From Dyadobacter sp. MSC1_007 (GTDB lineage Bacteria; Bacteroidota; Bacteroidia; Cytophagales; Spirosomataceae): 64,000 nucleotides of DNA. The notes beneath the pieces are model-generated. The model ran no database searches. It worked only from the letters and a program-made list of their open reading frames with translations, and was not told the DNA's origin. Position numbers and translations under genes: made by a program. Where the stretch lies: assembly GCF_023667495.1 (NCBI RefSeq), contig NZ_JAMOZL010000004.1, positions 372,001 through 436,000 on the forward strand, read 5' to 3'. Of this stretch, positions 1 through 64,000 are shown one piece after another (positions within the stretch are counted from its first letter, which is position 1; each line of letters opens with the position of its first letter).

Positions 1-488
1 AGGAAGTGGGCTTACTAGGCAGCAAATACTATGCAGCTCATCCTATTATGCCTTTGAATAAGTGTATTTTCAATATGAATTCCGATGGTGCTGGTTATAA
101 CGACACTACAATCGTAGCTGTAATGGGCTTGGAAAGAACAGGTGCACGTGCCGAGATTGAGATGGCTAGTAAAGCGTTCGGTCTGGGCGTATTTGCAGAT
201 CCCTCTCCAGAACAAGGACTTTTTGATCGTTCCGATAACGTGAGCTTTGCCAAAGAAGGCGTTCCTGCACCGACATTTACGCCCGGTTTCAGGGAGTTTA
301 ATGGTGATATCATGAAGTATTACCACCAGGCAACCGATAATCCCGAAACTATCGATTTTAACTATCTTTTGAAGTTCTCCCAAGCTTATACTTATGCCAC
401 CCGCCTCATCGCGGATCGTAAAACGGCTCCGCAGTGGAGCGCCGGCGACAAATATGAACCTGCCGCTAAAAAACTTTACGGCAAATAA
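1..488 (+). CDS. M28 family metallopeptidase, C-terminal part (5' end outside window)
   Basis: This is the C-terminal 160 or so residues of a zinc-dependent exopeptidase of family M28; the reading frame is open to the left edge, so the start lies outside the window. The first visible residues read EVGLLGSKYY, which matches the M28 segment EE-x-GLLGS that carries the catalytic and metal-ligand glutamates. NMNSDGAG supplies a metal-ligand Asp region and YHQATDNPETIDF carries the last His ligand. The product is probably exported, as is usual for this family in Bacteroidota, but the signal peptide is not visible. It converges with the DPP IV-like peptidase gene and shares a terminator with it. 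Confidence 0.85.
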   Translation, partial: EVGLLGSKYYAAHPIMPLNKCIFNMNSDGAGYNDTTIVAVMGLERTGARAEIEMASKAFGLGVFADPSPEQGLFDRSDNVSFAKEGVPAPTFTPGFREFNGDIMKYYHQATDNPETIDFNYLLKFSQAYTYATRLIADRKTAPQWSAGDKYEPAAKKLYGK

Positions 489-505
489 ACGCTGCATTTA
501 AAAGC

Positions 506-541
506 AAAAGGCCGCCGTTCGGGGATGAACAGCGGCCTTTT
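506..541. terminator. Bidirectional intrinsic terminator between two peptidase genes
   Basis: The outer arms AAAAGGCCGC (506-515) and GCGGCCTTTT (532-541) pair perfectly, and GTTC/GAAC extends the stem past one mismatch. The arms end in A-runs and T-runs, so it can work for both convergent genes. Confidence 0.85.
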
Positions 542-560
542 ACTTTTAAAGAACTACTCC

Positions 561-2741
561 CTATCTCGCTCCCGGAGGGCAATTTTTCTTCAAATAGTCT
601 GTAAATAATGTCCTCAAATGCTGCGAGGTGCCTTCACCTTCCGAAATACTGTGCGTGCGGTTGGGATAGGGCATGAATTGGAACACTTTATTAGCCTTAA
701 CCAGCTCATTGACCAACATTTCGGCATTCTGGTAGTGGACATTATCGTCGCCCGTCCCGTGAATGTAAAGCAGATTGCCACGAAGGTTTTTAGCGTAAGT
801 AATTGGTGATCCTTTCACGAAATCCTCGCGGTTTTCTTGTGGAATACCCATATATCGCTCCTGGTAAATGTTATCGTAAGTCAGTTGGTTAGCCACCGCA
901 GCAACCGCAATACCGGTTTTGAAATGCTGAGGATATTGAAAAAGGAGGTTAAGCGTGGATGAGCCTCCGCCGCTCCATCCATGCACTGCCACACGACTTG
1001 TATCGATAAATGCAAACTGCTTGAACATGGCGGTTGCCGCGCCGTCCATGTCCTTAATGTTGATCCTGCCGATGTTCTTGTAAATCGCCTTACGCCATGC
1101 GCTTCCTTTTGGTGACGGCGTGCCTCGGTTATCGATCGACGCGTAAATATAGCCATCGTCGGCCATGCTGCCTGCGTACAAGCGGTTTCTCCCCGTTCCC
1201 CAGGTGTCTCTCACTGTGCTTCCTGCTGGTTCTCCATAAACCATAAACACGATCGGATATTTTTTCGAAGCGTCGAAGTTGGTAGGTTTTACCATCCAGG
1301 CATCTACTTCTACACCTTCATCGGTTTTAATCTTGAAAAACTCAATATTGGTATTGCTCGCATTGATTTTAGAAGCCGATTGCGCGATTGAGTTCGCTGG
1401 ATCGATAGATACGTGCTTAGGGAACGAAATCCACTCGGTCAAAGGTGATGTGCGGGCGTTGGAGAACTGATGGCGGCCGAATTTGGCTAGTGGCGATATA
1501 TCGTAATTGTGCGTACCAGCCTGGTTTGCAGGTGTCACGCGTACAGGAGCGCCTTTTCCATCCAGCGATGCTTTATAGAGATAACTTTGCGTCGCATTGT
1601 CCGGCGAAGCCATAAAATAATAGGCATTGTTTTTCTCATCGATACGGACGGGATTGATCATATCAAAATTCCCCGTCGTAATCAATGTCTCTTTTTTCCC
1701 GTCACGCGAAACGCGATAGGTATGGCGCCAGCCATCTTTTTCACTTACCCACAAAAATTCTTTACCGCCATTGATCCAATCCCAACCCATGGGATCACTT
1801 TCCCAGCGGCTTTTGATATCGATCCAGGCCTGGTCTTTTTCTGTATAAAATGGTTTCGCGCTGCCGTCATTTGTGTTGATGTAGAACAGCGTGCTTTCAT
1901 TCTGTTTTCTGTTCAATTGCTGGATAACCAGCTCGTTGGCCGTACCCGACCATTCCATACGCGGAACATAGGTGTTCTGCGGATCACCAGGGATATTCAT
2001 CCATTTCGTCTGCGCGGAAGCCACATCCACGACACCGATCTTGTACGGCGAAGGCGTTTCTCCAACTTTCGGATATTCCACAGGCACATTGAATGAATAA
2101 ATCGAATCCGTGGTATTGATCATCAAAAAGTTGCGGATCTTACGGGCGTCGATCTGCCAGTATGCGATCGATTTACTGTCGTCGCTCCACCGGAAACCGT
2201 CGCGGCAATCAAATTCTTCTTCATAGACCCAGTCAAATGTCCCGTTGATCACGCGGTCGGTGCCGTCGGTCGTAAGCTGCTTGATCTCCTGGCTTTGCAG
2301 GTCTTCCGCGTACACATTGTGGTTGCTCACATATGCGACTTTTTTGCCATCCGGCGAAAACTTCGCAAACATCAGGGATGACTCCGGAAGCCCTTTTCCA
2401 AGCTGTTTGAGTGATTTGGAGGTAATATCAAATACCCAATAATCTCCACGTGTATCATAGCGCCATACCCGGCGGGTATTTGTGTAAATCAGCACTTTAT
2501 CACCTGCCTTACTCACCGTATAGCTTCTTACGGAAAGGGCGGATCCGCCAGAAGGCGTGAGTTGTGCTTTGGAAACAATGACTTTTTCCTCGTTGGCAGG
2601 TAATGCGATCTCGACGATCTGATCGTCGTTCACATCACGGTAACCACTGCCGTCGGGCAGCCACTGAAAAGTGTCGGGAATTTGCGCAAAAAGCTGAAAG
2701 GAGAGAATTGTTAATGAAAGTGTCCTGATAATCTGCTTCAT
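561..2741 (-). CDS. S9 family peptidase, dipeptidyl peptidase IV type
   Basis: A 726-residue serine exopeptidase that should remove X-Pro or X-Ala dipeptides from peptide N-termini, probably in the periplasm. Residues 1-20 form a Sec signal peptide ending FQLFAQ. The middle is the DPP IV N-terminal beta-propeller, and WVYEEEF at 171-177 carries the paired glutamates that hold the substrate N-terminus. The C-terminal hydrolase domain has the nucleophile motif GWSGGG with Ser590, an acidic residue in GTGDDN near 665, and His697 in NRTHS, giving a full catalytic triad. Length fits the family (about 700-760). It stands alone, convergent with an M28 peptidase, suggesting a local peptide-scavenging pair. 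The T9SS cargo tail is absent. Confidence 0.93.
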   Translation of the reverse strand: MKQIIRTLSLTILSFQLFAQIPDTFQWLPDGSGYRDVNDDQIVEIALPANEEKVIVSKAQLTPSGGSALSVRSYTVSKAGDKVLIYTNTRRVWRYDTRGDYWVFDITSKSLKQLGKGLPESSLMFAKFSPDGKKVAYVSNHNVYAEDLQSQEIKQLTTDGTDRVINGTFDWVYEEEFDCRDGFRWSDDSKSIAYWQIDARKIRNFLMINTTDSIYSFNVPVEYPKVGETPSPYKIGVVDVASAQTKWMNIPGDPQNTYVPRMEWSGTANELVIQQLNRKQNESTLFYINTNDGSAKPFYTEKDQAWIDIKSRWESDPMGWDWINGGKEFLWVSEKDGWRHTYRVSRDGKKETLITTGNFDMINPVRIDEKNNAYYFMASPDNATQSYLYKASLDGKGAPVRVTPANQAGTHNYDISPLAKFGRHQFSNARTSPLTEWISFPKHVSIDPANSIAQSASKINASNTNIEFFKIKTDEGVEVDAWMVKPTNFDASKKYPIVFMVYGEPAGSTVRDTWGTGRNRLYAGSMADDGYIYASIDNRGTPSPKGSAWRKAIYKNIGRINIKDMDGAATAMFKQFAFIDTSRVAVHGWSGGGSSTLNLLFQYPQHFKTGIAVAAVANQLTYDNIYQERYMGIPQENREDFVKGSPITYAKNLRGNLLYIHGTGDDNVHYQNAEMLVNELVKANKVFQFMPYPNRTHSISEGEGTSQHLRTLFTDYLKKNCPPGAR

Positions 2742-2796
2742 CGGAGCTTTAAAAAATTAGTACGACAACTATGGTAATGCAATGTTAACATTTTAA

Positions 2797-2979
2797 TTAC
2801 TCTTTTACACCCTCCCCGTCGTTCCCTTTTGGCTTGGAGCGACGCTGCTTTTTCAACGCCTCGCTCAGCAGAAATTCGATCTGACCGTTCAAACTACGGA
2901 AATCCTGTTGTGCCCAGGCTTCAAGTTCCTTGAGCATATCAGGATTGATCCGTAAAACAAATGCTTTTTTCTCTGCCAT
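2797..2979 (-). CDS. Small Arc-type ribbon-helix-helix DNA-binding protein
   Basis: A 60-residue protein with a short beta strand ([10 protein letters not shown]) followed by two helices ([13 protein letters not shown] and [15 protein letters not shown]), the pattern of Arc/MetJ-type ribbon-helix-helix regulators. The tail is basic and polar (RRSKPKGND). Its start lies one base after the stop of the SPFH gene, so the two are almost certainly cotranscribed and translationally coupled. Similar RHH proteins beside SPFH genes are familiar in Bacteroidota. It may autoregulate the pair or regulate elsewhere; no target site was identified. It could also be a TA-type antitoxin, but no toxin is adjacent. 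Confidence 0.8.
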
Positions 2980-2980
2980 A

Positions 2981-3844
2981 TCACGGATACAACGTTCCGG
3001 CGTTCAGAATGGGTGTCGCCCCCCGCTCTCCGCACAATACTACCAACAAATTGCTGACCATTGCCGCCTTACGCTCTTCATCCAGATGCACTATACCCTT
3101 CTCCGAAAGCATCGCCAGGGCCATATCCACCATTCCGACTGCACCGTTCACGATCTGGCGGCGTGCTGCCACCACAGCAGATGCCTGCTGCCTCTGCAAC
3201 ATCGCACCGGCAATCTCAGGGGCATAGGCCAGGTGGCTGATCCTCGCTTCCAGGACATCGATACCAGCGCGGCTCAAACGTTCGGTCAACTCAGCTTCAA
3301 GCATTTCGTTGATCTTTCCGCTGCCATCCCGAAGGGTTACTTCGTGGATGTTAAGGTCCTCATCCTCCATGGTATCGTAAGCATAAATACCCGCCAGATG
3401 CCGCACCGCCGCCTCCGACTGTATTTCGACATATTTCACATAATCATCCACTTCAAAAGATGCCTTGGCACTATCCCCGACGCGCCAAACCACAACCGCA
3501 GCGATTTCGATGGGGTTACCGAGCTTGTCGTTCACTTTCAATTTCTGTCCATTGAGGTTACGCGCCCGCAGGCTGATCTTTCTTCTCCGGAACAGCGGGT
3601 TCACCCACCGCAGGCCGCCTTGTTTCATCGTACCCATGTAATCGCCGAAAAACGTGGTGACCACAGCCTCATTGGGATTGATAACTGTTAAACCGATCAG
3701 CACAATGAAGCCCGTTATTGAGATCAGAACTCCGGTGACAGGGCTCTCCATTTGTACAACATAACCAAAACCGCCAAATAGCATCAACAAGCCAATCGCG
3801 AACAGCAAATAGCCTGATATTGAACGTAATTCTTTTTCAGTCAT
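2981..3844 (-). CDS. SPFH/band-7 domain membrane protein
   Basis: A 287-residue stomatin/prohibitin/flotillin-type protein. Two hydrophobic segments sit at the N-terminus (about 10-30 and 36-56, with [15 protein letters not shown]), followed by an SPFH domain starting at [19 protein letters not shown] and a helical segment containing [18 protein letters not shown] and [21 protein letters not shown]. Proteins of this family assemble into membrane-bound oligomeric rings and often act in membrane organisation or protease control; the exact role here is unknown. The gene is followed after one base by a ribbon-helix-helix gene. No NfeD or FtsH partner is nearby. Confidence 0.88.
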
Positions 3845-3917
3845 AGATTTAAATGTGATAGTAAAATGATATCACAATATTATCAAATAGAAATCATCCC
3901 GCCATACAATTCCGGAT

Positions 3918-3953
3918 AAAAAAAGTCCCAAAACCGCTGACTGGTTTTGGGAC
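3918..3953 (-). terminator. Intrinsic terminator after the TonB-domain gene
   Basis: Arms GTCCCAAAACC (3925-3935) and GGTTTTGGGAC (3943-3953) form a perfect 11-bp stem with a 7-base loop. On the minus strand it is followed by a run of seven T. It lies 28 bases past the stop of the TonB-domain gene. Confidence 0.9.
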
Positions 3954-3980
3954 CGGATGAATGGTAAATGTTCTCTGGCC

Positions 3981-5438
3981 CTAGCGGCCGCCTGCAAGCT
4001 GAAAGTTGACCGGAAGGTTGTATTTCACTCTTACTTTCTGACCGCGCGACACGCCCGGCTCCCATCGACCGTTCATAAGCTTCACCACGCGTAATGCCTC
4101 ATCATCGAGGCCAAATCCCTGGCCGCTTTCTACTTTGTAATCGCACACGGAGCCATCTTCACAAACCACGAATGACAGCAAAATCTTGCCCGAAACACCC
4201 CTTCGCGCGGCATTAATCGGATATCTGATATTCATCGCCAAAAACTTGTACATTTCAGTCACTCCACCCTTGAATGCCGGACTGATCATTGGTCTAGAAT
4301 ACGCCTTCTTTTCGCCATTTATCATCGAGTAACCAGTTTCCATTACGCCCATATTGTATACTTCTTCATAATACAATGTGCTATCAGCCAGTTTACCAAC
4401 CCATTTCCCGTTTTTTACGCCTTCCGCAACTTGCCCACCCTCGTAAATCTCCTCACCGCCAGGCATTTCGCTTTTGGCGCGCCAGTAGCCATGACCGTCT
4501 TTCACCCATTGCTTGCCATCGGCAGTCCAGAAATTAAGAAATAGTGGCTCCCCTCGGCCCCCTGGTTGCATCACAGGACTAGCTTTGTGCTCCTTCATTT
4601 GTCCGTTTTCATACCAGGTAACATCGGTTATGAGCGTATCGGTGTAGAGCTGCTGCGCTCTTACCATACCATTCAGGTCAAATTCCTTATTCAGCGAGAT
4701 CTTATTATTTAATCCAAATTCCGTGTAGGACAATAGCTGGCCATTTGTCTGGAAGATGGCCTCTGTTGCATGGCTGGCGAGATTGGCATCCCGGGCTGAA
4801 ATACTGTATGCAACCATAGAATCACCTTTGACCGTTGAGAATGGCACCTTATAACTGATTTGCTTTCTCACGAACCCGGCCTCACCGAGCATCCGCCACT
4901 TCTTTCCTTCCCGTTGTTCATAAACAACATTGGCTTTGATGAAACCACGATTATCCAACGGCTGGATCCGGCGGAATTCATATTTTGCAGGATCCAAAGT
5001 TGGCTCAAACTTTTCATCGAAGTAATCGACCAATTCGAACTTTGTACTGTCAAATCCTGCCATGGCAGGAGCGACAAAAGAAATAGGGTAATAAACCGCT
5101 TGCCTGACTTTCTGGTCTCCTATTGTAGCCGGTTTCCAGGCCTTGAACAGGTTCATTACCCGCACCGCCTCAACGTTACACAGGCTGTCTATCCCTTTCG
5201 TAACTTCTATCTGGCTCATGTGGCCATCCGGCTCGACGATACCTTTGATAAAAACCTTTTGGTTAATGCCCTTGACGGCACTTTTAAAGGGTATCTGGAG
5301 ATTAGAATTAATGAACTGATTTAAAAACTGCATTCCGCCAGCCGGCTCCGCAGCCTTTTCCACTTCGTGCGGAAGATGGACTTTCTGTGCTAAAACGGAG
5401 GTTGTCGCGAACAGTAAGCAAAGGAGAATTTTCTTCAT
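3981..5438 (-). CDS. TonB C-terminal-domain protein with two TonB-like domains
   Basis: A 485-residue exported protein. MKKILLCLLFATTSVLA is a signal peptide rather than the usual single-pass TonB anchor. A first TonB-like domain lies at about 30-115 (EPDGHMSQIEVTKGID, then WKPATIGDQKVRQAVYYPISF). The middle (about 140-370) has repeats of the WYENGQMK/GKW type seen in YwqK/MORN-like proteins. A second, canonical TonB_C domain ends the protein (IRYPINAARRGVSGKILLSF, then GRWEPGVSRGQKVRVKYNLP). Such proteins are common in Bacteroidota and their role, whether energy transduction or envelope scaffold, is unresolved. It is monocistronic with its own terminator. Confidence 0.82.
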   Translation of the reverse strand: MKKILLCLLFATTSVLAQKVHLPHEVEKAAEPAGGMQFLNQFINSNLQIPFKSAVKGINQKVFIKGIVEPDGHMSQIEVTKGIDSLCNVEAVRVMNLFKAWKPATIGDQKVRQAVYYPISFVAPAMAGFDSTKFELVDYFDEKFEPTLDPAKYEFRRIQPLDNRGFIKANVVYEQREGKKWRMLGEAGFVRKQISYKVPFSTVKGDSMVAYSISARDANLASHATEAIFQTNGQLLSYTEFGLNNKISLNKEFDLNGMVRAQQLYTDTLITDVTWYENGQMKEHKASPVMQPGGRGEPLFLNFWTADGKQWVKDGHGYWRAKSEMPGGEEIYEGGQVAEGVKNGKWVGKLADSTLYYEEVYNMGVMETGYSMINGEKKAYSRPMISPAFKGGVTEMYKFLAMNIRYPINAARRGVSGKILLSFVVCEDGSVCDYKVESGQGFGLDDEALRVVKLMNGRWEPGVSRGQKVRVKYNLPVNFQLAGGR

Positions 5439-5609
5439 GAGTTGATGAGTTTGAAGTATCAGGTAAAAATCGCTTTTTCTCTCCTATTCACCGATAGTTA
5501 CGCGAGAAATGTCTAAAATTAATTCGTAGAACTACTTAATATGGCAAACTTAACTTACTGATAACCTGCGAATAATATCCAGTTAATATTAAATAAGAAA
5601 ATTTGTATC

Positions 5610-6467
5610 ATGGGAGATACAACTCATTTTCGGACAATTATTATTTCTGATATCCATCTCGGGGCGGGCGGGTCAAAGGCGGAGGAAGTTACCAACTTTC
5701 TGAAAAGCTATACCTGCAAAAAACTCATCCTGAATGGCGATATCATCGACGCGTGGCAACTGAAAAAGTATGGTGTGTGGAAACGCAAGCATACCCTGTT
5801 TTTCAAGCGCGTGCTGAAAATGATCGAAGACAATAAGACCAAAGTAATTTATATCCGTGGTAATCATGACGATTTTCTTGACCAAATCGTCCCGCTACGC
5901 CTCGGAAAGCATTTCCAGATCCGGAAGGATTACATTCTGGCATCCGGTACACAGCGGTTCTACGTTACTCACGGCGATGTTTTTGACTCCATTACCACGC
6001 ATTTGAAATGGCTGGCTTACCTGGGTGACATTGGGTACACGTTTTTGTTGTGGGTAAATAAATTTTACAACAAATACCGGGCTTGGCGAGGATTGTCATA
6101 CTATTCGCTATCCCAGCGTATAAAACAGTCGGTCAAACTGGCGGTCAATTATATGACCGATTTTGAGGAGAAGCTTACTGAGCTCGCGCGTTCGCGCAAT
6201 TGTGACGGCGTAATATGCGGGCATATCCATCATCCGGCCATTCGGGACATCGACGGCATTACCTACATGAATTCCGGCGACTGGGTCGAAACTCTAAGTG
6301 CATTGGTGGAGGATTTTGACGGCAATTGGAGCCTGCTTTACTATGATCAGCAAGCAGCGGTTCAAAAGCCTGTGAAGAAGACAAATACACAAACCGTGGT
6401 CGAAAATTTTCCCGGAATGGAAAAACAAGTAGCATTTACCGGTTTGGGAAACCAGCGTTATTTATAA
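5610..6467 (+). CDS. LpxH-like UDP-2,3-diacylglucosamine diphosphatase family phosphoesterase
   Basis: A 285-residue calcineurin-type metallophosphoesterase. All five metal-binding blocks are present: SDIHLG (13-18), NGDIIDAW (42-49), RGNHDD (83-88), VTHGD (118-122) and CGHIHH (202-207). This arrangement is shared with LpxH, which splits UDP-2,3-diacylglucosamine in lipid A synthesis, but the protein is longer than typical LpxH (about 240) and belongs to a broad paralogous group, so the substrate is uncertain. The stop is three bases before the start of a glycosyltransferase gene, so the two form an operon, suggesting a role in making an envelope glycolipid or polysaccharide. Confidence 0.85.
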   Translation: MGDTTHFRTIIISDIHLGAGGSKAEEVTNFLKSYTCKKLILNGDIIDAWQLKKYGVWKRKHTLFFKRVLKMIEDNKTKVIYIRGNHDDFLDQIVPLRLGKHFQIRKDYILASGTQRFYVTHGDVFDSITTHLKWLAYLGDIGYTFLLWVNKFYNKYRAWRGLSYYSLSQRIKQSVKLAVNYMTDFEEKLTELARSRNCDGVICGHIHHPAIRDIDGITYMNSGDWVETLSALVEDFDGNWSLLYYDQQAAVQKPVKKTNTQTVVENFPGMEKQVAFTGLGNQRYL

Positions 6468-6470
6468 GCT

Positions 6471-7592
6471 ATGAGGATTTTATTTTTGGTACAAGGAGAA
6501 GGGCGGGGCCACCTTACGCAAGCAATTTCGCTCGGTCAGATTCTCCGTGGAGCTGGCCATAAGGTCGTGGGGGCGATGGTTGGCACTTCCCCGGGACGAA
6601 ATATCCCTTCATTTTTCCAGGAACAGATTTTCGCTCCGGTGCATCACTTTGCAGCGCCCAACATTATTTATAAGGCAAAGGGCGGTGGCATGAATGTCAA
6701 GAAGACGATCTATAAACACCTTGCCCATTTACCCAAATACCTGAAAAGCCTGCGGCTTATACACCGGTCTGTCAAACAGATCAATCCGGATCTTATCGTT
6801 AGTTTTTATGAAACTTACGGAGGCTTGTACAACATTCTTTACGGCTCGCGGACACCGATGATCTGTATTGCCCACCAGTATTTGCTGTTACATCCCAAAT
6901 TCATATTCCCTGAAAACAGCCGCCTGAACCAGACGCTGATCAACCTTAATTCAAAATCGACGTCATGGCTGGCAGCTAAGCGACTTGCGCTTTCATTTCG
7001 CGAAATGCCTTCGGTGCCCGATCTTAACATAACGGTGGTTCCGCCCCTATTACGAAAAGAAGTTACCCGACTGATCCCTCAGAAAGGTAACTTCATTCTT
7101 GTGTATATGACCCATCACAGCCTGAGCAAGCAGGTCGTTGACTGGCATATGGAGCATAAAGACGTCGAATTACACTGCTTTTGGGACAACCGCGAAGCTA
7201 TTGAGGAACATGTATTCGACAACACACTGACGTTTCATCAGATCAACAGCGAAAAATATCTCCGGATGCTGGCTACTTGCCGTGCATTGGTGACGACGGC
7301 AGGTTTCGAATCGGTTTGTGAGGCCATGTACCTTGGCAAGCCGGTTATGATGGTACCCGTTCCGAACCACTTCGAACAGGAATGCAACGCGATTGATGGC
7401 GTTATTTCCGGCGCCGGTGTTACTTCCAGATCATTCGACCTTTCTGTCATCCTCGAATACTTGCCCAAGCACATCGACCAATCCGAAAAATTCAGAAACT
7501 GGTACGAAAGAGGCCAGAGCATGTTTGTGAGAGAAATCGGCGCATTTGACAAGTCCGTTTCCATTCACAGAAAAGTCCGGTCAGAAGTTTAG
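6471..7592 (+). CDS. GT-B fold glycosyltransferase
   Basis: A 373-residue glycosyltransferase with the GT-B fold. The N-terminus carries the acceptor-side motif GEGRGHLTQA (9-18), as in MurG and MGDG-synthase-like enzymes. The C-terminal nucleotide-sugar half has TTAGFESVCEAMYLGKP followed by VPVPNHFEQECNA, the usual donor-binding helix and loop. There is no signal peptide or membrane span, so it acts at the cytoplasmic side. It is translated immediately after the LpxH-like phosphoesterase, so both probably act on one lipid or nucleotide-linked intermediate. Donor and acceptor cannot be read from sequence. Confidence 0.85.
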   Translation: MRILFLVQGEGRGHLTQAISLGQILRGAGHKVVGAMVGTSPGRNIPSFFQEQIFAPVHHFAAPNIIYKAKGGGMNVKKTIYKHLAHLPKYLKSLRLIHRSVKQINPDLIVSFYETYGGLYNILYGSRTPMICIAHQYLLLHPKFIFPENSRLNQTLINLNSKSTSWLAAKRLALSFREMPSVPDLNITVVPPLLRKEVTRLIPQKGNFILVYMTHHSLSKQVVDWHMEHKDVELHCFWDNREAIEEHVFDNTLTFHQINSEKYLRMLATCRALVTTAGFESVCEAMYLGKPVMMVPVPNHFEQECNAIDGVISGAGVTSRSFDLSVILEYLPKHIDQSEKFRNWYERGQSMFVREIGAFDKSVSIHRKVRSEV

Positions 7593-7606
7593 ACCTCTCC
7601 TAAGCC

Positions 7607-8074
7607 CTACTTTTCTTTTTTGAATACCAATCTTTCCGGGCTCAACGCGAAAGTAATAATCAGCGTGCTTTCCGATACCTGGTAACTTCCCGTTGCCGAG
7701 GCACCAGACGGAAGCCAGGCTTTTCTACTCCAATCTGGCTCTCCCACCTTTGTCCCTCCGAAAGTCGTCACCTTAAAACTACATCCTTGTCCGAGCGTGT
7801 AGCTTCCCGATACTTCGTTTGCGAAGGTATGGCCCTCTATTTTACCTTCTTTTTGATCATCGGTAAATTGATAGGTCACACTTTTTCCGTCAATGCCAGG
7901 GTCCGGATCCTTGACACCGGTCGCTATATGCTCATAATATGCGAGACGCCACGTTCCTGTAAGCGTACTTTTCTCACTACACGGCGGCATTACGCAACAA
8001 TCCTCCCTGCCGCATTGAAATGCGGTCAATCCGAACACAAGTGTGATAGCAACAAAGGATATTAACCTTCTCAT
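7607..8074 (-). CDS. Small exported protein, lipocalin/META-like, unknown function
   Basis: A 155-residue protein with a signal peptide (MRRLISFVAITLVFGLTAF) and a cysteine at 21 (AFQCGRED) that could be a lipidation site, although Gln at -1 makes the lipobox poor. The body has the pattern of small Bacteroidota lipocalin-like domains: LTGTWRLAYYEH near the start, VTYQFTDD and a final strand STLIITFALSPERLVFKK. Three further cysteines lie at DCCVMPPC. It is the last gene of a three-gene operon after the LVIVD-repeat protein and a beta-barrel protein. Function unknown. Confidence 0.7.
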   Translation of the reverse strand: MRRLISFVAITLVFGLTAFQCGREDCCVMPPCSEKSTLTGTWRLAYYEHIATGVKDPDPGIDGKSVTYQFTDDQKEGKIEGHTFANEVSGSYTLGQGCSFKVTTFGGTKVGEPDWSRKAWLPSGASATGSYQVSESTLIITFALSPERLVFKKEK

Positions 8075-8086
8075 GGCTGTTTAATA

Positions 8087-8671
8087 TTAAAAACTAAACC
8101 CTAATCTCAATGCCAGGCGGTTGTAAACGCGGTCCTCAGAGCGCTCTCTCTGATCCCATAAAGGTACTTTTTCAACCTGCGCCTCCTGCCTTTTATAACT
8201 TAATCCAAGCGTAACCGCAACGGCCCCGGGCTTCCCGATTTTAAGCCCAAATCCAGGATTGATCATCAGGCCACCTTTCGTATCCAATCCCTCCGCATCG
8301 TCGTGGAACCACGCAAAAGCGTAACCAGCGTCAGCAGTTGCAAAGAGTTTGACGTTCCCTCTTTTCGTCAAATCATATCTCAGACCTGCCGCGACGGGAT
8401 TCAACAGTGCGGCTTTGTACCAATCCACGCCCACAGTTGCACCCACAGTAAGCCGTCGATGCACTTGCATCCCGTTAAATGTTTGGATGGTCATACTGAG
8501 CCTGTTATCGACTTGTTCCTGATTTCCGTTGTAAGAGTTACTGTATTTTACCCTCCCAAATAACCCTCCGAACTCCGTATGGTTGACGTATTTGCTAGTC
8601 GGCAGTTTTTGTGCGTTGGCGGATGTCGCGATCAGCAACATTATCCCGGCTATATGAATGATTCTTTTCAT
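8087..8671 (-). CDS. Outer-membrane beta-barrel protein
   Basis: A protein of about 194 residues with a signal peptide (MKRIIHIAGIMLLIATSANA) and alternating hydrophobic strands ending in NRLALRLGFSF, a typical outer-membrane barrel terminus with C-terminal Phe. I chose the ATG at 8671 because it starts the signal peptide directly and lies one base after the stop of the upstream LVIVD gene; an upstream ATG at 8689 would add MERRSD and overlap that gene. The size suggests an 8-stranded barrel. Role unknown; likely made together with the LVIVD lipoprotein. Confidence 0.8.
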   Translation of the reverse strand: MKRIIHIAGIMLLIATSANAQKLPTSKYVNHTEFGGLFGRVKYSNSYNGNQEQVDNRLSMTIQTFNGMQVHRRLTVGATVGVDWYKAALLNPVAAGLRYDLTKRGNVKLFATADAGYAFAWFHDDAEGLDTKGGLMINPGFGLKIGKPGAVAVTLGLSYKRQEAQVEKVPLWDQRERSEDRVYNRLALRLGFSF

Positions 8672-8672
8672 A

Positions 8673-9968
8673 TCAGATCGCCTTTCCAACCGGAATTTTA
8701 CTCAACAGTTTCAGATCACGCGGATTGGAGGCGTCATATTGGTAAAAACCATCTTTCCCGATCAGCAGAAGCGTTTCGCCCAGCGAGATCACATCATAAG
8801 CATCGATATCTTTAAAATGAGCTAGCTGATGCTTATCGACAGCAAATTTGTCGGCTACGTCAAATACTTTAAGACCTTTCTCCCCTTCGCACAGATAAAG
8901 TGTAGGGAAGTCAATACTTAACCCATGCGGGTTTTCCATCTGATAACTTTTGATCAGCTGTGGTGAAGACGGATTGCTAATATCCACCAGATCGAGCTGG
9001 TTTTGCGTGCCTGCGCAGGCTGTTCCCGTACGTAATGTCACGTAGGCAATGTCGCCTTCTACGACCACAGGGTCACAAGCACGGCCGTGCTGGAAATTGG
9101 CGAGCTGTTTCGGCTCAGCAGGATTGGTATTGTCGTAAATGAACATCCCGGTCGACGATCCGATAAAGAGTTTATTTTTATACGGGAAAATCGTTTCAAT
9201 ACCCCAACCGACGTTTACAGTAGCGAAATCAACCGGCTTTGAAGGTGTCGTTATATTGAATAGATGCAGTGTGCTTTGTCCAACTGTATAAAGGAAGTTC
9301 TGATGAAGCGCAAACCGGGCCATTGAACCAGCTTGCCCATTGCTGCCTCCCGCGGATTGCGGAGAGGCTGATTTGGCCGCGCCACTGAACGAGGCCCTGT
9401 CAGCAATCATCCACATTATTCCACCACCCCACCAGCCTGGATTTAAGTTTTCCTCGCAGTTTACATCTACCGTTTCTGTAACCCATTCTACATTCTGGTC
9501 ATTGATGGCGCCTACGGACTCGTTAAGATTCCATGATCCGCCATCAAAGAGGCCGCTTTTAAATACATTTTTTACCCTGTCTATTTCCTTGGGACTTGCC
9601 GGATTGCTGATGTCTAATGCAACCAGGTCTGAGAAGCTATCGGCATAGAGAACATTGTCGCGCACGGCAATATCGCCGTTTCCTGGAATGGTGACAAAAG
9701 AGACAAATTTGGGACTGGAAGGATTGCTGTTGTCGATGATGTGAATTCCTTTTTTGATCTCATTGACAAAGAGATATTTGCCTTTCACATACATTTTCCC
9801 CGGCTGATCGAGCGCGCGCGGTGATTCCGCTTTTACCTTGGTGCGAAGCTCCATCAGGGAATGGGTCACAGTGGTGAAACGCCGTACCACCCGGGTTTCT
9901 TTGCATTGGTCATTGCAGGACCAGCATGCTGCTGCGATCAGGACGAATAGTAAAAGTTTAGGTTTCAT
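8673..9968 (-). CDS. LVIVD-repeat lipoprotein (beta-propeller)
   Basis: A 431-residue exported protein. The N-terminus MKPKLLLFVLIAAACWSCND contains a lipoprotein-type signal with candidate lipidated Cys at 15 or 18. The body is built of repeats of the form D-I-S/N-P-S-S-P preceded by short strands (IIDNSNPSSPKFVSF, ALDISNPASPKEIDR, IYDNTNPAEPKQLAN, LVDISNPSSPQLIKS), the LVIVD repeat, which folds as a beta-propeller. These proteins are frequent on Bacteroidota surfaces and of unknown function. It is the first gene of a three-gene operon with a barrel protein and a small exported protein. Confidence 0.88.
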   Translation of the reverse strand: MKPKLLLFVLIAAACWSCNDQCKETRVVRRFTTVTHSLMELRTKVKAESPRALDQPGKMYVKGKYLFVNEIKKGIHIIDNSNPSSPKFVSFVTIPGNGDIAVRDNVLYADSFSDLVALDISNPASPKEIDRVKNVFKSGLFDGGSWNLNESVGAINDQNVEWVTETVDVNCEENLNPGWWGGGIMWMIADRASFSGAAKSASPQSAGGSNGQAGSMARFALHQNFLYTVGQSTLHLFNITTPSKPVDFATVNVGWGIETIFPYKNKLFIGSSTGMFIYDNTNPAEPKQLANFQHGRACDPVVVEGDIAYVTLRTGTACAGTQNQLDLVDISNPSSPQLIKSYQMENPHGLSIDFPTLYLCEGEKGLKVFDVADKFAVDKHQLAHFKDIDAYDVISLGETLLLIGKDGFYQYDASNPRDLKLLSKIPVGKAI

Positions 9969-10067
9969 AGCTGCTAGTTTTAGAGGTTTGTCTAGTAAAA
10001 ATTACATTACGACTTAGGTAAATGCAGGACACATCATTTCCGTAATTAGTTGTAATACAAAACAAAA

Positions 10068-10094
10068 TCGTCCGAAAGCAAGGCCTTCGGACGA
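10068..10094. terminator. Hairpin between LVIVD and serpin genes
   Basis: TCGTCCGAA (10068-10076) and TTCGGACGA (10086-10094) form a perfect 9-bp stem with a 9-base loop. No long T-run follows, so it may only support the stronger terminator at 10107. Confidence 0.5.
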
Positions 10095-10106
10095 TAACGC
10101 ACCCCG

Positions 10107-10131
10107 AAAATACCGGCTAACCGGTATTTTT
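10107..10131 (-). terminator. Intrinsic terminator after the serpin gene
   Basis: AAAATACCGG (10107-10116) and CCGGTATTTT (10121-10130) form a perfect 10-bp stem with a CTAA loop. The A/T arms supply the U-tract on either strand. It lies about 40 bases past the serpin stop. Confidence 0.85.
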
Positions 10132-10171
10132 TATCTTTGATGTTTTTAAATGACCTGAATGTGGTCTGTTC

Positions 10172-11407
10172 CTATTTTGTTTGCGGGTTTTTAATCCTGC
10201 CCATAAACAAAATGGTATTCGAAGTTTGTTCGCTTATGATGAGACCGAATGGTCGGTCGCAAATATATCTTGGTGGCTCCTGAGGGCCCGCAGAAGTAAG
10301 TCCGACACCGATGGTCGTTACTGCTGCTGCCTCTGTACCTTGCTCGTCGATGCCTAAATAAGCATCCTGCTTTACGAAATCGACGAACAAATTCGCTGTC
10401 TTGTTTATTTTACCCAATTCGGCCGCAGTACTGAATACTTTGCTGATGCCCATCTTATTTAATGTCTTTTCGAGCTGTGCGGAATAGTCTAACGTAAATC
10501 TCGGGAGACCAACAGTCACTCCGCTTTCCTTCATTCGGCCTTGCAGCTCTTGCCATGAGGTGCCCGATAGGTCGGTCAGAGCCTGATCAATGGTATTTTG
10601 CCCGGTCGGGATCAACAAAGTCATTTTAAACTGCCCATTCCCATAAGGCAACTGCACCGCATTATATTTAGCTCCGGACGCCACTTTGAAATCGGAGCTG
10701 GCGTACATCATTTTTACGTTTTTCTCTGAGCCGTTTTCAAGTTTAAAAGGCGTATCACGTGTTTTCTTGGCGTCGAACTGATATTTCCAGTTTCCTTTGA
10801 AATACAATGCATTCAACAAAAACATCACATGGTCCGGGCTAATTTCATCCAGGACTTTTTTGATCTTTCCGTTGGTTTTGTCACTGGCCCATTGATTTAT
10901 TCTGTTCTTCGCCGCATCATCAAATGGCAGCCCTGTAATCTCAGATTCAAATGAATTCTTTAATACGCTCTGAAAATCGGGCTCAACTGTAAATCCGCTT
11001 TTATACCAAACTGAATTTGCCAGCCCAAGGCTAACTTTGGAATCCGCAACAGGCAAATCGTTGATCAGTGTTTTGTAAGCCGCGTTCAGATCGGTCGTTG
11101 AAATACCCTGCATTTTCAACGCCTTCTGGATTTCTTCGGCCGTTTCCTTTTCCGCTCCATTCAAAAGCATTCCCAATGCGATGTGAAGACTCAATGGAGA
11201 TACAAACAAATTTTCGTCTGCCGCCTGCGTTTCTTGTATTTTGTGAAGAAAATCAAATGCAAACGACGTCGTCCCTTCGGAAACCGAAGCCGGAATTTGA
11301 ACGGGATTTACCGTGTCGTCCGGACCGACATTGTCTGAATTTGTACAGCCAAACAAAAGTCCGGCTGACAATACAGAAAAGATGAATGGCTTCTTAGAAA
11401 TTTTCAT
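10172..11407 (-). CDS. Serpin family protease inhibitor, predicted lipoprotein
   Basis: A serpin of about 411 residues. I start at the ATG at 11407 (MKISKKPFIFSVLSAGLLFGC), which gives a clean lipoprotein signal with lipobox LLFGC; an ATG 15 bases upstream adds five residues. The serpin core is complete: GMLLNGAEKETAEEIQKAL, FLLNALYFKGNWKYQF, and the reactive-loop hinge GTEAAAVTTIGVG near residue 357, whose small residues mark an inhibitory rather than a structural serpin. The loop is followed by the family signature DRPFGLIISE. It probably sits in the envelope and blocks serine or cysteine proteases by a suicide mechanism. It follows the sigma/anti-sigma pair but is separated by a terminator. 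Confidence 0.92.
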   Translation of the reverse strand: MKISKKPFIFSVLSAGLLFGCTNSDNVGPDDTVNPVQIPASVSEGTTSFAFDFLHKIQETQAADENLFVSPLSLHIALGMLLNGAEKETAEEIQKALKMQGISTTDLNAAYKTLINDLPVADSKVSLGLANSVWYKSGFTVEPDFQSVLKNSFESEITGLPFDDAAKNRINQWASDKTNGKIKKVLDEISPDHVMFLLNALYFKGNWKYQFDAKKTRDTPFKLENGSEKNVKMMYASSDFKVASGAKYNAVQLPYGNGQFKMTLLIPTGQNTIDQALTDLSGTSWQELQGRMKESGVTVGLPRFTLDYSAQLEKTLNKMGISKVFSTAAELGKINKTANLFVDFVKQDAYLGIDEQGTEAAAVTTIGVGLTSAGPQEPPRYICDRPFGLIISEQTSNTILFMGRIKNPQTK

Positions 11408-11431
11408 GGCTAACAGATGCAAATCCTTTTT

Positions 11432-11454
11432 AAAAAATCTACAAAGGGTAGATT
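11432..11454 (-). terminator. Intrinsic terminator after the anti-sigma gene
   Basis: AATCTAC (11436-11442) and GTAGATT (11448-11454) form a 7-bp stem with a 5-base loop, followed on the minus strand by a T-run. It separates the sigma/anti-sigma transcript from the serpin gene. Confidence 0.7.
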
Positions 11455-11495
11455 CAAAAAGGTAGGTAATGGTTGGAACAGTCTCCTAAATTCTA

Positions 11496-12986
11496 TTAAA
11501 AAGAATATCGGACACCCCATGACACCCCATACAAATAAGGGTGCGATTCGAGGCTCTGATTTGATTTGAAGCCGGAAGAGACCGCTTTTTGATAAGAGCC
11601 CGTCAGGTTTGCATTCCATTTGGATGAAAGGCGATAGTTAAATCGCAGTCCTGTCGTCGCTGCCCAGTTCATTCCCCGATAAATATCATCGCTTGCGGAG
11701 GTCCTGATAATTTCTCCTGACGCCGATTCGAGTTCGTTACTTAAAAAGAAATTAGCCATCATGCCACCCAGCAGCGAATAACTCAAACGCTTGTCTGGAT
11801 TGATTGTAAAACCCGCTTGTACAGGCAATTGAAGGTAATGGTAGTTGTTACTTACCTTTTTATCGACGTCGATGTACAATGCTCCGTTATTGAAATTATT
11901 CATTTTATCCGCTGGGCTTGCGTCGGCGGACGAGAGTCCAGCCAATGCATTTTCCAGTACGTTTGCTGCTGCGCTGTTATACGCATTCAACACATATCCG
12001 CCCCCTTGATAATTCGAATTACCCTTTAGATAACTCACTCCCATTTCCACAGACCAGTGCTTGGAAAGTCGCATTCCGCCTTGTGTTTGCAAAGCATAAG
12101 AAATGCCAGATTCGCTCGACCCCGAAACAGATTTCTTGTTGGAAACATTTTGAGCCGAAAACGCCATAGGCGCCTCTTTCACTTTAAGGTCAGGATTAAA
12201 CGAAGCGGGCATCAGGCCCAATGCTGCCCAATACTCTTTGTGCTTCGGAGGTGCTACCGGTTCTTCTATTTGCGTTTGAGGACGGAAGAAAACATATCGT
12301 TTTTGCACGTGAACATCCAGGTTGCGGTATGGCAGCGATGCCAGCATTTCCGCCGTAGTTGTCAGTTCTTTCGCTGGTTCAGCTATTGCTACTACACTTT
12401 CCGGGACGGATGGGCTCACCGGTGATGCCGTTTGCAGTTCTTTTGCAACTTTACTATTGTTGGTGTCGAGGCCTTTTTCTTTCGAATAACCCGCAAGGCT
12501 CTCACCTTTTACCACAGACGGTCTTTGAGATCGTACGCTCCGAAGCTTATCCTTTTTAGTTGTTACAGAGGCGATTGCGCTCGATCCTGCATCATTTTGT
12601 TCAGCTGATGCGGCACCATTGTTCTCATTTACGCCGTCCCGCGATGGCTTATCAGTCGTTGAGTTTGCTATTTCAGGATTTGAAGGAATTTCTTTTTGCT
12701 CAGCCGGCTTTTGAATGGCTATCTTGTTTTCACCAGCGCTTTCAATCTGCTTGTTATCATTGGCATACCACAGTCCTACGCCCACAAACAGCAATGCTGC
12801 TACCGACGCCGCCGCATACCATAGCCGCGGCGACTGCCACCAAAGTGGAAGAATCTTATCCTTTCCCTCATCAAGACGCGCCTCTATCCCCTCCCACACG
12901 GACGGCGGAGGAGTTTCAGAAGCCCCTTGAAAGGCTTTTTTCCACTCTTCTTCAAAATTGTTTATTTCGGACGGATCCATCGTCAA
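11496..12986 (-). CDS. Anti-sigma factor fused to an outer-membrane beta-barrel (Dma-like)
   Basis: A 496-residue protein with three parts. Residues 1-50 are a charged cytoplasmic head (NNFEEEWKKAFQG, then PPPSVWEGIEARLDE), as found in anti-sigma factors of Bacteroidota. Residues 54-74 form one transmembrane helix (LWYAAASVAALLFVGVGLWYA). Residues 75 to about 270 are a long Ser/Asn/Lys/Glu-rich, probably disordered stretch. The last 200 residues alternate like a small beta-barrel and end in YGVSWGVRYSF with terminal Phe. This matches the dual membrane-spanning anti-sigma factors (Dma) described in Bacteroides thetaiotaomicron. The gene overlaps the upstream ECF sigma gene by 35 bases, as expected for a cognate pair. 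The start could also be the Met two codons later. Confidence 0.8.
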   Translation of the reverse strand: MTMDPSEINNFEEEWKKAFQGASETPPPSVWEGIEARLDEGKDKILPLWWQSPRLWYAAASVAALLFVGVGLWYANDNKQIESAGENKIAIQKPAEQKEIPSNPEIANSTTDKPSRDGVNENNGAASAEQNDAGSSAIASVTTKKDKLRSVRSQRPSVVKGESLAGYSKEKGLDTNNSKVAKELQTASPVSPSVPESVVAIAEPAKELTTTAEMLASLPYRNLDVHVQKRYVFFRPQTQIEEPVAPPKHKEYWAALGLMPASFNPDLKVKEAPMAFSAQNVSNKKSVSGSSESGISYALQTQGGMRLSKHWSVEMGVSYLKGNSNYQGGGYVLNAYNSAAANVLENALAGLSSADASPADKMNNFNNGALYIDVDKKVSNNYHYLQLPVQAGFTINPDKRLSYSLLGGMMANFFLSNELESASGEIIRTSASDDIYRGMNWAATTGLRFNYRLSSKWNANLTGSYQKAVSSGFKSNQSLESHPYLYGVSWGVRYSF

Positions 12987-13521
12987 ATCTTTTTTCCTTA
13001 TTCAATTTTTGTTGAAGGAGACTTCTTGCACGTGAATATTGTGACTTTGATGTTCCTTCCGAGATCCCCAACTTTTGGGCGATCTCATTGTGCTGATAAC
13101 CTTCAATCGCATAAAGATTGAAGATCGTCTGGCACCCGGGTGGTAATTCATGAATCAGTTCCAGCAATTGCTGCATCTGAAAATTGCCCAGGGTAAATTC
13201 TTTATCTGCAATGCCGTTGTGATGTATATCTATGTCATCCAGTTCTTTAAGGTGCTTCTGCTGTCTCAGATGGTTCAATGCTGTGTTCACCACCACCGAC
13301 CTCAACCAATATTCCAGCGGGCTATCATTCCTGAAAGAATCTATATTTTCATAAATCTTGATAAACGCGTCTTGCAACACGTCCTCGGCATCAGCACGAT
13401 TTTTGGTATACCGCAAACAGATAGCAAACAACTTTCCCCCAAAAACATCATAAAGCTGTTTCTGGGCGATCCGGTTGCGCTGCTTGCAGCCTTTCACCAA
13501 TTCCTGTTCGTTAAAGGTCAT
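12952..13521 (-). CDS. ECF-type RNA polymerase sigma factor
   Basis: A 189-residue sigma-70 family factor with only regions 2 and 4. Region 2 (about 22-92) contains LRYTKNRADAEDVLQDAFIK and SPLEYWLRSVVVNTALNHLR, the core-binding and -10 recognition helices. Region 4 (about 125-175) contains LPPGCQTIFNLYAIEGYQHNE and LGISEGTSKSQYSRARSLL, a -35 recognition helix-turn-helix. The 3' end overlaps the Dma-like anti-sigma gene, indicating translational coupling and a sigma/anti-sigma pair. It should respond to an envelope signal passed through that protein; its regulon is not visible, but a downstream serpin gene is a candidate. Confidence 0.93.
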   Translation of the reverse strand: MTFNEQELVKGCKQRNRIAQKQLYDVFGGKLFAICLRYTKNRADAEDVLQDAFIKIYENIDSFRNDSPLEYWLRSVVVNTALNHLRQQKHLKELDDIDIHHNGIADKEFTLGNFQMQQLLELIHELPPGCQTIFNLYAIEGYQHNEIAQKLGISEGTSKSQYSRARSLLQQKLNKEKRFDDGSVRNKQF

Positions 13522-13674
13522 CCGAAGGTTAGGGGTGCTTCGTTCGGTTTGTTATTAAATTCAGCACCTCTACCCATAAGATAGTCGATTACTGCTGCGT
13601 TATGTTCCGGCTTGCGCATTGCAATCCGTTGTATTAGGCATGACACACTCATATGCAAAAAGGTTGGAAATAAC

Positions 13675-13686
13675 CGATAATTATCG
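13675..13686. promoter_or_regulatory. 12-bp palindrome in a divergent promoter region
   Basis: CGATAATTATCG is a perfect palindrome lying between the divergent sigma and muconolactone-isomerase-like genes. It could be an operator, but 12-base palindromes of this AT content also arise by chance. Confidence 0.25.
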
Positions 13687-13743
13687 TAACTCAGCCGTAG
13701 GTTAACTCAAGGAACTATTCAGCGATACATATCATTTAATTAG

Positions 13744-13772
13744 TTGCACCGTTATGGTGTACGGTATTTTTG
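13744..13772 (+). promoter_or_regulatory. Bacteroidota-type promoter for the 13794 gene
   Basis: TATTTTTG at 13765-13772 matches the Bacteroidota -7 element TAnnTTTG exactly. TTG at 13744-13746 lies 18 bases upstream, an acceptable -33 spacing. Transcription would begin about 15-20 bases before the ATG at 13794. Confidence 0.55.
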
Positions 13773-13793
13773 TAATCCTAACTTCTATCGCCC

Positions 13794-14090
13794 ATGAGCC
13801 AATATATGGTTGAAATCCAGCTTCCGGCTGTCATGTCGGAAGATTTCACAGCAAAAATACCTGCTCAGAGAAAAAAAGTTAATGAATTGATGGAGCAGGG
13901 CAGGCTAATGTCCTATGCGTTATCCGATGATTACTCCAGGCTCTGGTGCGTGGTACGAGCAGAAAGTGAATTTGAAGTAATGTCCCTGGTTTCGGAATTC
14001 CCGCTGATCGATTATATGGACCCAAAAATTTCTAAGCTGATGTTTAACAATGTAGTTGCCCTCAGGCTTCCGATGTTTTCACTCAACTAG
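13794..14090 (+). CDS. Muconolactone Delta-isomerase-like small protein
   Basis: A 98-residue protein whose pattern follows muconolactone isomerase: an N-terminal strand (QYMVEIQLP), a helix with RKKVNELMEQGRLMS, a strand with SRLWCVVRAES and the ending FPLIDYMDPKISKLM, comparable to the family's LP-LFPYM segment. The fold is a ferredoxin-like barrel that works as an oligomer. No other aromatic-degradation genes are near, so a catabolic role is doubtful; it may be a diverged paralogue. It is monocistronic with a promoter and a terminator of its own. Confidence 0.7.
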   Translation: MSQYMVEIQLPAVMSEDFTAKIPAQRKKVNELMEQGRLMSYALSDDYSRLWCVVRAESEFEVMSLVSEFPLIDYMDPKISKLMFNNVVALRLPMFSLN

Positions 14091-14106
14091 TTATAGGGAA
14101 ACCTGC

Positions 14107-14139
14107 AAGGCCTCACTGCAAGAAGCGGTGAGGCCTTTT
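14107..14139. terminator. Bidirectional terminator between convergent genes
   Basis: AAGGCCTCAC (14107-14116) and GTGAGGCCTT (14128-14137) form a perfect 10-bp stem with an 11-base loop, ending in TTTT on the plus strand. Confidence 0.85.
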
Positions 14140-14149
14140 ATTGCCTTTC

Positions 14150-14635
14150 TTACAATTTTCTGCTGATAAGCGCCGCGATCTTCTCGATCTCACGGGCATC
14201 GGTCTCCGAAAAATCATCCAACTGGTCGCTGTCCACATCTATCACCATTGCAACAGTGCCATTTCTGTTAAAAACAGGTACCACAATTTCCGATTTGGAT
14301 GCAGAACTGCACGCAATATGTCCGGGAAATGCTTCTACATCCGGCACCAAAATCGTCTCTTTTCTGGTATATGCCGCTCCGCAAACTCCCTTATGAAATG
14401 GGATCCTGGTACAAGCAAGCGGGCCTTGAAACGGCCCCAGAACGAGCTGTCCTTCCTTAACCAGATAAAAACCCACCCAAAAGAAACCAAATGCTTCTTT
14501 TAGTACCGCCGATATGTTGGCAAGGTTTGCTATCAGGTCACTTTCATCGCCAATGAGCGCTTCCAGTTGAGGGAATAACGCCTCATAAATAGCAGATCTG
14601 TCTGTATCTGTAGGTATAAATAGTTCTTCCGCCAT
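14150..14635 (-). CDS. msrC: Free methionine-(R)-sulfoxide reductase (GAF domain)
   Basis: A 161-residue single-GAF-domain enzyme that should reduce free methionine-R-sulfoxide using thioredoxin, a cytoplasmic oxidative repair function. The three family cysteines are all present: Cys75 in LACTRIP, Cys85 in KGVCGAAY and Cys109 in GHIACSSAS, equivalent to Cys84, Cys94 and Cys118 of the E. coli enzyme. Flanking residues (VGFYLV, LGPFQGP, SEIVVPVF) also match. Length fits the family. It reads toward the small isomerase-like gene and shares its terminator. Confidence 0.93.
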   Translation of the reverse strand: MAEELFIPTDTDRSAIYEALFPQLEALIGDESDLIANLANISAVLKEAFGFFWVGFYLVKEGQLVLGPFQGPLACTRIPFHKGVCGAAYTRKETILVPDVEAFPGHIACSSASKSEIVVPVFNRNGTVAMVIDVDSDQLDDFSETDAREIEKIAALISRKL

Positions 14636-14763
14636 TTCTTTAGATTAATATCAATTCACCACTAACACGAACAGCGTTTGATAAGTTTTTAATTGAAATA
14701 TTGATCCCCATTTTAATTAAAAACTTTCGGGGAGGGAGGTGCGCCGGGATTTACCGGGCAAAG

Positions 14764-14799
14764 AAAAAAGCCCTTAGTCAGAATCACCGAGGGCTTTTT
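14764..14799. terminator. Terminator at the end of the leu genes
   Basis: AAAAAGCCCT (14765-14774) and AGGGCTTTTT (14790-14799) form a perfect 10-bp stem with a 15-base loop and A/T tails on both sides. On the minus strand it lies 100 bases after the leuA stop. Confidence 0.85.
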
Positions 14800-14898
14800 G
14801 CAATCTGATGGATGTTATTGAATATGTAATCTTACAAAAAATTCTTTAAAACATCAAATTCAGATTCAAGCTGTTAACTATTTCTAATGATATTCTAA

Positions 14899-16053
14899 TT
14901 AAACTACTACCGCTGTCCGTGCCAGTTCTACCAGATCCGCATCGTTGACTTCTTTCTTCAAATCTGCTACTTCCAGGAACCGCGTATAAAGCTCATCAAG
15001 CGTTACTTTTTCAAAACTAAACCCTAAAAGCTCCAACCGGTGCTTCAATGCATGGCGGCCACTTCTGGCAGTAAGTACAATATCCGACTTATCAACTCCC
15101 ACATCGTGTGGATTCATGATTTCGTAGTTCAATGTGTTTTTCAGGAAGCCATCCTGGTGAATGCCCGACGAATGCGCGAATGCATTTCGTCCGACGATCG
15201 CCTTGTTTGCCTGTACTGGCATACGCATCATTTTGGACACCAATTGGCTGGTCGGATAAATGTGTTGCGTATTCACACCCGTTTCCAGGCCAAGTTCTTT
15301 GTGTACATTCAATGCCATCACCACTTCTTCCAGAGAGGTATTTCCGGCCCGTTCTCCGATACCGTTAATAGTCACTTCCACCTGGCGGGCTCCCTGATTA
15401 ATCCCTGCGATAGAGTTAGCCGTCGCAAGGCCCAAATCATTGTGACAGTGAATGGAAATTGTTGCTTTATGTATGTTCGAAACGTGTTCGAATATGTATT
15501 TGATCTTGCCACCATATTCGTCGGGAAGACAATAACCTGTCGTATCAGGAATGTTCACGACAGTTGCTCCCGCTCCGATCACCGCTTCCACCAACTGTGC
15601 CAGAAAAACCAGATCAGCGCGACCGGCATCTTCGCAGTAAAATTCAACATCCTCTACCTTGCTTTTTGCGTATTTCGTTGCTGCAATTGCCCTTTCGATG
15701 ATTTTCTCGCGCGTTGTATTGAATTTGTGCTGAATATGGATGTCGGATGAGCCGATACCCGTATGTATCCTGCCACGCCTTGCATATTGCAATGCGTCCG
15801 CAGCCGCGTCGATATCGCCCTGCACTGCACGCGAAAGCGCGCAAATGATCGGTTCGCGTACCGCTTTTGAAATTTCTACCACCGAACGGAAATCACCCGG
15901 ACTTGATACAGGAAAACCAGCTTCGATAATATCTACCCCTAGTACTTCGAGTTGCTTGGCTACAACAATCTTTTCTTCAGTAGTTAATTGGCTGCCTGGC
16001 ACCTGCTCGCCGTCTCGTAAAGTTGTGTCGAAGATCTGAACTCGATTACTCAT
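14899..16053 (-). CDS. leuA: 2-isopropylmalate synthase, short form without allosteric domain
   Basis: The first committed enzyme of leucine synthesis, joining acetyl-CoA and 2-ketoisovalerate. The catalytic TIM barrel is complete: [13 protein letters not shown] near the N-terminus, [13 protein letters not shown], the metal-ligand motif HCHNDLG, and [12 protein letters not shown]; the active-site segment [13 protein letters not shown] follows. The 384-residue protein ends after the subdomain helices and lacks the roughly 120-residue C-terminal LeuA dimerisation domain that binds leucine, so it should be insensitive to leucine feedback. Short forms of this kind occur in other Bacteroidota. The gene has its own promoter, leader peptide and attenuator 50-200 bases upstream. 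Confidence 0.93.
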
Positions 16054-16103
16054 TGGTGGGTATTAATTTTTTTATGGGACACGAATTTAACAATTTTCAA
16101 ACA

Positions 16104-16137
16104 ATATAAAACCCTTTCCTGATCGGGGAAAGGGTTT
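16104..16137 (-). terminator. Attenuator terminator upstream of leuA
   Basis: On the minus strand AAACCCTTTCC (16137-16127) and GGAAAGGGTTT (16119-16109) form a perfect 11-bp stem with a 7-base loop, followed by TATATT. It sits between the leader peptide and leuA. Its first arm can instead pair for 8 bp (16126-16133) with 16157-16164 just past the leader stop, giving an antiterminator. A further 7-bp pairing joins 16197-16203 (inside the leader) to 16153-16159. Confidence 0.78.
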
Positions 16138-16168
16138 AGAACTTGTCAAAACATAACCTTTCCCGCTT

Positions 16169-16216
16169 TCACGGAATTATCTGAATTAGTAGATTTAGGT
16201 TATTTGTTGTTCTCAT
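16169..16216 (-). CDS. leuL: Leucine leader peptide of the leuA attenuator
   Basis: A 15-codon reading frame, MRTTNNLNLLIQIIP, with ATG at 16216-16214 and TGA at 16171-16169. Three of the codons are CTA leucine codons (positions 7, 9, 10) followed by three isoleucines. It is followed by mutually exclusive hairpins and a terminator before leuA. A ribosome stalled at codons 7-10 would cover the first pairing segment and leave 16157-16164 free to block the terminator; a ribosome that reaches the stop would cover 16157-16164 and allow termination. This is the organisation of enterobacterial leuL. No strong Shine-Dalgarno site is seen, which is normal for Bacteroidota. Translation is inferred, not shown. 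Confidence 0.72.
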   Translation of the reverse strand: MRTTNNLNLLIQIIP

Positions 16217-16256
16217 TTTAATTTTGCGAAAATTCGCTAACCGCGAGTTTCTTCTG

Positions 16257-16287
16257 CAAAGAAAGCATAAGTTTTTATTGCGACAAA
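16257..16287 (-). promoter_or_regulatory. Candidate promoter for the leuL-leuA transcript
   Basis: On the minus strand TTTG (16287-16284) is followed after 19 bases by TTTCTTTG (16264-16257), one base from the Bacteroidota -7 consensus TAnnTTTG. The start site would fall about 30-35 bases before the leader ATG. Confidence 0.45.
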
Positions 16288-16314
16288 TAATATTTGGCAA
16301 AACTTTGCAATTAT

Positions 16315-17385
16315 TTAAATTCTTTTCAAAAGCTCAATACCAGCGGCCTGCGTGTTCAGTATCTTATCTGCCGGAGTAGTTACATCGGCAATGTCCTTCG
16401 TTCTGAAACCATCTTTCAGCAATTTGTCAACTGCCGAAATAATTGTATCCGATTCTTCCTTCAGACCAAATGATATATCGAGCAGCAACGCAGCGGAAAG
16501 TACTGATGCCAAAGGATTTGCTATGCCTTTACCTGTAATGTCATGTGCAGATCCGTGGATAGGCTCATATACGCCAGTACTGTCTCCCACAGAAGCGGAA
16601 GCAAGCATCCCCATCGATCCGGCAATCTGACTTGCCTCGTCAGTAAGGATATCGCCGAATAGGTTGGCGGTAACTACCACGTCGAAACGGCGTGGGTCTT
16701 TGATCAACATCATCGCCGCCGAATCCACAAACTGGTGTTCAACAGTAATATCAGGATATTCAGGTGCCAGCGCCTGGATTACCTCCCGCCACAAACGGCT
16801 CGTTTCGAGCACGTTCGCTTTATCCACTGAACAAAGCCTTTTGCTACGCGTACGTGCAGCTTCGAATGCCTTCCGTCCGATCCGCTCTACTTCGTAACGG
16901 CTGTACTCGGCAATGTCGAAAGCAGTGTTATTATCATTTTTGCGACCTTTTTCTCCGAAATAGATATCGCCTGTCAGCTCCCGGAAGAAAAGAATATCCG
17001 AACCTTTCAAAATTTCCGGCTTGATGGACGATGCGCCCAGCAGCTCGTCGAAAAGTTTGATTGGACGAAGGTTAGCATATAAACCCAGCTCCTTACGCAT
17101 TTTCAGCAAACCTTGCTCAGGACGTACTTTTGCGGTAGGGTCGTTGTCATATTTAGGGTGTCCGACAGCGCCAAAAAGGATCGCATCGGAAGCACGCATT
17201 TTTGAAAGTGTTTCGTCAGGAAGTGGATTACCTGTTGCTTCAATGGCAACATGGCCCATTAATGCCTCGTCGTAAATAAACTCATGACCGAATTTTTCGG
17301 CGATTTTTACCAGAACACTTTTACCTACCTCAGTAACTTCTTGTCCGATTCCGTCTCCCGGAACGATAAGGATATTCTTTTTCAT
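16315..17385 (-). CDS. leuB: 3-isopropylmalate dehydrogenase
   Basis: A 356-residue NAD-dependent decarboxylating dehydrogenase of the leucine pathway; it can also serve the citramalate route to isoleucine by oxidising 3-methylmalate. The N-terminus has GDGIGQEVTEVG, the substrate-binding arginines lie in EQGLLKMRKELGLYANLRP, and the NAD-binding loop reads EPIHGSAHDITGKGIANP. Length is typical. It lies 47 bases downstream of the citramalate synthase gene and 261 bases upstream of leuA; that latter gap holds the leuA leader. Confidence 0.96.
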   Translation of the reverse strand: MKKNILIVPGDGIGQEVTEVGKSVLVKIAEKFGHEFIYDEALMGHVAIEATGNPLPDETLSKMRASDAILFGAVGHPKYDNDPTAKVRPEQGLLKMRKELGLYANLRPIKLFDELLGASSIKPEILKGSDILFFRELTGDIYFGEKGRKNDNNTAFDIAEYSRYEVERIGRKAFEAARTRSKRLCSVDKANVLETSRLWREVIQALAPEYPDITVEHQFVDSAAMMLIKDPRRFDVVVTANLFGDILTDEASQIAGSMGMLASASVGDSTGVYEPIHGSAHDITGKGIANPLASVLSAALLLDISFGLKEESDTIISAVDKLLKDGFRTKDIADVTTPADKILNTQAAGIELLKRI

Positions 17386-17432
17386 TAAATGATTGATTGA
17401 TAATCGATTACTAACAAAATTAAATGCACTGC

Positions 17433-19004
17433 CTAGGACAATGCGCTGGCAAGGGGAACTTCCGGCTTGATCTTATTTTCAGGGATTCCAATGAGGTTAA
17501 GCATTTTTTGCGTAGCCATGATCGCAGAAAACGTTTGGTCAGAATCGAGACCACGCGTTTTTACATCTTTCCCATTAATTTCCCAGGTAATGATGGTTTC
17601 ACACAATGCATCGGTCCTACCACCCGGCGGAATGCGCACGGCGTAATCGGTCAAGATTGGCAAACTGATCCCCTTCTTACAATAAATCTTCTTCAATGCA
17701 TTCATAAATGCATCATATTGCCCGTCTCCTTGTGCATGTTCCTCAAAAACCTCTTCCCCAAAACTAATCTGCAACGTCGCCGAAGGTTTAAGGTTTTTAG
17801 AATGGGTCAAAACATAGTTCGTGATAACGACTTTTTCTTCGATAGCGTCGCTGTCAAGAATATCTGAAATGATGTACGGAAGATCCTCCGGCGTTACAGC
17901 CTCTTTGCGGTCGCCCAGCTCGATGATCCGTTGGGTAACTTTTTTGAGGTCAGCGTCGGACAGGGTAATGCCCAAATCTCTCAGATTGTTCTCAATATTG
18001 GCTTTTCCGGAAGTTTTGCCAAGCGCATAAAGTCTTTGCCGGCCAAAGCGTTCAGGCATTAACTTGCTGAAATAGAGATTGTTCTTTTTATCCCCGTCGG
18101 CGTGAATGCCGGCAGTTTGCGTAAAAACACTCTCGCCCACGATCGGTTTGTTCGCAGGAATTCGGATACCCGAAAACGTTTCCACCAACTTACTGATCGA
18201 ATAAAGCGAACGCTCATTTACGGAAGTTTTGAACTCGGGCATCAGGTCGTTCAATACAGCGATCGTACTGGCTAATGGAGCATTTCCTGTACGCTCGCCC
18301 ATTCCGTTCACGGTAAGGTGCAAGCCATGAGCGCCCGCACGCAAAGCCTCCATCACATTCGCAATGCTCAGGTCGTAGTCGTTATGCGCATGGAATTCGA
18401 AATGAATGCCCGGATAGCGGTCCACGATCTGTTTTACAAAAGAATACGATTCAGACGGTGTAAGAATGCCCAGTGTATCCGGCAACAAAATCCGCTTAAC
18501 CGGCATCGTTACAAGGAAATCGAGCGAATTAAAAACATATTCCGGAGAACTGCGCATTCCGTTGCTCCAATCTTCCAGGTAAACGTTGCACGCTATTCCC
18601 TTCGATTCGGCCAGCTCGATCACATTCCGAATGTCTTCAAAATGCTCTTGCGGCGTCTTTTTCAATTGGTGGGTCAGATGGTTCAGCGACCCTTTAGTCA
18701 ACAGGTTCATTACCTGTGCACCGGTTTGCAACATCCAGTTAATGGAAGCATCGCCATCGACAAAGGTTAACACCTCGATTTTGTCCAGAAAGCCATTGCC
18801 TTTTGCCCAGTCGGTAATTTTTTTTACCGCCTGAAATTCACCTTCCGACACACGTGCCGAAGCAATCTCAATGCGGTCAACTTTTACTTCCTGAAGGAGG
18901 ATCTGCGCAATGGTTAATTTTTCTGACGCGGAAAACGACACGCCGCTGGTTTGTTCACCATCACGGAGGGTCGTATCCATTATTTCAATATAGCGACTGT
19001 TCAT
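17433..19004 (-). CDS. cimA: (R)-citramalate synthase, Leptospira type, with LeuA allosteric domain
   Basis: A protein of about 523 residues in the 2-isopropylmalate synthase superfamily. I start at the ATG at 19004 ([20 protein letters not shown]); an upstream ATG at 19091 would add a repeat-encoded, unrelated segment. The barrel has [61 protein letters not shown] and FTQTAGIHADGDKKNNLY, which resemble Leptospira citramalate synthase much more than LeuA. The C-terminal part (about 390-515) is the regulatory domain, with GDGQYDAFMNAL and VRIPPGGRTDALCE. It should condense pyruvate and acetyl-CoA, opening an isoleucine route that shares LeuCD and LeuB. It sits between leuD and leuB, which supports this. 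Confidence 0.8.
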   Translation of the reverse strand: MNSRYIEIMDTTLRDGEQTSGVSFSASEKLTIAQILLQEVKVDRIEIASARVSEGEFQAVKKITDWAKGNGFLDKIEVLTFVDGDASINWMLQTGAQVMNLLTKGSLNHLTHQLKKTPQEHFEDIRNVIELAESKGIACNVYLEDWSNGMRSSPEYVFNSLDFLVTMPVKRILLPDTLGILTPSESYSFVKQIVDRYPGIHFEFHAHNDYDLSIANVMEALRAGAHGLHLTVNGMGERTGNAPLASTIAVLNDLMPEFKTSVNERSLYSISKLVETFSGIRIPANKPIVGESVFTQTAGIHADGDKKNNLYFSKLMPERFGRQRLYALGKTSGKANIENNLRDLGITLSDADLKKVTQRIIELGDRKEAVTPEDLPYIISDILDSDAIEEKVVITNYVLTHSKNLKPSATLQISFGEEVFEEHAQGDGQYDAFMNALKKIYCKKGISLPILTDYAVRIPPGGRTDALCETIITWEINGKDVKTRGLDSDQTFSAIMATQKMLNLIGIPENKIKPEVPLASALS

Positions 19005-19008
19005 AGGC

Positions 19009-19035
19009 GGCTTTCGGCTTTCGGCTTTCGGCTTC
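19009..19035. repeat. Heptamer tandem repeat between leuD and cimA
   Basis: The unit GGCTTTC occurs in three full copies and a shortened fourth (19009-19035). An inverted copy, GAAAGCC, lies at 19046-19052, so the spacer can fold into a hairpin just before the cimA start codon. It could tune translation of cimA or be a slippage-prone spacer. Confidence 0.7.
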
Positions 19036-19068
19036 AAAAAAGTTTGAAAGCCGATGGCCGACAGCCAA

Positions 19069-19665
19069 TTAATAGATTCTCTCTGCTTCAAATTCCTTTA
19101 TCTCACTTTTCATAGCCTGCAGATAGTCAATATCGTCGAAGCCATTCATCATGTTATGTTTTTTATAACCATTGATGTCAAAAGATTCTTTTTCTCCCGT
19201 TGGCACAATCGTGATCGTCTGCTCTGGCAGGTTTACTTCTAGCTCAGCCTTGGGATCTGCTTCGATGGCCTGGAAGATCTTATCTAAGAACTCCGCGCTA
19301 ACCTGAACAGGTAATATGCCTATATTCAGAGAGTTACCTTTAAAAATATCCGCAAAAAAGCTGGATACCACGCAACGGAAACCGTAGTCATAGATTGCCC
19401 ATGCAGCGTGCTCCCGGCTGGATCCGCTTCCGAAGTTGCGGCCTCCTACGAGGATTTTTCCGGAGTAAATAGGGTTATTTAGAACGAAATCCTGCTTTGG
19501 CGTATCGTCGCCATTATAGCGCCAGTCGCGGAACAGGTTATCTCCGAATCCCTCCCGCTTGGTCGCCTTCAAAAAACGCGCAGGGATAATCTGGTCGGTG
19601 TCGACATTCTCAATCGGCAAAGGCACTGCCGAGCTTTTCAATATGGTGAATTTATCGTAAGCCAT
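19069..19665 (-). CDS. leuD: 3-isopropylmalate dehydratase small subunit
   Basis: A 198-residue subunit of isopropylmalate isomerase, which works with LeuC and likely also isomerises citramalate. Characteristic segments are [14 protein letters not shown] near the N-terminus and the swivelling-domain loop [18 protein letters not shown]. The gene starts 14 bases after the leuC stop, so both subunits are cotranslated. A 64-base spacer with heptamer repeats separates it from cimA. Confidence 0.95.
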
Positions 19666-19679
19666 TGTTTTTAAGCTGA

Positions 19680-21083
19680 TTAAAGAAGAGTTCTTGGATC
19701 GGTTACTACGCCTGTTACCGCTGCTGCTGCTGCTACCAGCGGGCTGGCGAGCAAGGTGCGGGCTCCCGGGCCCTGACGACCTTCGAAGTTGCGGTTAGAG
19801 GTACTTACGGCGTATTTACCGGCAGGAATTTTATCGTCGTTCATTGCCAGACACGCAGAGCATCCCGGTTGACGAAGCTCAAAGCCAGCATCAGTCAAAA
19901 TGTCGAGAATACCTTCTTCCTTGATCTGAGCTTCCACTATGTGCGACCCCGGTACAATCCAAGCCGTTACGTTATCCGCCTTCTTGCGGCCTTTTACGAT
20001 AGACGCAAAAGCGCGGAAGTCCTCAATGCGGCCATTGGTGCAGCTACCAATGAATACGTAATCGATCTTTTTACCCAGCATCGATTCATTTTCATGGAAG
20101 CCCATGTAGTTCAACGATTTGTCATAGGTAGACTTACCGCCTTCAACCTGATCCGAAGTAGGGATCGCCTTGGTAATGCCTTGACCCATTCCCGGGTTGG
20201 TACCATAAGTGATCATCGGTTCGATGTCTGCTGCGTCGAAGTTGTATTCTTTGTCAAAAACAGCACCTTCGTCTGTTTTCAATGTTTTCCAGTAAGCCAG
20301 CGCTTTGTCCCACTTTTCGCCCTTTGGAGCCTGCTCACGGCCATTGATGTAGGCAAACGTAGTCTCGTCAGGAGCGATCATTCCACCACGCGCACCCATT
20401 TCTATGCTCATGTTGCAGACCGTCATCCGACCTTCCATGCTCATATTTTCAAAGACATCACCCGCATATTCCACAAAATAGCCTGTGGCTCCGGCAGTAG
20501 TCAGTTTTGAAATAATATATAGTGTAACATCTTTCGGCGTAACCCCTTTGCCCAGCTTGCCATTTACGTTTACACGCATTTTCTTTGGCTTGGGCTGCAT
20601 AATGCATTGTGACGAAAGCACCATCTCGACTTCGGAAGTACCGATACCGAACGCGATCGCTCCAAATGCACCGTGGGTAGAAGTGTGCGAGTCTCCGCAA
20701 ACAATCGTCATTCCAGGCAGCGTGATCCCGTTTTCAGGCCCAACTACGTGTACAATCCCGTTACGCGCATGACCAAGCCCCCAGTGTGAAATACCATATT
20801 TCGCCGAGTTGGTTTCAAGCGCTTTCAGCTGATTAGCCGAAAGAGGATCCGCCACAGGAAGGTGCTGGTTAATGGTCGGCGTGTTGTGATCGGCAGTGGC
20901 GAATGTGCGCTCAGGGTACATTACACCGATATTTCTGCTTTCTAGTCCGAGGAATGCAACAGGGCTGGTTACCTCGTGGATAAAATGGCGGTCGATGAAA
21001 AATACATCCGGACCGTCTTCGATCTTGCGGACAACGTGGGCATCCCACACTTTGTCAAAAAGGGTACTCGCTTGATTACTCAT
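19680..21083 (-). CDS. leuC: 3-isopropylmalate dehydratase large subunit
   Basis: An aconitase-superfamily large subunit of about 467 residues that carries the [4Fe-4S] cluster. I start at 21083 ([18 protein letters not shown]); an ATG 42 bases upstream adds [14 protein letters not shown], which does not fit the family. Cluster ligands are in [13 protein letters not shown] and in [10 protein letters not shown]. Other family segments are [18 protein letters not shown] and [22 protein letters not shown]. It heads the leuC-leuD-cimA-leuB run. I looked for a leader peptide and terminator in the 198 bases upstream and found none. Confidence 0.96.
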
Positions 21084-21281
21084 TTTGTTAAAATTAAAAT
21101 TTCGCCTCTTCACGACTGGCTTCAAAGAAACGACTGATAGTCAGGGCATTTCTTTACAGGAGAAGTGAGAATACAAATTACCACAAATTCAAGGGAATAA
21201 GTATAACGGTAAAGGTTCAAAAAATAGTGATTTTGGTTTGAGCAGGTGGTTTGAGCGGAAATCTTTATTTGGCTGTATTGT

Positions 21282-21575
21282 CTACGAGTCCATCAGAGGT
21301 TCCTGACGATTGTCCCAGAAGAATAGGACCTGGATCTGACTTTCAGTCACTTCATAGAAAAATGAGCAGTTCTTGTTGATCCAGCCCTTTCTCACATTCT
21401 CATTTTCGCGAGTAGCTTTAAAGATATACGGTCTAAGGGAGATACTTTCCAAAGTATTCACCACTGTGAGTTCAAATTTTTTTGCCGTAGCAGTCCCGAA
21501 CCTTTGTTCAATTTGATCATAAATGGCGTCGAAAGTTTCTACCGCCGTCTTCGCGAGAATTACTTCGTAAACCAC
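21282..21575 (-). CDS. RelE/ParE-family toxin
   Basis: A 97-residue protein of the RelE/ParE superfamily. It has the helical start VYEVILAKTAVETFDAIYDQ, a middle ISLRPYIFKATRENENVRKGW and the final strands CSFFYEVTESQIQVLFFWDNRQEP, close to the ParE ending in which the last strand carries W/F-D-x-R-Q-x-P. ParE toxins poison gyrase and RelE toxins cut mRNA; I lean to ParE because the basic catalytic set of RelE is not obvious. Its ATG directly abuts the stop of the antitoxin gene, the usual arrangement with antitoxin first. Confidence 0.85.
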   Translation of the reverse strand: MVYEVILAKTAVETFDAIYDQIEQRFGTATAKKFELTVVNTLESISLRPYIFKATRENENVRKGWINKNCSFFYEVTESQIQVLFFWDNRQEPLMDS

Positions 21576-21773
21576 TTACCCGCGCTTTCTGCTTTTGAAC
21601 TCATCTAAGGTCATAGATCGACCTGAAATAATATCTGCTTTTCCGGCTTCAATACCTTTCAGCACATGCGTTGGCAATTCCACCTCCTTGTCAAATGGAA
21701 CGTCAAGCGCCTCCAAAAAGGCGATAATTACCTTCTCCTGGGCTTTTGTTGGGTAAATATGGATTGCTTCCAT
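21576..21773 (-). CDS. Antitoxin of a RelE/ParE-type module
   Basis: A 65-residue acidic/basic protein immediately upstream of the toxin with no gap. The N-terminal stretch (IHIYPTKAQEKVIIAFLEAL) is followed by FDKEVELPTHVLKGIEAGKADIISGRSMTLDEFKSR; the ending resembles Bacteroidota antitoxins that present a toxin-binding helix. The DNA-binding part is not clearly recognisable. It was assigned by size, order and partner. The pair sits between the AraC gene and leuC. Confidence 0.78.
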   Translation of the reverse strand: MEAIHIYPTKAQEKVIIAFLEALDVPFDKEVELPTHVLKGIEAGKADIISGRSMTLDEFKSRKRG

Positions 21774-21835
21774 CTGTTACTTAGCAATTGATATATAAAC
21801 AAATATAACGAATCTGAGCATTAAGTTAGCTTTCA

Positions 21836-22684
21836 TCACCCCTGCCGCTTCGGCGTCGTCCCGTACTTCTCTTTATAAGTCTTAATGAAGTGCGAAACGC
21901 TCTCATATCCAATCTCCGTGCTGATTTCGGAAACGTTTTTAGTACTATTCCTTAATAGAAAATCCGCATAGTCCAACCGTTTGTTTTTGAGCCATAATGC
22001 AGGCGAAGTATTGAATTCATCCTGAAAATCCCTCTTAAATGCCGATAAGCTTCGTCCAGACAACCGTGCGAGCTCGTTTAATGTCAACGGCTTCAAATAG
22101 TAACTGTTCATTAAAAATGAAAGATCTACCTTTTCCCCTTTATATAAACTATAAAGAATGGCCCTCAACTGCCAGGAATTGTCGAGTTCGAGCAAATGCA
22201 AGAGCAGTTCCTGAAATTTGAGGCGCAGGAAGTGGTTTTTTAAATCTGTGCGGGACCGGAAATAGGGAAATACAGATTGAATGAATTTCTCGAAATTTTC
22301 GTCCGACTTCAAAAGCAATATCGGGTACTCGACAGTCCCGGCATCTGGTTGTGCATTGAAGAGCTCGGGATGCAAGCCAACGAATTCTTTCAGCAACTTT
22401 TCATCAAAAAAGAAAACCAGGCTTTTGTAAGATTCATTAATAGATTCCGACATCAGGTAAAAACCCCTTTGAACGAACAGGATATCACCTTTTTCCACAT
22501 GAACCTCCTGTGTAGGGCTCGTAAACTTCTTTTCTCCCTCCAACACCACGATCACTGCATGTTCTTCGAAAAACACGTCGTATTTGGACGGATACACCTC
22601 ATTACGATACGCCACAAAGGTCATATCCTGAATTTTCAGGGACTCAAATTCCTGGGAGCTTATATCGGATGGTACTCGGAGCAT
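21836..22684 (-). CDS. AraC-family transcriptional regulator
   Basis: A 282-residue regulator. The N-terminal half is a cupin-like sensor (FFEEHAVIVVLEGEKKF, EVHVEKGDILFVQRG). The C-terminal 90 residues hold the two helix-turn-helices of AraC proteins: LNELARLSGRSLSAFKRDF and VSEISTEIGYESVSHFIKTY, followed by the signature ending KYGTTPKRQ. It lies 15 bases downstream of an outer-membrane protein gene with which it may be cotranscribed. Its ligand and targets are unknown; nothing ties it to branched-chain amino acid control. Confidence 0.9.
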   Translation of the reverse strand: MLRVPSDISSQEFESLKIQDMTFVAYRNEVYPSKYDVFFEEHAVIVVLEGEKKFTSPTQEVHVEKGDILFVQRGFYLMSESINESYKSLVFFFDEKLLKEFVGLHPELFNAQPDAGTVEYPILLLKSDENFEKFIQSVFPYFRSRTDLKNHFLRLKFQELLLHLLELDNSWQLRAILYSLYKGEKVDLSFLMNSYYLKPLTLNELARLSGRSLSAFKRDFQDEFNTSPALWLKNKRLDYADFLLRNSTKNVSEISTEIGYESVSHFIKTYKEKYGTTPKRQG

Positions 22685-22699
22685 CGGCGAGATTTTGCG

Positions 22700-23836
22700 C
22701 TATGGCTTTCTAAACAATGAGTTTAGATTAAGATAGTAATTAAGGCTAATTCGTGGCCTGTTAAAAAATGCAACGTCTGAGAATAGCGTATTGAAGTTTG
22801 CAAAATGGCTTATCTCCAGACTGAGTTTTCGGTTGTAGGCAATTCCCACGTGCGGACCGATAATCGTGCTTCTCCAGCTATCCATTGGATAACTATAATC
22901 CATTCCGATATTGGGTCTTATCTTGCCGGAACCAACGAAGACCCCAACGCCAAATTCCAGTGTTTTGAGATTGATTTTCTCATCAGGAATATAGTTGTAC
23001 ATCTTCGTTACCGATGTCCCCGGAATCATCGAGAAATTAATCTTGAAATACCGGTTGTGAAATCTCCGCGGTAGATTCATCCTTACCCCAACTCCAAAGG
23101 TCGCCTTATTTTCAAGTTTCAAACCCGGCTCCTTCCAGGCCTCTGTTCCTGCATTAAAATTAATATCAAATTCAAAATCGGATTCCGAAGAAACTCCGTT
23201 TTCGATCTTCTTCCCATCAAAAGATTCATTATAAGCATCAACGTATTTGCGGAGGCCCTTCTCACTATACATTGGCACCGACAAGTTCATTTCCGAACCC
23301 GACAACAGCCTGACCAATTGCTTTTTATATTGATCATAGGTGAGCAAATATTTCTTATTGCCCATTGTCCTGTAAAACGGATAATTGATTAATTCCGTTA
23401 ACTGCCCCGGAATTTCAAGGTAATAATGCGATTCGCTCTGCCCGTTAAGATGCTCAAATAAGGTCGCCCTTGAACCCGACGTGATAACTTTCAAAAATAC
23501 CATCACCGAGTCCTTCGCCTCGATAGAGGGCGCAATGGCATAGGTCTGACTCAGGTCAATGCTCAAAACACCGATTTTTTTACAAACATATTTCTCATTA
23601 ATGGCCTTGATATAGAATTCAGAGACCTGGCCACACCTCATGCTTTCAAACGGTCCTTGCTGGATACGGGCAAAATCGATTTTATCAGGGCTCATGTCCC
23701 AACCCTCGTACCTGATAAATCCTTGTGTGGTATCTTTTCCGGGAGAGAGAATATATCCCTCCAAAAATTTGCCCTGACCATGTACTGATACTGAAAAACA
23801 CAAACTTAAAAAGACAGAAAAACCTATAAAACGCAT
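22700..23836 (-). CDS. Exported outer-membrane beta-barrel protein, unknown function
   Basis: A 378-residue protein with a signal peptide (MRFIGFSVFLSLCFSVSVHG). The first half has a domain common in uncharacterised Bacteroidota proteins, recognised by GKDTTQGFIRYEGWDMSPDKI, in which a small-molecule or peptide-like interaction is possible but unproven. The second half (about 230-378) shows alternating amphipathic strands typical of a small barrel (FGVGVRMNLPRRFHNRYFKI, FGVGVFVGSGKIRPNIGMDY). It lies between ilvA and an AraC-family gene, likely as an insertion into the branched-chain amino acid cluster. Confidence 0.72.
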   Translation of the reverse strand: MRFIGFSVFLSLCFSVSVHGQGKFLEGYILSPGKDTTQGFIRYEGWDMSPDKIDFARIQQGPFESMRCGQVSEFYIKAINEKYVCKKIGVLSIDLSQTYAIAPSIEAKDSVMVFLKVITSGSRATLFEHLNGQSESHYYLEIPGQLTELINYPFYRTMGNKKYLLTYDQYKKQLVRLLSGSEMNLSVPMYSEKGLRKYVDAYNESFDGKKIENGVSSESDFEFDINFNAGTEAWKEPGLKLENKATFGVGVRMNLPRRFHNRYFKINFSMIPGTSVTKMYNYIPDEKINLKTLEFGVGVFVGSGKIRPNIGMDYSYPMDSWRSTIIGPHVGIAYNRKLSLEISHFANFNTLFSDVAFFNRPRISLNYYLNLNSLFRKP

Positions 23837-23874
23837 ATAGAGGATTGTTGATAATCAAAACAAATTGTGTCGGA

Positions 23875-25131
23875 CTACACCATAAACTGAAACAAATCCG
23901 GCTGATCATTTAAATACTCATAAACGATACGGTTCGCGTCCATTCGCTCGATCAGCGGCGCGAAATCTTCGCGGTTTTTCAATTCAATGCCGACTAATGC
24001 AGGTCCTTGTTCGCGGTTGGTCTTTTTCACATATTCAAAACGCGCAATGTCGTCATTCGGGCCTAATACATTCAAGAATTCACGGAATGCACCGGAACGT
24101 TGCGGAAAACGGACGATAAAGTAATGCTTTAAGCCTTCGTAAAGTAGTGAGCGTTCTTTGATTTCCTCGGTGCGGGTAATGTCATTGTTGCCACCGCTGA
24201 TGAGCGCGACCACATTTTTCCCCCGGATTTCGTCCCGGATCAAGTCCAACGCCGAAACAGTTAATGCGCCGGCAGGCTCCGCCACAATGGCCTCTTCATT
24301 ATAAAGTTGCAGGATCGTTGAACAAACTTTGCCTTCCGGAACGAGCAGAACGCGGTTCAGGCTTTTACTGCATATTTCGTAGGTAATGTCTCCCGCACGC
24401 CTTACAGCTGCGCCATCCACAAATTTGTCAATGTAGTCTAGCGTAACTACATGACCTTCTTGTATAGATTTGTGCATTGACGGAGATCCTTCCGGCTCCA
24501 CACCGATTAGTTGCGTTTTAGGAGAAAGTTGCTTGAAAACAGTCGAGATGCCTGCCGCCAGCCCGCCGCCACCAATCGCCATCAGCAAATAATCGATCTT
24601 GAAATCCGCATCTTTGAAAATTTCCAAACCGACAGTCCCCTGACCTTCTATAACTTGCAAATCATCAAATGGATGCACGAAAACGGCATTGGTGACCTCG
24701 CGATATTCCATGGACGCGTGATAAGCGTCATCGTAAGTATCGCCTACCAAATGTATTTCGATCCATTCCTGCCCAAAAAGCCGCACTTGTTTTACTTTCT
24801 GCGCCGGCGTAGTCGTAGGCATGAAAATCGCTCCTTTCACCTCCATTTTCCTGCACGCATAGGCTACGCCCTGCGCGTGGTTGCCTGCACTCGCGCACAC
24901 GACCCCGCCCGCAAGGGCTTCCGCGGTCATGCTTGCCATTTTGTTGTAAGCGCCACGGATCTTGTAAGAGCGGACAGTCTGCAAATCTTCCCTTTTTAGA
25001 TAAATATTAGCGCCGTACTGCTCCGAAAGGTGTGCATTATAAAAAATAGGTGTGTGGTTAATCACGCCGCGCAGGCGTTCGGCGGCGAGGAAAATGTTAT
25101 CGAGTGTCGGGAGTGAATGTGAAGTGCTCAT
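23875..25131 (-). CDS. ilvA: Threonine ammonia-lyase (threonine dehydratase)
   Basis: A PLP enzyme of about 418 residues that deaminates threonine to 2-ketobutyrate for isoleucine. I start at 25131 (MSTSHSLPTLDNIFLAAERL); an ATG 33 bases upstream adds a segment that does not match the family. The PLP lysine is Lys57 in SYKIRGAYNK, the phosphate loop is GGGGLAAG, and SAGNHAQGVAYACR is the substrate loop. One ACT-like regulatory domain occupies the last 90 residues (HYFIVRFPQRSGAFREFL), as in the short IlvA class. It follows ilvC after a spacer with two hairpins. It runs in parallel with the citramalate route encoded downstream. Confidence 0.94.
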   Translation of the reverse strand: MSTSHSLPTLDNIFLAAERLRGVINHTPIFYNAHLSEQYGANIYLKREDLQTVRSYKIRGAYNKMASMTAEALAGGVVCASAGNHAQGVAYACRKMEVKGAIFMPTTTPAQKVKQVRLFGQEWIEIHLVGDTYDDAYHASMEYREVTNAVFVHPFDDLQVIEGQGTVGLEIFKDADFKIDYLLMAIGGGGLAAGISTVFKQLSPKTQLIGVEPEGSPSMHKSIQEGHVVTLDYIDKFVDGAAVRRAGDITYEICSKSLNRVLLVPEGKVCSTILQLYNEEAIVAEPAGALTVSALDLIRDEIRGKNVVALISGGNNDITRTEEIKERSLLYEGLKHYFIVRFPQRSGAFREFLNVLGPNDDIARFEYVKKTNREQGPALVGIELKNREDFAPLIERMDANRIVYEYLNDQPDLFQFMV

Positions 25132-25146
25132 AAGTATCAATGAAAA

Positions 25147-25169
25147 GAGCTTTGCTGTTGGCAAAGCTC
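25147..25169 (-). terminator. Terminator-like hairpin just before ilvA
   Basis: GAGCTTTGC (25147-25155) and GCAAAGCTC (25161-25169) form a perfect 9-bp stem with a 5-base loop, followed on the minus strand by TTTT. It sits 16 bases upstream of the ilvA ATG and could lower ilvA expression relative to ilvC. Confidence 0.6.
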
Positions 25170-25188
25170 CATTTTCTTTTTTTCTATC

Positions 25189-25210
25189 ACCCCGGACTTA
25201 AGTCCGGGGT
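25189..25210. repeat. Perfect 22-bp palindrome after ilvC
   Basis: Two 11-base arms, ACCCCGGACTT (25189-25199) and AAGTCCGGGGT (25200-25210), abut without a loop. It lies 8 bases after the ilvC stop. Two related palindromes lie at 52126 and 52188, so this looks like a dispersed intergenic palindromic element or mRNA 3'-end structure. Confidence 0.75.
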
Positions 25211-25217
25211 TTCCGGG

Positions 25218-26264
25218 TTAGCTGCGCTCTGGACGGAGGCCACGTACGGTGGTACCTGCCTGCCACATTTCTGATTCGCGCAATTCAGCCAGCTCTTCTT
25301 CCAGTTTCACACGGTAGTCAGGTTGTGAGTTACGCGTGATAGAGATCGTAGCTTGCTCGCCGCTTTTTACAGAGTTGTAAAGTTGTTCGAAAACAGGCTT
25401 GGTAGCGTCACGGAAAGGTTTCCACCAATCCAATGCGCCGCGCTGCGCAGTTGTAGAGCAGTTAGCGTACATCCAGTCCATACCATTTTCAGCAACCAAT
25501 GGCATCAACGACTGAGTCAATTCTTCCACTGTTTCGTTGAATGCTTCTGATGGTGTGTGGCCATTTGAACGCAACACTTCATATTGTGCTGCGAAAATAC
25601 CTTGGATAGCACCCATCAAAGTACCACGCTCACCGGTAAGGTCAGACGTTACTTCACGGTAAAAATCAGTTTCGAACAGGTAACCTGAACCTACACCGAT
25701 ACCCATTGCGATACATTTTTCACGCGCTTTGCCAGTTGCATCCTGGAATACCGCGAAAGAAGAGTTCAAGCCTTTTCCTTCTACGAACAAGCGGCGAAGT
25801 GAAGTTCCTGATCCTTTTGGAGCAACGAGATAAACATCCACGTCAGCAGGAGGAACGATGCCAGTCTGATCCTTATAAGTTACACCGAAACCATGTGAGA
25901 AATACAATGATTTTCCGGCAGTAAGGTGTTTCTTAACAGTCGGCCAAAGTTCGATCTGAGCAGCGTCAGAAAGAAGATAGCAAATGATAGTTCCTTTTGA
26001 AAGCGCTTCTTCGATGTCGAAAAGCGTTTCGCCTGGCACCCATCCGTCAGCAACGGCTTTGTCCCAAGACTTACCACCTTTACGCTGACCAACGATTACA
26101 TTGAAACCGTTGTCACGCATGTTCAAGCTTTGGCCTGGGCCTTGTACGCCGTAACCAATTACAGCGATAGTTTCAGTAGAAAGTACTTCACGTGCTTTTT
26201 CGAGTGGAAATTCTTCACGGGTTACTACTTCTTCTTCGACCCCGCCGAAATTTAATTTTGCCAT
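25218..26264 (-). CDS. ilvC: Ketol-acid reductoisomerase
   Basis: A 348-residue NADPH-dependent enzyme that isomerises and reduces acetolactate and acetohydroxybutyrate. The nucleotide-binding loop reads VIGYGVQGPGQ, with VGQRKGGKSWDKA as the cofactor-specificity loop; Arg, Lys and Ser there favour NADPH. The knotted C-terminal domain holds the metal ligands in the region SDLTGERGTLMGAIQG and later in ETVEELTQSLMP. Length is that of Bacteroidota IlvC. It is 64 bases downstream of ilvN and belongs to the ilvD-ilvB-ilvN-ilvC operon. Confidence 0.96.
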   Translation of the reverse strand: MAKLNFGGVEEEVVTREEFPLEKAREVLSTETIAVIGYGVQGPGQSLNMRDNGFNVIVGQRKGGKSWDKAVADGWVPGETLFDIEEALSKGTIICYLLSDAAQIELWPTVKKHLTAGKSLYFSHGFGVTYKDQTGIVPPADVDVYLVAPKGSGTSLRRLFVEGKGLNSSFAVFQDATGKAREKCIAMGIGVGSGYLFETDFYREVTSDLTGERGTLMGAIQGIFAAQYEVLRSNGHTPSEAFNETVEELTQSLMPLVAENGMDWMYANCSTTAQRGALDWWKPFRDATKPVFEQLYNSVKSGEQATISITRNSQPDYRVKLEEELAELRESEMWQAGTTVRGLRPERS

Positions 26265-26328
26265 TGATTATTGATTGGATTATTGATTTACTACGAATTA
26301 AAAAACAATACTACTAAAAGTTGACCGA

Positions 26329-26862
26329 CTATTGGTAATACTCCCATTCCGCTTCCGGAAGATAATCTACCAGTGTCTGAGGCGATTTGCTTACCGCGAC
26401 CCTTCCCGATCTTACAAATTCCAGGATCTCGTGGGGTTTGATATAGTCGAAAAATTCAAAGATCTCTTCTTCCGTACCCGTCTTCTGGATAATCACATAG
26501 GTGAGGTGCCAGTAAACGACCCAGGCCTTGTAAACCTTGTTAATGGTCTCGATATCCAAAGGTTTTGCACCAATAGGCGTAGAAACCTTGAACAATGCGA
26601 TCTCATTGTACGCAATGTCTTCATTAAGATACCCAAAAACAGCAAGTACTTCGATGATCTTACGGATCTGGCGGACAAGCTTCTCCACCGCATCGCGCGA
26701 CTCATGGCGAATGACGATCGTGAAGCGGGATATACCCTTACGTTCTGTTTCAGAAACTGTTAAGCTTTCGATATTGATCCGTCTCCGGGTGAATATCGTC
26801 GTGATCTTGTTGAGAATACCGATCGTATTTTCAGTAAAGACACAAATGGTGTATGATGTCAT
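26329..26862 (-). CDS. ilvN: Acetolactate synthase small (regulatory) subunit
   Basis: A 177-residue regulatory subunit that binds valine and activates the IlvB catalytic subunit. The N-terminal ACT domain reads YTICVFTENTIGILNKITTIFTRR and ESLTVSETERKGISRFTIV. The C-terminal domain (about 95-177) includes the DYIKPHEILEFVRSGRVAVS segment conserved in IlvH/IlvN proteins. It starts 18 bases after the ilvB stop and ends 64 bases before ilvC. Confidence 0.95.
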   Translation of the reverse strand: MTSYTICVFTENTIGILNKITTIFTRRRINIESLTVSETERKGISRFTIVIRHESRDAVEKLVRQIRKIIEVLAVFGYLNEDIAYNEIALFKVSTPIGAKPLDIETINKVYKAWVVYWHLTYVIIQKTGTEEEIFEFFDYIKPHEILEFVRSGRVAVSKSPQTLVDYLPEAEWEYYQ

Positions 26863-26880
26863 GATTGTATGAATGTCTGA

Positions 26881-28641
26881 TTATTCAAGTCTGATATCCG
26901 CTACGCAAGCACCGGTTGGCACCATCGGAAACACATTTTCTTCTTTTTCAACCAAAACCTCCAACAGGTAGGGCTTGTCGGATGCCAGCATCTTGTCGAG
27001 CGAAGCATTCAAATCCTCACGCGCGCCGCAGGTGTGGCCGTCGATACCAAAACCTTTTGCAATGGTGATAAAATCAGGGTTTTGCAGTTCCACGAACGAA
27101 TAGCGTTTCTGATGGAAAAGCTGTTGCCACTGACGTACCATTCCAAGGAAATTGTTGTTCAGAATGATAATCTTCACCGGCAAACCGCTTTGCGCAATCG
27201 TGCCAAGCTCCTGAATCGTCATCTGGAAACAGCCATCGCCAATAATGGCAACCACTTCGCGATCGGGCGCTCCTACTTTTGCTCCAAATGAGGCAGGCAA
27301 TGCGTAACCCATTGTCCCCAAACCACCTGATGTAATGAAAGAGTTAGGCTTTCTGAACTGATAGTAACGCGCGGTCATCATCTGGTGCTGGCCCACGTCA
27401 GCCACTATCACCGCTTCACCTTTGGTTTTATTCGAAAGCGTACGGATCACTTCCGCCATTTTGATCTTCTCCGTTGTAGGCGCAAGCTCTGGCTGGGTGA
27501 TTTTTTGGTCTTCGATCACGTCGTATTTCTTGAATTCCGCTCTCCACGCCTCGTGATTGTTCTCTTTTACCAACGGCATCAGCATTTCCAGTGCCCTTTT
27601 TGCATCACCTACCACCGGCGCATCGGCCTTCATGATCTTGTCAATTTCGGCAGGATCTATTTCGATGTGTACAATCTTGGCTTGCTTCGCATAGCGGCTC
27701 AGATCGCCCGTCACACGGTCGTCAAAGCGCATGCCCACGGCGATGATCAGGTCGCATTGGTTCGTCAGCACATTGGTGCCATAGTTTCCGTGCATTCCCA
27801 GCCAGCCTACATAGTTAGGATGGTCCACCGACACAGACGAAAGGCCCAGTAGCGTAGAAGCGGCCGGAATATCTGTTTTTTCTATGAATTGGATCAACTC
27901 CTGCTCAGCATTGGAGATCTGCACACCATGCCCGAAGAACAGGAATGGACGTTTCGCCTGGTTGATCAGTTTGGCGGCAGCGGCGATCTGGTCTTCTTTT
28001 GGTGAAAGGCGCGGGTGATAACTGATCAGCTTCTCGCACTTTTTGTGGACAAACGGCCTGGTCATCAACTTTTGCTGTGCATCCTTTGTAATATCGATCA
28101 AAACCGGACCCGGACGGCCAGATTTTGCTATATAAAATGCTTTGGCGATGATCTCAGGGATTTCATCTGCATAGGTGATCTGGTAGTTCCATTTAGTGAT
28201 CGGAATGGTAATACCCATTACGTCCGTTTCCTGGAATGCATCCGTACCCAGCAAATGCGAGGCTACCTGACCGATAATGCAAACCATCGGCGTAGAGTCG
28301 ATGATCGCATCGGCAATGCCGGTAACCAGGTTGGTTGCTCCGGGGCCAGACGTAACCAGGCACACCCCCACTTCTCCAGTGATCCGTCCAAAACCTTCGG
28401 CCGCGTGCGCTGCGCCTTGCTCATGGCGCACCAGAATATGGTTTATCTGGTCCTGATAATCATAGATCGCATCATATACCGGCATAATGGCCCCGCCCGG
28501 ATAACCGAATATGGTTTGCACACCTTCCGCGATCAAAGACTGGATCACTGCATGTGAACCATTAATTAATTCCGGAGCCGCCACCGATACCACCGGTTCC
28601 GAAGCCTGAATTGTTGCAGTTTGATTTTCATTAAATCCCAT
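26881..28641 (-). CDS. ilvB: Acetolactate synthase large (catalytic) subunit
   Basis: A 586-residue thiamine-diphosphate enzyme that makes acetolactate and acetohydroxybutyrate. The catalytic Glu lies in VRHEQGAAHAAEGFGR near the N-terminus, and the ThDP-magnesium motif is GDGCFQMTIQELGTIAQSG with ILNNNFLGMVRQWQ. The FAD-containing middle domain includes FFGHGVQISNAEQEL. Length is typical. It is 14 bases after a small unknown gene and precedes ilvN by 18 bases. Confidence 0.97.
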   Translation of the reverse strand: MGFNENQTATIQASEPVVSVAAPELINGSHAVIQSLIAEGVQTIFGYPGGAIMPVYDAIYDYQDQINHILVRHEQGAAHAAEGFGRITGEVGVCLVTSGPGATNLVTGIADAIIDSTPMVCIIGQVASHLLGTDAFQETDVMGITIPITKWNYQITYADEIPEIIAKAFYIAKSGRPGPVLIDITKDAQQKLMTRPFVHKKCEKLISYHPRLSPKEDQIAAAAKLINQAKRPFLFFGHGVQISNAEQELIQFIEKTDIPAASTLLGLSSVSVDHPNYVGWLGMHGNYGTNVLTNQCDLIIAVGMRFDDRVTGDLSRYAKQAKIVHIEIDPAEIDKIMKADAPVVGDAKRALEMLMPLVKENNHEAWRAEFKKYDVIEDQKITQPELAPTTEKIKMAEVIRTLSNKTKGEAVIVADVGQHQMMTARYYQFRKPNSFITSGGLGTMGYALPASFGAKVGAPDREVVAIIGDGCFQMTIQELGTIAQSGLPVKIIILNNNFLGMVRQWQQLFHQKRYSFVELQNPDFITIAKGFGIDGHTCGAREDLNASLDKMLASDKPYLLEVLVEKEENVFPMVPTGACVADIRLE

Positions 28642-28655
28642 GACTCTATATTTAT

Positions 28656-28892
28656 TTAGTCGGATGAATTTTCTGTATCATTTATGTCGTGCTTTCGCAT
28701 TGAAAAAACACTTCTGTCCATTCTGGGCGGGTTTTGCAAATCAAACTGAAATGCAATGCTGTTCAGATAATGCGCCGCTTCCAACCTTTCCTTCAAAGTC
28801 TTAGGCTGATTTTTCGCATAATACTTTTCAGTCTCCGAATGTGTCCCGGCATGGAAGGCCGTTCTATCCATTTTGAATTTCCCTTCCGACAT
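28656..28892 (-). CDS. Conserved small protein of unknown function between ilvD and ilvB
   Basis: A 78-residue hydrophilic protein. It carries two similar motifs, KMDRTAFHAGTH near the N-terminus and RMDRSVFSMRKH near the C-terminus, separated by a helical KTLKERLEAAHYLNSIAFQF. I recognise this pattern (MDxxxF, then ERL-AA-YL, then MDR-F-RKH) from small Bacteroidota proteins that usually lie near nucleotidyltransferase or other accessory genes, but I know no function. Spacings of 11 bases from ilvD and 14 bases to ilvB place it firmly within the ilv operon, so it is expressed with the pathway. It has no signal peptide or membrane segment. Confidence 0.78.
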   Translation of the reverse strand: MSEGKFKMDRTAFHAGTHSETEKYYAKNQPKTLKERLEAAHYLNSIAFQFDLQNPPRMDRSVFSMRKHDINDTENSSD

Positions 28893-28903
28893 AACTTTAA
28901 TTT

Positions 28904-30589
28904 TTACGCTTCGTCAGTCACGCAACCTTCGCTGGCTGATTTCACGGTTCTGATATATCTTCCAAGCATTCCTTTTGTAAAGCGCGGCGCGGGTTGTACC
29001 CACTGTGCTTTCCTGGCTGCCATTTCTTCGTCGGAAATATGTAATGTCAGTTCGCGGGTATTGGCGTCGATGGTGATGCGGTCTCCATCTTTGACGAGAG
29101 CAATAGGCCCTCCGTCAAATGCTTCCGGTGTGATATGTCCCACTACGAAACCATGCGTTCCGCCTGAGAACCGACCATCCGTAATCAATGCAATCTTATC
29201 GCCCAGACCAGCGCCCATTACAGCCGAAGTCGGTTTCAACATTTCTGACATTCCAGGGCCTCCTTTTGGACCTGCATTACGAATCACAACCACATGCCCT
29301 GCCTTAATTTCACCTTTTGAAAGCATAGTAATGATCTCCGACTCATGCTCGCAAACCTTAGCCTCTCCGTCGAAAGTCATTCCCTCTTTACCGGTAATCT
29401 TGGCAACAGCACCTGTTGGCGTCAGGTTACCGTACATGATCTGGATATGACCGCTCGATTTAATTGGTGTTTCAAGCGGCAAAACCATTTTTTGTGTCTC
29501 AAAATTAAGATCCGGCGCTTCTGCTAGGTCTTCCGCCAGCGTTCTGCCGGTTACTGTCAGACATTCACCGTGGATCAAGCCTTTTGAATACAAATATTTC
29601 ATCACCGCAGGAACACCACCAATTCCAAGCAGGTCTTCCATGTAGTATTTACCGCTCGGTTTAAGATCAGCAATGAACGGAACCCTGTCCGAAATCTCCT
29701 GAATATCATTTAATGTCAACCAAAGGCCCGCTGAACGTGCAATCGCAAGAAAGTGAAGCGCGGCATTAGTTGAACCTCCAAGCGCCATTACCACTGTCAA
29801 GGCATTTTCGAGCGACTTTTTAGTGATAATATCCTTTGGTGTAATGTTCAATTCGAGCAACTTTTTCATGGCTGCACCGATCTTTTTGCATTCTTCCTGT
29901 TTACCCTCGTGGGTAGCCGGATACGAACTGCTGAAGGGCAAGCTCAACCCCATCGCTTCGATAGACGCAGCCATTGTATTGGCCGTGTACATGCCGCCGC
30001 AAGCTCCCTGACCAGGGATCGAATTTTGAATTACTCCTTTAAAATCTTCGTCTGAAATGTTGTTGGCAAACTTTTTACCCAAAGCTTCAAATGCAGAAAC
30101 AATGTCCAGTTTTTGACCTTTATAATGTCCTGAACGGATCGTACCGCCGTAAACCATGATCGCCGGACGGTCCAGACGCGCCATTGCCATCACAGCACCA
30201 GGCATATTTTTATCACAACCAACCACCGCAATTACACCGTCGTACCATTGTGCGGCAACCACAGTTTCGATGGAATCCGCGATAATGTCACGACTCGGCA
30301 GTGAGTAACGCATTCCATCGTTACCATTAGTCATACCATCCGACACGCCGATCGTATTGAAAATCAACCCCACCATATTGTTGGCGGTCACACCTTGTTT
30401 TACATACACCGACAGGCCATTCAGGTGCATATTGCAAGGGTTACCTTCATAACCTGTACTTGCAATACCGATTTGGGGCTTAGCAAAATCTTCTTCTTTC
30501 AAACCGATGCCGTAAAGCATTGCTTGTGCGGCTGGATTGGTTACTTCCTGGGTTAAGGTCTTCGAAAATCTGTTTAATTCTGTGGCCAT
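28904..30589 (-). CDS. ilvD: Dihydroxy-acid dehydratase
   Basis: A 561-residue Fe-S enzyme that makes the 2-keto acid precursors of valine and isoleucine. Cluster and metal segments are visible: SEGE-like region [33 protein letters not shown], and [19 protein letters not shown]; the C-terminal half includes [20 protein letters not shown]. Length and order are typical. It is the first structural gene of the ilv operon. Its ATG lies about 22 bases past a terminator that belongs to a leader-peptide attenuator. Confidence 0.97.
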
Positions 30590-30610
30590 GGTGAAAATTG
30601 TATTTAAAAT

Positions 30611-30643
30611 AAAAACACCTCACTCGGTTAGGTGAGTGAGGTG
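30611..30643 (-). terminator. Attenuator terminator upstream of ilvD
   Basis: On the minus strand CACCTCACTC (30643-30634) and GAGTGAGGTG (30625-30616) form a perfect 10-bp stem with an 8-base loop, followed by TTTTTATTTT. Reading through it is needed to reach ilvD. Its first arm overlaps 30632-30640, which can pair for 9 bp (one G-U) with 30662-30670, giving an antiterminator. Confidence 0.85.
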
Positions 30644-30655
30644 CCAGATATATGC

Positions 30656-30689
30656 TATCGTCCCACTCACGCTTTAACGCGTGACGATA
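30656..30689 (-). promoter_or_regulatory. Pause/antiterminator segments 1 and 2 of the ilv leader
   Basis: Segment 1 (30679-30689, inside the end of the leader peptide) pairs with segment 2 (30656-30672): TATCGTC/GACGATA forms 7 bp and ACGC/GCGT a further 4 bp around a six-base bulge. Segment 2 can instead pair with the terminator arm at 30632-30640. The leader codons Val13-Val17 overlap segment 1. Confidence 0.7.
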
Positions 30690-30733
30690 AGTAGTACCGG
30701 GAGGACGTTTATTGATTTCAACCAGCGTAACAT
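30674..30733 (-). CDS. ilvL: Branched-chain amino acid leader peptide of the ilvD attenuator
   Basis: A 19-codon frame MLRWLKSINVLPVLLIVTR with ATG at 30733-30731 and TAA at 30676-30674. Ten of the 19 residues are Leu, Ile or Val, and Val-Leu-Leu-Ile-Val runs without break at 13-17. It is followed by a 1:2 hairpin, an alternative 2:3 pairing and a 3:4 terminator before ilvD, the layout of the enterobacterial ilvGMEDA and ilvBN leaders. A ribosome stalled in 13-17 would leave 30662-30670 free to pair with the terminator arm; one at the stop codon would cover it. Translation is inferred from codon content and structure. Confidence 0.8.
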   Translation of the reverse strand: MLRWLKSINVLPVLLIVTR

Positions 30734-30773
30734 TTATATTTAGCGAAATTTCGCTGTTTTAAACATTGTGTTA

Positions 30774-30805
30774 CAAATTAGAAGCCATTCTTTTTATTTT
30801 CCAAA
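30774..30805 (-). promoter_or_regulatory. Candidate promoter of the ilv operon
   Basis: On the minus strand TTTG (30805-30802) lies 21 bases before TAATTTG (30780-30774), a near match to the Bacteroidota TTTG/TAnnTTTG promoter with one base missing in the -7 box. It would start transcription about 35 bases before the leader ATG. Confidence 0.45.
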
Positions 30806-30884
30806 CATTTGAAGGATTTTTTGTTATAAATCTATGATAAATACCAAATTTCCTCGGGGTAGACGATCGTTATCGGAAAAGATT

Positions 30885-30892
30885 TAATTTTG
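30885..30892 (+). promoter_or_regulatory. -7 element for murQ
   Basis: TAATTTTG matches TAnnTTTG exactly and lies 21 bases before the murQ ATG. No good -33 element was seen. Confidence 0.4.
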
Positions 30893-30913
30893 AATTCCAA
30901 AACATGAACCCCT

Positions 30914-31717
30914 ATGATGACTACCGAAGCCTCTTCAAACTATAATGATCTCGAGAAAATGAGCGTCAACGACATCCTGACCTCTATTAACCGCGAAGAT
31001 CAGACTGTACCAAACGCCGTCAAAAAAGCGATTCCGCAAATTGAGGCACTGGTGGAGCAGATTGTGCCTAGAATGAAGAATGGAGGCCGGTTATTTTACA
31101 TTGGTGCGGGTACGAGCGGCAGGCTCGGAGTTGTGGATGCTTCTGAATGCCCTCCAACTTTCGGCGTGCCGTTCGATCTCGTAGTGGGCATTATTGCAGG
31201 TGGTGATACCGCGATCCGAAAAGCCGTTGAAAACGCAGAAGATGATTGGAACCAGGCCTGGAAAGACCTAGCTGCTTACAGCCCCAATACAAATGATACA
31301 TTAATAGGCATTGCCGCCTCGGGACGGACGCCTTACGTGATCGGCGGTTTGAACGAAGCCAGAAATGCAGGATTATTGACAGGGTGCGTCGTTTGTAACG
31401 ACGGTTCAGCTGTCGCCAAAGCAGCTGAATATCCGGTTGAAGTAGTAGTAGGCCCCGAGTTTTTAACCGGTAGCACCCGAATGAAATCCGGAACGGCCCA
31501 AAAGCTGGTCCTGAATATGATCTCTACTTCGGTTATGATCCGATTGGGCAAAGTGAAAGGCAATAAAATGGTCGATATGCAGCTCACCAATGAAAAGCTG
31601 GTCAATAGGGCGTTGCACATGATCATTGATGAGCTTAACATTTCTCCCGACGAAGCACAATCGCTGCTCGACGAGCACGGCAGCGTCCGCGCCGCTATCG
31701 AGGCTGTAAGAAAATAG
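30914..31717 (+). CDS. murQ: N-acetylmuramic acid 6-phosphate etherase
   Basis: A 267-residue SIS-domain lyase that cleaves the lactyl ether of MurNAc-6-phosphate during cell-wall recycling. Family segments are GAGTSGRLGVVDASECPPTF, IGIAASGRTPYVIGGL and TGSTRMKSGTAQKLVLNMIST. The protein is slightly shorter than the roughly 300-residue proteobacterial enzyme, usual for Bacteroidota. Either of two adjacent ATGs could be the start. It diverges from the ilv leader and ends with its stop directly abutting the stop of the convergent oxidoreductase gene. Confidence 0.93.
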   Translation: MMTTEASSNYNDLEKMSVNDILTSINREDQTVPNAVKKAIPQIEALVEQIVPRMKNGGRLFYIGAGTSGRLGVVDASECPPTFGVPFDLVVGIIAGGDTAIRKAVENAEDDWNQAWKDLAAYSPNTNDTLIGIAASGRTPYVIGGLNEARNAGLLTGCVVCNDGSAVAKAAEYPVEVVVGPEFLTGSTRMKSGTAQKLVLNMISTSVMIRLGKVKGNKMVDMQLTNEKLVNRALHMIIDELNISPDEAQSLLDEHGSVRAAIEAVRK

Positions 31718-32728
31718 CTAAATGGCCAGCACGATTTTACCAAACTGCTGGCCCGAATCCATATATCGTAAAGCGTCCTCTGCATTTTCCAATGCAAAGA
31801 CCTTATCGATCACGGGTAATATCTCTTTCTGCTCTACAAAGCTGACCATGTCGCGGAACTCGTCCTCGGTCCCCATTGTGCTGCCGTAAATATTCAGTTG
31901 TTTGAAAAAGACTTTGGCGGGAACAATGTCGGTAATATTTCCCGTGCCGCCGCCGTAAAAGCAAATCCGTGCTCCGGGCGCTGCGATGTCTATCAAACGG
32001 GCAAAGCCAGAGCCGCCAGCACTGTCGATGATCACATTGAAATAGCCCGTCTTCTTCCCCCGCGCCTTCACCAGCAAATCGCGGTACCAGGTGGGAATTT
32101 TGTAGTTAATCCCACCTTTAGCGCCCATTTCAATGGCCTTCTGAATTTTTTGGTCCGAACCTGAAGTAACCCACACTTCCGCGCCGGCTGCAATGGCGAT
32201 CTGGACCGCAAACAGCGCCACACCTCCACCTGCACCCGTTACGAGTACGCGGTCACCAGCTGTTAACCGACAGCGTGTCATCAGCGAGCGCCAGGCCGTG
32301 AGTGCGCCAAGGGGCAAACAGGCCGCTTGTTCAAAAGAAAGGTATTTAGGTTTTTCGACCAGGTATTTTGCCTCGGTTTTCACAAATTCTGCGAAAGTCC
32401 CGTTATCCGGCAAGCCAAGGATTTTATGATCATCGCCATAAAAATTGGGATCGTCGCCCCAGTTTTGCGACGGGTTAATAATGACTTCTTTACCAAGCCA
32501 GCTTTCATCAACGCCGTCCCCTATTTCGGCCACGGTGCCCGCACCGTCTGATCCGGGTATAATCGGCGTTGTGATTTTAGGGTATAATCCTTTCTGTATC
32601 CACACGTCGCGGTGGTTCAATGAGGCTGCAGTAATCCTGACAACCACCTCACCTGGCCCCGGAGAGGGCTTTGCTACATCTTCAATAACCAACGGCTCAT
32701 GAAGGTTTTTCAATATTGCGGCTTTCAT
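31718..32728 (-). CDS. Zinc-binding-type MDR alcohol dehydrogenase/quinone oxidoreductase
   Basis: A 336-residue medium-chain dehydrogenase/reductase. The N-terminal domain has the GroES-like start (LVIEDVAKPSPGPGEVVVRI, then GSDGAGTVAEIGDGVDES), and the NADP-binding Rossmann motif is VTGAGGGVALFAVQIA. The structural-zinc cysteines are not evident, so it is probably a zinc-independent NADPH-dependent reductase. Substrate unknown. Its stop codon directly abuts the murQ stop, with no terminator between them. Confidence 0.85.
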   Translation of the reverse strand: MKAAILKNLHEPLVIEDVAKPSPGPGEVVVRITAASLNHRDVWIQKGLYPKITTPIIPGSDGAGTVAEIGDGVDESWLGKEVIINPSQNWGDDPNFYGDDHKILGLPDNGTFAEFVKTEAKYLVEKPKYLSFEQAACLPLGALTAWRSLMTRCRLTAGDRVLVTGAGGGVALFAVQIAIAAGAEVWVTSGSDQKIQKAIEMGAKGGINYKIPTWYRDLLVKARGKKTGYFNVIIDSAGGSGFARLIDIAAPGARICFYGGGTGNITDIVPAKVFFKQLNIYGSTMGTEDEFRDMVSFVEQKEILPVIDKVFALENAEDALRYMDSGQQFGKIVLAI

Positions 32729-32826
32729 AATGCGGGTTTTTAAAGCAGAAATGATGAAACCGGCTATCCCGAACGGATCTTACCAATTTCATCATTCCAG
32801 GATGAATTCAAACCGTTTTCAGATTG

Positions 32827-33615
32827 CTATATATCCGAATATTCTGTCGGATACAAGAAGAAGCTCGTGTTTTTTGAAACGTTGTTCTGATATTCCGGAT
32901 TCACTTTTAACTTATTCCATTCAGCGTCTTCTGAAAACGACTTCCAATGCGCATCACGCGAAGCTTTGTCCTCAAAAGTGGTCATGTACATTAAGTTCGG
33001 CATGTGACTTCCCGCGATTACTTCACCATAAAAAACACCATTGAAGCCCAAACGTGCAAACAACGGAACCTCGCCTCCATCATTGAACATCTTCACCTTA
33101 TTCTGGTAGATTTTTTCAGTGTGGCCTTCATAACTGCGCAATTCATAGACGCGCTGGCTTTTCGGCCCTGTAAGATTGGGCTTTGTCAGCACGGGAGCAC
33201 TGGTAAAAGCCTGTAAAATTATTGACTCAAACCGCGCGTAAGGTGGATTTTTGTAGTTGGCATCAATGTAATCCTTGCCTGCCGAAGCGTACGCTGCATC
33301 CTTATCGAGCGTCTTAGGCAATGAAAGAATTTGGTCGAGCGATTTCAGTGGAGTAAGGACGTAAATCAGTTTACCAGCCATAGTATCCGTCGCAACGGGC
33401 TTGAAAACACCTACGTTTTTAATACCAGCGCGATGTGCTGCGGGGATATATGCGTCTTTCAGGAATGTTTCTACACGGGCTTCCTGATCGGCATTTTTGA
33501 GATGATAAATCTTGATTTCGTAAAACTCTCTCTTCGGGGGCGCTGCAACAGCATTCAATGCGGCAGAAAGCAGCAAAATTGTAACAATAAAATGGAGCCT
33601 GCGGTAATTAATCAT
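32827..33615 (-). CDS. Exported NIPSNAP-family protein
   Basis: A 262-residue protein with a signal peptide (MINYRRLHFIVTILLLSAALNAVAA). It contains two NIPSNAP-like ferredoxin-fold domains: the first begins EFYEIKIYHLKNADQEARVE (about 30-140), the second RVYELRSYEGHTEKIYQNKV (about 155-260). Function is unknown; exported members are frequent in Bacteroidota, Planctomycetota and Verrucomicrobiota, often near sugar-related genes. No partner is obvious here. Confidence 0.85.
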   Translation of the reverse strand: MINYRRLHFIVTILLLSAALNAVAAPPKREFYEIKIYHLKNADQEARVETFLKDAYIPAAHRAGIKNVGVFKPVATDTMAGKLIYVLTPLKSLDQILSLPKTLDKDAAYASAGKDYIDANYKNPPYARFESIILQAFTSAPVLTKPNLTGPKSQRVYELRSYEGHTEKIYQNKVKMFNDGGEVPLFARLGFNGVFYGEVIAGSHMPNLMYMTTFEDKASRDAHWKSFSEDAEWNKLKVNPEYQNNVSKNTSFFLYPTEYSDI

Positions 33616-33722
33616 AGGTTAAGGAAGTCTTATAACTTTAATAGTGAATAACTACCAGATAAGACTTGCCGGGCGCAGTTTTACCCTATGATCGGGAAGG
33701 CTAATTTATTTGTTAGCGCTTG

Positions 33723-34754
33723 TCAGAATTTCGGACAAGAAAGTTGTTTTTTACGGCTTTTGGATCGTTTCTGCTTGGGTTCGAGTGGCGCAAATATGTA
33801 GGAAAGCGAAATCTCGTGCGCGCCGCCGCTGCCAGCTCCCAGGGTGGAGATCGTCAGGTCATAACTATACCCGATCGAGAACTTATCCTGCCTGAATCCG
33901 GCAAGAAATACCAGAGATTCGTGGTTATTGATATTCTGAGCATATTTTTTGAATGGGATACCCCGATACCAGGCCCCAATCACCAAAGGTTCGATGGTGA
34001 CATACATTCCAGCGTCAAACTGATCGTATTTACCCTGCTTTTTGTACATGATAGCAGGTGATATCGTCTTTTCTTTATCTATTTCATCTCCCAAAAAAGT
34101 ATATCCCGCAAACGGAATGCGTAATCCAGCTTGCAAACTGGCCTTTACAGGAAGCCGCGCTTCAGTTAAGGAGGAAAATGCCTGATTAGGCCGGTTCAAA
34201 TGGTGGGCCGAAATGCCTGCCCAGTACCAATCCGAATAGAGCATTGCACCGGCACCGAAATCAGCATAAAATACATTGGGACCTCCTTTTGCAAACGGGT
34301 CTTCGGATGGCTGCCCGGTAAGTCCGCCATTATTGTATTGATCACCAAAAGTCAGACCGAAATAATCGAGCGTACGTGATGCAAAGCCTCCCTGGACGCC
34401 CAGACGAAGTGAAGTAAGTTCATTAAACTGGATCTGATAAGAGTATTGCAATGCTACATCCGTGGATTTCAGGTTACCCAGACCTTGGCTATCCATCGTT
34501 ACCAATACGCCTAATCCGCTATTATAATTGGGCAAAAATACATCTGCTCCAATGGAAGTGGTTACAAAATTGGCTGAGAGTGCAGGCCATTGGTTACGGT
34601 AATTGATGGTCGCGCGAGGTGCCAGTGCACCACCAGCGAGAGCAGGGTTCAGGTACAACGGGTTCGCGTAGAATTGCGAAAACTGCGGATCCTGGCTCCA
34701 ACCTTTCAGGCAAAGCAGTGTCAGTATGAAAAGGAGAAGTAAACGCTTGGTCAT
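33723..34754 (-). CDS. PorP/SprF-family type IX secretion membrane protein
   Basis: A protein of about 343 residues. I start at 34754 (MTKRLLLLFILTLLCLKGWS), a clean signal peptide; an ATG 39 bases upstream adds a non-hydrophobic prefix. The mature start DPQFSQFYANPLYLNPALAGG is the hallmark of the PorP/SprF family, and the rest is an outer-membrane beta-barrel. These proteins usually act as cell-surface anchors or partners for one type B T9SS cargo. The divergent neighbour at 34979 encodes exactly such a cargo, so they probably form a dedicated pair. Confidence 0.92.
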   Translation of the reverse strand: MTKRLLLLFILTLLCLKGWSQDPQFSQFYANPLYLNPALAGGALAPRATINYRNQWPALSANFVTTSIGADVFLPNYNSGLGVLVTMDSQGLGNLKSTDVALQYSYQIQFNELTSLRLGVQGGFASRTLDYFGLTFGDQYNNGGLTGQPSEDPFAKGGPNVFYADFGAGAMLYSDWYWAGISAHHLNRPNQAFSSLTEARLPVKASLQAGLRIPFAGYTFLGDEIDKEKTISPAIMYKKQGKYDQFDAGMYVTIEPLVIGAWYRGIPFKKYAQNINNHESLVFLAGFRQDKFSIGYSYDLTISTLGAGSGGAHEISLSYIFAPLEPKQKRSKSRKKQLSCPKF

Positions 34755-34978
34755 ATATTTATTGGCTTGCGACTTTCTGAAATGTAAACCCATTCCGGGC
34801 TTAAAAAAATTACCAGATTAATTTCACAAATTATCCTCAAATTGCGTATTAATATTCAAATTAGATGTGTTTTTACGACATTACCGCACAAAATTTTAAC
34901 ATTTTATTTTCGTTAGTAATGTCGGATAATCTGAATATTCTATGAGATGGCTAGGGGTGTTTGAACAAGTAACGAAAC

Positions 34979-37852
34979 ATGGGGCGATTTTATAATAGGT
35001 ACCAGCAATTTTTTTGTGCACTCTTTCTGCTTACGCTGCTCTCCGCAGGGTATGCTTTTGCACAAACTCCTTTCGTGGTACAAAACCAATGTATGCAGAA
35101 CCCCGACTGCGATGCCGACTCCACATCATTCCGGGACCCGGTTACAACTGCTACCGCTTGGCAATGGAACTTTGGTGAAGGTGGTGCCACAGATACCCGC
35201 CGTAATCCGCAGCATTCCTACATGGCGCCTGGCTCTTACACCGTAACGCTGGTCAGAACGCTAGCCGGAGGCACGAAAGAAACCGTTTCTCAAACCATTA
35301 CAATCGGTGAGCTTCCGCCTATATTCCAGAATTGGAAGACCGATACCACCATTTGCAGGGGCGACACACTCATCCTTGATCCTTATCCCAATGGTGCGCC
35401 TCCGGACGCCAAATATGTATGGTATCCGAAAGGCGACACCACCCAAACACTGAGTGTGGATAGTTCTGGCTGTTATTCCGTAGAGGTCATCCTGCCAAAC
35501 GGTTGCAAGATCCAGGACCGCATTAATGTGAAGATCTGTATGGAACCTGCTGCTCAAGAGGGCTCCAAATGGTATTTCGGTGGCAATGCAGGCCTAGATT
35601 TCTCAAATACTCCCCCGTCACCCATTACAGACGGCAAACTGAACACACCCGAAGGAACCTCTTCGATCGCCAATTCGAAGGGACAACTGCTCTTTTACTC
35701 CGACGGGATAACAATATGGAACAAGAACGGGGACGTTATGCCCTGTTTTACGGGAACGTGCGTCCCGATGAAAGGTAGCCCGAATTCCACGCAATCGGTC
35801 CTCATTGTGCCCCAGCCTACCTGTAAAGGCTGCGAATACCTTTATAATGTATTCACAACCTCGGACATTAACGGCGAAAAACTGCTTACGGTAAGCGTTG
35901 TGGACATGCGGCGCAACAATGGTCTCGGCGCGGTCATCGAGCAAAACACCACTTTACAAACACCCACAACGGAACGTATAGCCTCCGTCCGTAACAATCG
36001 GGACAGCACTTACTGGGTTATTTCACACGATTACGGCACCAATAAGTTCCGCATTTACCACGCTACAGAAGGTGGTTTGTCTGAAGTAAGTGCTCCGGAA
36101 CTTGGTATGGCGCATGACAGTCTGCACAAGGCAGAAGGTTACATGAAGTTTTCGGCACCCGATAGCGCTACCGGGCAACGCCGTCTGGCTGTGATTATTC
36201 CGGGACCTCCCAAAAACTATGTTGAGCTTTTCCATTTCAATGACTCCACAGGCGTACTTACTTACGACAAGACCATTGACCTTGGTCCCGCCCCGCCCAC
36301 CGCATACGGGATCGAATTCTCACCGACGGGCGAAAAAATGTATATTTCTTTCCAAGGAGGGAATGGCTCAAACTCCTATTTGAAACAATATGACCTGACT
36401 TTGCCTGATAGCTTACTGACGGAAACGGCCATCACGATCGACAGTTCGGCTACCAGAAAATTCGGGGCCCTGCAATTCGGGCCTGACGGGCGCATTTACA
36501 TGGCGATCCAGGGAAGCGAATATCTGGGCGTAATCGGTGAGCCCGAGGGCAATTCGTTAACCGGTGTGGATTACGAAAGGGATGGCGTGAACCTGGGCGG
36601 CCAAAACAGTCAATTGGGCTTACCTAATATGGTACAGGACTTCACACAGGAATCATCCGGGCCTGGTTTTGAAGCAGATGGTTTTTGTACCAATGAGCCT
36701 ACCACATTCCAGGCCAGTCCTATTTGTGACCCTATCGAAGACCAGTATTCTTGGGACTTTCTAGGAAATGGCTCATTCACAGCACCTTCCAAACAACAGC
36801 AGGCAACTTACACCTACACGCAGCCGGGAACTTACAAAGTGGCTATGCGTGCGACCAATAAATGTACTGATACGACCATCGTGCAGGAGGTTACCATTTA
36901 CGAAACGCCTGCTAATATCGACCTGGGGCCAGACAAGGACACTTGCGGAGCCTACGTACCGCTTGATATGAAAGTGGAAGCAGAAGTTTATGCCTGGATC
37001 AACCGCGGCAGGGTTGTGGGACGTGGCCGGACTTACAGGGCAACCGCTACCGGCCGCTATATCGCAGTTGCATTCAACGGGCCGCAGGGAGATTGCTTCG
37101 CTGCCGACACCATTGAAATCACGCTCCGCAAGCCGCCAGCCTTCACAATAGGGCCAGATACGACTTTGTGCCGGGACAGTTCCATCGTTCTCCGCGTTCA
37201 AAGCGACCGCTGGATCGAGTATAACTGGAGTACTGGCGACAAAACGCGTGAGGTTACCATCGGACAACCCGGCCAATACTTCGTGACCGTTAAAGACCGC
37301 AACGATTGCTACAACTCAGACACCATTCAGGTAGGTGAATTGCCTTCCCCAATCCTGAACCTGGCCCCTGAAAGTGCGATATGCATTCCAGACGGTCAAT
37401 CCGTGATCCTGGATGCGAATGGGCAGGGTCCTTATAAATACCTATGGCCGCATTCGGGTGACACGACCAAAACTATCACGGTCAAGACGGAAGGCACTTA
37501 TGTGGTACGCGCGACAAATAAAGAAGGCTGCGTGACCGAGCAATCCACCAAAGTTGTGGATAAATGCGAGCCTAGGTTCTTCATTCCAGACGCATTTACG
37601 CCGGATGGCGAGGGCCATAATGAGATCCTTGAAATATTCGGAGCATATTATACAAACTTTTCCATCCGGATTTACAATAGGTGGGGCGAGGTGATTTACG
37701 CGACCACCGACATTGAAGCGCGGTGGGACGGCACTTATAAAGGTGTTAAAGTACAGCCTGGAAGCTATCCTTATGTACTCTCCTATGAAGCACTATATTA
37801 TCCCGAACGTAATCCAATCGTGAAGCGGGGTTCGGTGATGGTCATCAGATAA
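34979..37852 (+). CDS. Giant-repeat T9SS cargo with PKD domains and type B C-terminal domain
   Basis: A 957-residue exported protein with signal peptide FLLTLLSAGYAFAQ. A PKD domain follows (about 47-110, WQWNFGEGGATDTRRNP then PGSYTVTLVR). Next is a CysX-rich Ig-like repeat (CRGDTLILDPYP), a long beta-propeller-like region that begins KWYFGGNAGLDFSNTP, a second PKD unit (YSWDFLGNGSF, PGTYKVAMR), and three further Cys-containing repeats (GPDTTLCRDSSIVL type). The last 90 residues are the gliding-motility-associated type B sorting domain (FIPDAFTPDGEGHNEIL, IYNRWGEVIY). It should be secreted by T9SS and held at the surface by its PorP/SprF partner encoded divergently. Confidence 0.92.
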   Translation: MGRFYNRYQQFFCALFLLTLLSAGYAFAQTPFVVQNQCMQNPDCDADSTSFRDPVTTATAWQWNFGEGGATDTRRNPQHSYMAPGSYTVTLVRTLAGGTKETVSQTITIGELPPIFQNWKTDTTICRGDTLILDPYPNGAPPDAKYVWYPKGDTTQTLSVDSSGCYSVEVILPNGCKIQDRINVKICMEPAAQEGSKWYFGGNAGLDFSNTPPSPITDGKLNTPEGTSSIANSKGQLLFYSDGITIWNKNGDVMPCFTGTCVPMKGSPNSTQSVLIVPQPTCKGCEYLYNVFTTSDINGEKLLTVSVVDMRRNNGLGAVIEQNTTLQTPTTERIASVRNNRDSTYWVISHDYGTNKFRIYHATEGGLSEVSAPELGMAHDSLHKAEGYMKFSAPDSATGQRRLAVIIPGPPKNYVELFHFNDSTGVLTYDKTIDLGPAPPTAYGIEFSPTGEKMYISFQGGNGSNSYLKQYDLTLPDSLLTETAITIDSSATRKFGALQFGPDGRIYMAIQGSEYLGVIGEPEGNSLTGVDYERDGVNLGGQNSQLGLPNMVQDFTQESSGPGFEADGFCTNEPTTFQASPICDPIEDQYSWDFLGNGSFTAPSKQQQATYTYTQPGTYKVAMRATNKCTDTTIVQEVTIYETPANIDLGPDKDTCGAYVPLDMKVEAEVYAWINRGRVVGRGRTYRATATGRYIAVAFNGPQGDCFAADTIEITLRKPPAFTIGPDTTLCRDSSIVLRVQSDRWIEYNWSTGDKTREVTIGQPGQYFVTVKDRNDCYNSDTIQVGELPSPILNLAPESAICIPDGQSVILDANGQGPYKYLWPHSGDTTKTITVKTEGTYVVRATNKEGCVTEQSTKVVDKCEPRFFIPDAFTPDGEGHNEILEIFGAYYTNFSIRIYNRWGEVIYATTDIEARWDGTYKGVKVQPGSYPYVLSYEALYYPERNPIVKRGSVMVIR

Positions 37853-37900
37853 TCTTTCTTTTTGCAGATTAAAACAATTATTTTTGATTAAAGAATGATA

Positions 37901-37933
37901 AACAGTCGCCATAAAAACGTGGCGACTGTTTTT
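37901..37933 (+). terminator. Intrinsic terminator after the T9SS cargo gene
   Basis: AACAGTCGCC (37901-37910) and GGCGACTGTT (37921-37930) form a perfect 10-bp stem with a 10-base loop, followed by TTTTT. It separates the cargo gene from ruvB. Confidence 0.85.
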
Positions 37934-37953
37934 AACTGTTCAGCCGACCTATT

Positions 37954-38979
37954 ATGCGCCAGGATTATCTGTCCGGAGATAAAGAAAATCTTTCCAATAC
38001 TGAAAAAGAGATCGAACGCGCATTGCGGCCGCTTTCTTTCGACGATTTTACTGGACAGGAAAAAATACTTGAAAACCTGAAAATATTCGTCCAGGCTGCG
38101 CGTCAGCGCGGGGATGCGCTCGACCATGTGCTGCTTCACGGACCTCCCGGGCTCGGCAAAACCACCCTTTCCAATATCATCGCCAATGAACTGGGCTCCG
38201 GCATTAAAATCACGTCCGGTCCCGTCCTCGACAAGCCGAGCGACCTCGCCGGGCTACTTACCAACTTGCAGGAACACGATGTACTTTTCATCGACGAAAT
38301 CCACCGGCTGAACCCGATCGTGGAAGAATACCTGTACTCTGCAATGGAGGATTACAAGATCGACATCATGCTCGACAGCGGTCCGAATGCACGTAGCATT
38401 CAGATCGGGCTGAACCCGTTCACGCTGATAGGCGCGACCACCCGTGCGGGTATGCTCACGTCACCCCTGCGTGCGAGGTTCGGGATCAATGCAAGACTTG
38501 AATATTATGACGCACTGTTGTTGACCTCCATTCTGAAACGCTCAGCGGCCATTCTTGGAACCCCATTGGAAGAAGATGCTGCCTTTGAAATAGCCAGGCG
38601 CAGCAGGGGCACTCCCCGTATTGCGAATAACCTGCTGCGTCGCACACGCGATTTTGCGCAGGTAAAGGGGAACGGAAAAATCACAGTGGCAATCGCCGAA
38701 ATGGCGTTGCAGGCATTGGACGTCGATCAAAACGGCCTGGATGAGATGGATAACCGCATCTTGAATACTATTATTCACAAGTTTAAAGGCGGGCCTGTGG
38801 GATTATCGACCATTGCCACGGCTTGCGGCGAAGAGGCTGAAACTATCGAGGAAGTTTATGAGCCATTTTTAATTCAGGAGGGTTATCTCAAACGGACTTC
38901 ACGCGGGCGAGAGGTAACAGAAAAGGCATTCAAACATCTTGGAATCCTGCCAAGGCACCGGTCAGGTGAATTGTTCTGA
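37954..38979 (+). CDS. ruvB: Holliday junction branch-migration helicase RuvB
   Basis: A 341-residue AAA+ ATPase that drives branch migration with RuvA. Walker A is GPPGLGKTT at 63-71, Walker B LFIDE at 111-115 with EIHRL following, and sensor 1 lies in [22 protein letters not shown]. The winged-helix C-terminal domain includes [16 protein letters not shown] and ends LPRHRSG. Length is typical. It is not linked to ruvA or ruvC here, which is common in Bacteroidota. Confidence 0.97.
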
Positions 38980-39034
38980 GCGTTAACTTTTTAAGAAGTT
39001 TTAACATTGAGATACAAGTTAAGTATAGAAATAG

Positions 39035-39042
39035 TAATTTTG
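39035..39042 (+). promoter_or_regulatory. -7 element for the Nudix gene
   Basis: TAATTTTG matches TAnnTTTG exactly and lies 25 bases before the ATG at 39068. A TTG at 39007-39009 is a possible -33 with a slightly long spacer. Confidence 0.4.
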
Positions 39043-39067
39043 CGGTAAATTAGTGTGACCGCCTCCT

Positions 39068-39490
39068 ATGATCGAAGTACTGGTTTCCGAAAAGTTAGTA
39101 GTGAGAGTGCCCTGTGCTGTGATTGAACATGATGGAAAAGTACTCGCCGGGCAAAGAAGCGCGGCATTGTCCTTCCCACTTCAATGGGAATTCCCTGGTG
39201 GAAAGCTCGAAAAAAATGAAACTGACGAGCAGGCATTGTTCCGTGAAATCATGGAAGAGCTTAATGCGGAAGTTGAAATTATCCACAAACTTCCCGAAAC
39301 TTCAAAAGACCAGGGCTGGCGTGAAATTGTGCTGGTACCATTTATCTGCAAAGTCAATACCATCGATTTTGTATTGACAGAACACGAACAGATACTTTGG
39401 CTTGATCCTTCCGACCTGCCTTGCCTCGACTGGACAGAGGCCGATCTGAATGTAATCCGTTACTATTACGACTACCTAGCGACTAAATAA
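39068..39490 (+). CDS. MutT-like Nudix (deoxy)nucleoside triphosphate hydrolase
   Basis: A 140-residue Nudix hydrolase. The Nudix box reads GKLEKNETDEQALFREIMEE, with the Arg-Glu-x-x-Glu-Glu metal core intact and Asn where the consensus has Gly near the end. The N-terminus (VVRVPCAVIEHDGKVLAGQR) and HEQILWLDPSDLPCLDWTEADL match the MutT group that removes damaged dNTPs such as 8-oxo-dGTP, although substrate cannot be read directly. The last 15 bases overlap the 3' end of the convergent dihydroorotase gene. Confidence 0.9.
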   Translation: MIEVLVSEKLVVRVPCAVIEHDGKVLAGQRSAALSFPLQWEFPGGKLEKNETDEQALFREIMEELNAEVEIIHKLPETSKDQGWREIVLVPFICKVNTIDFVLTEHEQILWLDPSDLPCLDWTEADLNVIRYYYDYLATK

Positions 39491-40837
39491 TAGCCGTTTC
39501 CCCTTCACAGTTTCCTCAAACTGCCCATTTTCATAAACCAGATGCCCCGACACAAACGTATGGGTGATTTTGGAGTGGAATTCTGTTCCTTCAAAGGGCG
39601 ACCAGCCGCATTTGGAATAAATATTCTCAGGCTCAACAGTCGTCGTTGCATTCGTATCAACCAGCAACAGATCGGCCCAATATCCTTCCCGTATATAGCC
39701 CCGGTCGCGGATATCGAAGCAATCGGCCACGGCGTGGCTCATCTTTTCTGCAACCCTGTCGATCGAAATCTTACCTTCCCGGCTTAGTTCGAGCATAACG
39801 TTTAACGTATGTTGCACGAGTGGCAATCCGGATGGTGCCTGCCAGTAATGCTGCGCCTTTTCTTCGGAAGTATGCGGCGCATGGTCGGTTGCTATCACAT
39901 CGATGCGGTTATCCAATACGGCTTGCAAAATAGCCTTTTTATGATGGGGTGCTTTGATGGCGGGATTGCATTTGATCAGATTACCCAACGTTTTGTAATC
40001 TTCCGCATCAAACCACATATGGTGTACGCAGGCTTCCGCTGTAACCAGTTTACGCTGACCGTTGTCCAACAATATCTTACCGTCTTTCCTCCTCCCTACT
40101 TCAAACAAATGCACTTCATCGCCAGTCGAGATATGCAGGATATGTAGGCGTGTCCCGTGTTTATGGGCAAGTCCGGTTGCAAATGAAGAAGACGTAAGGC
40201 ATGCCTCTTCGTTTCTGATCAATGCATGGATATCATAAGGCACATTGTCGCCATACTTTTCCTTGAAGTAGGCCATCCGTTTCTTCACAGTGGGCTCGTC
40301 TTCACAATGCGTGGCGATAATGCAGGGCGCATTTGCAAACAGCCTTTCCAGCACTTCCGGTGCATCCACGAGCATATTTCCGGTAGAAGAACCCATGAAT
40401 ATCTTGATACCGCAAACCTGTGAAGGATCTGTCCGCATCACCTCTTCATAATTATCATTCGACGCGCCCATGAAGAATGAGTAATTGGCAAGGGAAGTAT
40501 TGGCCGCAATCTGGTATTTATCTTCCAGCAATTGCTGCGTGAGTGTATTCGGCACCGTATTGGGCATTTCCATAAACGAAGTAACCCCTCCGGCCACCGC
40601 GGCTTTGGATTCTGTATAAATATTTGCCTTATGAGTGAGGCCCGGCTCCCTGAAATGCACTTGGTCGTCAATCACTCCCGGCATTAAATACAGGCCTTTG
40701 GCATCGATAACGCGGTCGGCAACAACATGCTGTAAATCTTTTCCGATCCTTTGGATGTGACCATTTTCAATTACTACGTCTAAATCCTGGACCCTGTTCT
40801 CATTTACTACTTGTGCATTTACGATCAGCGTTGTCAT
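39476..40837 (-). CDS. pyrC: Dihydroorotase
   Basis: An enzyme of about 453 residues that closes carbamoyl-aspartate to dihydroorotate in pyrimidine synthesis. I start at 40837 (MTTLIVNAQVVNENRVQDLD); an upstream ATG at 41077 would add 80 unrelated residues that overlap the divergent ComF gene. The binuclear-zinc site is present as DDQVHFREPGLTHK (His-x-x pattern), IATHCEDE, HILHIST and IDVIATDHAPHT. The form is the class I amidohydrolase type, related to allantoinase. It converges with and overlaps the Nudix gene by 15 bases. Confidence 0.93.
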   Translation of the reverse strand: MTTLIVNAQVVNENRVQDLDVVIENGHIQRIGKDLQHVVADRVIDAKGLYLMPGVIDDQVHFREPGLTHKANIYTESKAAVAGGVTSFMEMPNTVPNTLTQQLLEDKYQIAANTSLANYSFFMGASNDNYEEVMRTDPSQVCGIKIFMGSSTGNMLVDAPEVLERLFANAPCIIATHCEDEPTVKKRMAYFKEKYGDNVPYDIHALIRNEEACLTSSSFATGLAHKHGTRLHILHISTGDEVHLFEVGRRKDGKILLDNGQRKLVTAEACVHHMWFDAEDYKTLGNLIKCNPAIKAPHHKKAILQAVLDNRIDVIATDHAPHTSEEKAQHYWQAPSGLPLVQHTLNVMLELSREGKISIDRVAEKMSHAVADCFDIRDRGYIREGYWADLLLVDTNATTTVEPENIYSKCGWSPFEGTEFHSKITHTFVSGHLVYENGQFEETVKGKRLLFSR

Positions 40838-40907
40838 GGGCAGCGGTTTGTTTATGACGCAAAGGTATTCAGACGGGTTGAAATTCACCCATTCAAAATC
40901 TATAAAA

Positions 40908-41600
40908 ATGAACCTGAAAAGTATCCTCCGCGATTTCACCGACCTCCTGTTCCCGCGTTGCTGCGAAAGCTGTGACGTTGTTCTGGTTGGTAACGAAGAA
41001 ACCATCTGTACCGCTTGCCGGATATCCCTGCCGAGAGTCGGAAACAAAGGCCTGAACGAAGAACTATTGCAATACAAATTCGTAAACGTGCCACAGGTCG
41101 TGTCGACGCATTCATTTTTGTTATTTACAAAAAAAGGAAAGGTTCAGCGACTACTTCACGCGCTCAAATACAAGGGAAATAAAGATGTGGGAATTCTGCT
41201 CGGGTATATGTTCGGGCAGGAAATGCTTACCTCTGGCTGCCTTCCGGATGCTGAAATAATACTGAGTATTCCATTGCACAAGAAAAAACAAAAGGCACGT
41301 GGCTATAACCAAAGCGACCTGCTGGCCGAAGGATTTTCAAAAGCAACAGGGATACCCTGGTCAGGTAGCATTCTGGAACGAACGAGACATACTGCTACCC
41401 AAACCGGCAAAACTAAAATTGAACGCAGGGAAAATGTGAAAGGTGTTTTTGTAATAAAAGAAAAAATCAGCTACCAGTCCGTGATCATCATGGACGATGT
41501 GCTGACGACTGGCGCGACGTTGGAAGAATGCGCGGAAACGCTGCTTGCTGCCGGATGTCGCGAAATTTACATTGCTACCATTGCATTGGCACAGCATTAA
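40908..41600 (+). CDS. ComF-family phosphoribosyltransferase-like protein
   Basis: A protein of about 230 residues. I start at 40908 (MNLKSILRDFTDLLFPRCCE); an ATG at 40836 overlaps the dihydroorotase start. The N-terminal zinc-ribbon cysteines are CCESCDVV and ICTAC. The phosphoribosyltransferase-like part has LHALKYKGNKDVG, IPLHKKKQKARGYNQSDLLA and the PRPP loop SVIIMDDVLTTGATLEECA. ComF is needed for DNA uptake in naturally competent bacteria but is widespread without competence. It diverges from pyrC. Confidence 0.93.
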   Translation: MNLKSILRDFTDLLFPRCCESCDVVLVGNEETICTACRISLPRVGNKGLNEELLQYKFVNVPQVVSTHSFLLFTKKGKVQRLLHALKYKGNKDVGILLGYMFGQEMLTSGCLPDAEIILSIPLHKKKQKARGYNQSDLLAEGFSKATGIPWSGSILERTRHTATQTGKTKIERRENVKGVFVIKEKISYQSVIIMDDVLTTGATLEECAETLLAAGCREIYIATIALAQH

Positions 41601-41606
41601 AACAAT

Positions 41607-41636
41607 ACAGCCGCCGTCCCGAAGAACAGCGGCTGT
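41607..41636. terminator. Hairpin between convergent comF and gldK genes
   Basis: ACAGCCGC (41607-41614) and GCGGCTGT (41629-41636) form a perfect 8-bp stem with a 14-base loop. On the minus strand it is followed by ATTGTTTT. It resembles the terminator at 506, which shares GCCGCCGT and GAACAGCGGC. Confidence 0.65.
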
Positions 41637-41656
41637 CAATCTGAATAGCAGATTTA

Positions 41657-42919
41657 TTATTCCTTGTGGCTTCCTGTTGCGATCATTGCACAACGAAATC
41701 CAACCATTGCAGTTGCAGAATCCTGATCCATATAACGGCGTGTTCCAGGTGACAACCAATATGCTACATCCGACCATGAACCACCTTTGTAAACTCTCAG
41801 TTTATCATCAACCATCGAGTTGGCGTTTTTGGTATCGTAGTTCTTAGCTTCATCCTGATAACCGTCGCGACGGAAAGAGTTCAGGTCGTTTACATCGCTG
41901 TTGGAAAGCGGACGGTACACGTCATACACCCATTCGCTCACGTTACCTGCCATGTCGTACAATCCATTGTCGTTAGCTGGATAAGAGCGGATTTCCTGAG
42001 TGATAATAGCACCATCATTGGATTTTCCGGCAATACCCGCGTAGTCACCAGGACCGCGTTTGAAGTTGGCAAGCATTGTTCCCTGCTTACGGCCACGTGG
42101 CTGGCGCATTGTAGAGCCATCCCATGGATAAATTCTCGAATTGGACTGGTTTTCGTCTGAATACTGTGTTCCGATCATCGCCATTGCAGCATATTCAAAT
42201 TCTGCTTCTGTCGGAAGTCGGTACGGAGGCATTACGTAACCACTTTCGATTCTGAGCTGCGGTGCAGGCCCTTCGGCTGCCGCCACTGCTTCGCCCTCAG
42301 CTTTTTTCTTCTTGCCAAAAGAGAAACCTCTTTTTTTCTTTGGACCTGCCGCGGCAGCACCAGCAGTATTGTTTGCCTGACTTACAGCAGCGGTACGCCA
42401 TGCGCAGTAGTCGTTAGCCTGAACCCATGAAACTCCAACCACCGGATAAAGGCGGAAACCTGGGTGACGAAGGTACATTGTTACATAAGAGTCGTTGAAT
42501 GACAGTTCGTTATACCAAACGTTTGTATCAGGTAGTGCTTTGGCATAAAATTCTTCGGAAGAATCTTTCTGCACCGCATTCAGGTATTCGAGATAATGGA
42601 CGTTTGCCACTTCTGTCTGGTCCATGTAGAACGACTGGATACTGACCGTTCTTTTGGGATTGTCCCTTCTGGCCATTACATCCTCTTCCAACGACCCCAT
42701 CGTAAAGCGTCCTCCTTCGATATAAACAAGGTCAGGACCGGCTGGCAATGCTTTATATTGCTTTACCTCAAATCCGTCTTTGCCATTATAGGCCAAGCCC
42801 GTTTTGGAGCTTGTTTTTCCAGGTTTCAAGCTGGTTGGCTTCTTGTTTTTACTACACGAAGTAGCCGCTAATAACACAATCAGAATCAACACGATCGACC
42901 GGGTACCCATCTTTTGCAT
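41657..42919 (-). CDS. gldK: GldK/PorK-type T9SS lipoprotein (FGE-sulfatase domain)
   Basis: A lipoprotein of about 420 residues. The N-terminus MQKMGTRSIVLILIVLLAATSC gives a lipobox at LAATSC; starts at 42928 or 42910 are also possible. The FGE/SUMF-like domain has IEGGRFTMGSLEEDV, SFYMDQTEVANVHYLEYL, YPVVGVSWVQANDYCAWRT, PYRLPTEAEFEYAA and YDMAGNVSEWVYDVYRP, matching GldK/PorK, which forms the periplasmic ring of the T9SS with GldN. GldJ is a close paralogue and cannot be excluded. A Lys/Ala-rich insertion (about 186-224, with PKKKRGFSFGKKKKAEG) interrupts the domain. gldL, gldM and gldN are not next to it. Confidence 0.85.
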   Translation of the reverse strand: MQKMGTRSIVLILIVLLAATSCSKNKKPTSLKPGKTSSKTGLAYNGKDGFEVKQYKALPAGPDLVYIEGGRFTMGSLEEDVMARRDNPKRTVSIQSFYMDQTEVANVHYLEYLNAVQKDSSEEFYAKALPDTNVWYNELSFNDSYVTMYLRHPGFRLYPVVGVSWVQANDYCAWRTAAVSQANNTAGAAAAGPKKKRGFSFGKKKKAEGEAVAAAEGPAPQLRIESGYVMPPYRLPTEAEFEYAAMAMIGTQYSDENQSNSRIYPWDGSTMRQPRGRKQGTMLANFKRGPGDYAGIAGKSNDGAIITQEIRSYPANDNGLYDMAGNVSEWVYDVYRPLSNSDVNDLNSFRRDGYQDEAKNYDTKNANSMVDDKLRVYKGGSWSDVAYWLSPGTRRYMDQDSATAMVGFRCAMIATGSHKE

Positions 42920-43009
42920 GCAAATCATTGCTTTAAAGTGACTTAAGTGTTTGGTATTTTATAGTATGCGAAACCGCAAATGTATGAAATCAATCGAAAT
43001 TATTTTCTC

Positions 43010-46000
43010 CTACCTCGACATTTCCATCAGGATATTCCGCGCCTGATCGATCGTTTTCACATCTTCACAGATCAGGATAAGCTTCCCTTTCTGGTCTTTC
43101 AACGATATTTGCTTGGGGTGTTTTTTAATATATTCAATCACCTGTCCAAACTTACCCGACTGAAAGAACTCGTCATTCTGCGAAGTAACGAAGTATCCTT
43201 TCATTGTATTGCTTTTCAAAGTCAGTTTTTCAAACTGCAAAATCTCTGCTTCCCAGCGCAAACGGACGGTTTTTAGCAGATCCTGGACTTCTTTTGGCAC
43301 CGGCCCGAAACGGTCGACTATTTCCTGCTCGAATTTTGCCAGTTCATCTTCGGTTGCAATATTGTCGAGGCGGGTATATAACGATAGCCTTTCGGAAATA
43401 TTTTTTACATAATCGTCCGGAATCAGCGTCGCAAAATCCGTTTCAATTTGCGTATCGGGCACCAGCTTTTTAGGCAGGTTAAATGCGCCAGCGAAAAGGT
43501 CTTTAAATTCATTGCTTTTCAGCTCCTGAACTGCCTCATCGAGCATTTTGTGATATAATTCATAGCCAAGATCGTTCACGAACCCGCTTTGTTCGGCACC
43601 CAAAAGGTTACCCGCACCACGGATGTCCAGGTCGCGCATCGCTACTTTAAACCCATCACCAAGATCCGAGAATTCCTCTAACGTCTGTAAACGTTTACGA
43701 GAATCGCTCGCCAGCGTCGAAACGGCTGGTGTGAGCAGGTAACAGAATGCCTTCCGGTTAGAACGGCCTACGCGGCCGCGCATCTGGTGCAAATCCGATA
43801 ACCCGAACATATGCGCCGAGTTGATGATAATGGTATTCGCATTCGCAATATCGATCCCGGATTCGATGATGTTGGTCGACACCAGCACATCATATTCTCC
43901 TTCGATAAAACTCATCATCACTTTTTCCAGCTTGTCGCCATCCATTTGCCCGTGCGCAACGCCTATCCGGACATCCGGAACCAAACGCAGGATGATATTG
44001 GCGATGGATTCGATGTCGTTTACACGGTTATGGACAAAAAAGACCTGTCCGCCGCGCTGAACTTCAAAACTGATCGCATCCCTGATAAACTCTTCACTGA
44101 ACGAATGCACCTCGGTTGTGACCGGCTGCCTGTTCGGCGGCGGAGTCGCTATCACCGACAAATCGCGCGCGCCCATTAGAGAGAAATGCAATGTCCTCGG
44201 AATAGGCGTGGCCGTGAGCGTCAGTACATCTACATTTACACGCATTTCTTTCAGACGATCTTTGGCCTTAACACCGAACTTCTGCTCCTCATCGACAACC
44301 AGTAGCCCGAGGTCTTTGAATTTGACGTCTTTGTTCAGGATCCGGTGGGTGCCAATCAGGATATCGATTTTCCCTTCTTCGGCTTCCTTCAAAGTTTCCT
44401 TGATCTCCTTAGTCGATTTAAACCTATTGATATACCCTACTTTGGCAGGAAAATCGGCGAGACGGTCGCTGAATGTTTTGAAATGCTGCATTGCCAGGAT
44501 CGTGGTCGGTACCAGCACTGCAACCTGCTTACTATCACAAACCGCCTTAAATGCCGCGCGGATGGCTATTTCGGTTTTACCAAAACCCACATCACCACAA
44601 ACCAGCCGGTCCATCGGGTGCGCTTTCTCCATATCCTCTTTCACATTGGCGGTGGCAGTAGCCTGGTCGGGCGTGTCTTCATATATAAAGGAAGATTCCA
44701 GCTCCACCTGCAAATAGTTGTCCCGCGAAAAGGGGAATCCCGGAGCCTGCCTGCGCTTCGCATATAATGCGATGAGCTCGTGTGCAATGTCTTTGAGTTG
44801 CTTCTTAACTTTCGATTTCTTGGCTTCCCATTCTCCCGAGCCGAGCTTGCTCATAGCGGGCGGTGTACCTTCCTTACCCGTATATTTCGCGATCTTGTGC
44901 AGGTTATGTACACTCACGTACAACAGGTCGTTGTCGCGGTAGATCAACCGGATCGCTTCCTGCTCTTTTCCGTTCACGTCCTTCCGCTCCATCCCCGCAA
45001 ACCGGCCGATACCGTAGTCCACGTGGGTCACAAAATCACCTGGTTGCAGCGATTTCAGCTCTTTCAGGGTAATAGCCTTCGATTTGCTGAATTTTTCTTT
45101 TAACCGGTATTTGTGAAACCGGGCAAAGATCTGGTGATCGGTATAGCAGGCTACTTTCATATTATCGTCCACAAATCCTTCCCGCAACGAAATATGCATC
45201 GGCCGGAATTTGACGAACGGGTCCAGGTCTTCAAATATCCTTTCGAGCCTGTCGAGCTGTTTGGGCTGCTCGGCTACAATGATATTCACATATCCTTTTG
45301 ACTGATTGTCAGACAGATCATCCAGCAGTCTTTTGAAATCTTTATTAAATGAAGGTTGCGGTTTGGAAGAATAGGGAATTTTGATCTCAGTTTTGAAATA
45401 GGATTTCTTTCCAAATTCAACAGTTTTAAATTTCTTGACCTGATTTAAAAAACCGCGTCGCGTCTCAAACAGGTCATTCGGGTTCGAAACGATCTGCACG
45501 CCGCCGCCTGTCACTTCCTCCAACGCTTTTTCGGCTTTTTCAAAGCATTTCTCAATGATTTCCAGCGTCAGTTCCGCGTCCTTGAACCATAATGCAGTTT
45601 CGTCGGTAAAGAAATTCAAAAACGACTCCCTGGTTTCATGCGAAAGCTTTTGCTGAATGTCGGGCACAATGTTGATCTGCTTCGCGCTTTCGAGGGATAG
45701 CTGTGTATCAGGGTCGAAAGAACGGATACTTTCTACTTCATCCCCAAACAATTCGATACGGAACGGGTGCTCGTTGGCAAACGAAAAAACGTCGAGAATA
45801 CCCCCACGCACGGAAAATTGGCCAGCCTCGAACACAAAATCCGTTATTTCGAAACCATAGCTATTCAAAAACTCGGTCAGGAACGACGGATCCAGCTTTT
45901 CACCAACTTTAACCGAAAAGGTATTCGCCCGCAACGAGCGTTTGTTGATCACTTTTTCAAATAAAGCTTCGGGATAGGTCACGATTTGCATAGGCGTAGC

Positions 46001-46357
46001 GCGACCGGTATTCAGCTTATTCAGGATCTCGCCACGCATTAGTACGTTGGCATTATCGACCTCCTCGTAATGATAGGGGCGTTTGTAGGATGTCGGATAA
46101 AAAAGCACTTCGGTTGGCCCAAGCAGGTTCTGAAGGTCATTCTGAAAATAGGCTGCTTCCTCTCGATCGCTCAGGATGTAGAGCGCCGGCCTTTTTTTAC
46201 GCTGCTGAATCGCCGCGGCAATCACCGCATCCAGGCTCCCTACCAATCCTTTTATCTGAACATGCGCCGATTCCGAATCCCGCGAGGCGATTTGCGAACT
46301 CAGCACATCCAGGTAACTGTCGCCTCCGTATAGTGTTAATAAGTCTTTAACTTCCAA
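43010..46357 (-). CDS. mfd: Transcription-repair coupling factor
   Basis: An 1115-residue DNA translocase that removes stalled RNA polymerase and recruits UvrA. Domains in order: UvrB-like N-terminal part (GSLDAVIAAAIQQR, RGGILDVFSF), RNA polymerase-interacting domain with QPGDFVTHVDYGIGRFAG, the ATPase with Walker A CGDVGFGKTEIA, DEEQ box VDEEQKFGV and motif LTATPIPRTLHFSLMG, then helicase half 2 (TNIIESGIDIANANTIII, QMRGRVGR) and the TRCF C-terminal domain. Length is typical. It diverges from pnuC. Confidence 0.97.
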   Translation of the reverse strand: MEVKDLLTLYGGDSYLDVLSSQIASRDSESAHVQIKGLVGSLDAVIAAAIQQRKKRPALYILSDREEAAYFQNDLQNLLGPTEVLFYPTSYKRPYHYEEVDNANVLMRGEILNKLNTGRATPMQIVTYPEALFEKVINKRSLRANTFSVKVGEKLDPSFLTEFLNSYGFEITDFVFEAGQFSVRGGILDVFSFANEHPFRIELFGDEVESIRSFDPDTQLSLESAKQINIVPDIQQKLSHETRESFLNFFTDETALWFKDAELTLEIIEKCFEKAEKALEEVTGGGVQIVSNPNDLFETRRGFLNQVKKFKTVEFGKKSYFKTEIKIPYSSKPQPSFNKDFKRLLDDLSDNQSKGYVNIIVAEQPKQLDRLERIFEDLDPFVKFRPMHISLREGFVDDNMKVACYTDHQIFARFHKYRLKEKFSKSKAITLKELKSLQPGDFVTHVDYGIGRFAGMERKDVNGKEQEAIRLIYRDNDLLYVSVHNLHKIAKYTGKEGTPPAMSKLGSGEWEAKKSKVKKQLKDIAHELIALYAKRRQAPGFPFSRDNYLQVELESSFIYEDTPDQATATANVKEDMEKAHPMDRLVCGDVGFGKTEIAIRAAFKAVCDSKQVAVLVPTTILAMQHFKTFSDRLADFPAKVGYINRFKSTKEIKETLKEAEEGKIDILIGTHRILNKDVKFKDLGLLVVDEEQKFGVKAKDRLKEMRVNVDVLTLTATPIPRTLHFSLMGARDLSVIATPPPNRQPVTTEVHSFSEEFIRDAISFEVQRGGQVFFVHNRVNDIESIANIILRLVPDVRIGVAHGQMDGDKLEKVMMSFIEGEYDVLVSTNIIESGIDIANANTIIINSAHMFGLSDLHQMRGRVGRSNRKAFCYLLTPAVSTLASDSRKRLQTLEEFSDLGDGFKVAMRDLDIRGAGNLLGAEQSGFVNDLGYELYHKMLDEAVQELKSNEFKDLFAGAFNLPKKLVPDTQIETDFATLIPDDYVKNISERLSLYTRLDNIATEDELAKFEQEIVDRFGPVPKEVQDLLKTVRLRWEAEILQFEKLTLKSNTMKGYFVTSQNDEFFQSGKFGQVIEYIKKHPKQISLKDQKGKLILICEDVKTIDQARNILMEMSR

Positions 46358-46566
46358 GAATATGTAATGCTATGCCGCTTTCGCCGCAGTGAATGTAAAC
46401 GCAAAAAGCCGTTCCGGGAAAAATCCCCGACCGGCAGCCAATGATAACAACAGTTTGTCCTATTTTGTTGCTGTGATCATCAGGCCACAAAAATAGGTCT
46501 AAAGCAACGAGCGCAAAAATCCGTAATATCATTTTATTTTTACCTTTTCAGATTTACCCCCAACTC

Positions 46567-47181
46567 ATGACCGACTGGCTCAACGAATCCATTTCACTTG
46601 GCGGATTGCTCACTACCCCTCTGGAAATCCTTGGCTTTGTTACCGGCGCCATTTGCGTTTACCTCAATACCCGGCAAAATGTACTCGGCTGGTTTTTCGG
46701 GATCGTGAATGCAGTGCTGTACGGTGTGGTGTTCTGGCAGGTAAAATTGTATGCCGATATGGGCTTGCAGGGTTACTATTTCGTCACCAGTATTTATGGT
46801 TGGTGGATGTGGAAATTTGGAGGGCAAAATCATGACGGCCTTCGCGTCAGTAGCACGCCATTGAAACTATACCCGATTTTTGCGGTCATTTTTGTCGGTA
46901 TTACAGTGCTATGGGGCTTTTTGCTGAGCAAATACACCAATGCAAGCCTCACCTACGCGGATTCCGCGCTCACGATAGCGAGCCTGATCGGTCAGTGGAT
47001 GATGGCACGAAAATACCTCGAAAACTGGATCATCTGGATCGTCGCCGATGCCTGTTATGTAGTAATGTATTTTTACAAAGACCTGCATTTAACAGCAATT
47101 CTGTATGCGGTTTTCCTCATTCTCGCAGTGATGGGATATGTGCAGTGGCGGAAGGATGTTAATAACAACACCTCAGTATAA
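46567..47181 (+). CDS. pnuC: PnuC-family nicotinamide riboside transporter
   Basis: A 204-residue inner-membrane protein with about seven hydrophobic segments. Family features are LEILGFVTGAICVYLNTRQN, the central WFFGIVNAVLYGVVFWQVKL, YYFVTSIYGWWMWKF and NWIIWIVADACYVVMYFYKD. PnuC proteins facilitate vitamin uptake, usually nicotinamide riboside, and some relatives carry thiamine. I looked for a TPP or NAD riboswitch in the 209 bases upstream and did not recognise one. No nadR-like kinase is adjacent. Confidence 0.93.
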   Translation: MTDWLNESISLGGLLTTPLEILGFVTGAICVYLNTRQNVLGWFFGIVNAVLYGVVFWQVKLYADMGLQGYYFVTSIYGWWMWKFGGQNHDGLRVSSTPLKLYPIFAVIFVGITVLWGFLLSKYTNASLTYADSALTIASLIGQWMMARKYLENWIIWIVADACYVVMYFYKDLHLTAILYAVFLILAVMGYVQWRKDVNNNTSV

Positions 47182-47210
47182 CTGACAATTCCTGACCTAA
47201 AGACCATATT

Positions 47211-47657
47211 TTAGTCGACCGTACCAAACGGTATTTCCTGTTCTTCGAGCAATGTGCGGATGCGTTCGGAATCCTGGAATACGATGCGAAGTTCTTTTTT
47301 GGCGATGCCTTCTTCCTCTTCATCCATCCATTTCCAATCTTCGGCAGTAGCGTCGAAAATATCGATAATGTTCAGGATCTTGTCTTCGGACTTTTCTTTG
47401 GAAAGCCATTCGGCCGAATGGTCGATGTAAATCACCACTTTTTGCTCTTTGATCCACTCGAGGTCATTCAGCATTTCGTCGAGCGCATCCAGGTTTTTTC
47501 CTGAATAGTCCGGAAACTGCATGGCCGCAGCTATTTGGTCATGAAATTCCTTTACCGACATCGCCTTACTGCCGTCGATATGGCCGATAAAAGCTCCGAG
47601 AAATGATTTGCGGACGTCCGACGCTTCGCTGGCTAGCAGGAAGTGTGTGTTTTTCAT
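47211..47657 (-). CDS. Barstar-family protein without a nearby barnase
   Basis: A protein of about 148 residues. I start at 47657 (MKNTHFLLASEASDVRKSFL). The barstar part reads IDGSKAMSVKEFHDQIAAAM, FPDYSGKNLDALDEMLNDLEW and VVIYIDHSAEW, the helix-strand pattern of barnase inhibitors, including the acidic helix that plugs the ribonuclease. A C-terminal extension follows (EEEEGIAKKELRIVF). No ribonuclease gene is adjacent, so it is an orphan immunity-like protein or has another role. Confidence 0.85.
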   Translation of the reverse strand: MKNTHFLLASEASDVRKSFLGAFIGHIDGSKAMSVKEFHDQIAAAMQFPDYSGKNLDALDEMLNDLEWIKEQKVVIYIDHSAEWLSKEKSEDKILNIIDIFDATAEDWKWMDEEEEGIAKKELRIVFQDSERIRTLLEEQEIPFGTVD

Positions 47658-47730
47658 AAGTTTTGCTGGTTTAAAAAGGCACCGCAATTTATAGAAAATA
47701 CGGCTTCAACCCCAGCTTATCAGCCTGCAT

Positions 47731-48651
47731 TTACTTCAAATAACGCTTTCTTAACAAATGCATCATATGGACATTGATCGCCCACTGATCTGCGAGCGGC
47801 TGATGCGTGAATGGCACGGTAGGCAAATAGTTCGGCGGGCCAAACTCGGTCAATATGGTCAGCGTTTCACCGCTTTTTACTTTTTGTTCCACCACTACAT
47901 CCCACCACGCAAGGTGCGCTTTTACAGCCGCTTCCCATTCAGGCGCACGCGGATCGTTCACCTGCGGACCTTCCTCATGCCCGATGCGCGAATGAATATG
48001 TCCTACACGTGACAATGCCAGTTTCACCGTTTCATCCTGGTCTTGCAAAAGGCTTTCGTGCACATTGCACCAATGCGAAATGTCCAGAGTGAGCCTTAAT
48101 GCAGGGTTTTTCTCGATAAAATTACGTGCGATATGTGCCGCGAAGAGCATTCTGCCGCGATGTGTTTCGTGGTAAATGGGAATGCCGCTTTTGGTAGACG
48201 CTTCGGTAGTATGGTCAATAAATGCCTTATTCTGTTCGTAGGTAAAAAAATCCCGGCCGCTGTGGCAATTGATATAGAGTGGCTTTTGCTGATATTCGCT
48301 GGTGGCTGCATTAATGGATTTTTTGAATGCATCCAGATGGGTGGCAAAATCCTTTTCGCCCGATCCACAAAGAAGCCCAACGTCCAGGCCATGCTTTTTC
48401 AACGCCGTAAAAAGTTCGTTCTGCTTTTCCTTCGTGCCCGGCCACCACATTTCAATACCATCGTAACCTTCCTTTTTGACTGCCGCACAAAACTGGTCGG
48501 TAGTTCCCTGGAAGCCCCAGTTCGTGCCGAGTACTTTTAACGAAAGTTTATTCGCAAACTGAACGGGTGCCGCATTGGCACTGGCGATGGGTTCAAGACT
48601 GGCGATCGCGGCTGTGGCAGTAGCGGTGTTTATAAAATCCCGGCGGGTCAT
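47731..48651 (-). CDS. Tat-exported sugar phosphate isomerase/epimerase-like TIM-barrel protein
   Basis: A 306-residue xylose-isomerase-like TIM barrel. The N-terminus MTRRDFINTATATAAIASL carries a twin-arginine motif (TRRDFIN), so it is exported folded to the periplasm. Metal-binding segments appear as YDGIEMWWPG, YHETHRGRMLF, RLTLDISHWCNVHES and GHIHSRIGHEEGPQVNDP. Such proteins act on free sugars or sugar acids as isomerases, epimerases or dehydratases. It is the last gene of the minus-strand SusCD-linked cluster and follows the DUF2231-cytochrome gene by 27 bases. Confidence 0.85.
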   Translation of the reverse strand: MTRRDFINTATATAAIASLEPIASANAAPVQFANKLSLKVLGTNWGFQGTTDQFCAAVKKEGYDGIEMWWPGTKEKQNELFTALKKHGLDVGLLCGSGEKDFATHLDAFKKSINAATSEYQQKPLYINCHSGRDFFTYEQNKAFIDHTTEASTKSGIPIYHETHRGRMLFAAHIARNFIEKNPALRLTLDISHWCNVHESLLQDQDETVKLALSRVGHIHSRIGHEEGPQVNDPRAPEWEAAVKAHLAWWDVVVEQKVKSGETLTILTEFGPPNYLPTVPFTHQPLADQWAINVHMMHLLRKRYLK

Positions 48652-48678
48652 TTTAATTTTGAATGAGTGAATGAGTGA

Positions 48679-50211
48679 CTATTTTTTGGCCGCTACTGGC
48701 TTGGTTGCGGTGCTGTCGCCAGCTTTCAGGAATTGGGCCACTTCGGCTTCGCTGAAACCATTTACTACCATTAAGCCCGGATATTGCTTGCTCGTCTGAC
48801 TTACTCCGCTGTCCGTTACGGCCGATTGCCAAATGTATACAGAACGCAATCCTTTGATCCCTGCGATGGTTTTTAGGCCAGTATCGCCAACTTTGGTATC
48901 CATCATATTCAGGTATTCCAAATGTGGGAGGCTTTTTAGTTCCGCAATGCCTTTGTCGGTCACTGCGGTGTGTTCCAAATGCAATTTTGTAAGATTTTTA
49001 AGCTTTGCTATGTCTTTCAATGCGTTGTCCGAAATTTTGGTATTCCCTAACTTCAACCAGGTAATCTGCTGAGAAAGAGGCAATAGCAACGCCATCTCTT
49101 TGTCTCCAAACTGAGGCGCGTTCACGGCGCTCACTTCGAGCAGGTTCTGGTCTTGTGATAAAGTATTGACAATCAATCCCACTTTCCTAAGCGCATCGAT
49201 ATCACTTTCTTTGGCCTGCGGCACTTTCATACCTGCTATTGCCGATTCGGGGCTTTTGCCTGACGCTTTTCCAGAAGCAGGCGCACCGGCTCCCAGCGAG
49301 GCCAGGGCAGGTTTCACCTGCTCGTTCAAAGCCAGTTCGGACACTTTTTTATCGGCCGGAGCGCCCTGGTCGATCCACCATGAAAGCAATGCGATCTGAT
49401 CTGTACTCAGTTGGGGTTTGCCTTTCGGCGGCATGTGGTCGTCATCGCTTTCATCAAGCAGGCAGCGTTTGATCATATCACTTTCCGCACTTTTTCCTGA
49501 CACAAATGCAGGGCCGTTTTCCCCGCCCTTCATGAGCAATGCCAGCTCGTCCATACGCAGATCGCCTTTTTTCTTACTTGCATTGTGACATTGCGTACAG
49601 CGTGCTTCCAGGATCGGTCGCACAATATCCTGATAAACAACAGCCTGCTGCACATCAGCAATAGGCTTGATTTCTTTTGCTTTTTCTTCGATCGGGCCCA
49701 TTCCGGCCAGGCTTCGGAATGGCTCGGGGGTATATTGAGTGAGATAATCTTCACCGTGCGTAAGCGACCCGCCGTCGTGCCCCGCACTCATGGTAAGTAA
49801 CACCGCAATGCCAAACGCAGGCAGGTAGGCCATCTTGCCAAAAGGAAGCACCTTTCCGGTCCTGTCCGACTTCACCAGCCATGCGATCCAGGCAAATGCG
49901 GCCACACCAATGCCTTTCCACATGTGGTCGCTCAGCAATTCTTCGTCATATCCACCGCCGAGCGAGAGTAAATACCCCGCTATACACGCAAATGTGGCAC
50001 TTATAGCCGACCAGAAAAGAATGAATACAACTGTCGTTTCGCTGATATTGATCTTTCCGGTCCGTCTGCCGATTTCGAGCAATGCCGCGATCAGCAGAAA
50101 TCCAATGGGCAAATGCACCAGCACCGGGTGGAACCTTCCAATGAAAAGTGCCCAGGGAGACGCCTGAAGTAGAGGGAGTAACATACCGGAATTCAGCATT
50201 TTGGGGGTCAA
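48679..50211 (-). CDS. DUF2231 membrane protein with planctomycete-type cytochrome c and LRR domains
   Basis: A 510-residue inner-membrane and periplasmic protein. The first 150 residues have about four transmembrane segments of the DUF2231 type (FHPVLVHLPIGFLLIAALLE, VFILFWSAISATFACIAGYL). A planctomycete-type cytochrome c domain follows with heme motif CTQCH at 205-209 and ILEARCTQCHNASKKKGDLR; the distal Met may be in DDDHMPPKGKP. The last 130 residues are leucine-rich repeats (LTKLHLEHTAVTDKGIAEL, LEYLNMMDTKVGDTGLKTI). It may link an envelope oxidation to the respiratory chain. It follows rhaM and precedes the sugar isomerase. Confidence 0.88.
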   Translation of the reverse strand: MTPKMLNSGMLLPLLQASPWALFIGRFHPVLVHLPIGFLLIAALLEIGRRTGKINISETTVVFILFWSAISATFACIAGYLLSLGGGYDEELLSDHMWKGIGVAAFAWIAWLVKSDRTGKVLPFGKMAYLPAFGIAVLLTMSAGHDGGSLTHGEDYLTQYTPEPFRSLAGMGPIEEKAKEIKPIADVQQAVVYQDIVRPILEARCTQCHNASKKKGDLRMDELALLMKGGENGPAFVSGKSAESDMIKRCLLDESDDDHMPPKGKPQLSTDQIALLSWWIDQGAPADKKVSELALNEQVKPALASLGAGAPASGKASGKSPESAIAGMKVPQAKESDIDALRKVGLIVNTLSQDQNLLEVSAVNAPQFGDKEMALLLPLSQQITWLKLGNTKISDNALKDIAKLKNLTKLHLEHTAVTDKGIAELKSLPHLEYLNMMDTKVGDTGLKTIAGIKGLRSVYIWQSAVTDSGVSQTSKQYPGLMVVNGFSEAEVAQFLKAGDSTATKPVAAKK

Positions 50212-50238
50212 TTCAATATATAATAATGTAGGCTTGTG

Positions 50239-50556
50239 TTATAACCTGAAAACTTCCGGGCACTCGATGGCTTTGGGAGAGTTATCCGCATTCACTTCCA
50301 TGATATCGGCCATGTAGTCCCACCATTTTTTCATGATCGGCAGGCCGGGAAGTGTCGCAGTGGTATCGCCTTCTTTAAGTTTTTGAAATGCAAAAAGCGC
50401 GAGCGTCGCTTCATCGAGGAAGATATAATATTCTTCCACACCTGCTTCTTTGAGAAGATTGGCGAGTTCAGGCCATATTTCGTCATGTCTCTTTTTGTAT
50501 TCTGCTTCAAATCCGGGTTTAAGTTGCATCCGGAATGCCTTTATCAGTTGGGCCAT
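50239..50556 (-). CDS. rhaM: L-rhamnose mutarotase
   Basis: A 105-residue protein of the RhaM/YiiL family, which interconverts alpha and beta L-rhamnose. Recognisable segments are AFRMQLKPGFEAEYKKRHDE, IWPELANLLKEAGVEEYYIF, DEATLALFAFQKL and PIMKKWWDYMADIMEV; the catalytic His of the family lies in the KRHDE segment and the Tyr in EEYYIF. Substrate could also be a related 6-deoxy sugar or fucose. It lies between a DUF1501 gene and a cytochrome gene, and is the strongest hint to the sugar handled by this locus. Confidence 0.88.
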   Translation of the reverse strand: MAQLIKAFRMQLKPGFEAEYKKRHDEIWPELANLLKEAGVEEYYIFLDEATLALFAFQKLKEGDTTATLPGLPIMKKWWDYMADIMEVNADNSPKAIECPEVFRL

Positions 50557-50594
50557 CGGTTAGGTTTAATATATTCAAATACTTACTTTAAAAA

Positions 50595-52070
50595 TCAGGC
50601 GATAACCTGCTTCACGACTTTGCCCTCGGTATCTGTAAGCCGGAAATTTCTTCCCTGGAACGGATAGGTGAATTTTTCGTGATCAAAACCCATTAAATGC
50701 AGAATAGTTGCCTGCAAATCGTGAACGTGGACGCGGTCTTTTACACCATAATACCCTAGTTCATCGGTTTGTCCGTGGCTATGGCCTCTTTTCACGCCTC
50801 CACCGGCCATCCACATTGTGAATGCGTCCAAATGGTGATCGCGGCCCATGAATGGCATAACCAACCCGTTCCTGTTTTCTTGCATTGGGGTCCGTCCAAA
50901 TTCTGCACCCCAAATGACCAGCGTTTCTTCCAGAAGGCCCCGCATTTTCAAGTCTTTGATCAATGCAGCGATCGGTTGATCCGATTCCCGGCATTTTTGG
51001 CGCAAGCCGCCTTCCACGTTATGATCTTTGGAAGTGCCATGCCCATCCCAGCCCCAGTCGAACAGCTGTACAAAACGCACATCATTTTCGACCAGCTTGC
51101 GTGCCAGCAGGCAGTTCATTGCAAATGTGCCCTCGCCGGGTTTCACACCATACATATCCAGTATAAACTGCGGCTCCTTCGAAACATCCATTACTTCGGG
51201 AACCGACATCTGCATTCGGAAAGCCATTTCATATTGGCTGATCCGGGTTAATATTTCCGGGTCTTTGACGTCCTCGTAAGTCTGGCGGTTGATTTCGTTG
51301 ATAGCCTCAATGGTCTGTTTTCGCATATCGCGGTTCATACCGCTCGGGTCACTCACATACAAAACCGGGTCACCGCCTGTGCGGCATTGCACGCCCTGGT
51401 ACACCGAAGGCAAGAAGCCGCTTCCGTAAACGCTTTTACCGGCATCAGGCTGTTGCCCGCCCGAAGCCAGCACAATGAACCCTGGCAAATTCTGGTTTTC
51501 AGATCCCAATCCATACACCGACCATGCTCCCAAGCTCGGTCGCCCCAGCCGCGGGCTTCCCGTATGCATCAGTAGCTGCGCAGGTGCGTGATTGAACTGG
51601 TCGGTATGCATTGCTTTCATGAATGTGATCTCATCCGCAACGGTTTGCAGGTAAGGCACATAGTCGGACATCCACGCCCCTGACTCACCATACTGACCAA
51701 ATTTCCCTTGTGGCCCCAACATTTTGGGCACCCCCTGGATGAATGCGAATTTTTTGCCTTCCAAAAACTCCGCCGGACAATCCTTGCCGTGGTATTTCAC
51801 GAGCTCTGGTTTGTAATCGAATAGTTCCAGCTGGGAAGGCGCGCCGGCCATGTGAATGTAAATCACCCGCTTAGCCTTCGGGGCGAATTGTGGGATTTTG
51901 GCCGCGGCTGCGTTTCCGGGAGCATTCGTGCCCGCATTTGAACTGCCGCAAGAGCCCAGCAAGGAACCCAGTCCCAACGCTCCCAGCCCAAATCCTGCCG
52001 ATTGCAGAAAGTGCCGGCGGGTTTGCCGGTGCAGATCTGCGTATTGAAGTTCTTTTAGTAGCTTTTCCAT
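50595..52070 (-). CDS. DUF1501 (alkaline-phosphatase/sulfatase-like) exported protein
   Basis: A 491-residue member of DUF1501, related to the alkaline phosphatase and sulfatase fold. The N-terminus has a twin-arginine-like signal (RRHFLQSAGFGLGALGLG) ending SLLGSCGSS, so it may be lipidated. Family segments are HMAGAPSQLELFDYKPELV, LLMHTGSPRLGRPSLGAWSV, WGAEFGRTPMQENRNGLVMP and GRDHHLDAFTMWMAGGGVKRG. DUF1501 proteins almost always accompany a DUF1549/DUF1553 cytochrome, as here, 138 bases upstream. Reaction unknown. Confidence 0.9.
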   Translation of the reverse strand: MEKLLKELQYADLHRQTRRHFLQSAGFGLGALGLGSLLGSCGSSNAGTNAPGNAAAAKIPQFAPKAKRVIYIHMAGAPSQLELFDYKPELVKYHGKDCPAEFLEGKKFAFIQGVPKMLGPQGKFGQYGESGAWMSDYVPYLQTVADEITFMKAMHTDQFNHAPAQLLMHTGSPRLGRPSLGAWSVYGLGSENQNLPGFIVLASGGQQPDAGKSVYGSGFLPSVYQGVQCRTGGDPVLYVSDPSGMNRDMRKQTIEAINEINRQTYEDVKDPEILTRISQYEMAFRMQMSVPEVMDVSKEPQFILDMYGVKPGEGTFAMNCLLARKLVENDVRFVQLFDWGWDGHGTSKDHNVEGGLRQKCRESDQPIAALIKDLKMRGLLEETLVIWGAEFGRTPMQENRNGLVMPFMGRDHHLDAFTMWMAGGGVKRGHSHGQTDELGYYGVKDRVHVHDLQATILHLMGFDHEKFTYPFQGRNFRLTDTEGKVVKQVIA

Positions 52071-52125
52071 TGTTGGTTGATCTTCGTCTATCCGCCTCCC
52101 TCACACAAGCCATCCCTCCCTCCAT

Positions 52126-52145
52126 CCCCGGGTTGAAACCCGGGG
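52126..52145. repeat. Intergenic GC-rich palindrome
   Basis: CCCCGGGTT (52126-52134) and AACCCGGGG (52137-52145) form a 9-bp stem around GA. It lies between the DUF1553 and DUF1501 genes and is related to the palindrome at 25189. Confidence 0.7.
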
Positions 52146-52187
52146 TTAGGGATCGCGACTGCGTTGGTTTCGGCGTATCGTCAATTT

Positions 52188-52207
52188 CCGTGGGTTTAAA
52201 CCCGCGG
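52188..52207. repeat. Second intergenic palindrome in the same spacer
   Basis: CCGTGGGTTT and AAACCCGCGG (52188-52207) pair with one mismatch that becomes a G-U pair in RNA. The DUF1553 stop codon lies one base downstream on the plus coordinate, so it may protect the 3' end of that message. Confidence 0.65.
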
Positions 52208-52208
52208 T

Positions 52209-54962
52209 CTATTCTTTGGTTACGACGTTGTCGAGGTTTAGCATTATGTTCGCCGATATGGTCAGCGCGGCCAGTTCTGGTGACCTTTCCTGGCCGTAAG
52301 CCAGAATGCTGTCGGCGTCCACCGGTCTTTTTCTATACACATTCAGCGCATCCTTATATACCTTCACCAGCACATTCAGGTTCTTCTTTTCGATTGGCTG
52401 GAATGTCAGCATCCGATAGCCTTCCGCCAACTGTTGCTCTGGCGTTTTTCCCCTTTTCTGCATTCTGGTCGCTAGTTTTTCAGCGGCTTCCAGGTACACG
52501 GGATCATTCAATGTCACTAATGCCTGCAAAGGTGTATTGGTCAATATCCTTCTGGATTGGCAGAATTCACGGCTTGGCGCGTCAAATGTGACCATCGACG
52601 GATACGGTGCTGTGCGCTTCCAGTAGGTGTAAAGGCCTCTTCGGTAACGGTCTTCGCCCTGACTTAACACCCATTTCTCACCACTGTAAGGTGATTGCCA
52701 TATCTTGTCGGGCTGAGGAGGCATTACGCCTGGGCCATACATTTTCTTTGAAATCAATCCGCTGCAAGCTAGCGCCTGGTCGCGCACCTGCTCGGCGCTC
52801 AGCCTCACCCGAGGGCCGCGTGAGATATAGACGTTGTAGGGATCTTTTTCGAGTTTGTCATAATCGGTTTTCGAGCTCTGCCGGTAGGTTGCCGACATGA
52901 CAATGGTTTTCAACAGCTTTTTGACGCTCCAATGATCTGTTTCGATAAAATCGGCGGCCAGCCAGTCTAGCAGTTCTGGATGGCTCGGTTCTGCACCCTG
53001 CGAACCAAAATCTTCGACCGTTTCTACGATTCCTTTGCCAAAAAGCTGCTCCCAGAAACGGTTTACAACCACTCGCCCTGTCAATGCATTATCACGGCTT
53101 ACAATCCATTTAGCCAATCCTAGGCGATCACGCGAATATTCTTTCGGCATTGGTGCCAGCAGTTTGGGAACGTCGGGTTTCACCTCAGCGCCTTTGACCA
53201 TCCAGTTACCTCGTACAAAAACATGGGTTTTTCTCGCAAAATCCCCTTTCCCTTCCCAGATCACTGGCATACTTTCGGTTGGCCGGGTCAGGATTGTCGC
53301 ATAATCGGAAACGATTTGCTCGTAACCAGGCTGCCCTGCGCCTGGTATCCCTTTTTGGAAAGATATCCAACTGATACGCACCCATTCGGTGGGCTTTTTC
53401 GGACTATTTAATGTCAAATAAATGTCGTGCTTGCCACTAACCTGATTTACCGGTGCAATGACAACGGTATCACGCATTGGAAGCTTGATCGTCGAAAGCA
53501 CAGGTCCGTCGAGTTTGTCGAGATGTAGTGTTAATGTTGCATTTTCAGCCTTAGTTGAAACATTCATCAACACATTATCCGCACCTGTAAGGTTCACCTG
53601 CGGAATTTGAGCATTGCCCTTGTCTTTTACACCATAATACGAGATCTGCAACACCGTAGATTGGTCGCCTTTCACGAAATTATGTGCATTGATCTTCGGC
53701 TCCATCACCTTCATGAACTTCGTTTTAGCTTCGAGTTCTTCCGGTTTATACTTTTTGATCCAACCTTTCACGCGCTCTACCCGCGCCGAATCTTCGCCTT
53801 TATAGAACCGTAATTTCGGCCATTCATCCCACACATCCTCGTCACGGGAATTGTTGAAAAACGCTGCGTACTTGTAATAATCCTCATGCGGGATGGGGTC
53901 ATATGGATGGCTATGGCACTGGATACAACCAAACGTCGTACCCTGCCAAACCTCCCAGGTTGTGTTCACGCGGTCGATCAATGCGGCAGTACGAAATTCT
54001 TCGTCGTCGGTTCCACCTTCATTGTTTGTCATCGTATTCCGGTGAAAACCAGTGGCTATCATGTTTTCTTCCTTTGGAAAACCGTCGTTACCGCCCGGGA
54101 GCAGATCGCCCGCAAGTTGTTCAACCGTAAACTGGTCGAACGGCTTATCCTCATTGAAAGATTTAACCACATAATCGCGGTAGCGCCACATTGTACGGCC
54201 GCCATCGCTTTCATAGCCTTTGGTATCCGCATAGCGCGCGAGGTCCATCCACATAGACGTCCATCGCTCACCATAAGCAGGCGATTTGAGCAGCCTGTCT
54301 ACTACTTTTTCGTAGGCATCGGGGGATTGGTCTTTTTCAAAATCCGCTACTTCCTTTTCAGTTGGCGGGAGCCCGGTAATATCCAGGCTAACCCTCCTCA
54401 GCAATGTAGCGCGGTCGGCCTCTGGAGATGTTTGCAGGCCTTTTTCCTTCAATTTTTCCAATACAAAATGGTCGATCTCATTTTTCGCCCACTTTTTATC
54501 TCCGGTATTCAGCAATCCGAAAAGGTTTCGCCAGCTGTTCAATGAAGGCACCTCCGGTCTTTCGATCTTTTTATAAGACCAATGCGTTTCCCATTCGGCG
54601 CCTTCATTGATCCACTGTTTCAAAGTACTGATCTCCTGCTCATTCAGCGGCGTGCCATTTTTAGGCATTTTTTCATCCGGATCATCGCTGAGAATCCTCT
54701 TGATCATTTCACTCGCATCTGCATCACCTCTCACGACTGGTATTTTGCCGGATTTCCCCGGTTCCATCATTTCGTGTTCAAACAAAAAGCTGACATCGCC
54801 GGCCTTCTTCACACCGCCGTGACATCCCATACAATGCTTGTTCAGGATTGGTTTGACGTCCGCATTGTAATCTACGCGATGCCCAAACCATCCAGCCGAC
54901 CAGAAAATTGTAGTAATCGCAATGGCCAGCACTGCTAAGCCGATCAAAAATTTATTGCTCAT
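52209..54962 (-). CDS. PSD1/DUF1549-DUF1553 protein with cytochrome c domain
   Basis: A 917-residue membrane-anchored periplasmic protein. One transmembrane helix (about 5-24) is followed by a planctomycete-type cytochrome domain with CMGCH at 44-48. DUF1549 comes next (LLRRVSLDITGLPPTEKEVA), holding a second CxxCH (FGCIQCHSHPYDPIPHEDYY). A carbohydrate-binding-like beta domain sits in the middle (LTLHLDKLDGPVLSTIKLP), and DUF1553 ends the protein (NRFWEQLFGKGIVETVEDFG, RILTNTPLQALVTLNDPVYL). These proteins are thought to be electron-transfer-linked enzymes for glycans; the reaction is unknown. It follows SusD and precedes DUF1501. Confidence 0.9.
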   Translation of the reverse strand: MSNKFLIGLAVLAIAITTIFWSAGWFGHRVDYNADVKPILNKHCMGCHGGVKKAGDVSFLFEHEMMEPGKSGKIPVVRGDADASEMIKRILSDDPDEKMPKNGTPLNEQEISTLKQWINEGAEWETHWSYKKIERPEVPSLNSWRNLFGLLNTGDKKWAKNEIDHFVLEKLKEKGLQTSPEADRATLLRRVSLDITGLPPTEKEVADFEKDQSPDAYEKVVDRLLKSPAYGERWTSMWMDLARYADTKGYESDGGRTMWRYRDYVVKSFNEDKPFDQFTVEQLAGDLLPGGNDGFPKEENMIATGFHRNTMTNNEGGTDDEEFRTAALIDRVNTTWEVWQGTTFGCIQCHSHPYDPIPHEDYYKYAAFFNNSRDEDVWDEWPKLRFYKGEDSARVERVKGWIKKYKPEELEAKTKFMKVMEPKINAHNFVKGDQSTVLQISYYGVKDKGNAQIPQVNLTGADNVLMNVSTKAENATLTLHLDKLDGPVLSTIKLPMRDTVVIAPVNQVSGKHDIYLTLNSPKKPTEWVRISWISFQKGIPGAGQPGYEQIVSDYATILTRPTESMPVIWEGKGDFARKTHVFVRGNWMVKGAEVKPDVPKLLAPMPKEYSRDRLGLAKWIVSRDNALTGRVVVNRFWEQLFGKGIVETVEDFGSQGAEPSHPELLDWLAADFIETDHWSVKKLLKTIVMSATYRQSSKTDYDKLEKDPYNVYISRGPRVRLSAEQVRDQALACSGLISKKMYGPGVMPPQPDKIWQSPYSGEKWVLSQGEDRYRRGLYTYWKRTAPYPSMVTFDAPSREFCQSRRILTNTPLQALVTLNDPVYLEAAEKLATRMQKRGKTPEQQLAEGYRMLTFQPIEKKNLNVLVKVYKDALNVYRKRPVDADSILAYGQERSPELAALTISANIMLNLDNVVTKE

Positions 54963-55119
54963 GAAAAATCCAGATTTAGCACATTAATATAAGATGCGCA
55001 TAGCTCTGCCGACTAATGCTTTGTTCAAAATGTACGTATCAATTATCCATCTTCACTAATAAAAGACAGCCCTGATAAAAAATACCCGGACTTGCCCTTA
55101 ACAGGCTATTAGCCAGCCA

Positions 55120-56688
55120 TTATTCCCAAATTGCATTCTGTTTGACGTTAGGATTGCCCAGAAGCTCCTTAATTGGTAGCGGAAGCACATAATCCTTGGC
55201 TTTGGGAACGCGGTCGAGGTTATATTTTTCAGCCAAATGCTTGATTTCCTTGCCCAGATAATCCTGTGGCCCGCCCAATTTGCTTTTACGGCGAAGTTCG
55301 GGGTACATAACCTGTTCAAAAACAAACTCCTGCATGCGCTCGTGGATGATCGCGTCCCTTAATGCGCTCTGGGTCAACCCTTTCAGTGGTGCGAGCCCGG
55401 CCCTTGTGCGGACCTTGTTAATGGAGGCAAATGCATCCCCCTGGCCGCTCTCGTTGCACGCTTCTGAATGGCCCAGCAAAATGTCAGCTAGACGGATATA
55501 AACCGTATTTTTCTCAGTAGCCGCATTGCTCTTGTCCAATTCCACGATCTTGTTCGACCATGCTTTACCGAATATCATTTGCGCAGGTTCATTCGGGTTA
55601 GCGTCAGACTTAACCACCCCACCGAAGCGTGACAGGTTATAATCGGCTTTCGGACTCCATTTTACGATCGGATAAGCTCCTTTAATTTTACCAAAACGGC
55701 CGGTTGGGTAGCTTTCGATAAATGTGCCTTCAATACGCTTGTCTTTGGGATCGTAAGCCGCCCGGAACTCCTGTGTTGCGCTCAACCAGCTCCACCCCGA
55801 TCCCCCTAGCTCGCTCGGGAAATCTTCCGGGTTGAAGTGCGCTGAATGCACATTGTACTCACTTGGATTGGCTGCCGCAGACACCTGTGCCTCAAAAATG
55901 CGTTCTCCCTGGTTTTCATGTGTCAGGTCAAAATTGTGTGCGAAATTCTCAAATAGATTCAGCCCGCTGTTGTTGATAATGTCCTCGCCGGTCGCTTTGG
56001 CGTCGGCCCATTTTTCATCCCAAAGCTGGGTTTTCATCAGTATCGACTTAGCCGCCCATTTGGTGGCCCTGCCCATATCAACACCCGTGTAGCTAGCTGG
56101 CAGCACTTCCGCCGCAGCCTTCGCGTCTGCATAAATCTGCTGGATCACTGCCGCTTTTCCGCCGCTGTTGGAAGGCAGTTCCGCGATATTTTGCGTGGAT
56201 TTTACACTCAGCGGTACATTGTCGAAATAACTCAGCAGGCTATAATAATAGAACGCCCGTAAAAACTGTGCTTCACCTTTCAATCGCTTGATCAGCGCCT
56301 CGTTTGTCGGATCTTTTAACGCGTCAGCTGTTTCGATAATTGCATTTGCACGGTTGATGGACCGGTAGCAGATCCCCCAGAAAGCCTCGATATACTCGTC
56401 GGCCGGGTTGACATTGCCCAGGTTGTATTGCAAAGGCCCTTTTTCCCAGCCTACCTGATAACCTACCAGACATTCGAATACATAGCGGTCGTAGAAGTAG
56501 CCGTGACCGCCAGAGTTGAGATCGTCATATACCGCATTGAGACCCAAAGTCAGCTCGCTGGCCGATTTATAGAATGTATCCGGATTGATAAAATCGGGCT
56601 TTTCTTTGAGGTCAGAACATCCTGCCAGTACAAAAAGGAATGCTGCCAAGCCCGCAATCCTGACTTTATATAAAACTATATTTTTCAT
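55120..56688 (-). CDS. SusD/RagB-family nutrient-binding lipoprotein
   Basis: A 522-residue surface lipoprotein with lipobox LFVLAGC (Cys24). The body is the SusD tetratricopeptide fold: FYKSASELTLGLNAVYDDLN near the N-terminus, RLKGEAQFLRAFYYYSLLSY and PSYTGVDMGRATKWAAKSIL in the helical core, and the C-terminal RLADILLGHSEACNESGQGD and QEFVFEQVMYPELRRKSKLG. It caps the SusC barrel encoded directly upstream and delivers a glycan or peptide. Its stop is 157 bases before the DUF1553 gene start. Confidence 0.95.
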   Translation of the reverse strand: MKNIVLYKVRIAGLAAFLFVLAGCSDLKEKPDFINPDTFYKSASELTLGLNAVYDDLNSGGHGYFYDRYVFECLVGYQVGWEKGPLQYNLGNVNPADEYIEAFWGICYRSINRANAIIETADALKDPTNEALIKRLKGEAQFLRAFYYYSLLSYFDNVPLSVKSTQNIAELPSNSGGKAAVIQQIYADAKAAAEVLPASYTGVDMGRATKWAAKSILMKTQLWDEKWADAKATGEDIINNSGLNLFENFAHNFDLTHENQGERIFEAQVSAAANPSEYNVHSAHFNPEDFPSELGGSGWSWLSATQEFRAAYDPKDKRIEGTFIESYPTGRFGKIKGAYPIVKWSPKADYNLSRFGGVVKSDANPNEPAQMIFGKAWSNKIVELDKSNAATEKNTVYIRLADILLGHSEACNESGQGDAFASINKVRTRAGLAPLKGLTQSALRDAIIHERMQEFVFEQVMYPELRRKSKLGGPQDYLGKEIKHLAEKYNLDRVPKAKDYVLPLPIKELLGNPNVKQNAIWE

Positions 56689-56716
56689 AATTCGCTGGAT
56701 TTAGAAATGGATACCG

Positions 56717-59700
56717 TTAAATGCCAAGGTTAACACCGACTGTCAGCATGCGCGAGCGCGGGTAGGCGTCATAGTCATCGCCCCGGTTCAGGTTGTTCTG
56801 CCCCTGGTTGTTGACCTCCGGATCAAAGCCTTTGTATTTGGTGATGAGGAACAGATTTTGCCCGCTCACATATACGCGCGCATGGCGCAGGAATGCGGGT
56901 TTAACGGGCAGCGTGTATCCGAGCGAAAGATTTTGCAACCTTACAAAAGAGCCATCCTGAATGAAGAAAGATGATCTGCGGAAGGATATGAAATCACGGC
57001 GGCCGTCGATTACCGGTCGCGAAGCATCGCGGTGTTCAGGGGTCCAGGAATCGGTCAGGATATTCGAGATCTGGTTGATTTTCTGCACGCCGTCACCCAT
57101 TTCGGATTGCTGAAGATTGCGGACCTTGTTGCCATGCACACCCCGGAAAAATACCGAAAGGTCAAATCCCTTGTATTTAAGGCTGGTATTGAATCCCCAG
57201 GTGAGCTTCGGATTAGGATCTCCAATGATCTTGAAATCGTCGGTCGTGTACTTACCGTCCCCGTTTACGTCCTCGTATTTGGGATAACCTGCCTTCGCGG
57301 AAAAGCTTTTGCCTTCTTCATCCGATTGAAACAAACCTACATAATTGTACCCTCTCCAAACGCCGATCGAATTGCCGGCTTCTACCCAGCTTCCGAGCAC
57401 TCCGAGGTGGCCGCTCGTGCTGTTGGAAAAGAAAGGGGTACTTTTTCCAAGATCGAGGATCTTATTCCGGAGAACGGACACGTTTCCGCTCACGTCCCAG
57501 GTGAGTGCATTGGAACTTATCAGCTTATAACTGGCCGAAAATTCCAACCCTTTATTGCTCAGCGAGCCGGAATTGAGCATGATCGTACTGAAACCGGTAC
57601 TTTGAGGTATGGATACATCCAGCAGCAAATCGGTGGTTTTGTTTTTAAATGCATCGACAGTCAAACTCAGCCGGTTGTTAAGCAATGCAAAATCGACGCC
57701 GACATTCAGCATGGAAGTACTTTCCCATTTAAGGTTTGAATTGGAAATCCGGTTCGGTCCGTAGCCCGAAACCAATGTAGGCGTGGCGCCAAAAACATAG
57801 TTATAAGGTATCAACCCTGCTACCGAACGATATACCGGGATCTGCGAGTTACCCGTCAAACCGTAACTGGCCCGTATTTTCAGGTCATCGAAAACTTCGC
57901 CCAATCCTGAATTTTTGAAAAACTCCTCATTAACCATTCGCCAACCGATCGCCGCCGAAGGAAAAGTTGCCCATTTATTATTAGGCCCGAATTTCGATGA
58001 ACCGTCCCGGCGAAGTGTCACTGTCAGCAGGTAACGGTCTTTGAAATTATAGTTCACACGGCCCAGCATCGATAACAGCTCCCATTCAACCCGTCCGGAA
58101 GTAGGCACGAGCGGCCGGCTGCCATTCTGCATATTCACCGCTTCAACATCATCCGAAGGCAATCCGCGGGTTGCGTTGGATTCGAAATAGTTGAGTTCTT
58201 TCTGATAGGTATAACCGACTGTAACATCCAGATAGTGACCTGCTGCCAGTTCTTTGTTATAACTTAAAATGTTCTCATTAAGAATGTTATTAGAGTTTCT
58301 GTTCGCCTTTTGCAACTCGCGGCCATTCTGGCGCCCGAGATAGGTGAAGCTGTTATAGAATGTGGTACGACGCGCATTCACGATGTCCAAACCCAGGCTC
58401 GTGCGGAATTTCAACCCTTTAAGAATATTAATCGTAAGCGCCGAAGTTCCAAACAGGCGGTTGGTATTGTCCCTATCGTATCCCTCGGTGGCTTCGGCGA
58501 GCGGGTTGGTCAGAAACCGCTGGTCGTAACTGGCATACCGGTAACCCCCGTTCTGGTCGTAAACCGGACCGGTTGGATCGAGGCCCAGGGCGGAAATAAC
58601 AATACCTCCGGGCCCGCCACGGTCGGTAGGCACATTGCTGCTACCCGACCGGTTGAATGACCAACTGTTTGTCAAAGTAGCTTTCCCATTCAAAAAATCG
58701 TTATCCAGGTTCATCCGGAATCCGTAACGGTTGAAATCCGTATTTTTAATAATACCCTTGTTATCCAAATAGTTACCGACAAATGCATACCGCATGCCCT
58801 TGTTCCCGCCGGTGAATGACAGCTGATGGCTAGACAGCCCTCCGGTTCTGGAAACAACATCCCACCAGTTGGTACCCACCCCGATTTCATTGATCTGTGC
58901 GTCGGTATAGCGCGGGTTACCGCCCTGGCTTCTTTCCAGCATATTGATATAACGGGCATAATCGCCCCCGTTCAGCACTTTTACCTCTCTTGCAATCGTC
59001 TGGAACGAATAGGAGCCGTCGTAATCCACCCTGCTCTGGCCTTCCTTGCCGCGCTTCGTGGTGATGAGGATTACCCCATTCGCACCGCGTGAGCCGTAAA
59101 TGGACGTTGCGGAAGCATCTTTCAGTATTTCAATGGATTCTATTTCGTTGGGGTTGATGGTCGCCATTGCATTGGTCGGCTGCCGGTTCCCACTCGTTCC
59201 TAAGGCACCATTGTCGGGATACATCGGAAAACCGTCGATCACATACAATGGCTCGCTGCCACTATTGATGGAATTGGCCCCGCGAACACGGATGGAGATG
59301 CCACCGCCAGGAGCTCCGGAAGTTTGCGTCACCTGCACGCCCGGTGCACGTGACTGGATCGCCTGATCCACAGACGTTACTGGCATTTCACGGATCGCCT
59401 CGCTCTTAATGCTTGAAACAGAGCCCGTCAGGTCACTTTTCCGGACAGAGCCGTACCCCACGACAATCACCTCTTCCAACGATTTGTTTTCAGGGACCAT
59501 CACCACGGAAAGGCTGCTCTGACTCCCAACAACCGCTTCCTGGGCTTTATAACCCACAAAGCTGAACACCAGCACCGCACCGTTCAACTCCGGTACATCG
59601 AGCTCAAAAGCACCGTCCTTATCCGTTGTAGTTCCTTTTTGTGTTCCCTTTAATACCACACTCACCCCTGGCAATGCCGCATTGGCTTCGTCGGTCACTT

Positions 59701-60148
59701 TCCCTCTGATCATAGCAAATGCAGGGCCGGCTATGTCGGGCATATTCACTTGCGGGGTACCGGGCGTGGCGCTACCGGTTGCCATTGTAAGCAGGATCCT
59801 CCCCGAGGTAAGCTGGTAGGTGATATCCAGCGGTTCCAGCAAAGTCTCCAATGCTGTTGCTAGTTTTTGTCTGCTGATATGAACGTCCACAACGCGCTCG
59901 GCGCGGATAGTTTTCTGGCTGTAAGCAAATTTCACATCTGCCTGCTGCTCAATGTCTTTCAACACATTTCGCAATTCGGCATTCTGGGCATGGATCGTCA
60001 CCATTCTCTCCATTATTTCCTGCGCCCGGCCTTCGCGGGAGGCATAGGTAATGCCGGTAAATGTGACAGCGAAAAGGATCTGGGCAAACGTTACTTTCAT
60101 GACCATGCGCAGTGATGCACACCGTTTTAAGTGTAGGATTTTTTGCAT
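56717..60148 (-). CDS. SusC/RagA TonB-dependent transporter with STN signalling domain
   Basis: An 1143-residue outer-membrane importer. After the signal region, residues 52-121 form an STN (secretin/TonB short N-terminal) domain (ELRNVLKDIEQQADVKFAYS), which signals to FecR. A carboxypeptidase-regulatory-like domain follows (GKVTDEANAALPGVSVVLKG), then the TonB-box/plug region (LEEVIVVGYGSVRKSDLTGS, DQAIQSRAPGVQVTQTSGAP, RVRGANSINSGSEPLYVIDG) and a 22-stranded barrel ending SRMLTVGVNLGI. The plug and barrel suit a glycan or oligosaccharide substrate. With STN it should form a transport and signalling unit with the FecR and sigma factor upstream. Confidence 0.95.
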   Translation of the reverse strand: MQKILHLKRCASLRMVMKVTFAQILFAVTFTGITYASREGRAQEIMERMVTIHAQNAELRNVLKDIEQQADVKFAYSQKTIRAERVVDVHISRQKLATALETLLEPLDITYQLTSGRILLTMATGSATPGTPQVNMPDIAGPAFAMIRGKVTDEANAALPGVSVVLKGTQKGTTTDKDGAFELDVPELNGAVLVFSFVGYKAQEAVVGSQSSLSVVMVPENKSLEEVIVVGYGSVRKSDLTGSVSSIKSEAIREMPVTSVDQAIQSRAPGVQVTQTSGAPGGGISIRVRGANSINSGSEPLYVIDGFPMYPDNGALGTSGNRQPTNAMATINPNEIESIEILKDASATSIYGSRGANGVILITTKRGKEGQSRVDYDGSYSFQTIAREVKVLNGGDYARYINMLERSQGGNPRYTDAQINEIGVGTNWWDVVSRTGGLSSHQLSFTGGNKGMRYAFVGNYLDNKGIIKNTDFNRYGFRMNLDNDFLNGKATLTNSWSFNRSGSSNVPTDRGGPGGIVISALGLDPTGPVYDQNGGYRYASYDQRFLTNPLAEATEGYDRDNTNRLFGTSALTINILKGLKFRTSLGLDIVNARRTTFYNSFTYLGRQNGRELQKANRNSNNILNENILSYNKELAAGHYLDVTVGYTYQKELNYFESNATRGLPSDDVEAVNMQNGSRPLVPTSGRVEWELLSMLGRVNYNFKDRYLLTVTLRRDGSSKFGPNNKWATFPSAAIGWRMVNEEFFKNSGLGEVFDDLKIRASYGLTGNSQIPVYRSVAGLIPYNYVFGATPTLVSGYGPNRISNSNLKWESTSMLNVGVDFALLNNRLSLTVDAFKNKTTDLLLDVSIPQSTGFSTIMLNSGSLSNKGLEFSASYKLISSNALTWDVSGNVSVLRNKILDLGKSTPFFSNSTSGHLGVLGSWVEAGNSIGVWRGYNYVGLFQSDEEGKSFSAKAGYPKYEDVNGDGKYTTDDFKIIGDPNPKLTWGFNTSLKYKGFDLSVFFRGVHGNKVRNLQQSEMGDGVQKINQISNILTDSWTPEHRDASRPVIDGRRDFISFRRSSFFIQDGSFVRLQNLSLGYTLPVKPAFLRHARVYVSGQNLFLITKYKGFDPEVNNQGQNNLNRGDDYDAYPRSRMLTVGVNLGI

Positions 60149-60231
60149 AATTTTGAAGGTTCTATTTGTAAAAACAGGACAGTGTCTGCTTAGCTATCTT
60201 TCCAGGATCTTATAAGCAGGCTTTATTGGGG

Positions 60232-60255
60232 CCGGTAGTGGTGGTACACTATCGG
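60232..60255. promoter_or_regulatory. Hairpin in the FecR-SusC spacer
   Basis: CCGGTAGTG (60232-60240) and CACTATCGG (60247-60255) pair with one mismatch (or G-U in RNA) around a 6-base loop. On the minus strand no clear T-run follows. It may partially terminate or stabilise the susC message. The 182-base spacer otherwise shows no gene. Confidence 0.4.
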
Positions 60256-60330
60256 TTTCTTTTTGTTAAGGGTTTAGGCTCTTTTTTCTTACCATACAGG
60301 TTCGTTTGGAGTTGATAATCGAAATTCCAT

Positions 60331-61386
60331 TCAGTCGCAGCCCTTACCATTGATGAGAATGCGGGTGCCTTTCACTTCATAATCCGCGCCATTTGACTTA
60401 CAGATCAGGTCCAGCTTTTCATACAATGGCATTTCGGTAATATCGCCCGTAAAAGTGCATTGAGACAGACGGTCGTTCGCAAACACAATCTCTATGCCGT
60501 ATTGTTGATGAAGCGTATGGATAATGTCTTCCAGTTTGGAGTCATTGAAAACCAGTTTAGGCTGAATATTTTCCTTCACCGCCTTTACAGGCTCTGGCAC
60601 CAGTCCGGTCATCAGATGTCTGCTTTCCGAGAAATAGGTAACACGCTGGTTTGGTGTTAGCACGACGCCATTGTTCTGTTCCTCAGGCACTTCTGCCTCC
60701 TCAAATGCCCGCTGGTTTTCAAAAACAGATACTTTCCCCGTTACCACTTCCACTTCCACTTCCAGCGCCTTATCCTTCGATCGGGTTTTAATCCTGAAAC
60801 TAGTTCCTAACACCCTGGTAATGAGCTTTCCGCTATATACAAAAAATGGTTTGTCAGGATTTTTAGTGATTTCAAAAAAGGCATCACCTATGAGTTGAAC
60901 GGCTCGTTTATCCGCTGCAAAGCTATTGGGATAGATAATCGCACTTCCGGGATCGAGGGTAACGACGCTGTTATCTTCCAGGACGACCTTTTTAGGTAAA
61001 GCTGATGTGTTTTCTTCTGTTATCAGGCGGCCAACAGGCGCTTCCACATACATTTTTTCGTTATTAATACGCTGCTGTGCAGGTTTTTTACCCAGCATCG
61101 CCCAATAGCCGATCGCGATAAACATAGCAGCCGCCGTCATATAAACCGCGACCTGGTTCCACCGCCGCCAGGGCGACAAAGTAACCGCCGATTCAGGCTC
61201 CCGGACCTCGTTAAGAAGGTTTCCAAGCATGCGCTCGCCGATCATGTTCTTTTCAGCCGTGTCCAGCGCAGCCACCGACTCGCCATTCAGGCTATCATAC
61301 CACAAATGGATCCTCGTCATTTCTTCTTCGGTGCATTTCCCCTGCCGGTATTTCAAGAGAAGGGCCTGAATTTCTTTATTGTTCAT
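60331..61386 (-). CDS. FecR-family anti-sigma factor
   Basis: A 351-residue inner-membrane regulator. Residues 1-80 are the cytoplasmic sigma-binding part (IQALLLKYRQGKCTEEEMTR). A transmembrane helix is at about 80-98 (VAVYMTAAAMFIAIGYWAML). The periplasmic FecR domain (about 130-235) includes VVLEDNSVVTLDPGSAIIYP and FFVYSGKLITRVLGTSFRIK, and the DUF4974-like C-terminus (LVFNDSKLEDIIHTLHQQYG, YEVKGTRILINGKG) should contact the STN domain of SusC. It is between its sigma factor (186 bases upstream) and SusC. Confidence 0.94.
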   Translation of the reverse strand: MNNKEIQALLLKYRQGKCTEEEMTRIHLWYDSLNGESVAALDTAEKNMIGERMLGNLLNEVREPESAVTLSPWRRWNQVAVYMTAAAMFIAIGYWAMLGKKPAQQRINNEKMYVEAPVGRLITEENTSALPKKVVLEDNSVVTLDPGSAIIYPNSFAADKRAVQLIGDAFFEITKNPDKPFFVYSGKLITRVLGTSFRIKTRSKDKALEVEVEVVTGKVSVFENQRAFEEAEVPEEQNNGVVLTPNQRVTYFSESRHLMTGLVPEPVKAVKENIQPKLVFNDSKLEDIIHTLHQQYGIEIVFANDRLSQCTFTGDITEMPLYEKLDLICKSNGADYEVKGTRILINGKGCD

Positions 61387-61572
61387 TGATGTGTAGGTAA
61401 ATCGCTGTGTCGGGTAAAACGGCTGGCTTGCAGACCCGCTTTCTGTATGATAAGCCGTTAAATTGGGGTAATGCCCTAAATAGCTTTAAAAATTCCCGGA
61501 ATAGCAACATGATTTCAACCCGAAAGACTAAAAATTCTTTGGATAATGCAGAAAGTAAAATTCAGGAAAAAA

Positions 61573-62151
61573 TCAATGAAAGGGGAACGTAAACAGCGCG
61601 GGAAGCAGAATGAGCACCTCCTTGAGGTAAGCGCGAACGGATTTGACTGATTTGGTCAGGTGGTACTCCACTGCCTTTTCGGAGATTTTGAAATGCAAGG
61701 CAATGCGGGAAATGGGCCAGTATTCAAATTTATGGAGCCGGAAAATCTCCTTGGACTTCTCAGGAAGTATATGCAAGCCCTCGTCGATCATCCTCGACAG
61801 CTCATTCACAGCGATCTGATTTTCAGTATTCCAATCCTCAAAACCAGCGAAAGCCCTGTAATGATCCAGAAACTCGTCCGCAGGTCCTTTGGCGCGGATC
61901 TGGTCGATCACTTCATAGCGCACGGCAGAAAATAAATAGTAATTGAGGCTCTTGATCTCGACATTGGCCCGTTCTCGCCAGAGACGGAGAAAAATTTCCT
62001 GCACCAGCTCTTCGGCCACTTCTTTGTTTTGAAGTTTGCGGTAAGCGACCAGGAACATGTTGTACCAATACCGATTGTAGATCGTCGTAAACGCCGCTTC
62101 GTCGCCTTCCTGCAATGCCAGGAGAAGATGCCGATCTTGAAGGTCCGTCAT
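61573..62151 (-). CDS. ECF-type RNA polymerase sigma factor linked to SusCD
   Basis: A 192-residue FecI-like sigma factor. Region 2 shows AFTTIYNRYWYNMFLVAYRK, NKEVAEELVQEIFLRLWRER and LNYYLFSAVRYEVIDQIRA; region 4 shows LPEKSKEIFRLHKFEYWPIS and KISEKAVEYHLTKSVKSVRA. It is followed by FecR, SusC with STN and SusD, the standard trans-envelope cascade for glycan sensing in Bacteroidota. It should drive the downstream nutrient locus. The 186 bases before FecR carry no gene that I can support. Confidence 0.94.
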   Translation of the reverse strand: MTDLQDRHLLLALQEGDEAAFTTIYNRYWYNMFLVAYRKLQNKEVAEELVQEIFLRLWRERANVEIKSLNYYLFSAVRYEVIDQIRAKGPADEFLDHYRAFAGFEDWNTENQIAVNELSRMIDEGLHILPEKSKEIFRLHKFEYWPISRIALHFKISEKAVEYHLTKSVKSVRAYLKEVLILLPALFTFPFH

Positions 62152-62216
62152 GACGTTAGCGGGTTATTAAAAATAGGATTCCGGCAAATTTATATTATTT
62201 ATTTTTATTATTCCAT

Positions 62217-64000
62217 TCACTTGAAATTCAAAAGATAGCCCGTGAGATCGGCCAGGTCCTGCTCGTTAAGTCCCAACGCGGTAGGTTCAGGCATGAGCGA
62301 AGAAGGCATTTTCTCCCTTGATTTGATCTGATCGGCTTTAATGGTGTGTTGCTGACCTCCCGCATCTTTCAATACCACATTCGCGCCGTCACTCATCAGA
62401 AATCCGAAATAAGTGTCGCCTTTCTTAGTCACAATAGTGTAGCTCTCATAGCCGAACACCATACTCGCCGACGGATTGACAATCGCGTCCAGAAGCCCTG
62501 ATTTATCGAATTTCTTATGAATAAGGGTCAAATCCGGCCCTATTTCGGCCCCCGTAGTGCCATGCTTATGGCAGGCAGCACATGTATTCGAGAATATTTT
62601 TTGTCCATGAACCAGATCCGCATTCATTCTCGAAATAAAATCCGTTTTCAAAACCTTTCCGTTTCTTGGAAAAAACTGACTGGCCACCACGCGCACATTC
62701 TGATCGGGGTTCTTGAAAATAATCTCACTCACCGACTTTGCGATCGTATCCGGCAACTGCCCTTGCACACGCATATCCACGAGGATATTTCCACCATTCA
62801 CATCCGGTGCCATTTGGCGTGCCGCATCGATACGGGCCGATACGGGCTGATTTTTGTCGCTAACCGTTTTTTTCATATCGAGCATACGCTTATACGCGGG
62901 CGTCATCACCTGTGCGGTCGCTTGTTCCCAGTTCATAAGGTCGGCCCAGTCATTACTTTTCCTGAAATTGATCCAATAAGAAGCCTGTGAAGCCACATCC
63001 GGCAATGTCGATTTGGATAGCGCGACCATGGCTTCGGCCGCCTTTTTACTTTTGATAAAACCAATGGCTGTCAATGCTTTGCGCCTTTCAATAGCAGACA
63101 CTTTCGGATGGCCCGCCCGTGCTTTCAACTCGTCTAAAGCAATTTCCGGATGCAGGCGCCAGGCAAGGTTCGCGCGCTGTGGCTTCCAGTTTTCCGGGTC
63201 GGCCTTGAATGCTTCACGCACATTGGCATACACCTTACTTTCCTTCCCATCGGAAGCCGTCCCGATCGCTTCGAGCATCCAGCGGTCGTTTCCGTCATAG
63301 CCTTTAATCAGATTCCGGATGCTTGGTGATGCCTTTTCATAAGGTACGTCCCGCAATGCGATCCCCACTTCCCGGCGCACAGCCGGATCGGGATCCGCCG
63401 ACATTTGTTCCAAATATGGATCTGACTGATTATCAGCCTTCAATGCGCGAAAAGCAGTAAGACGATGTGAAGCATCCGGCGATTTGAGGAGTGTAACCAC
63501 TTCCGAACGGCCCTGGTCGCCCAGTTGCGCCAACAGCCAAATCGCCCGTGCCTGATAGAACGGATTTTCGGCATTCAGTAATTTCTTAACGTCCGGAATA
63601 ACCGTGCTACCCTTTGCTTTGAGTCCTTCAAAACCCAATGCACGTACATTGATCGCAGGATTTTTCAATGCATTGATCAGACCTTCCGTTGAATCGAAAT
63701 CCAGTTTGGGGACCGTGAGTTTTTTACCTTTTGGAGTAATTCTGTAAATGCGTCCGTATCCTTTTTTGTCTTTCATCGCGTGGCCGCCCACCACAGGATC
63801 GTACCAGTCTGCAATATAAATAGCGCCATCCGGTCCGACGGCCACGTCCGACGGGCGAAACCATTTCCGGTAATCCTGGTCGGTTTCATACCATTCATAA
63901 CGCTCGGAAACCTGCGGAAACGAGCTGATCAGGTCACGGCGTTTCAATGCAAACCCGGCGCCTTGCTTTTCGGGCTGATACGCGAAAATCACATTGCGTC
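62217..64000 (-). CDS. PVC-type HEAT-repeat and cytochrome c protein, 5' end outside window
   Basis: At least 594 residues of a larger periplasmic protein; the frame continues past the right edge. The visible start is the end of a quinoprotein/NHL-like propeller (SDVAVGPDGAIYIADWYDP, KDKKGYGRIYRITPKGK). About 20-30% along begin HEAT-like repeats (NPAINVRALGFEGLKAKGST, YQARAIWLLAQLGDQGRSEV). The C-terminus holds a cytochrome c domain with heme motif CAACH (FSNTCAACHKHGTTGAEIGP) and MPSSLMPEP as a possible distal ligand. This is the planctomycete/verrucomicrobial architecture often called PVC-type membrane-bound dehydrogenase. It ends 65 bases before the ECF sigma gene. Confidence 0.9.
   Translation of the reverse strand, partial: RNVIFAYQPEKQGAGFALKRRDLISSFPQVSERYEWYETDQDYRKWFRPSDVAVGPDGAIYIADWYDPVVGGHAMKDKKGYGRIYRITPKGKKLTVPKLDFDSTEGLINALKNPAINVRALGFEGLKAKGSTVIPDVKKLLNAENPFYQARAIWLLAQLGDQGRSEVVTLLKSPDASHRLTAFRALKADNQSDPYLEQMSADPDPAVRREVGIALRDVPYEKASPSIRNLIKGYDGNDRWMLEAIGTASDGKESKVYANVREAFKADPENWKPQRANLAWRLHPEIALDELKARAGHPKVSAIERRKALTAIGFIKSKKAAEAMVALSKSTLPDVASQASYWINFRKSNDWADLMNWEQATAQVMTPAYKRMLDMKKTVSDKNQPVSARIDAARQMAPDVNGGNILVDMRVQGQLPDTIAKSVSEIIFKNPDQNVRVVASQFFPRNGKVLKTDFISRMNADLVHGQKIFSNTCAACHKHGTTGAEIGPDLTLIHKKFDKSGLLDAIVNPSASMVFGYESYTIVTKKGDTYFGFLMSDGANVVLKDAGGQQHTIKADQIKSREKMPSSLMPEPTALGLNEQDLADLTGYLLNFK

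Follow-up and report, generated by a model that had tools for sequence, protein, structure and literature searches.

Leader-peptide attenuation is known from Escherichia coli and is little described in Bacteroidota. The work of Vitreschak et al. from 2004 reportedly included Bacteroidetes/Chlorobi. In the attenuators of the enterobacterial ilv and leu operons, a leader rich in the product amino acids is combined with mutually exclusive 1:2, 2:3 and 3:4 pairings and a terminator before the first gene, and the leader contains the rare Leu codon CTA; all these traits recur upstream of the Dyadobacter ilvD gene described here. In contrast to the enterobacterial leaders, the Dyadobacter leader has no detectable sequence or Rfam match, is much shorter than ilvL of E. 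coli, precedes genes in the order ilvDBNCA and is separated from its predicted promoter by an operator-like double box. A further difference is that a Shine-Dalgarno-led start is not expected in Bacteroidota, the ribosomes of which are described as not using Shine-Dalgarno pairing (PMC9976891). Within the same phylum, “strong clues” for leader-peptide attenuation before amino-acid operons were reported for Flavobacterium psychrophilum (PMC9723704), which means that the same mechanism has been proposed there for amino-acid biosynthesis operons; an ilv leader is not named, with 0 occurrences of “ilv” in the main text of that report. Leader-like short frames are also mentioned for Bacteroides thetaiotaomicron (PMC7366714). 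The Bacteroid-trp RNA motif RF01692 (PMC2864571) is a cis-regulatory RNA of Bacteroidetes that is linked by its name to tryptophan genes, whereas the window, i.e., the whole stretch of 64,000 nucleotides that was analysed, and the leaders of three trpE loci of the genus (L183, L187, and L196) have no Rfam match. Among the matches listed from the open-access literature, no description of this ilvD leader or operator was recognised.

The host of the window is a Dyadobacter-like soil bacterium, and nine named Dyadobacter loci (L002-L008, L020, and L021) show 92-95% IlvD identity. The genus set used below consists of 48 genomes including the window's own. The operon is encoded on the minus strand in the order ilvDBNCA, followed further on by leuC, a leuD-like gene, a citramalate-synthase-like gene, leuB and a short leuA, and the following genes were assigned with model scores above cut-off:

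28904-30589, minus strand: ilvD, dihydroxy-acid dehydratase (TIGR00110)
26881-28641, minus strand: ilvB, acetolactate synthase large subunit (TIGR00118)
26329-26862, minus strand: ilvN, acetolactate synthase small subunit (TIGR00119)
25218-26264, minus strand: ilvC, ketol-acid reductoisomerase (TIGR00465)
23875-25164, minus strand: ilvA, threonine ammonia-lyase (TIGR02079)
14899-16053, minus strand: leuA, 2-isopropylmalate synthase without a LeuA_dimer domain (NF002086; Pfam)

Two further minus-strand genes lie between ilvA and leuC (21836-23836), one for an AraC/ExsA-like regulator (21836-22684) and one for a 378-aa protein without Pfam or NCBIfam match (22700-23836). The upstream neighbour of ilvD, encoding N-acetylmuramic acid 6-phosphate etherase (30914-31717), is divergent, and therefore the terminator before ilvD can act on the ilvD transcript only.

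The feature upstream of ilvD is very probably a classical ribosome-mediated (leader-peptide) transcription attenuator of the ilvDBNCA operon, as had been proposed in the initial annotation of this interval, and consists of the following parts:

30674-30733, minus strand: leader frame as first given, MLRWLKSINVLPVLLIVTR plus stop, read from the sequence
30674-30721, minus strand: conserved leader core, 15 codons from TTG 30721 plus stop; in alignment A2 this TTG is orthologous to the ATG of the relatives
30679-30684, minus strand: segment 1, conserved inner part, each base pair with 30667-30672 forming in 44 to 46 of the 46 sequences of the genus
30662-30672, minus strand: segment 2, of which 30662-30670 pairs with segment 3 in the antiterminator
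30632-30643, minus strand: segment 3, 5' arm of the terminator by pairing in the genus alignment
30616-30625, minus strand: segment 4, 3' arm of the terminator by pairing in the genus alignment
30606-30615, minus strand: T-rich tract of the terminator, read from the sequence

The terminator stem had been described as 30643-30634 paired with 30625-30616, and this is indeed a perfect stem of 10 bp followed by TTTTTATTTT; the 2:3 pairing given for 30670-30662 with 30640-30632 likewise exists, with 9 bp including one G-U. The originally longer 1:2 stem has to be shortened, as its inner part (30684-30679 with 30672-30667) is conserved whereas the outer part (30688-30685 with 30660-30657) is not, its four base pairs being possible in only 17, 36, 18, and 39 of the 46 sequences. 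A terminator is present in 46 of the 48 genus ilvD upstream regions, and these 46 sequences make up alignment A2, from which the two without attenuator (L114 and L125) were left out. The alignment of relatives contains both the kept pairings and the kept Leu/Ile/Val codons that the initial annotation had led one to expect. For the inner 1:2 and the 3:4 stems together, 98.0% of the cells are paired compared to 31-56% for slid structures, and 7 cells have both sides changed compared to 1.1 in shuffles; counted as pairs, two are changed on both sides, a number reached by 54 of 500 shuffles. The 2:3 duplex is paired in 98.8% of the cells compared to 40-52% after sliding, and it is nearly invariant with zero changes on both sides among the 46 sequences, which is conservation and not covariation. 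This near-invariance of segments 2 and 3 is expected, because each of them has two partners. Taken by itself, the 2:3 duplex of the window does not exceed shuffles at 0.05 (p 0.119); the RNA fold of 30733-30600 is stronger than all 200 of 200 shuffles (z -3.7). When both strands of the 64-kb window were scanned for a terminator with a preceding short ATG frame of at least 40% Leu/Ile/Val, two places were found, ilvD and leuA, whereas the same scan on 20 dinucleotide shuffles of the window left 17 without any match and gave four matches in total in the other three.

The 19-codon frame at 30733-30674 on the minus strand is present as it had been annotated, reading MLRWLKSINVLPVLLIVTR before the stop with 10 of 19 residues being Leu, Ile or Val. 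Its position holds, but its start is uncertain, since the ATG of the relatives' leaders aligns in A2 with TTG 30721, which leaves a conserved peptide of 15 codons. The ATG at 30733 overlaps the conserved TTACGCT, and the corresponding ATG opens a three-codon frame with an immediate stop in five of the 48 genus genomes. It seems that ATG 30733 is either a start specific to this genome or is not used for initiation, and the predicted leader peptide is accordingly uncertain in its start, being either a 15-mer from TTG or a 19-mer from ATG 30733. An ATG leader was called in 45 of 48 genus ilvD upstream regions by a script that used the best-scoring terminator only; one more locus, L083, has a GTG leader (by eye). 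L083 belongs to the nearest relative by IlvD (97%), and there the GTG-started leader is accompanied by a rebuilt 1:2 hairpin (by eye), which suggests that start codons of the leader turn over rapidly in the vicinity of this genome. Among the 42 genus leaders ending in VT, the positions -1 to -4, -6, and -7 before the final Val are Leu, Ile or Val in 79-90%, and position -5 is Pro in 21. The Leu/Ile/Val codons vary within their class, but the final Val is GTC in all 42 of these leaders, which is expected because this codon forms part of the hairpin. The rare Leu codon CTA makes up 23 of 35 Leu codons at position -3 of the genus leaders compared to 4% in seven genes of the cluster. Also leuL of E. 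coli uses this rare codon.

Besides the attenuator, which the initial annotation had recognised, the interval 30611-30805 holds a second, DNA-like control element that had been missed:

30802-30805, minus strand: -33-like TTTG of the predicted promoter, with TTTGGAAAAnA around it in 48 of 48 genus genomes
30774-30780, minus strand: -7-like TAATTTG of the predicted promoter, with a comparable box in 48 of 48 genus genomes when a loose pattern is applied
30742-30755, minus strand: palindrome AGCGAAATTTCGCT, a probable operator, with AGCGAAWWTTCGCT in 48 of 48 genus ilvD upstream regions
30724-30730, minus strand: half-box TTACGCT, located past the palindrome at an end-to-end distance of 18 bp, with T[ACT]CG[CT] at the exact offset in 48 of 48

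The promoter consensus of Bacteroidota is TTTG at -33 and TAnnTTTG at -7; the -7 box of the window matches the latter imperfectly, and transcription would start near 30770. In the genus, L114 and L125 have lost leader and terminator at ilvD and kept promoter, palindrome and half-box, the latter also at the exact 18-bp offset. Both loci can be regarded as natural deletion controls. Outside the genus, AGCGAAWWTTCGCT is found in 14 of 15 loci titled Spirosoma, Fibrella, Fibrivirga, Larkinella or Lacihabitans (the exception is L034), located 29 to 45 bases before ilvD. In the own genome the palindrome occurs within one mismatch at two places, ilvD and leuA, and the idea of a genome-wide motif was rejected on this count. 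GCGAAWWTTCGC occurs 139 times in 61 family genomes compared to 49 times for the reversed control, and when the sites were sorted for 30 of the 61 genomes, 40 of 75 lay near neither ilvD nor leuA. Among the family upstream regions with an exact box, a full second box lies 17 bp before the first in 10 of 38 at ilvD and 10 of 23 at leuA. Seven family genomes (L269-L274 and L334) carry two box copies 240-242 bp apart upstream of ilvD, a spacing close to whole helix turns (23), which suggests a DNA loop. In L272 and L273 a perfect inverted repeat of much greater length is centred on the upstream copy (by eye) and is perhaps also the terminator of the upstream gene.

A second copy of palindrome, leader and terminator precedes leuA in the same window:

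16225-16238, minus strand: second copy of the palindrome, AGCGAATTTTCGCA on this strand, within one mismatch in 21 of 21 genus leuA upstream regions
16169-16216, minus strand: leuA leader frame MRTTNNLNLLIQIIP plus stop, with an ATG leader in 21 of 21 genus leuA upstream regions
16111-16135, minus strand: terminator hairpin of the leuA leader, by terminator scan and in the genus leuA upstream regions

Box, terminator and ATG leader are together present in all 21 genus leuA upstream regions tested, among them those of G021 and G034 (L164 and L165), the two genomes that have lost the ilvD attenuator. In the hand-thinned sets of 21 leuA and 53 ilvD leaders, the Val share is 2.8% at leuA compared to 16.8% at ilvD, and the Leu share 31% compared to 20%. 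Low Val and high Leu in the leuA leader are expected if each leader senses its own products.

In the family, a script requiring at least 30% Leu/Ile/Val called an attenuator at ilvD in 27 of 59 and at leuA in 20 of 60 genomes, with differing stem sequences and a background of 2 in 1190 shuffled upstream regions. The 2:3 duplex beats shuffles at 0.05 in 11 of the 27 ilvD and 16 of the 20 leuA attenuators. Predicted ilvD attenuators occur in other Bacteroidota families as well. Of 80 named ilvD loci, 71 are not from Dyadobacter, and 14 of these have a terminator with an ATG leader of at least 40% Leu/Ile/Val, which is not a rate, as the upstream sequence is often not an operon start in the other loci. 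In Flavobacteriia, for instance, ilvD frequently does not head its operon. As the best-scoring terminator alone was used here, too, L024 received the leader of another, more upstream terminator and L028 none. The 14 loci belong to Rhabdobacter, three Runella, a Siphonobacter MAG, a Cytophagaceae MAG (L029), an Arcicella MAG, Sinomicrobium, L037 and L038 (titled Cellulophaga sp., Cytophagales), a Lewinella MAG, a Bacteroidetes MAG (L066) and two Saprospiraceae MAGs (L067 and L076). No ilvD attenuator was found in the named ilvD loci of Spirosoma, Fibrella and Larkinella, and some Spirosoma-like genomes keep an attenuator at leuA. At hisG, no leader was seen by eye in the 13 loci viewed out of 20.

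The candidate protein for binding the palindrome is an XRE helix-turn-helix protein with an IrrE-like domain, a C-X2-C-X4-C motif and a further Cys. The own copy (L316, positions 928-2418 of that locus) exceeds the cut-offs of Pfam HTH_3 and Peptidase_M78, and the Cys motif is present in 20 of 21 regulator frames extracted from 30 loci, the exception being cut by a contig end. Domain plan and Cys motif are common to this protein and the ScfR/IsaR regulators PrpR and RamB (PMC6765138, PMC10370305). ScfR sites are described as commonly consisting of two near-identical boxes, with a spacer of 18 bp for RamB of Paracoccus (PMC10370305), whereas the end-to-end distance of the boxes here is 17-18 bp and the gap between them thus 5-6 bp. 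Further likenesses are the paired near-identical boxes as such and the location of the regulator gene, which adjoins malate synthase in three genera; different from PrpR and RamB are the targets, here ilvD and leuA, and the similarity is distant. Outside the helix-turn-helix the match to PrpR is a weak profile match (E 0.0013), and L316 reaches 46.9 bits with the curated RamB model, the cut-off of which is 700. The own regulator is accordingly not RamB itself and can be assumed to be a distant relative at most.

Strong matches to the regulator occur in 54 of the 61 family genomes. Of the genomes with the regulator, 49 of 53 carry a box with at most one mismatch upstream of ilvD, compared to 0 of 6 without it (Fisher p 4.7e-6), a contrast that counts genomes and not independent events and in which an ilvD hit is absent in g26 and in the regulator-bearing G081. 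The genomes without regulator fall in the genera g13, g21, g26, and g31, of which g21 also holds one with it. The four genomes of the 53 that have the regulator without such an ilvD box are G053 and G054, with a box at leuA, and G079 and G092, with a box beside the regulator gene. A box just before the regulator gene is found in 10 of 30 regulator loci, and in three genera (six loci) box copies lie between the regulator gene and malate synthase; copies also precede genes for PEP carboxykinase and GAPDH. Sites near malate synthase with the XRE regulator, GAPDH and PEP carboxykinase were seen in L275-L280 and L282-L288, as was a box between an SCP2-domain gene and a TonB-receptor-like gene, and a gluconeogenesis/glyoxylate regulon is possible for these sites. 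The own regulator locus has no box copy (best 3 of 12 mismatches), and autoregulation is thus unsupported in this genome. In L316 and L317, both Dyadobacter, the regulator gene adjoins leuS for leucyl-tRNA synthetase (named by eye from the sequence), which was rejected as a general arrangement because it occurs in just these 2 of 30 loci.

Because the palindrome is kept despite loss of the attenuator, is found again before leuA and occurs together with the regulator, it is probably the operator of this putative ScfR-type regulator. It is unlikely that the palindrome instead acts at the RNA level, as a hairpin with a role in leader function or transcript stability. Such a role would agree with its place immediately ahead of the leader in the predicted transcript and with its ability to fold as 5 bp with a 4-nt loop, but the fold is weak (-6 kcal/mol, z -1.65), and it is the letters and not merely the pairing that are kept before two unrelated genes. 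Moreover, an RNA hairpin does not account for the half-box, found in 48 of 48 genomes at the fixed distance of 18 bp, for the second full box 17 bp away in a subset of the family, or for palindromes before genes without attenuators, including the regulator gene, and it does not explain why the palindrome tracks the regulator.

For the attenuator itself, the reading as a ribosome-controlled switch that was put forward initially has gained support, as leader, Leu/Ile/Val codons and pairings are kept among the relatives and the geometry of the ribosome footprint fits. The leader frame, its amino acids, the pairings and the order of the parts are conserved. A ribosome covers about 12 nt downstream of its codon (PMC4833913), and with this footprint a ribosome at Val17 (30685-30683) covers the transcript to about 30671 and leaves the 2:3 strand 30670-30662 free, whereas a ribosome at the stop (30676-30674) reaches about 30662, so that the whole strand is masked. 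From promoter, leader translation and stalling to termination and readthrough, we infer the following course. The ribosome would begin the leader peptide behind the polymerase. With plentiful charged Leu, Ile and Val tRNAs it would reach the stop at 30676 and hide segment 2, so that the 3:4 terminator (30643-30616) could form and most transcripts would end before ilvD. If Leu, Ile or Val is short, the ribosome would wait in the LPVLLIV run and hide segment 1, segment 2 would pair with segment 3, and with the terminator blocked ilvD would be transcribed. On a leader without ribosome, 1:2 and 3:4 would form and transcription would end. The identical circuit is proposed for leuA in the same window.

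It is very unlikely that the terminator is switched by a T-box, a riboswitch or an RNA-binding protein and that the short frame is incidental. The poorly kept leader start, TTG in this genome and GTG in its nearest relative (by eye), would fit such a frame, but Leu, Ile and Val are kept in the coding frame only, making up 360 of 675 residues (53%) there compared to 86 of 675 (13%) and 63 of 675 (9%) in the other frames of 44 distinct genus leaders, and the Val and Leu contents diverge between ilvD and leuA leaders in line with their pathways. A T-box, a riboswitch or a known Rfam leader was rejected, as no Rfam family matches window or leader, with 0 matches at gathering score in the window and 0 up to E 1 in 30560-30860. 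Hardly credible is a constitutive brake on ilvD with the leader as an old, decaying relic, because the clean loss of the attenuator in two genus genomes (L114 and L125) and its absence at ilvD in Spirosoma-type genomes, which would suit a relic, are set against segments 2 and 3 and a final Val codon position that hardly vary among 46 genomes, a constraint not needed by a relic, and against the attenuator that both genomes without one at ilvD keep at leuA (L164 and L165).

Taking ribosome-mediated attenuation and the probable operator together, we regard it as somewhat more likely than not that, in the Dyadobacter/Spirosoma family, two layers of control are stacked on branched-chain amino acid synthesis at both ilvD and leuA. 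The first layer would be an ScfR-type regulator with an iron-sulphur cluster and acyl-CoA sensing, which binds a double-box operator (GCGAAWWTTCGC and a box 17-18 bp away) where the transcript starts and reports the carbon state, and the leader peptide would then report charged Leu, Ile and Val tRNA, the two layers being gained and lost independently. Spirosoma keeps only the operator at ilvD, genomes such as G067 and G105, which have no regulator, contain attenuators only, and Dyadobacter has both. The LeuA enzyme uses acetyl-CoA, and the enzymes encoded by ilvD and leuC use iron-sulphur clusters. The operator suggests the recruitment to branched-chain amino acid synthesis of a regulator family known from the metabolism of acetate and propionate, and it is the operator, which may be new, and not the attenuator that is the newer and less expected part of this locus. 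The ilvD leader represents a well-supported and directly testable case of amino-acid attenuation in Bacteroidota. Since leader-peptide attenuation needs a ribosome close behind the polymerase, such leaders are natural reporters of transcription-translation coupling in this phylum. Leaders of a related kind were seen by eye at trpE in the genus, where six loci cover the gene start (L182, L183, L187, L190, L196, and L202) and five more (L184, L186, L189, L192, and L201, with L186 from the own genome) are intragenic only: five of the six leaders contain WWW and the one of L202 contains WW, each followed by a strong terminator.
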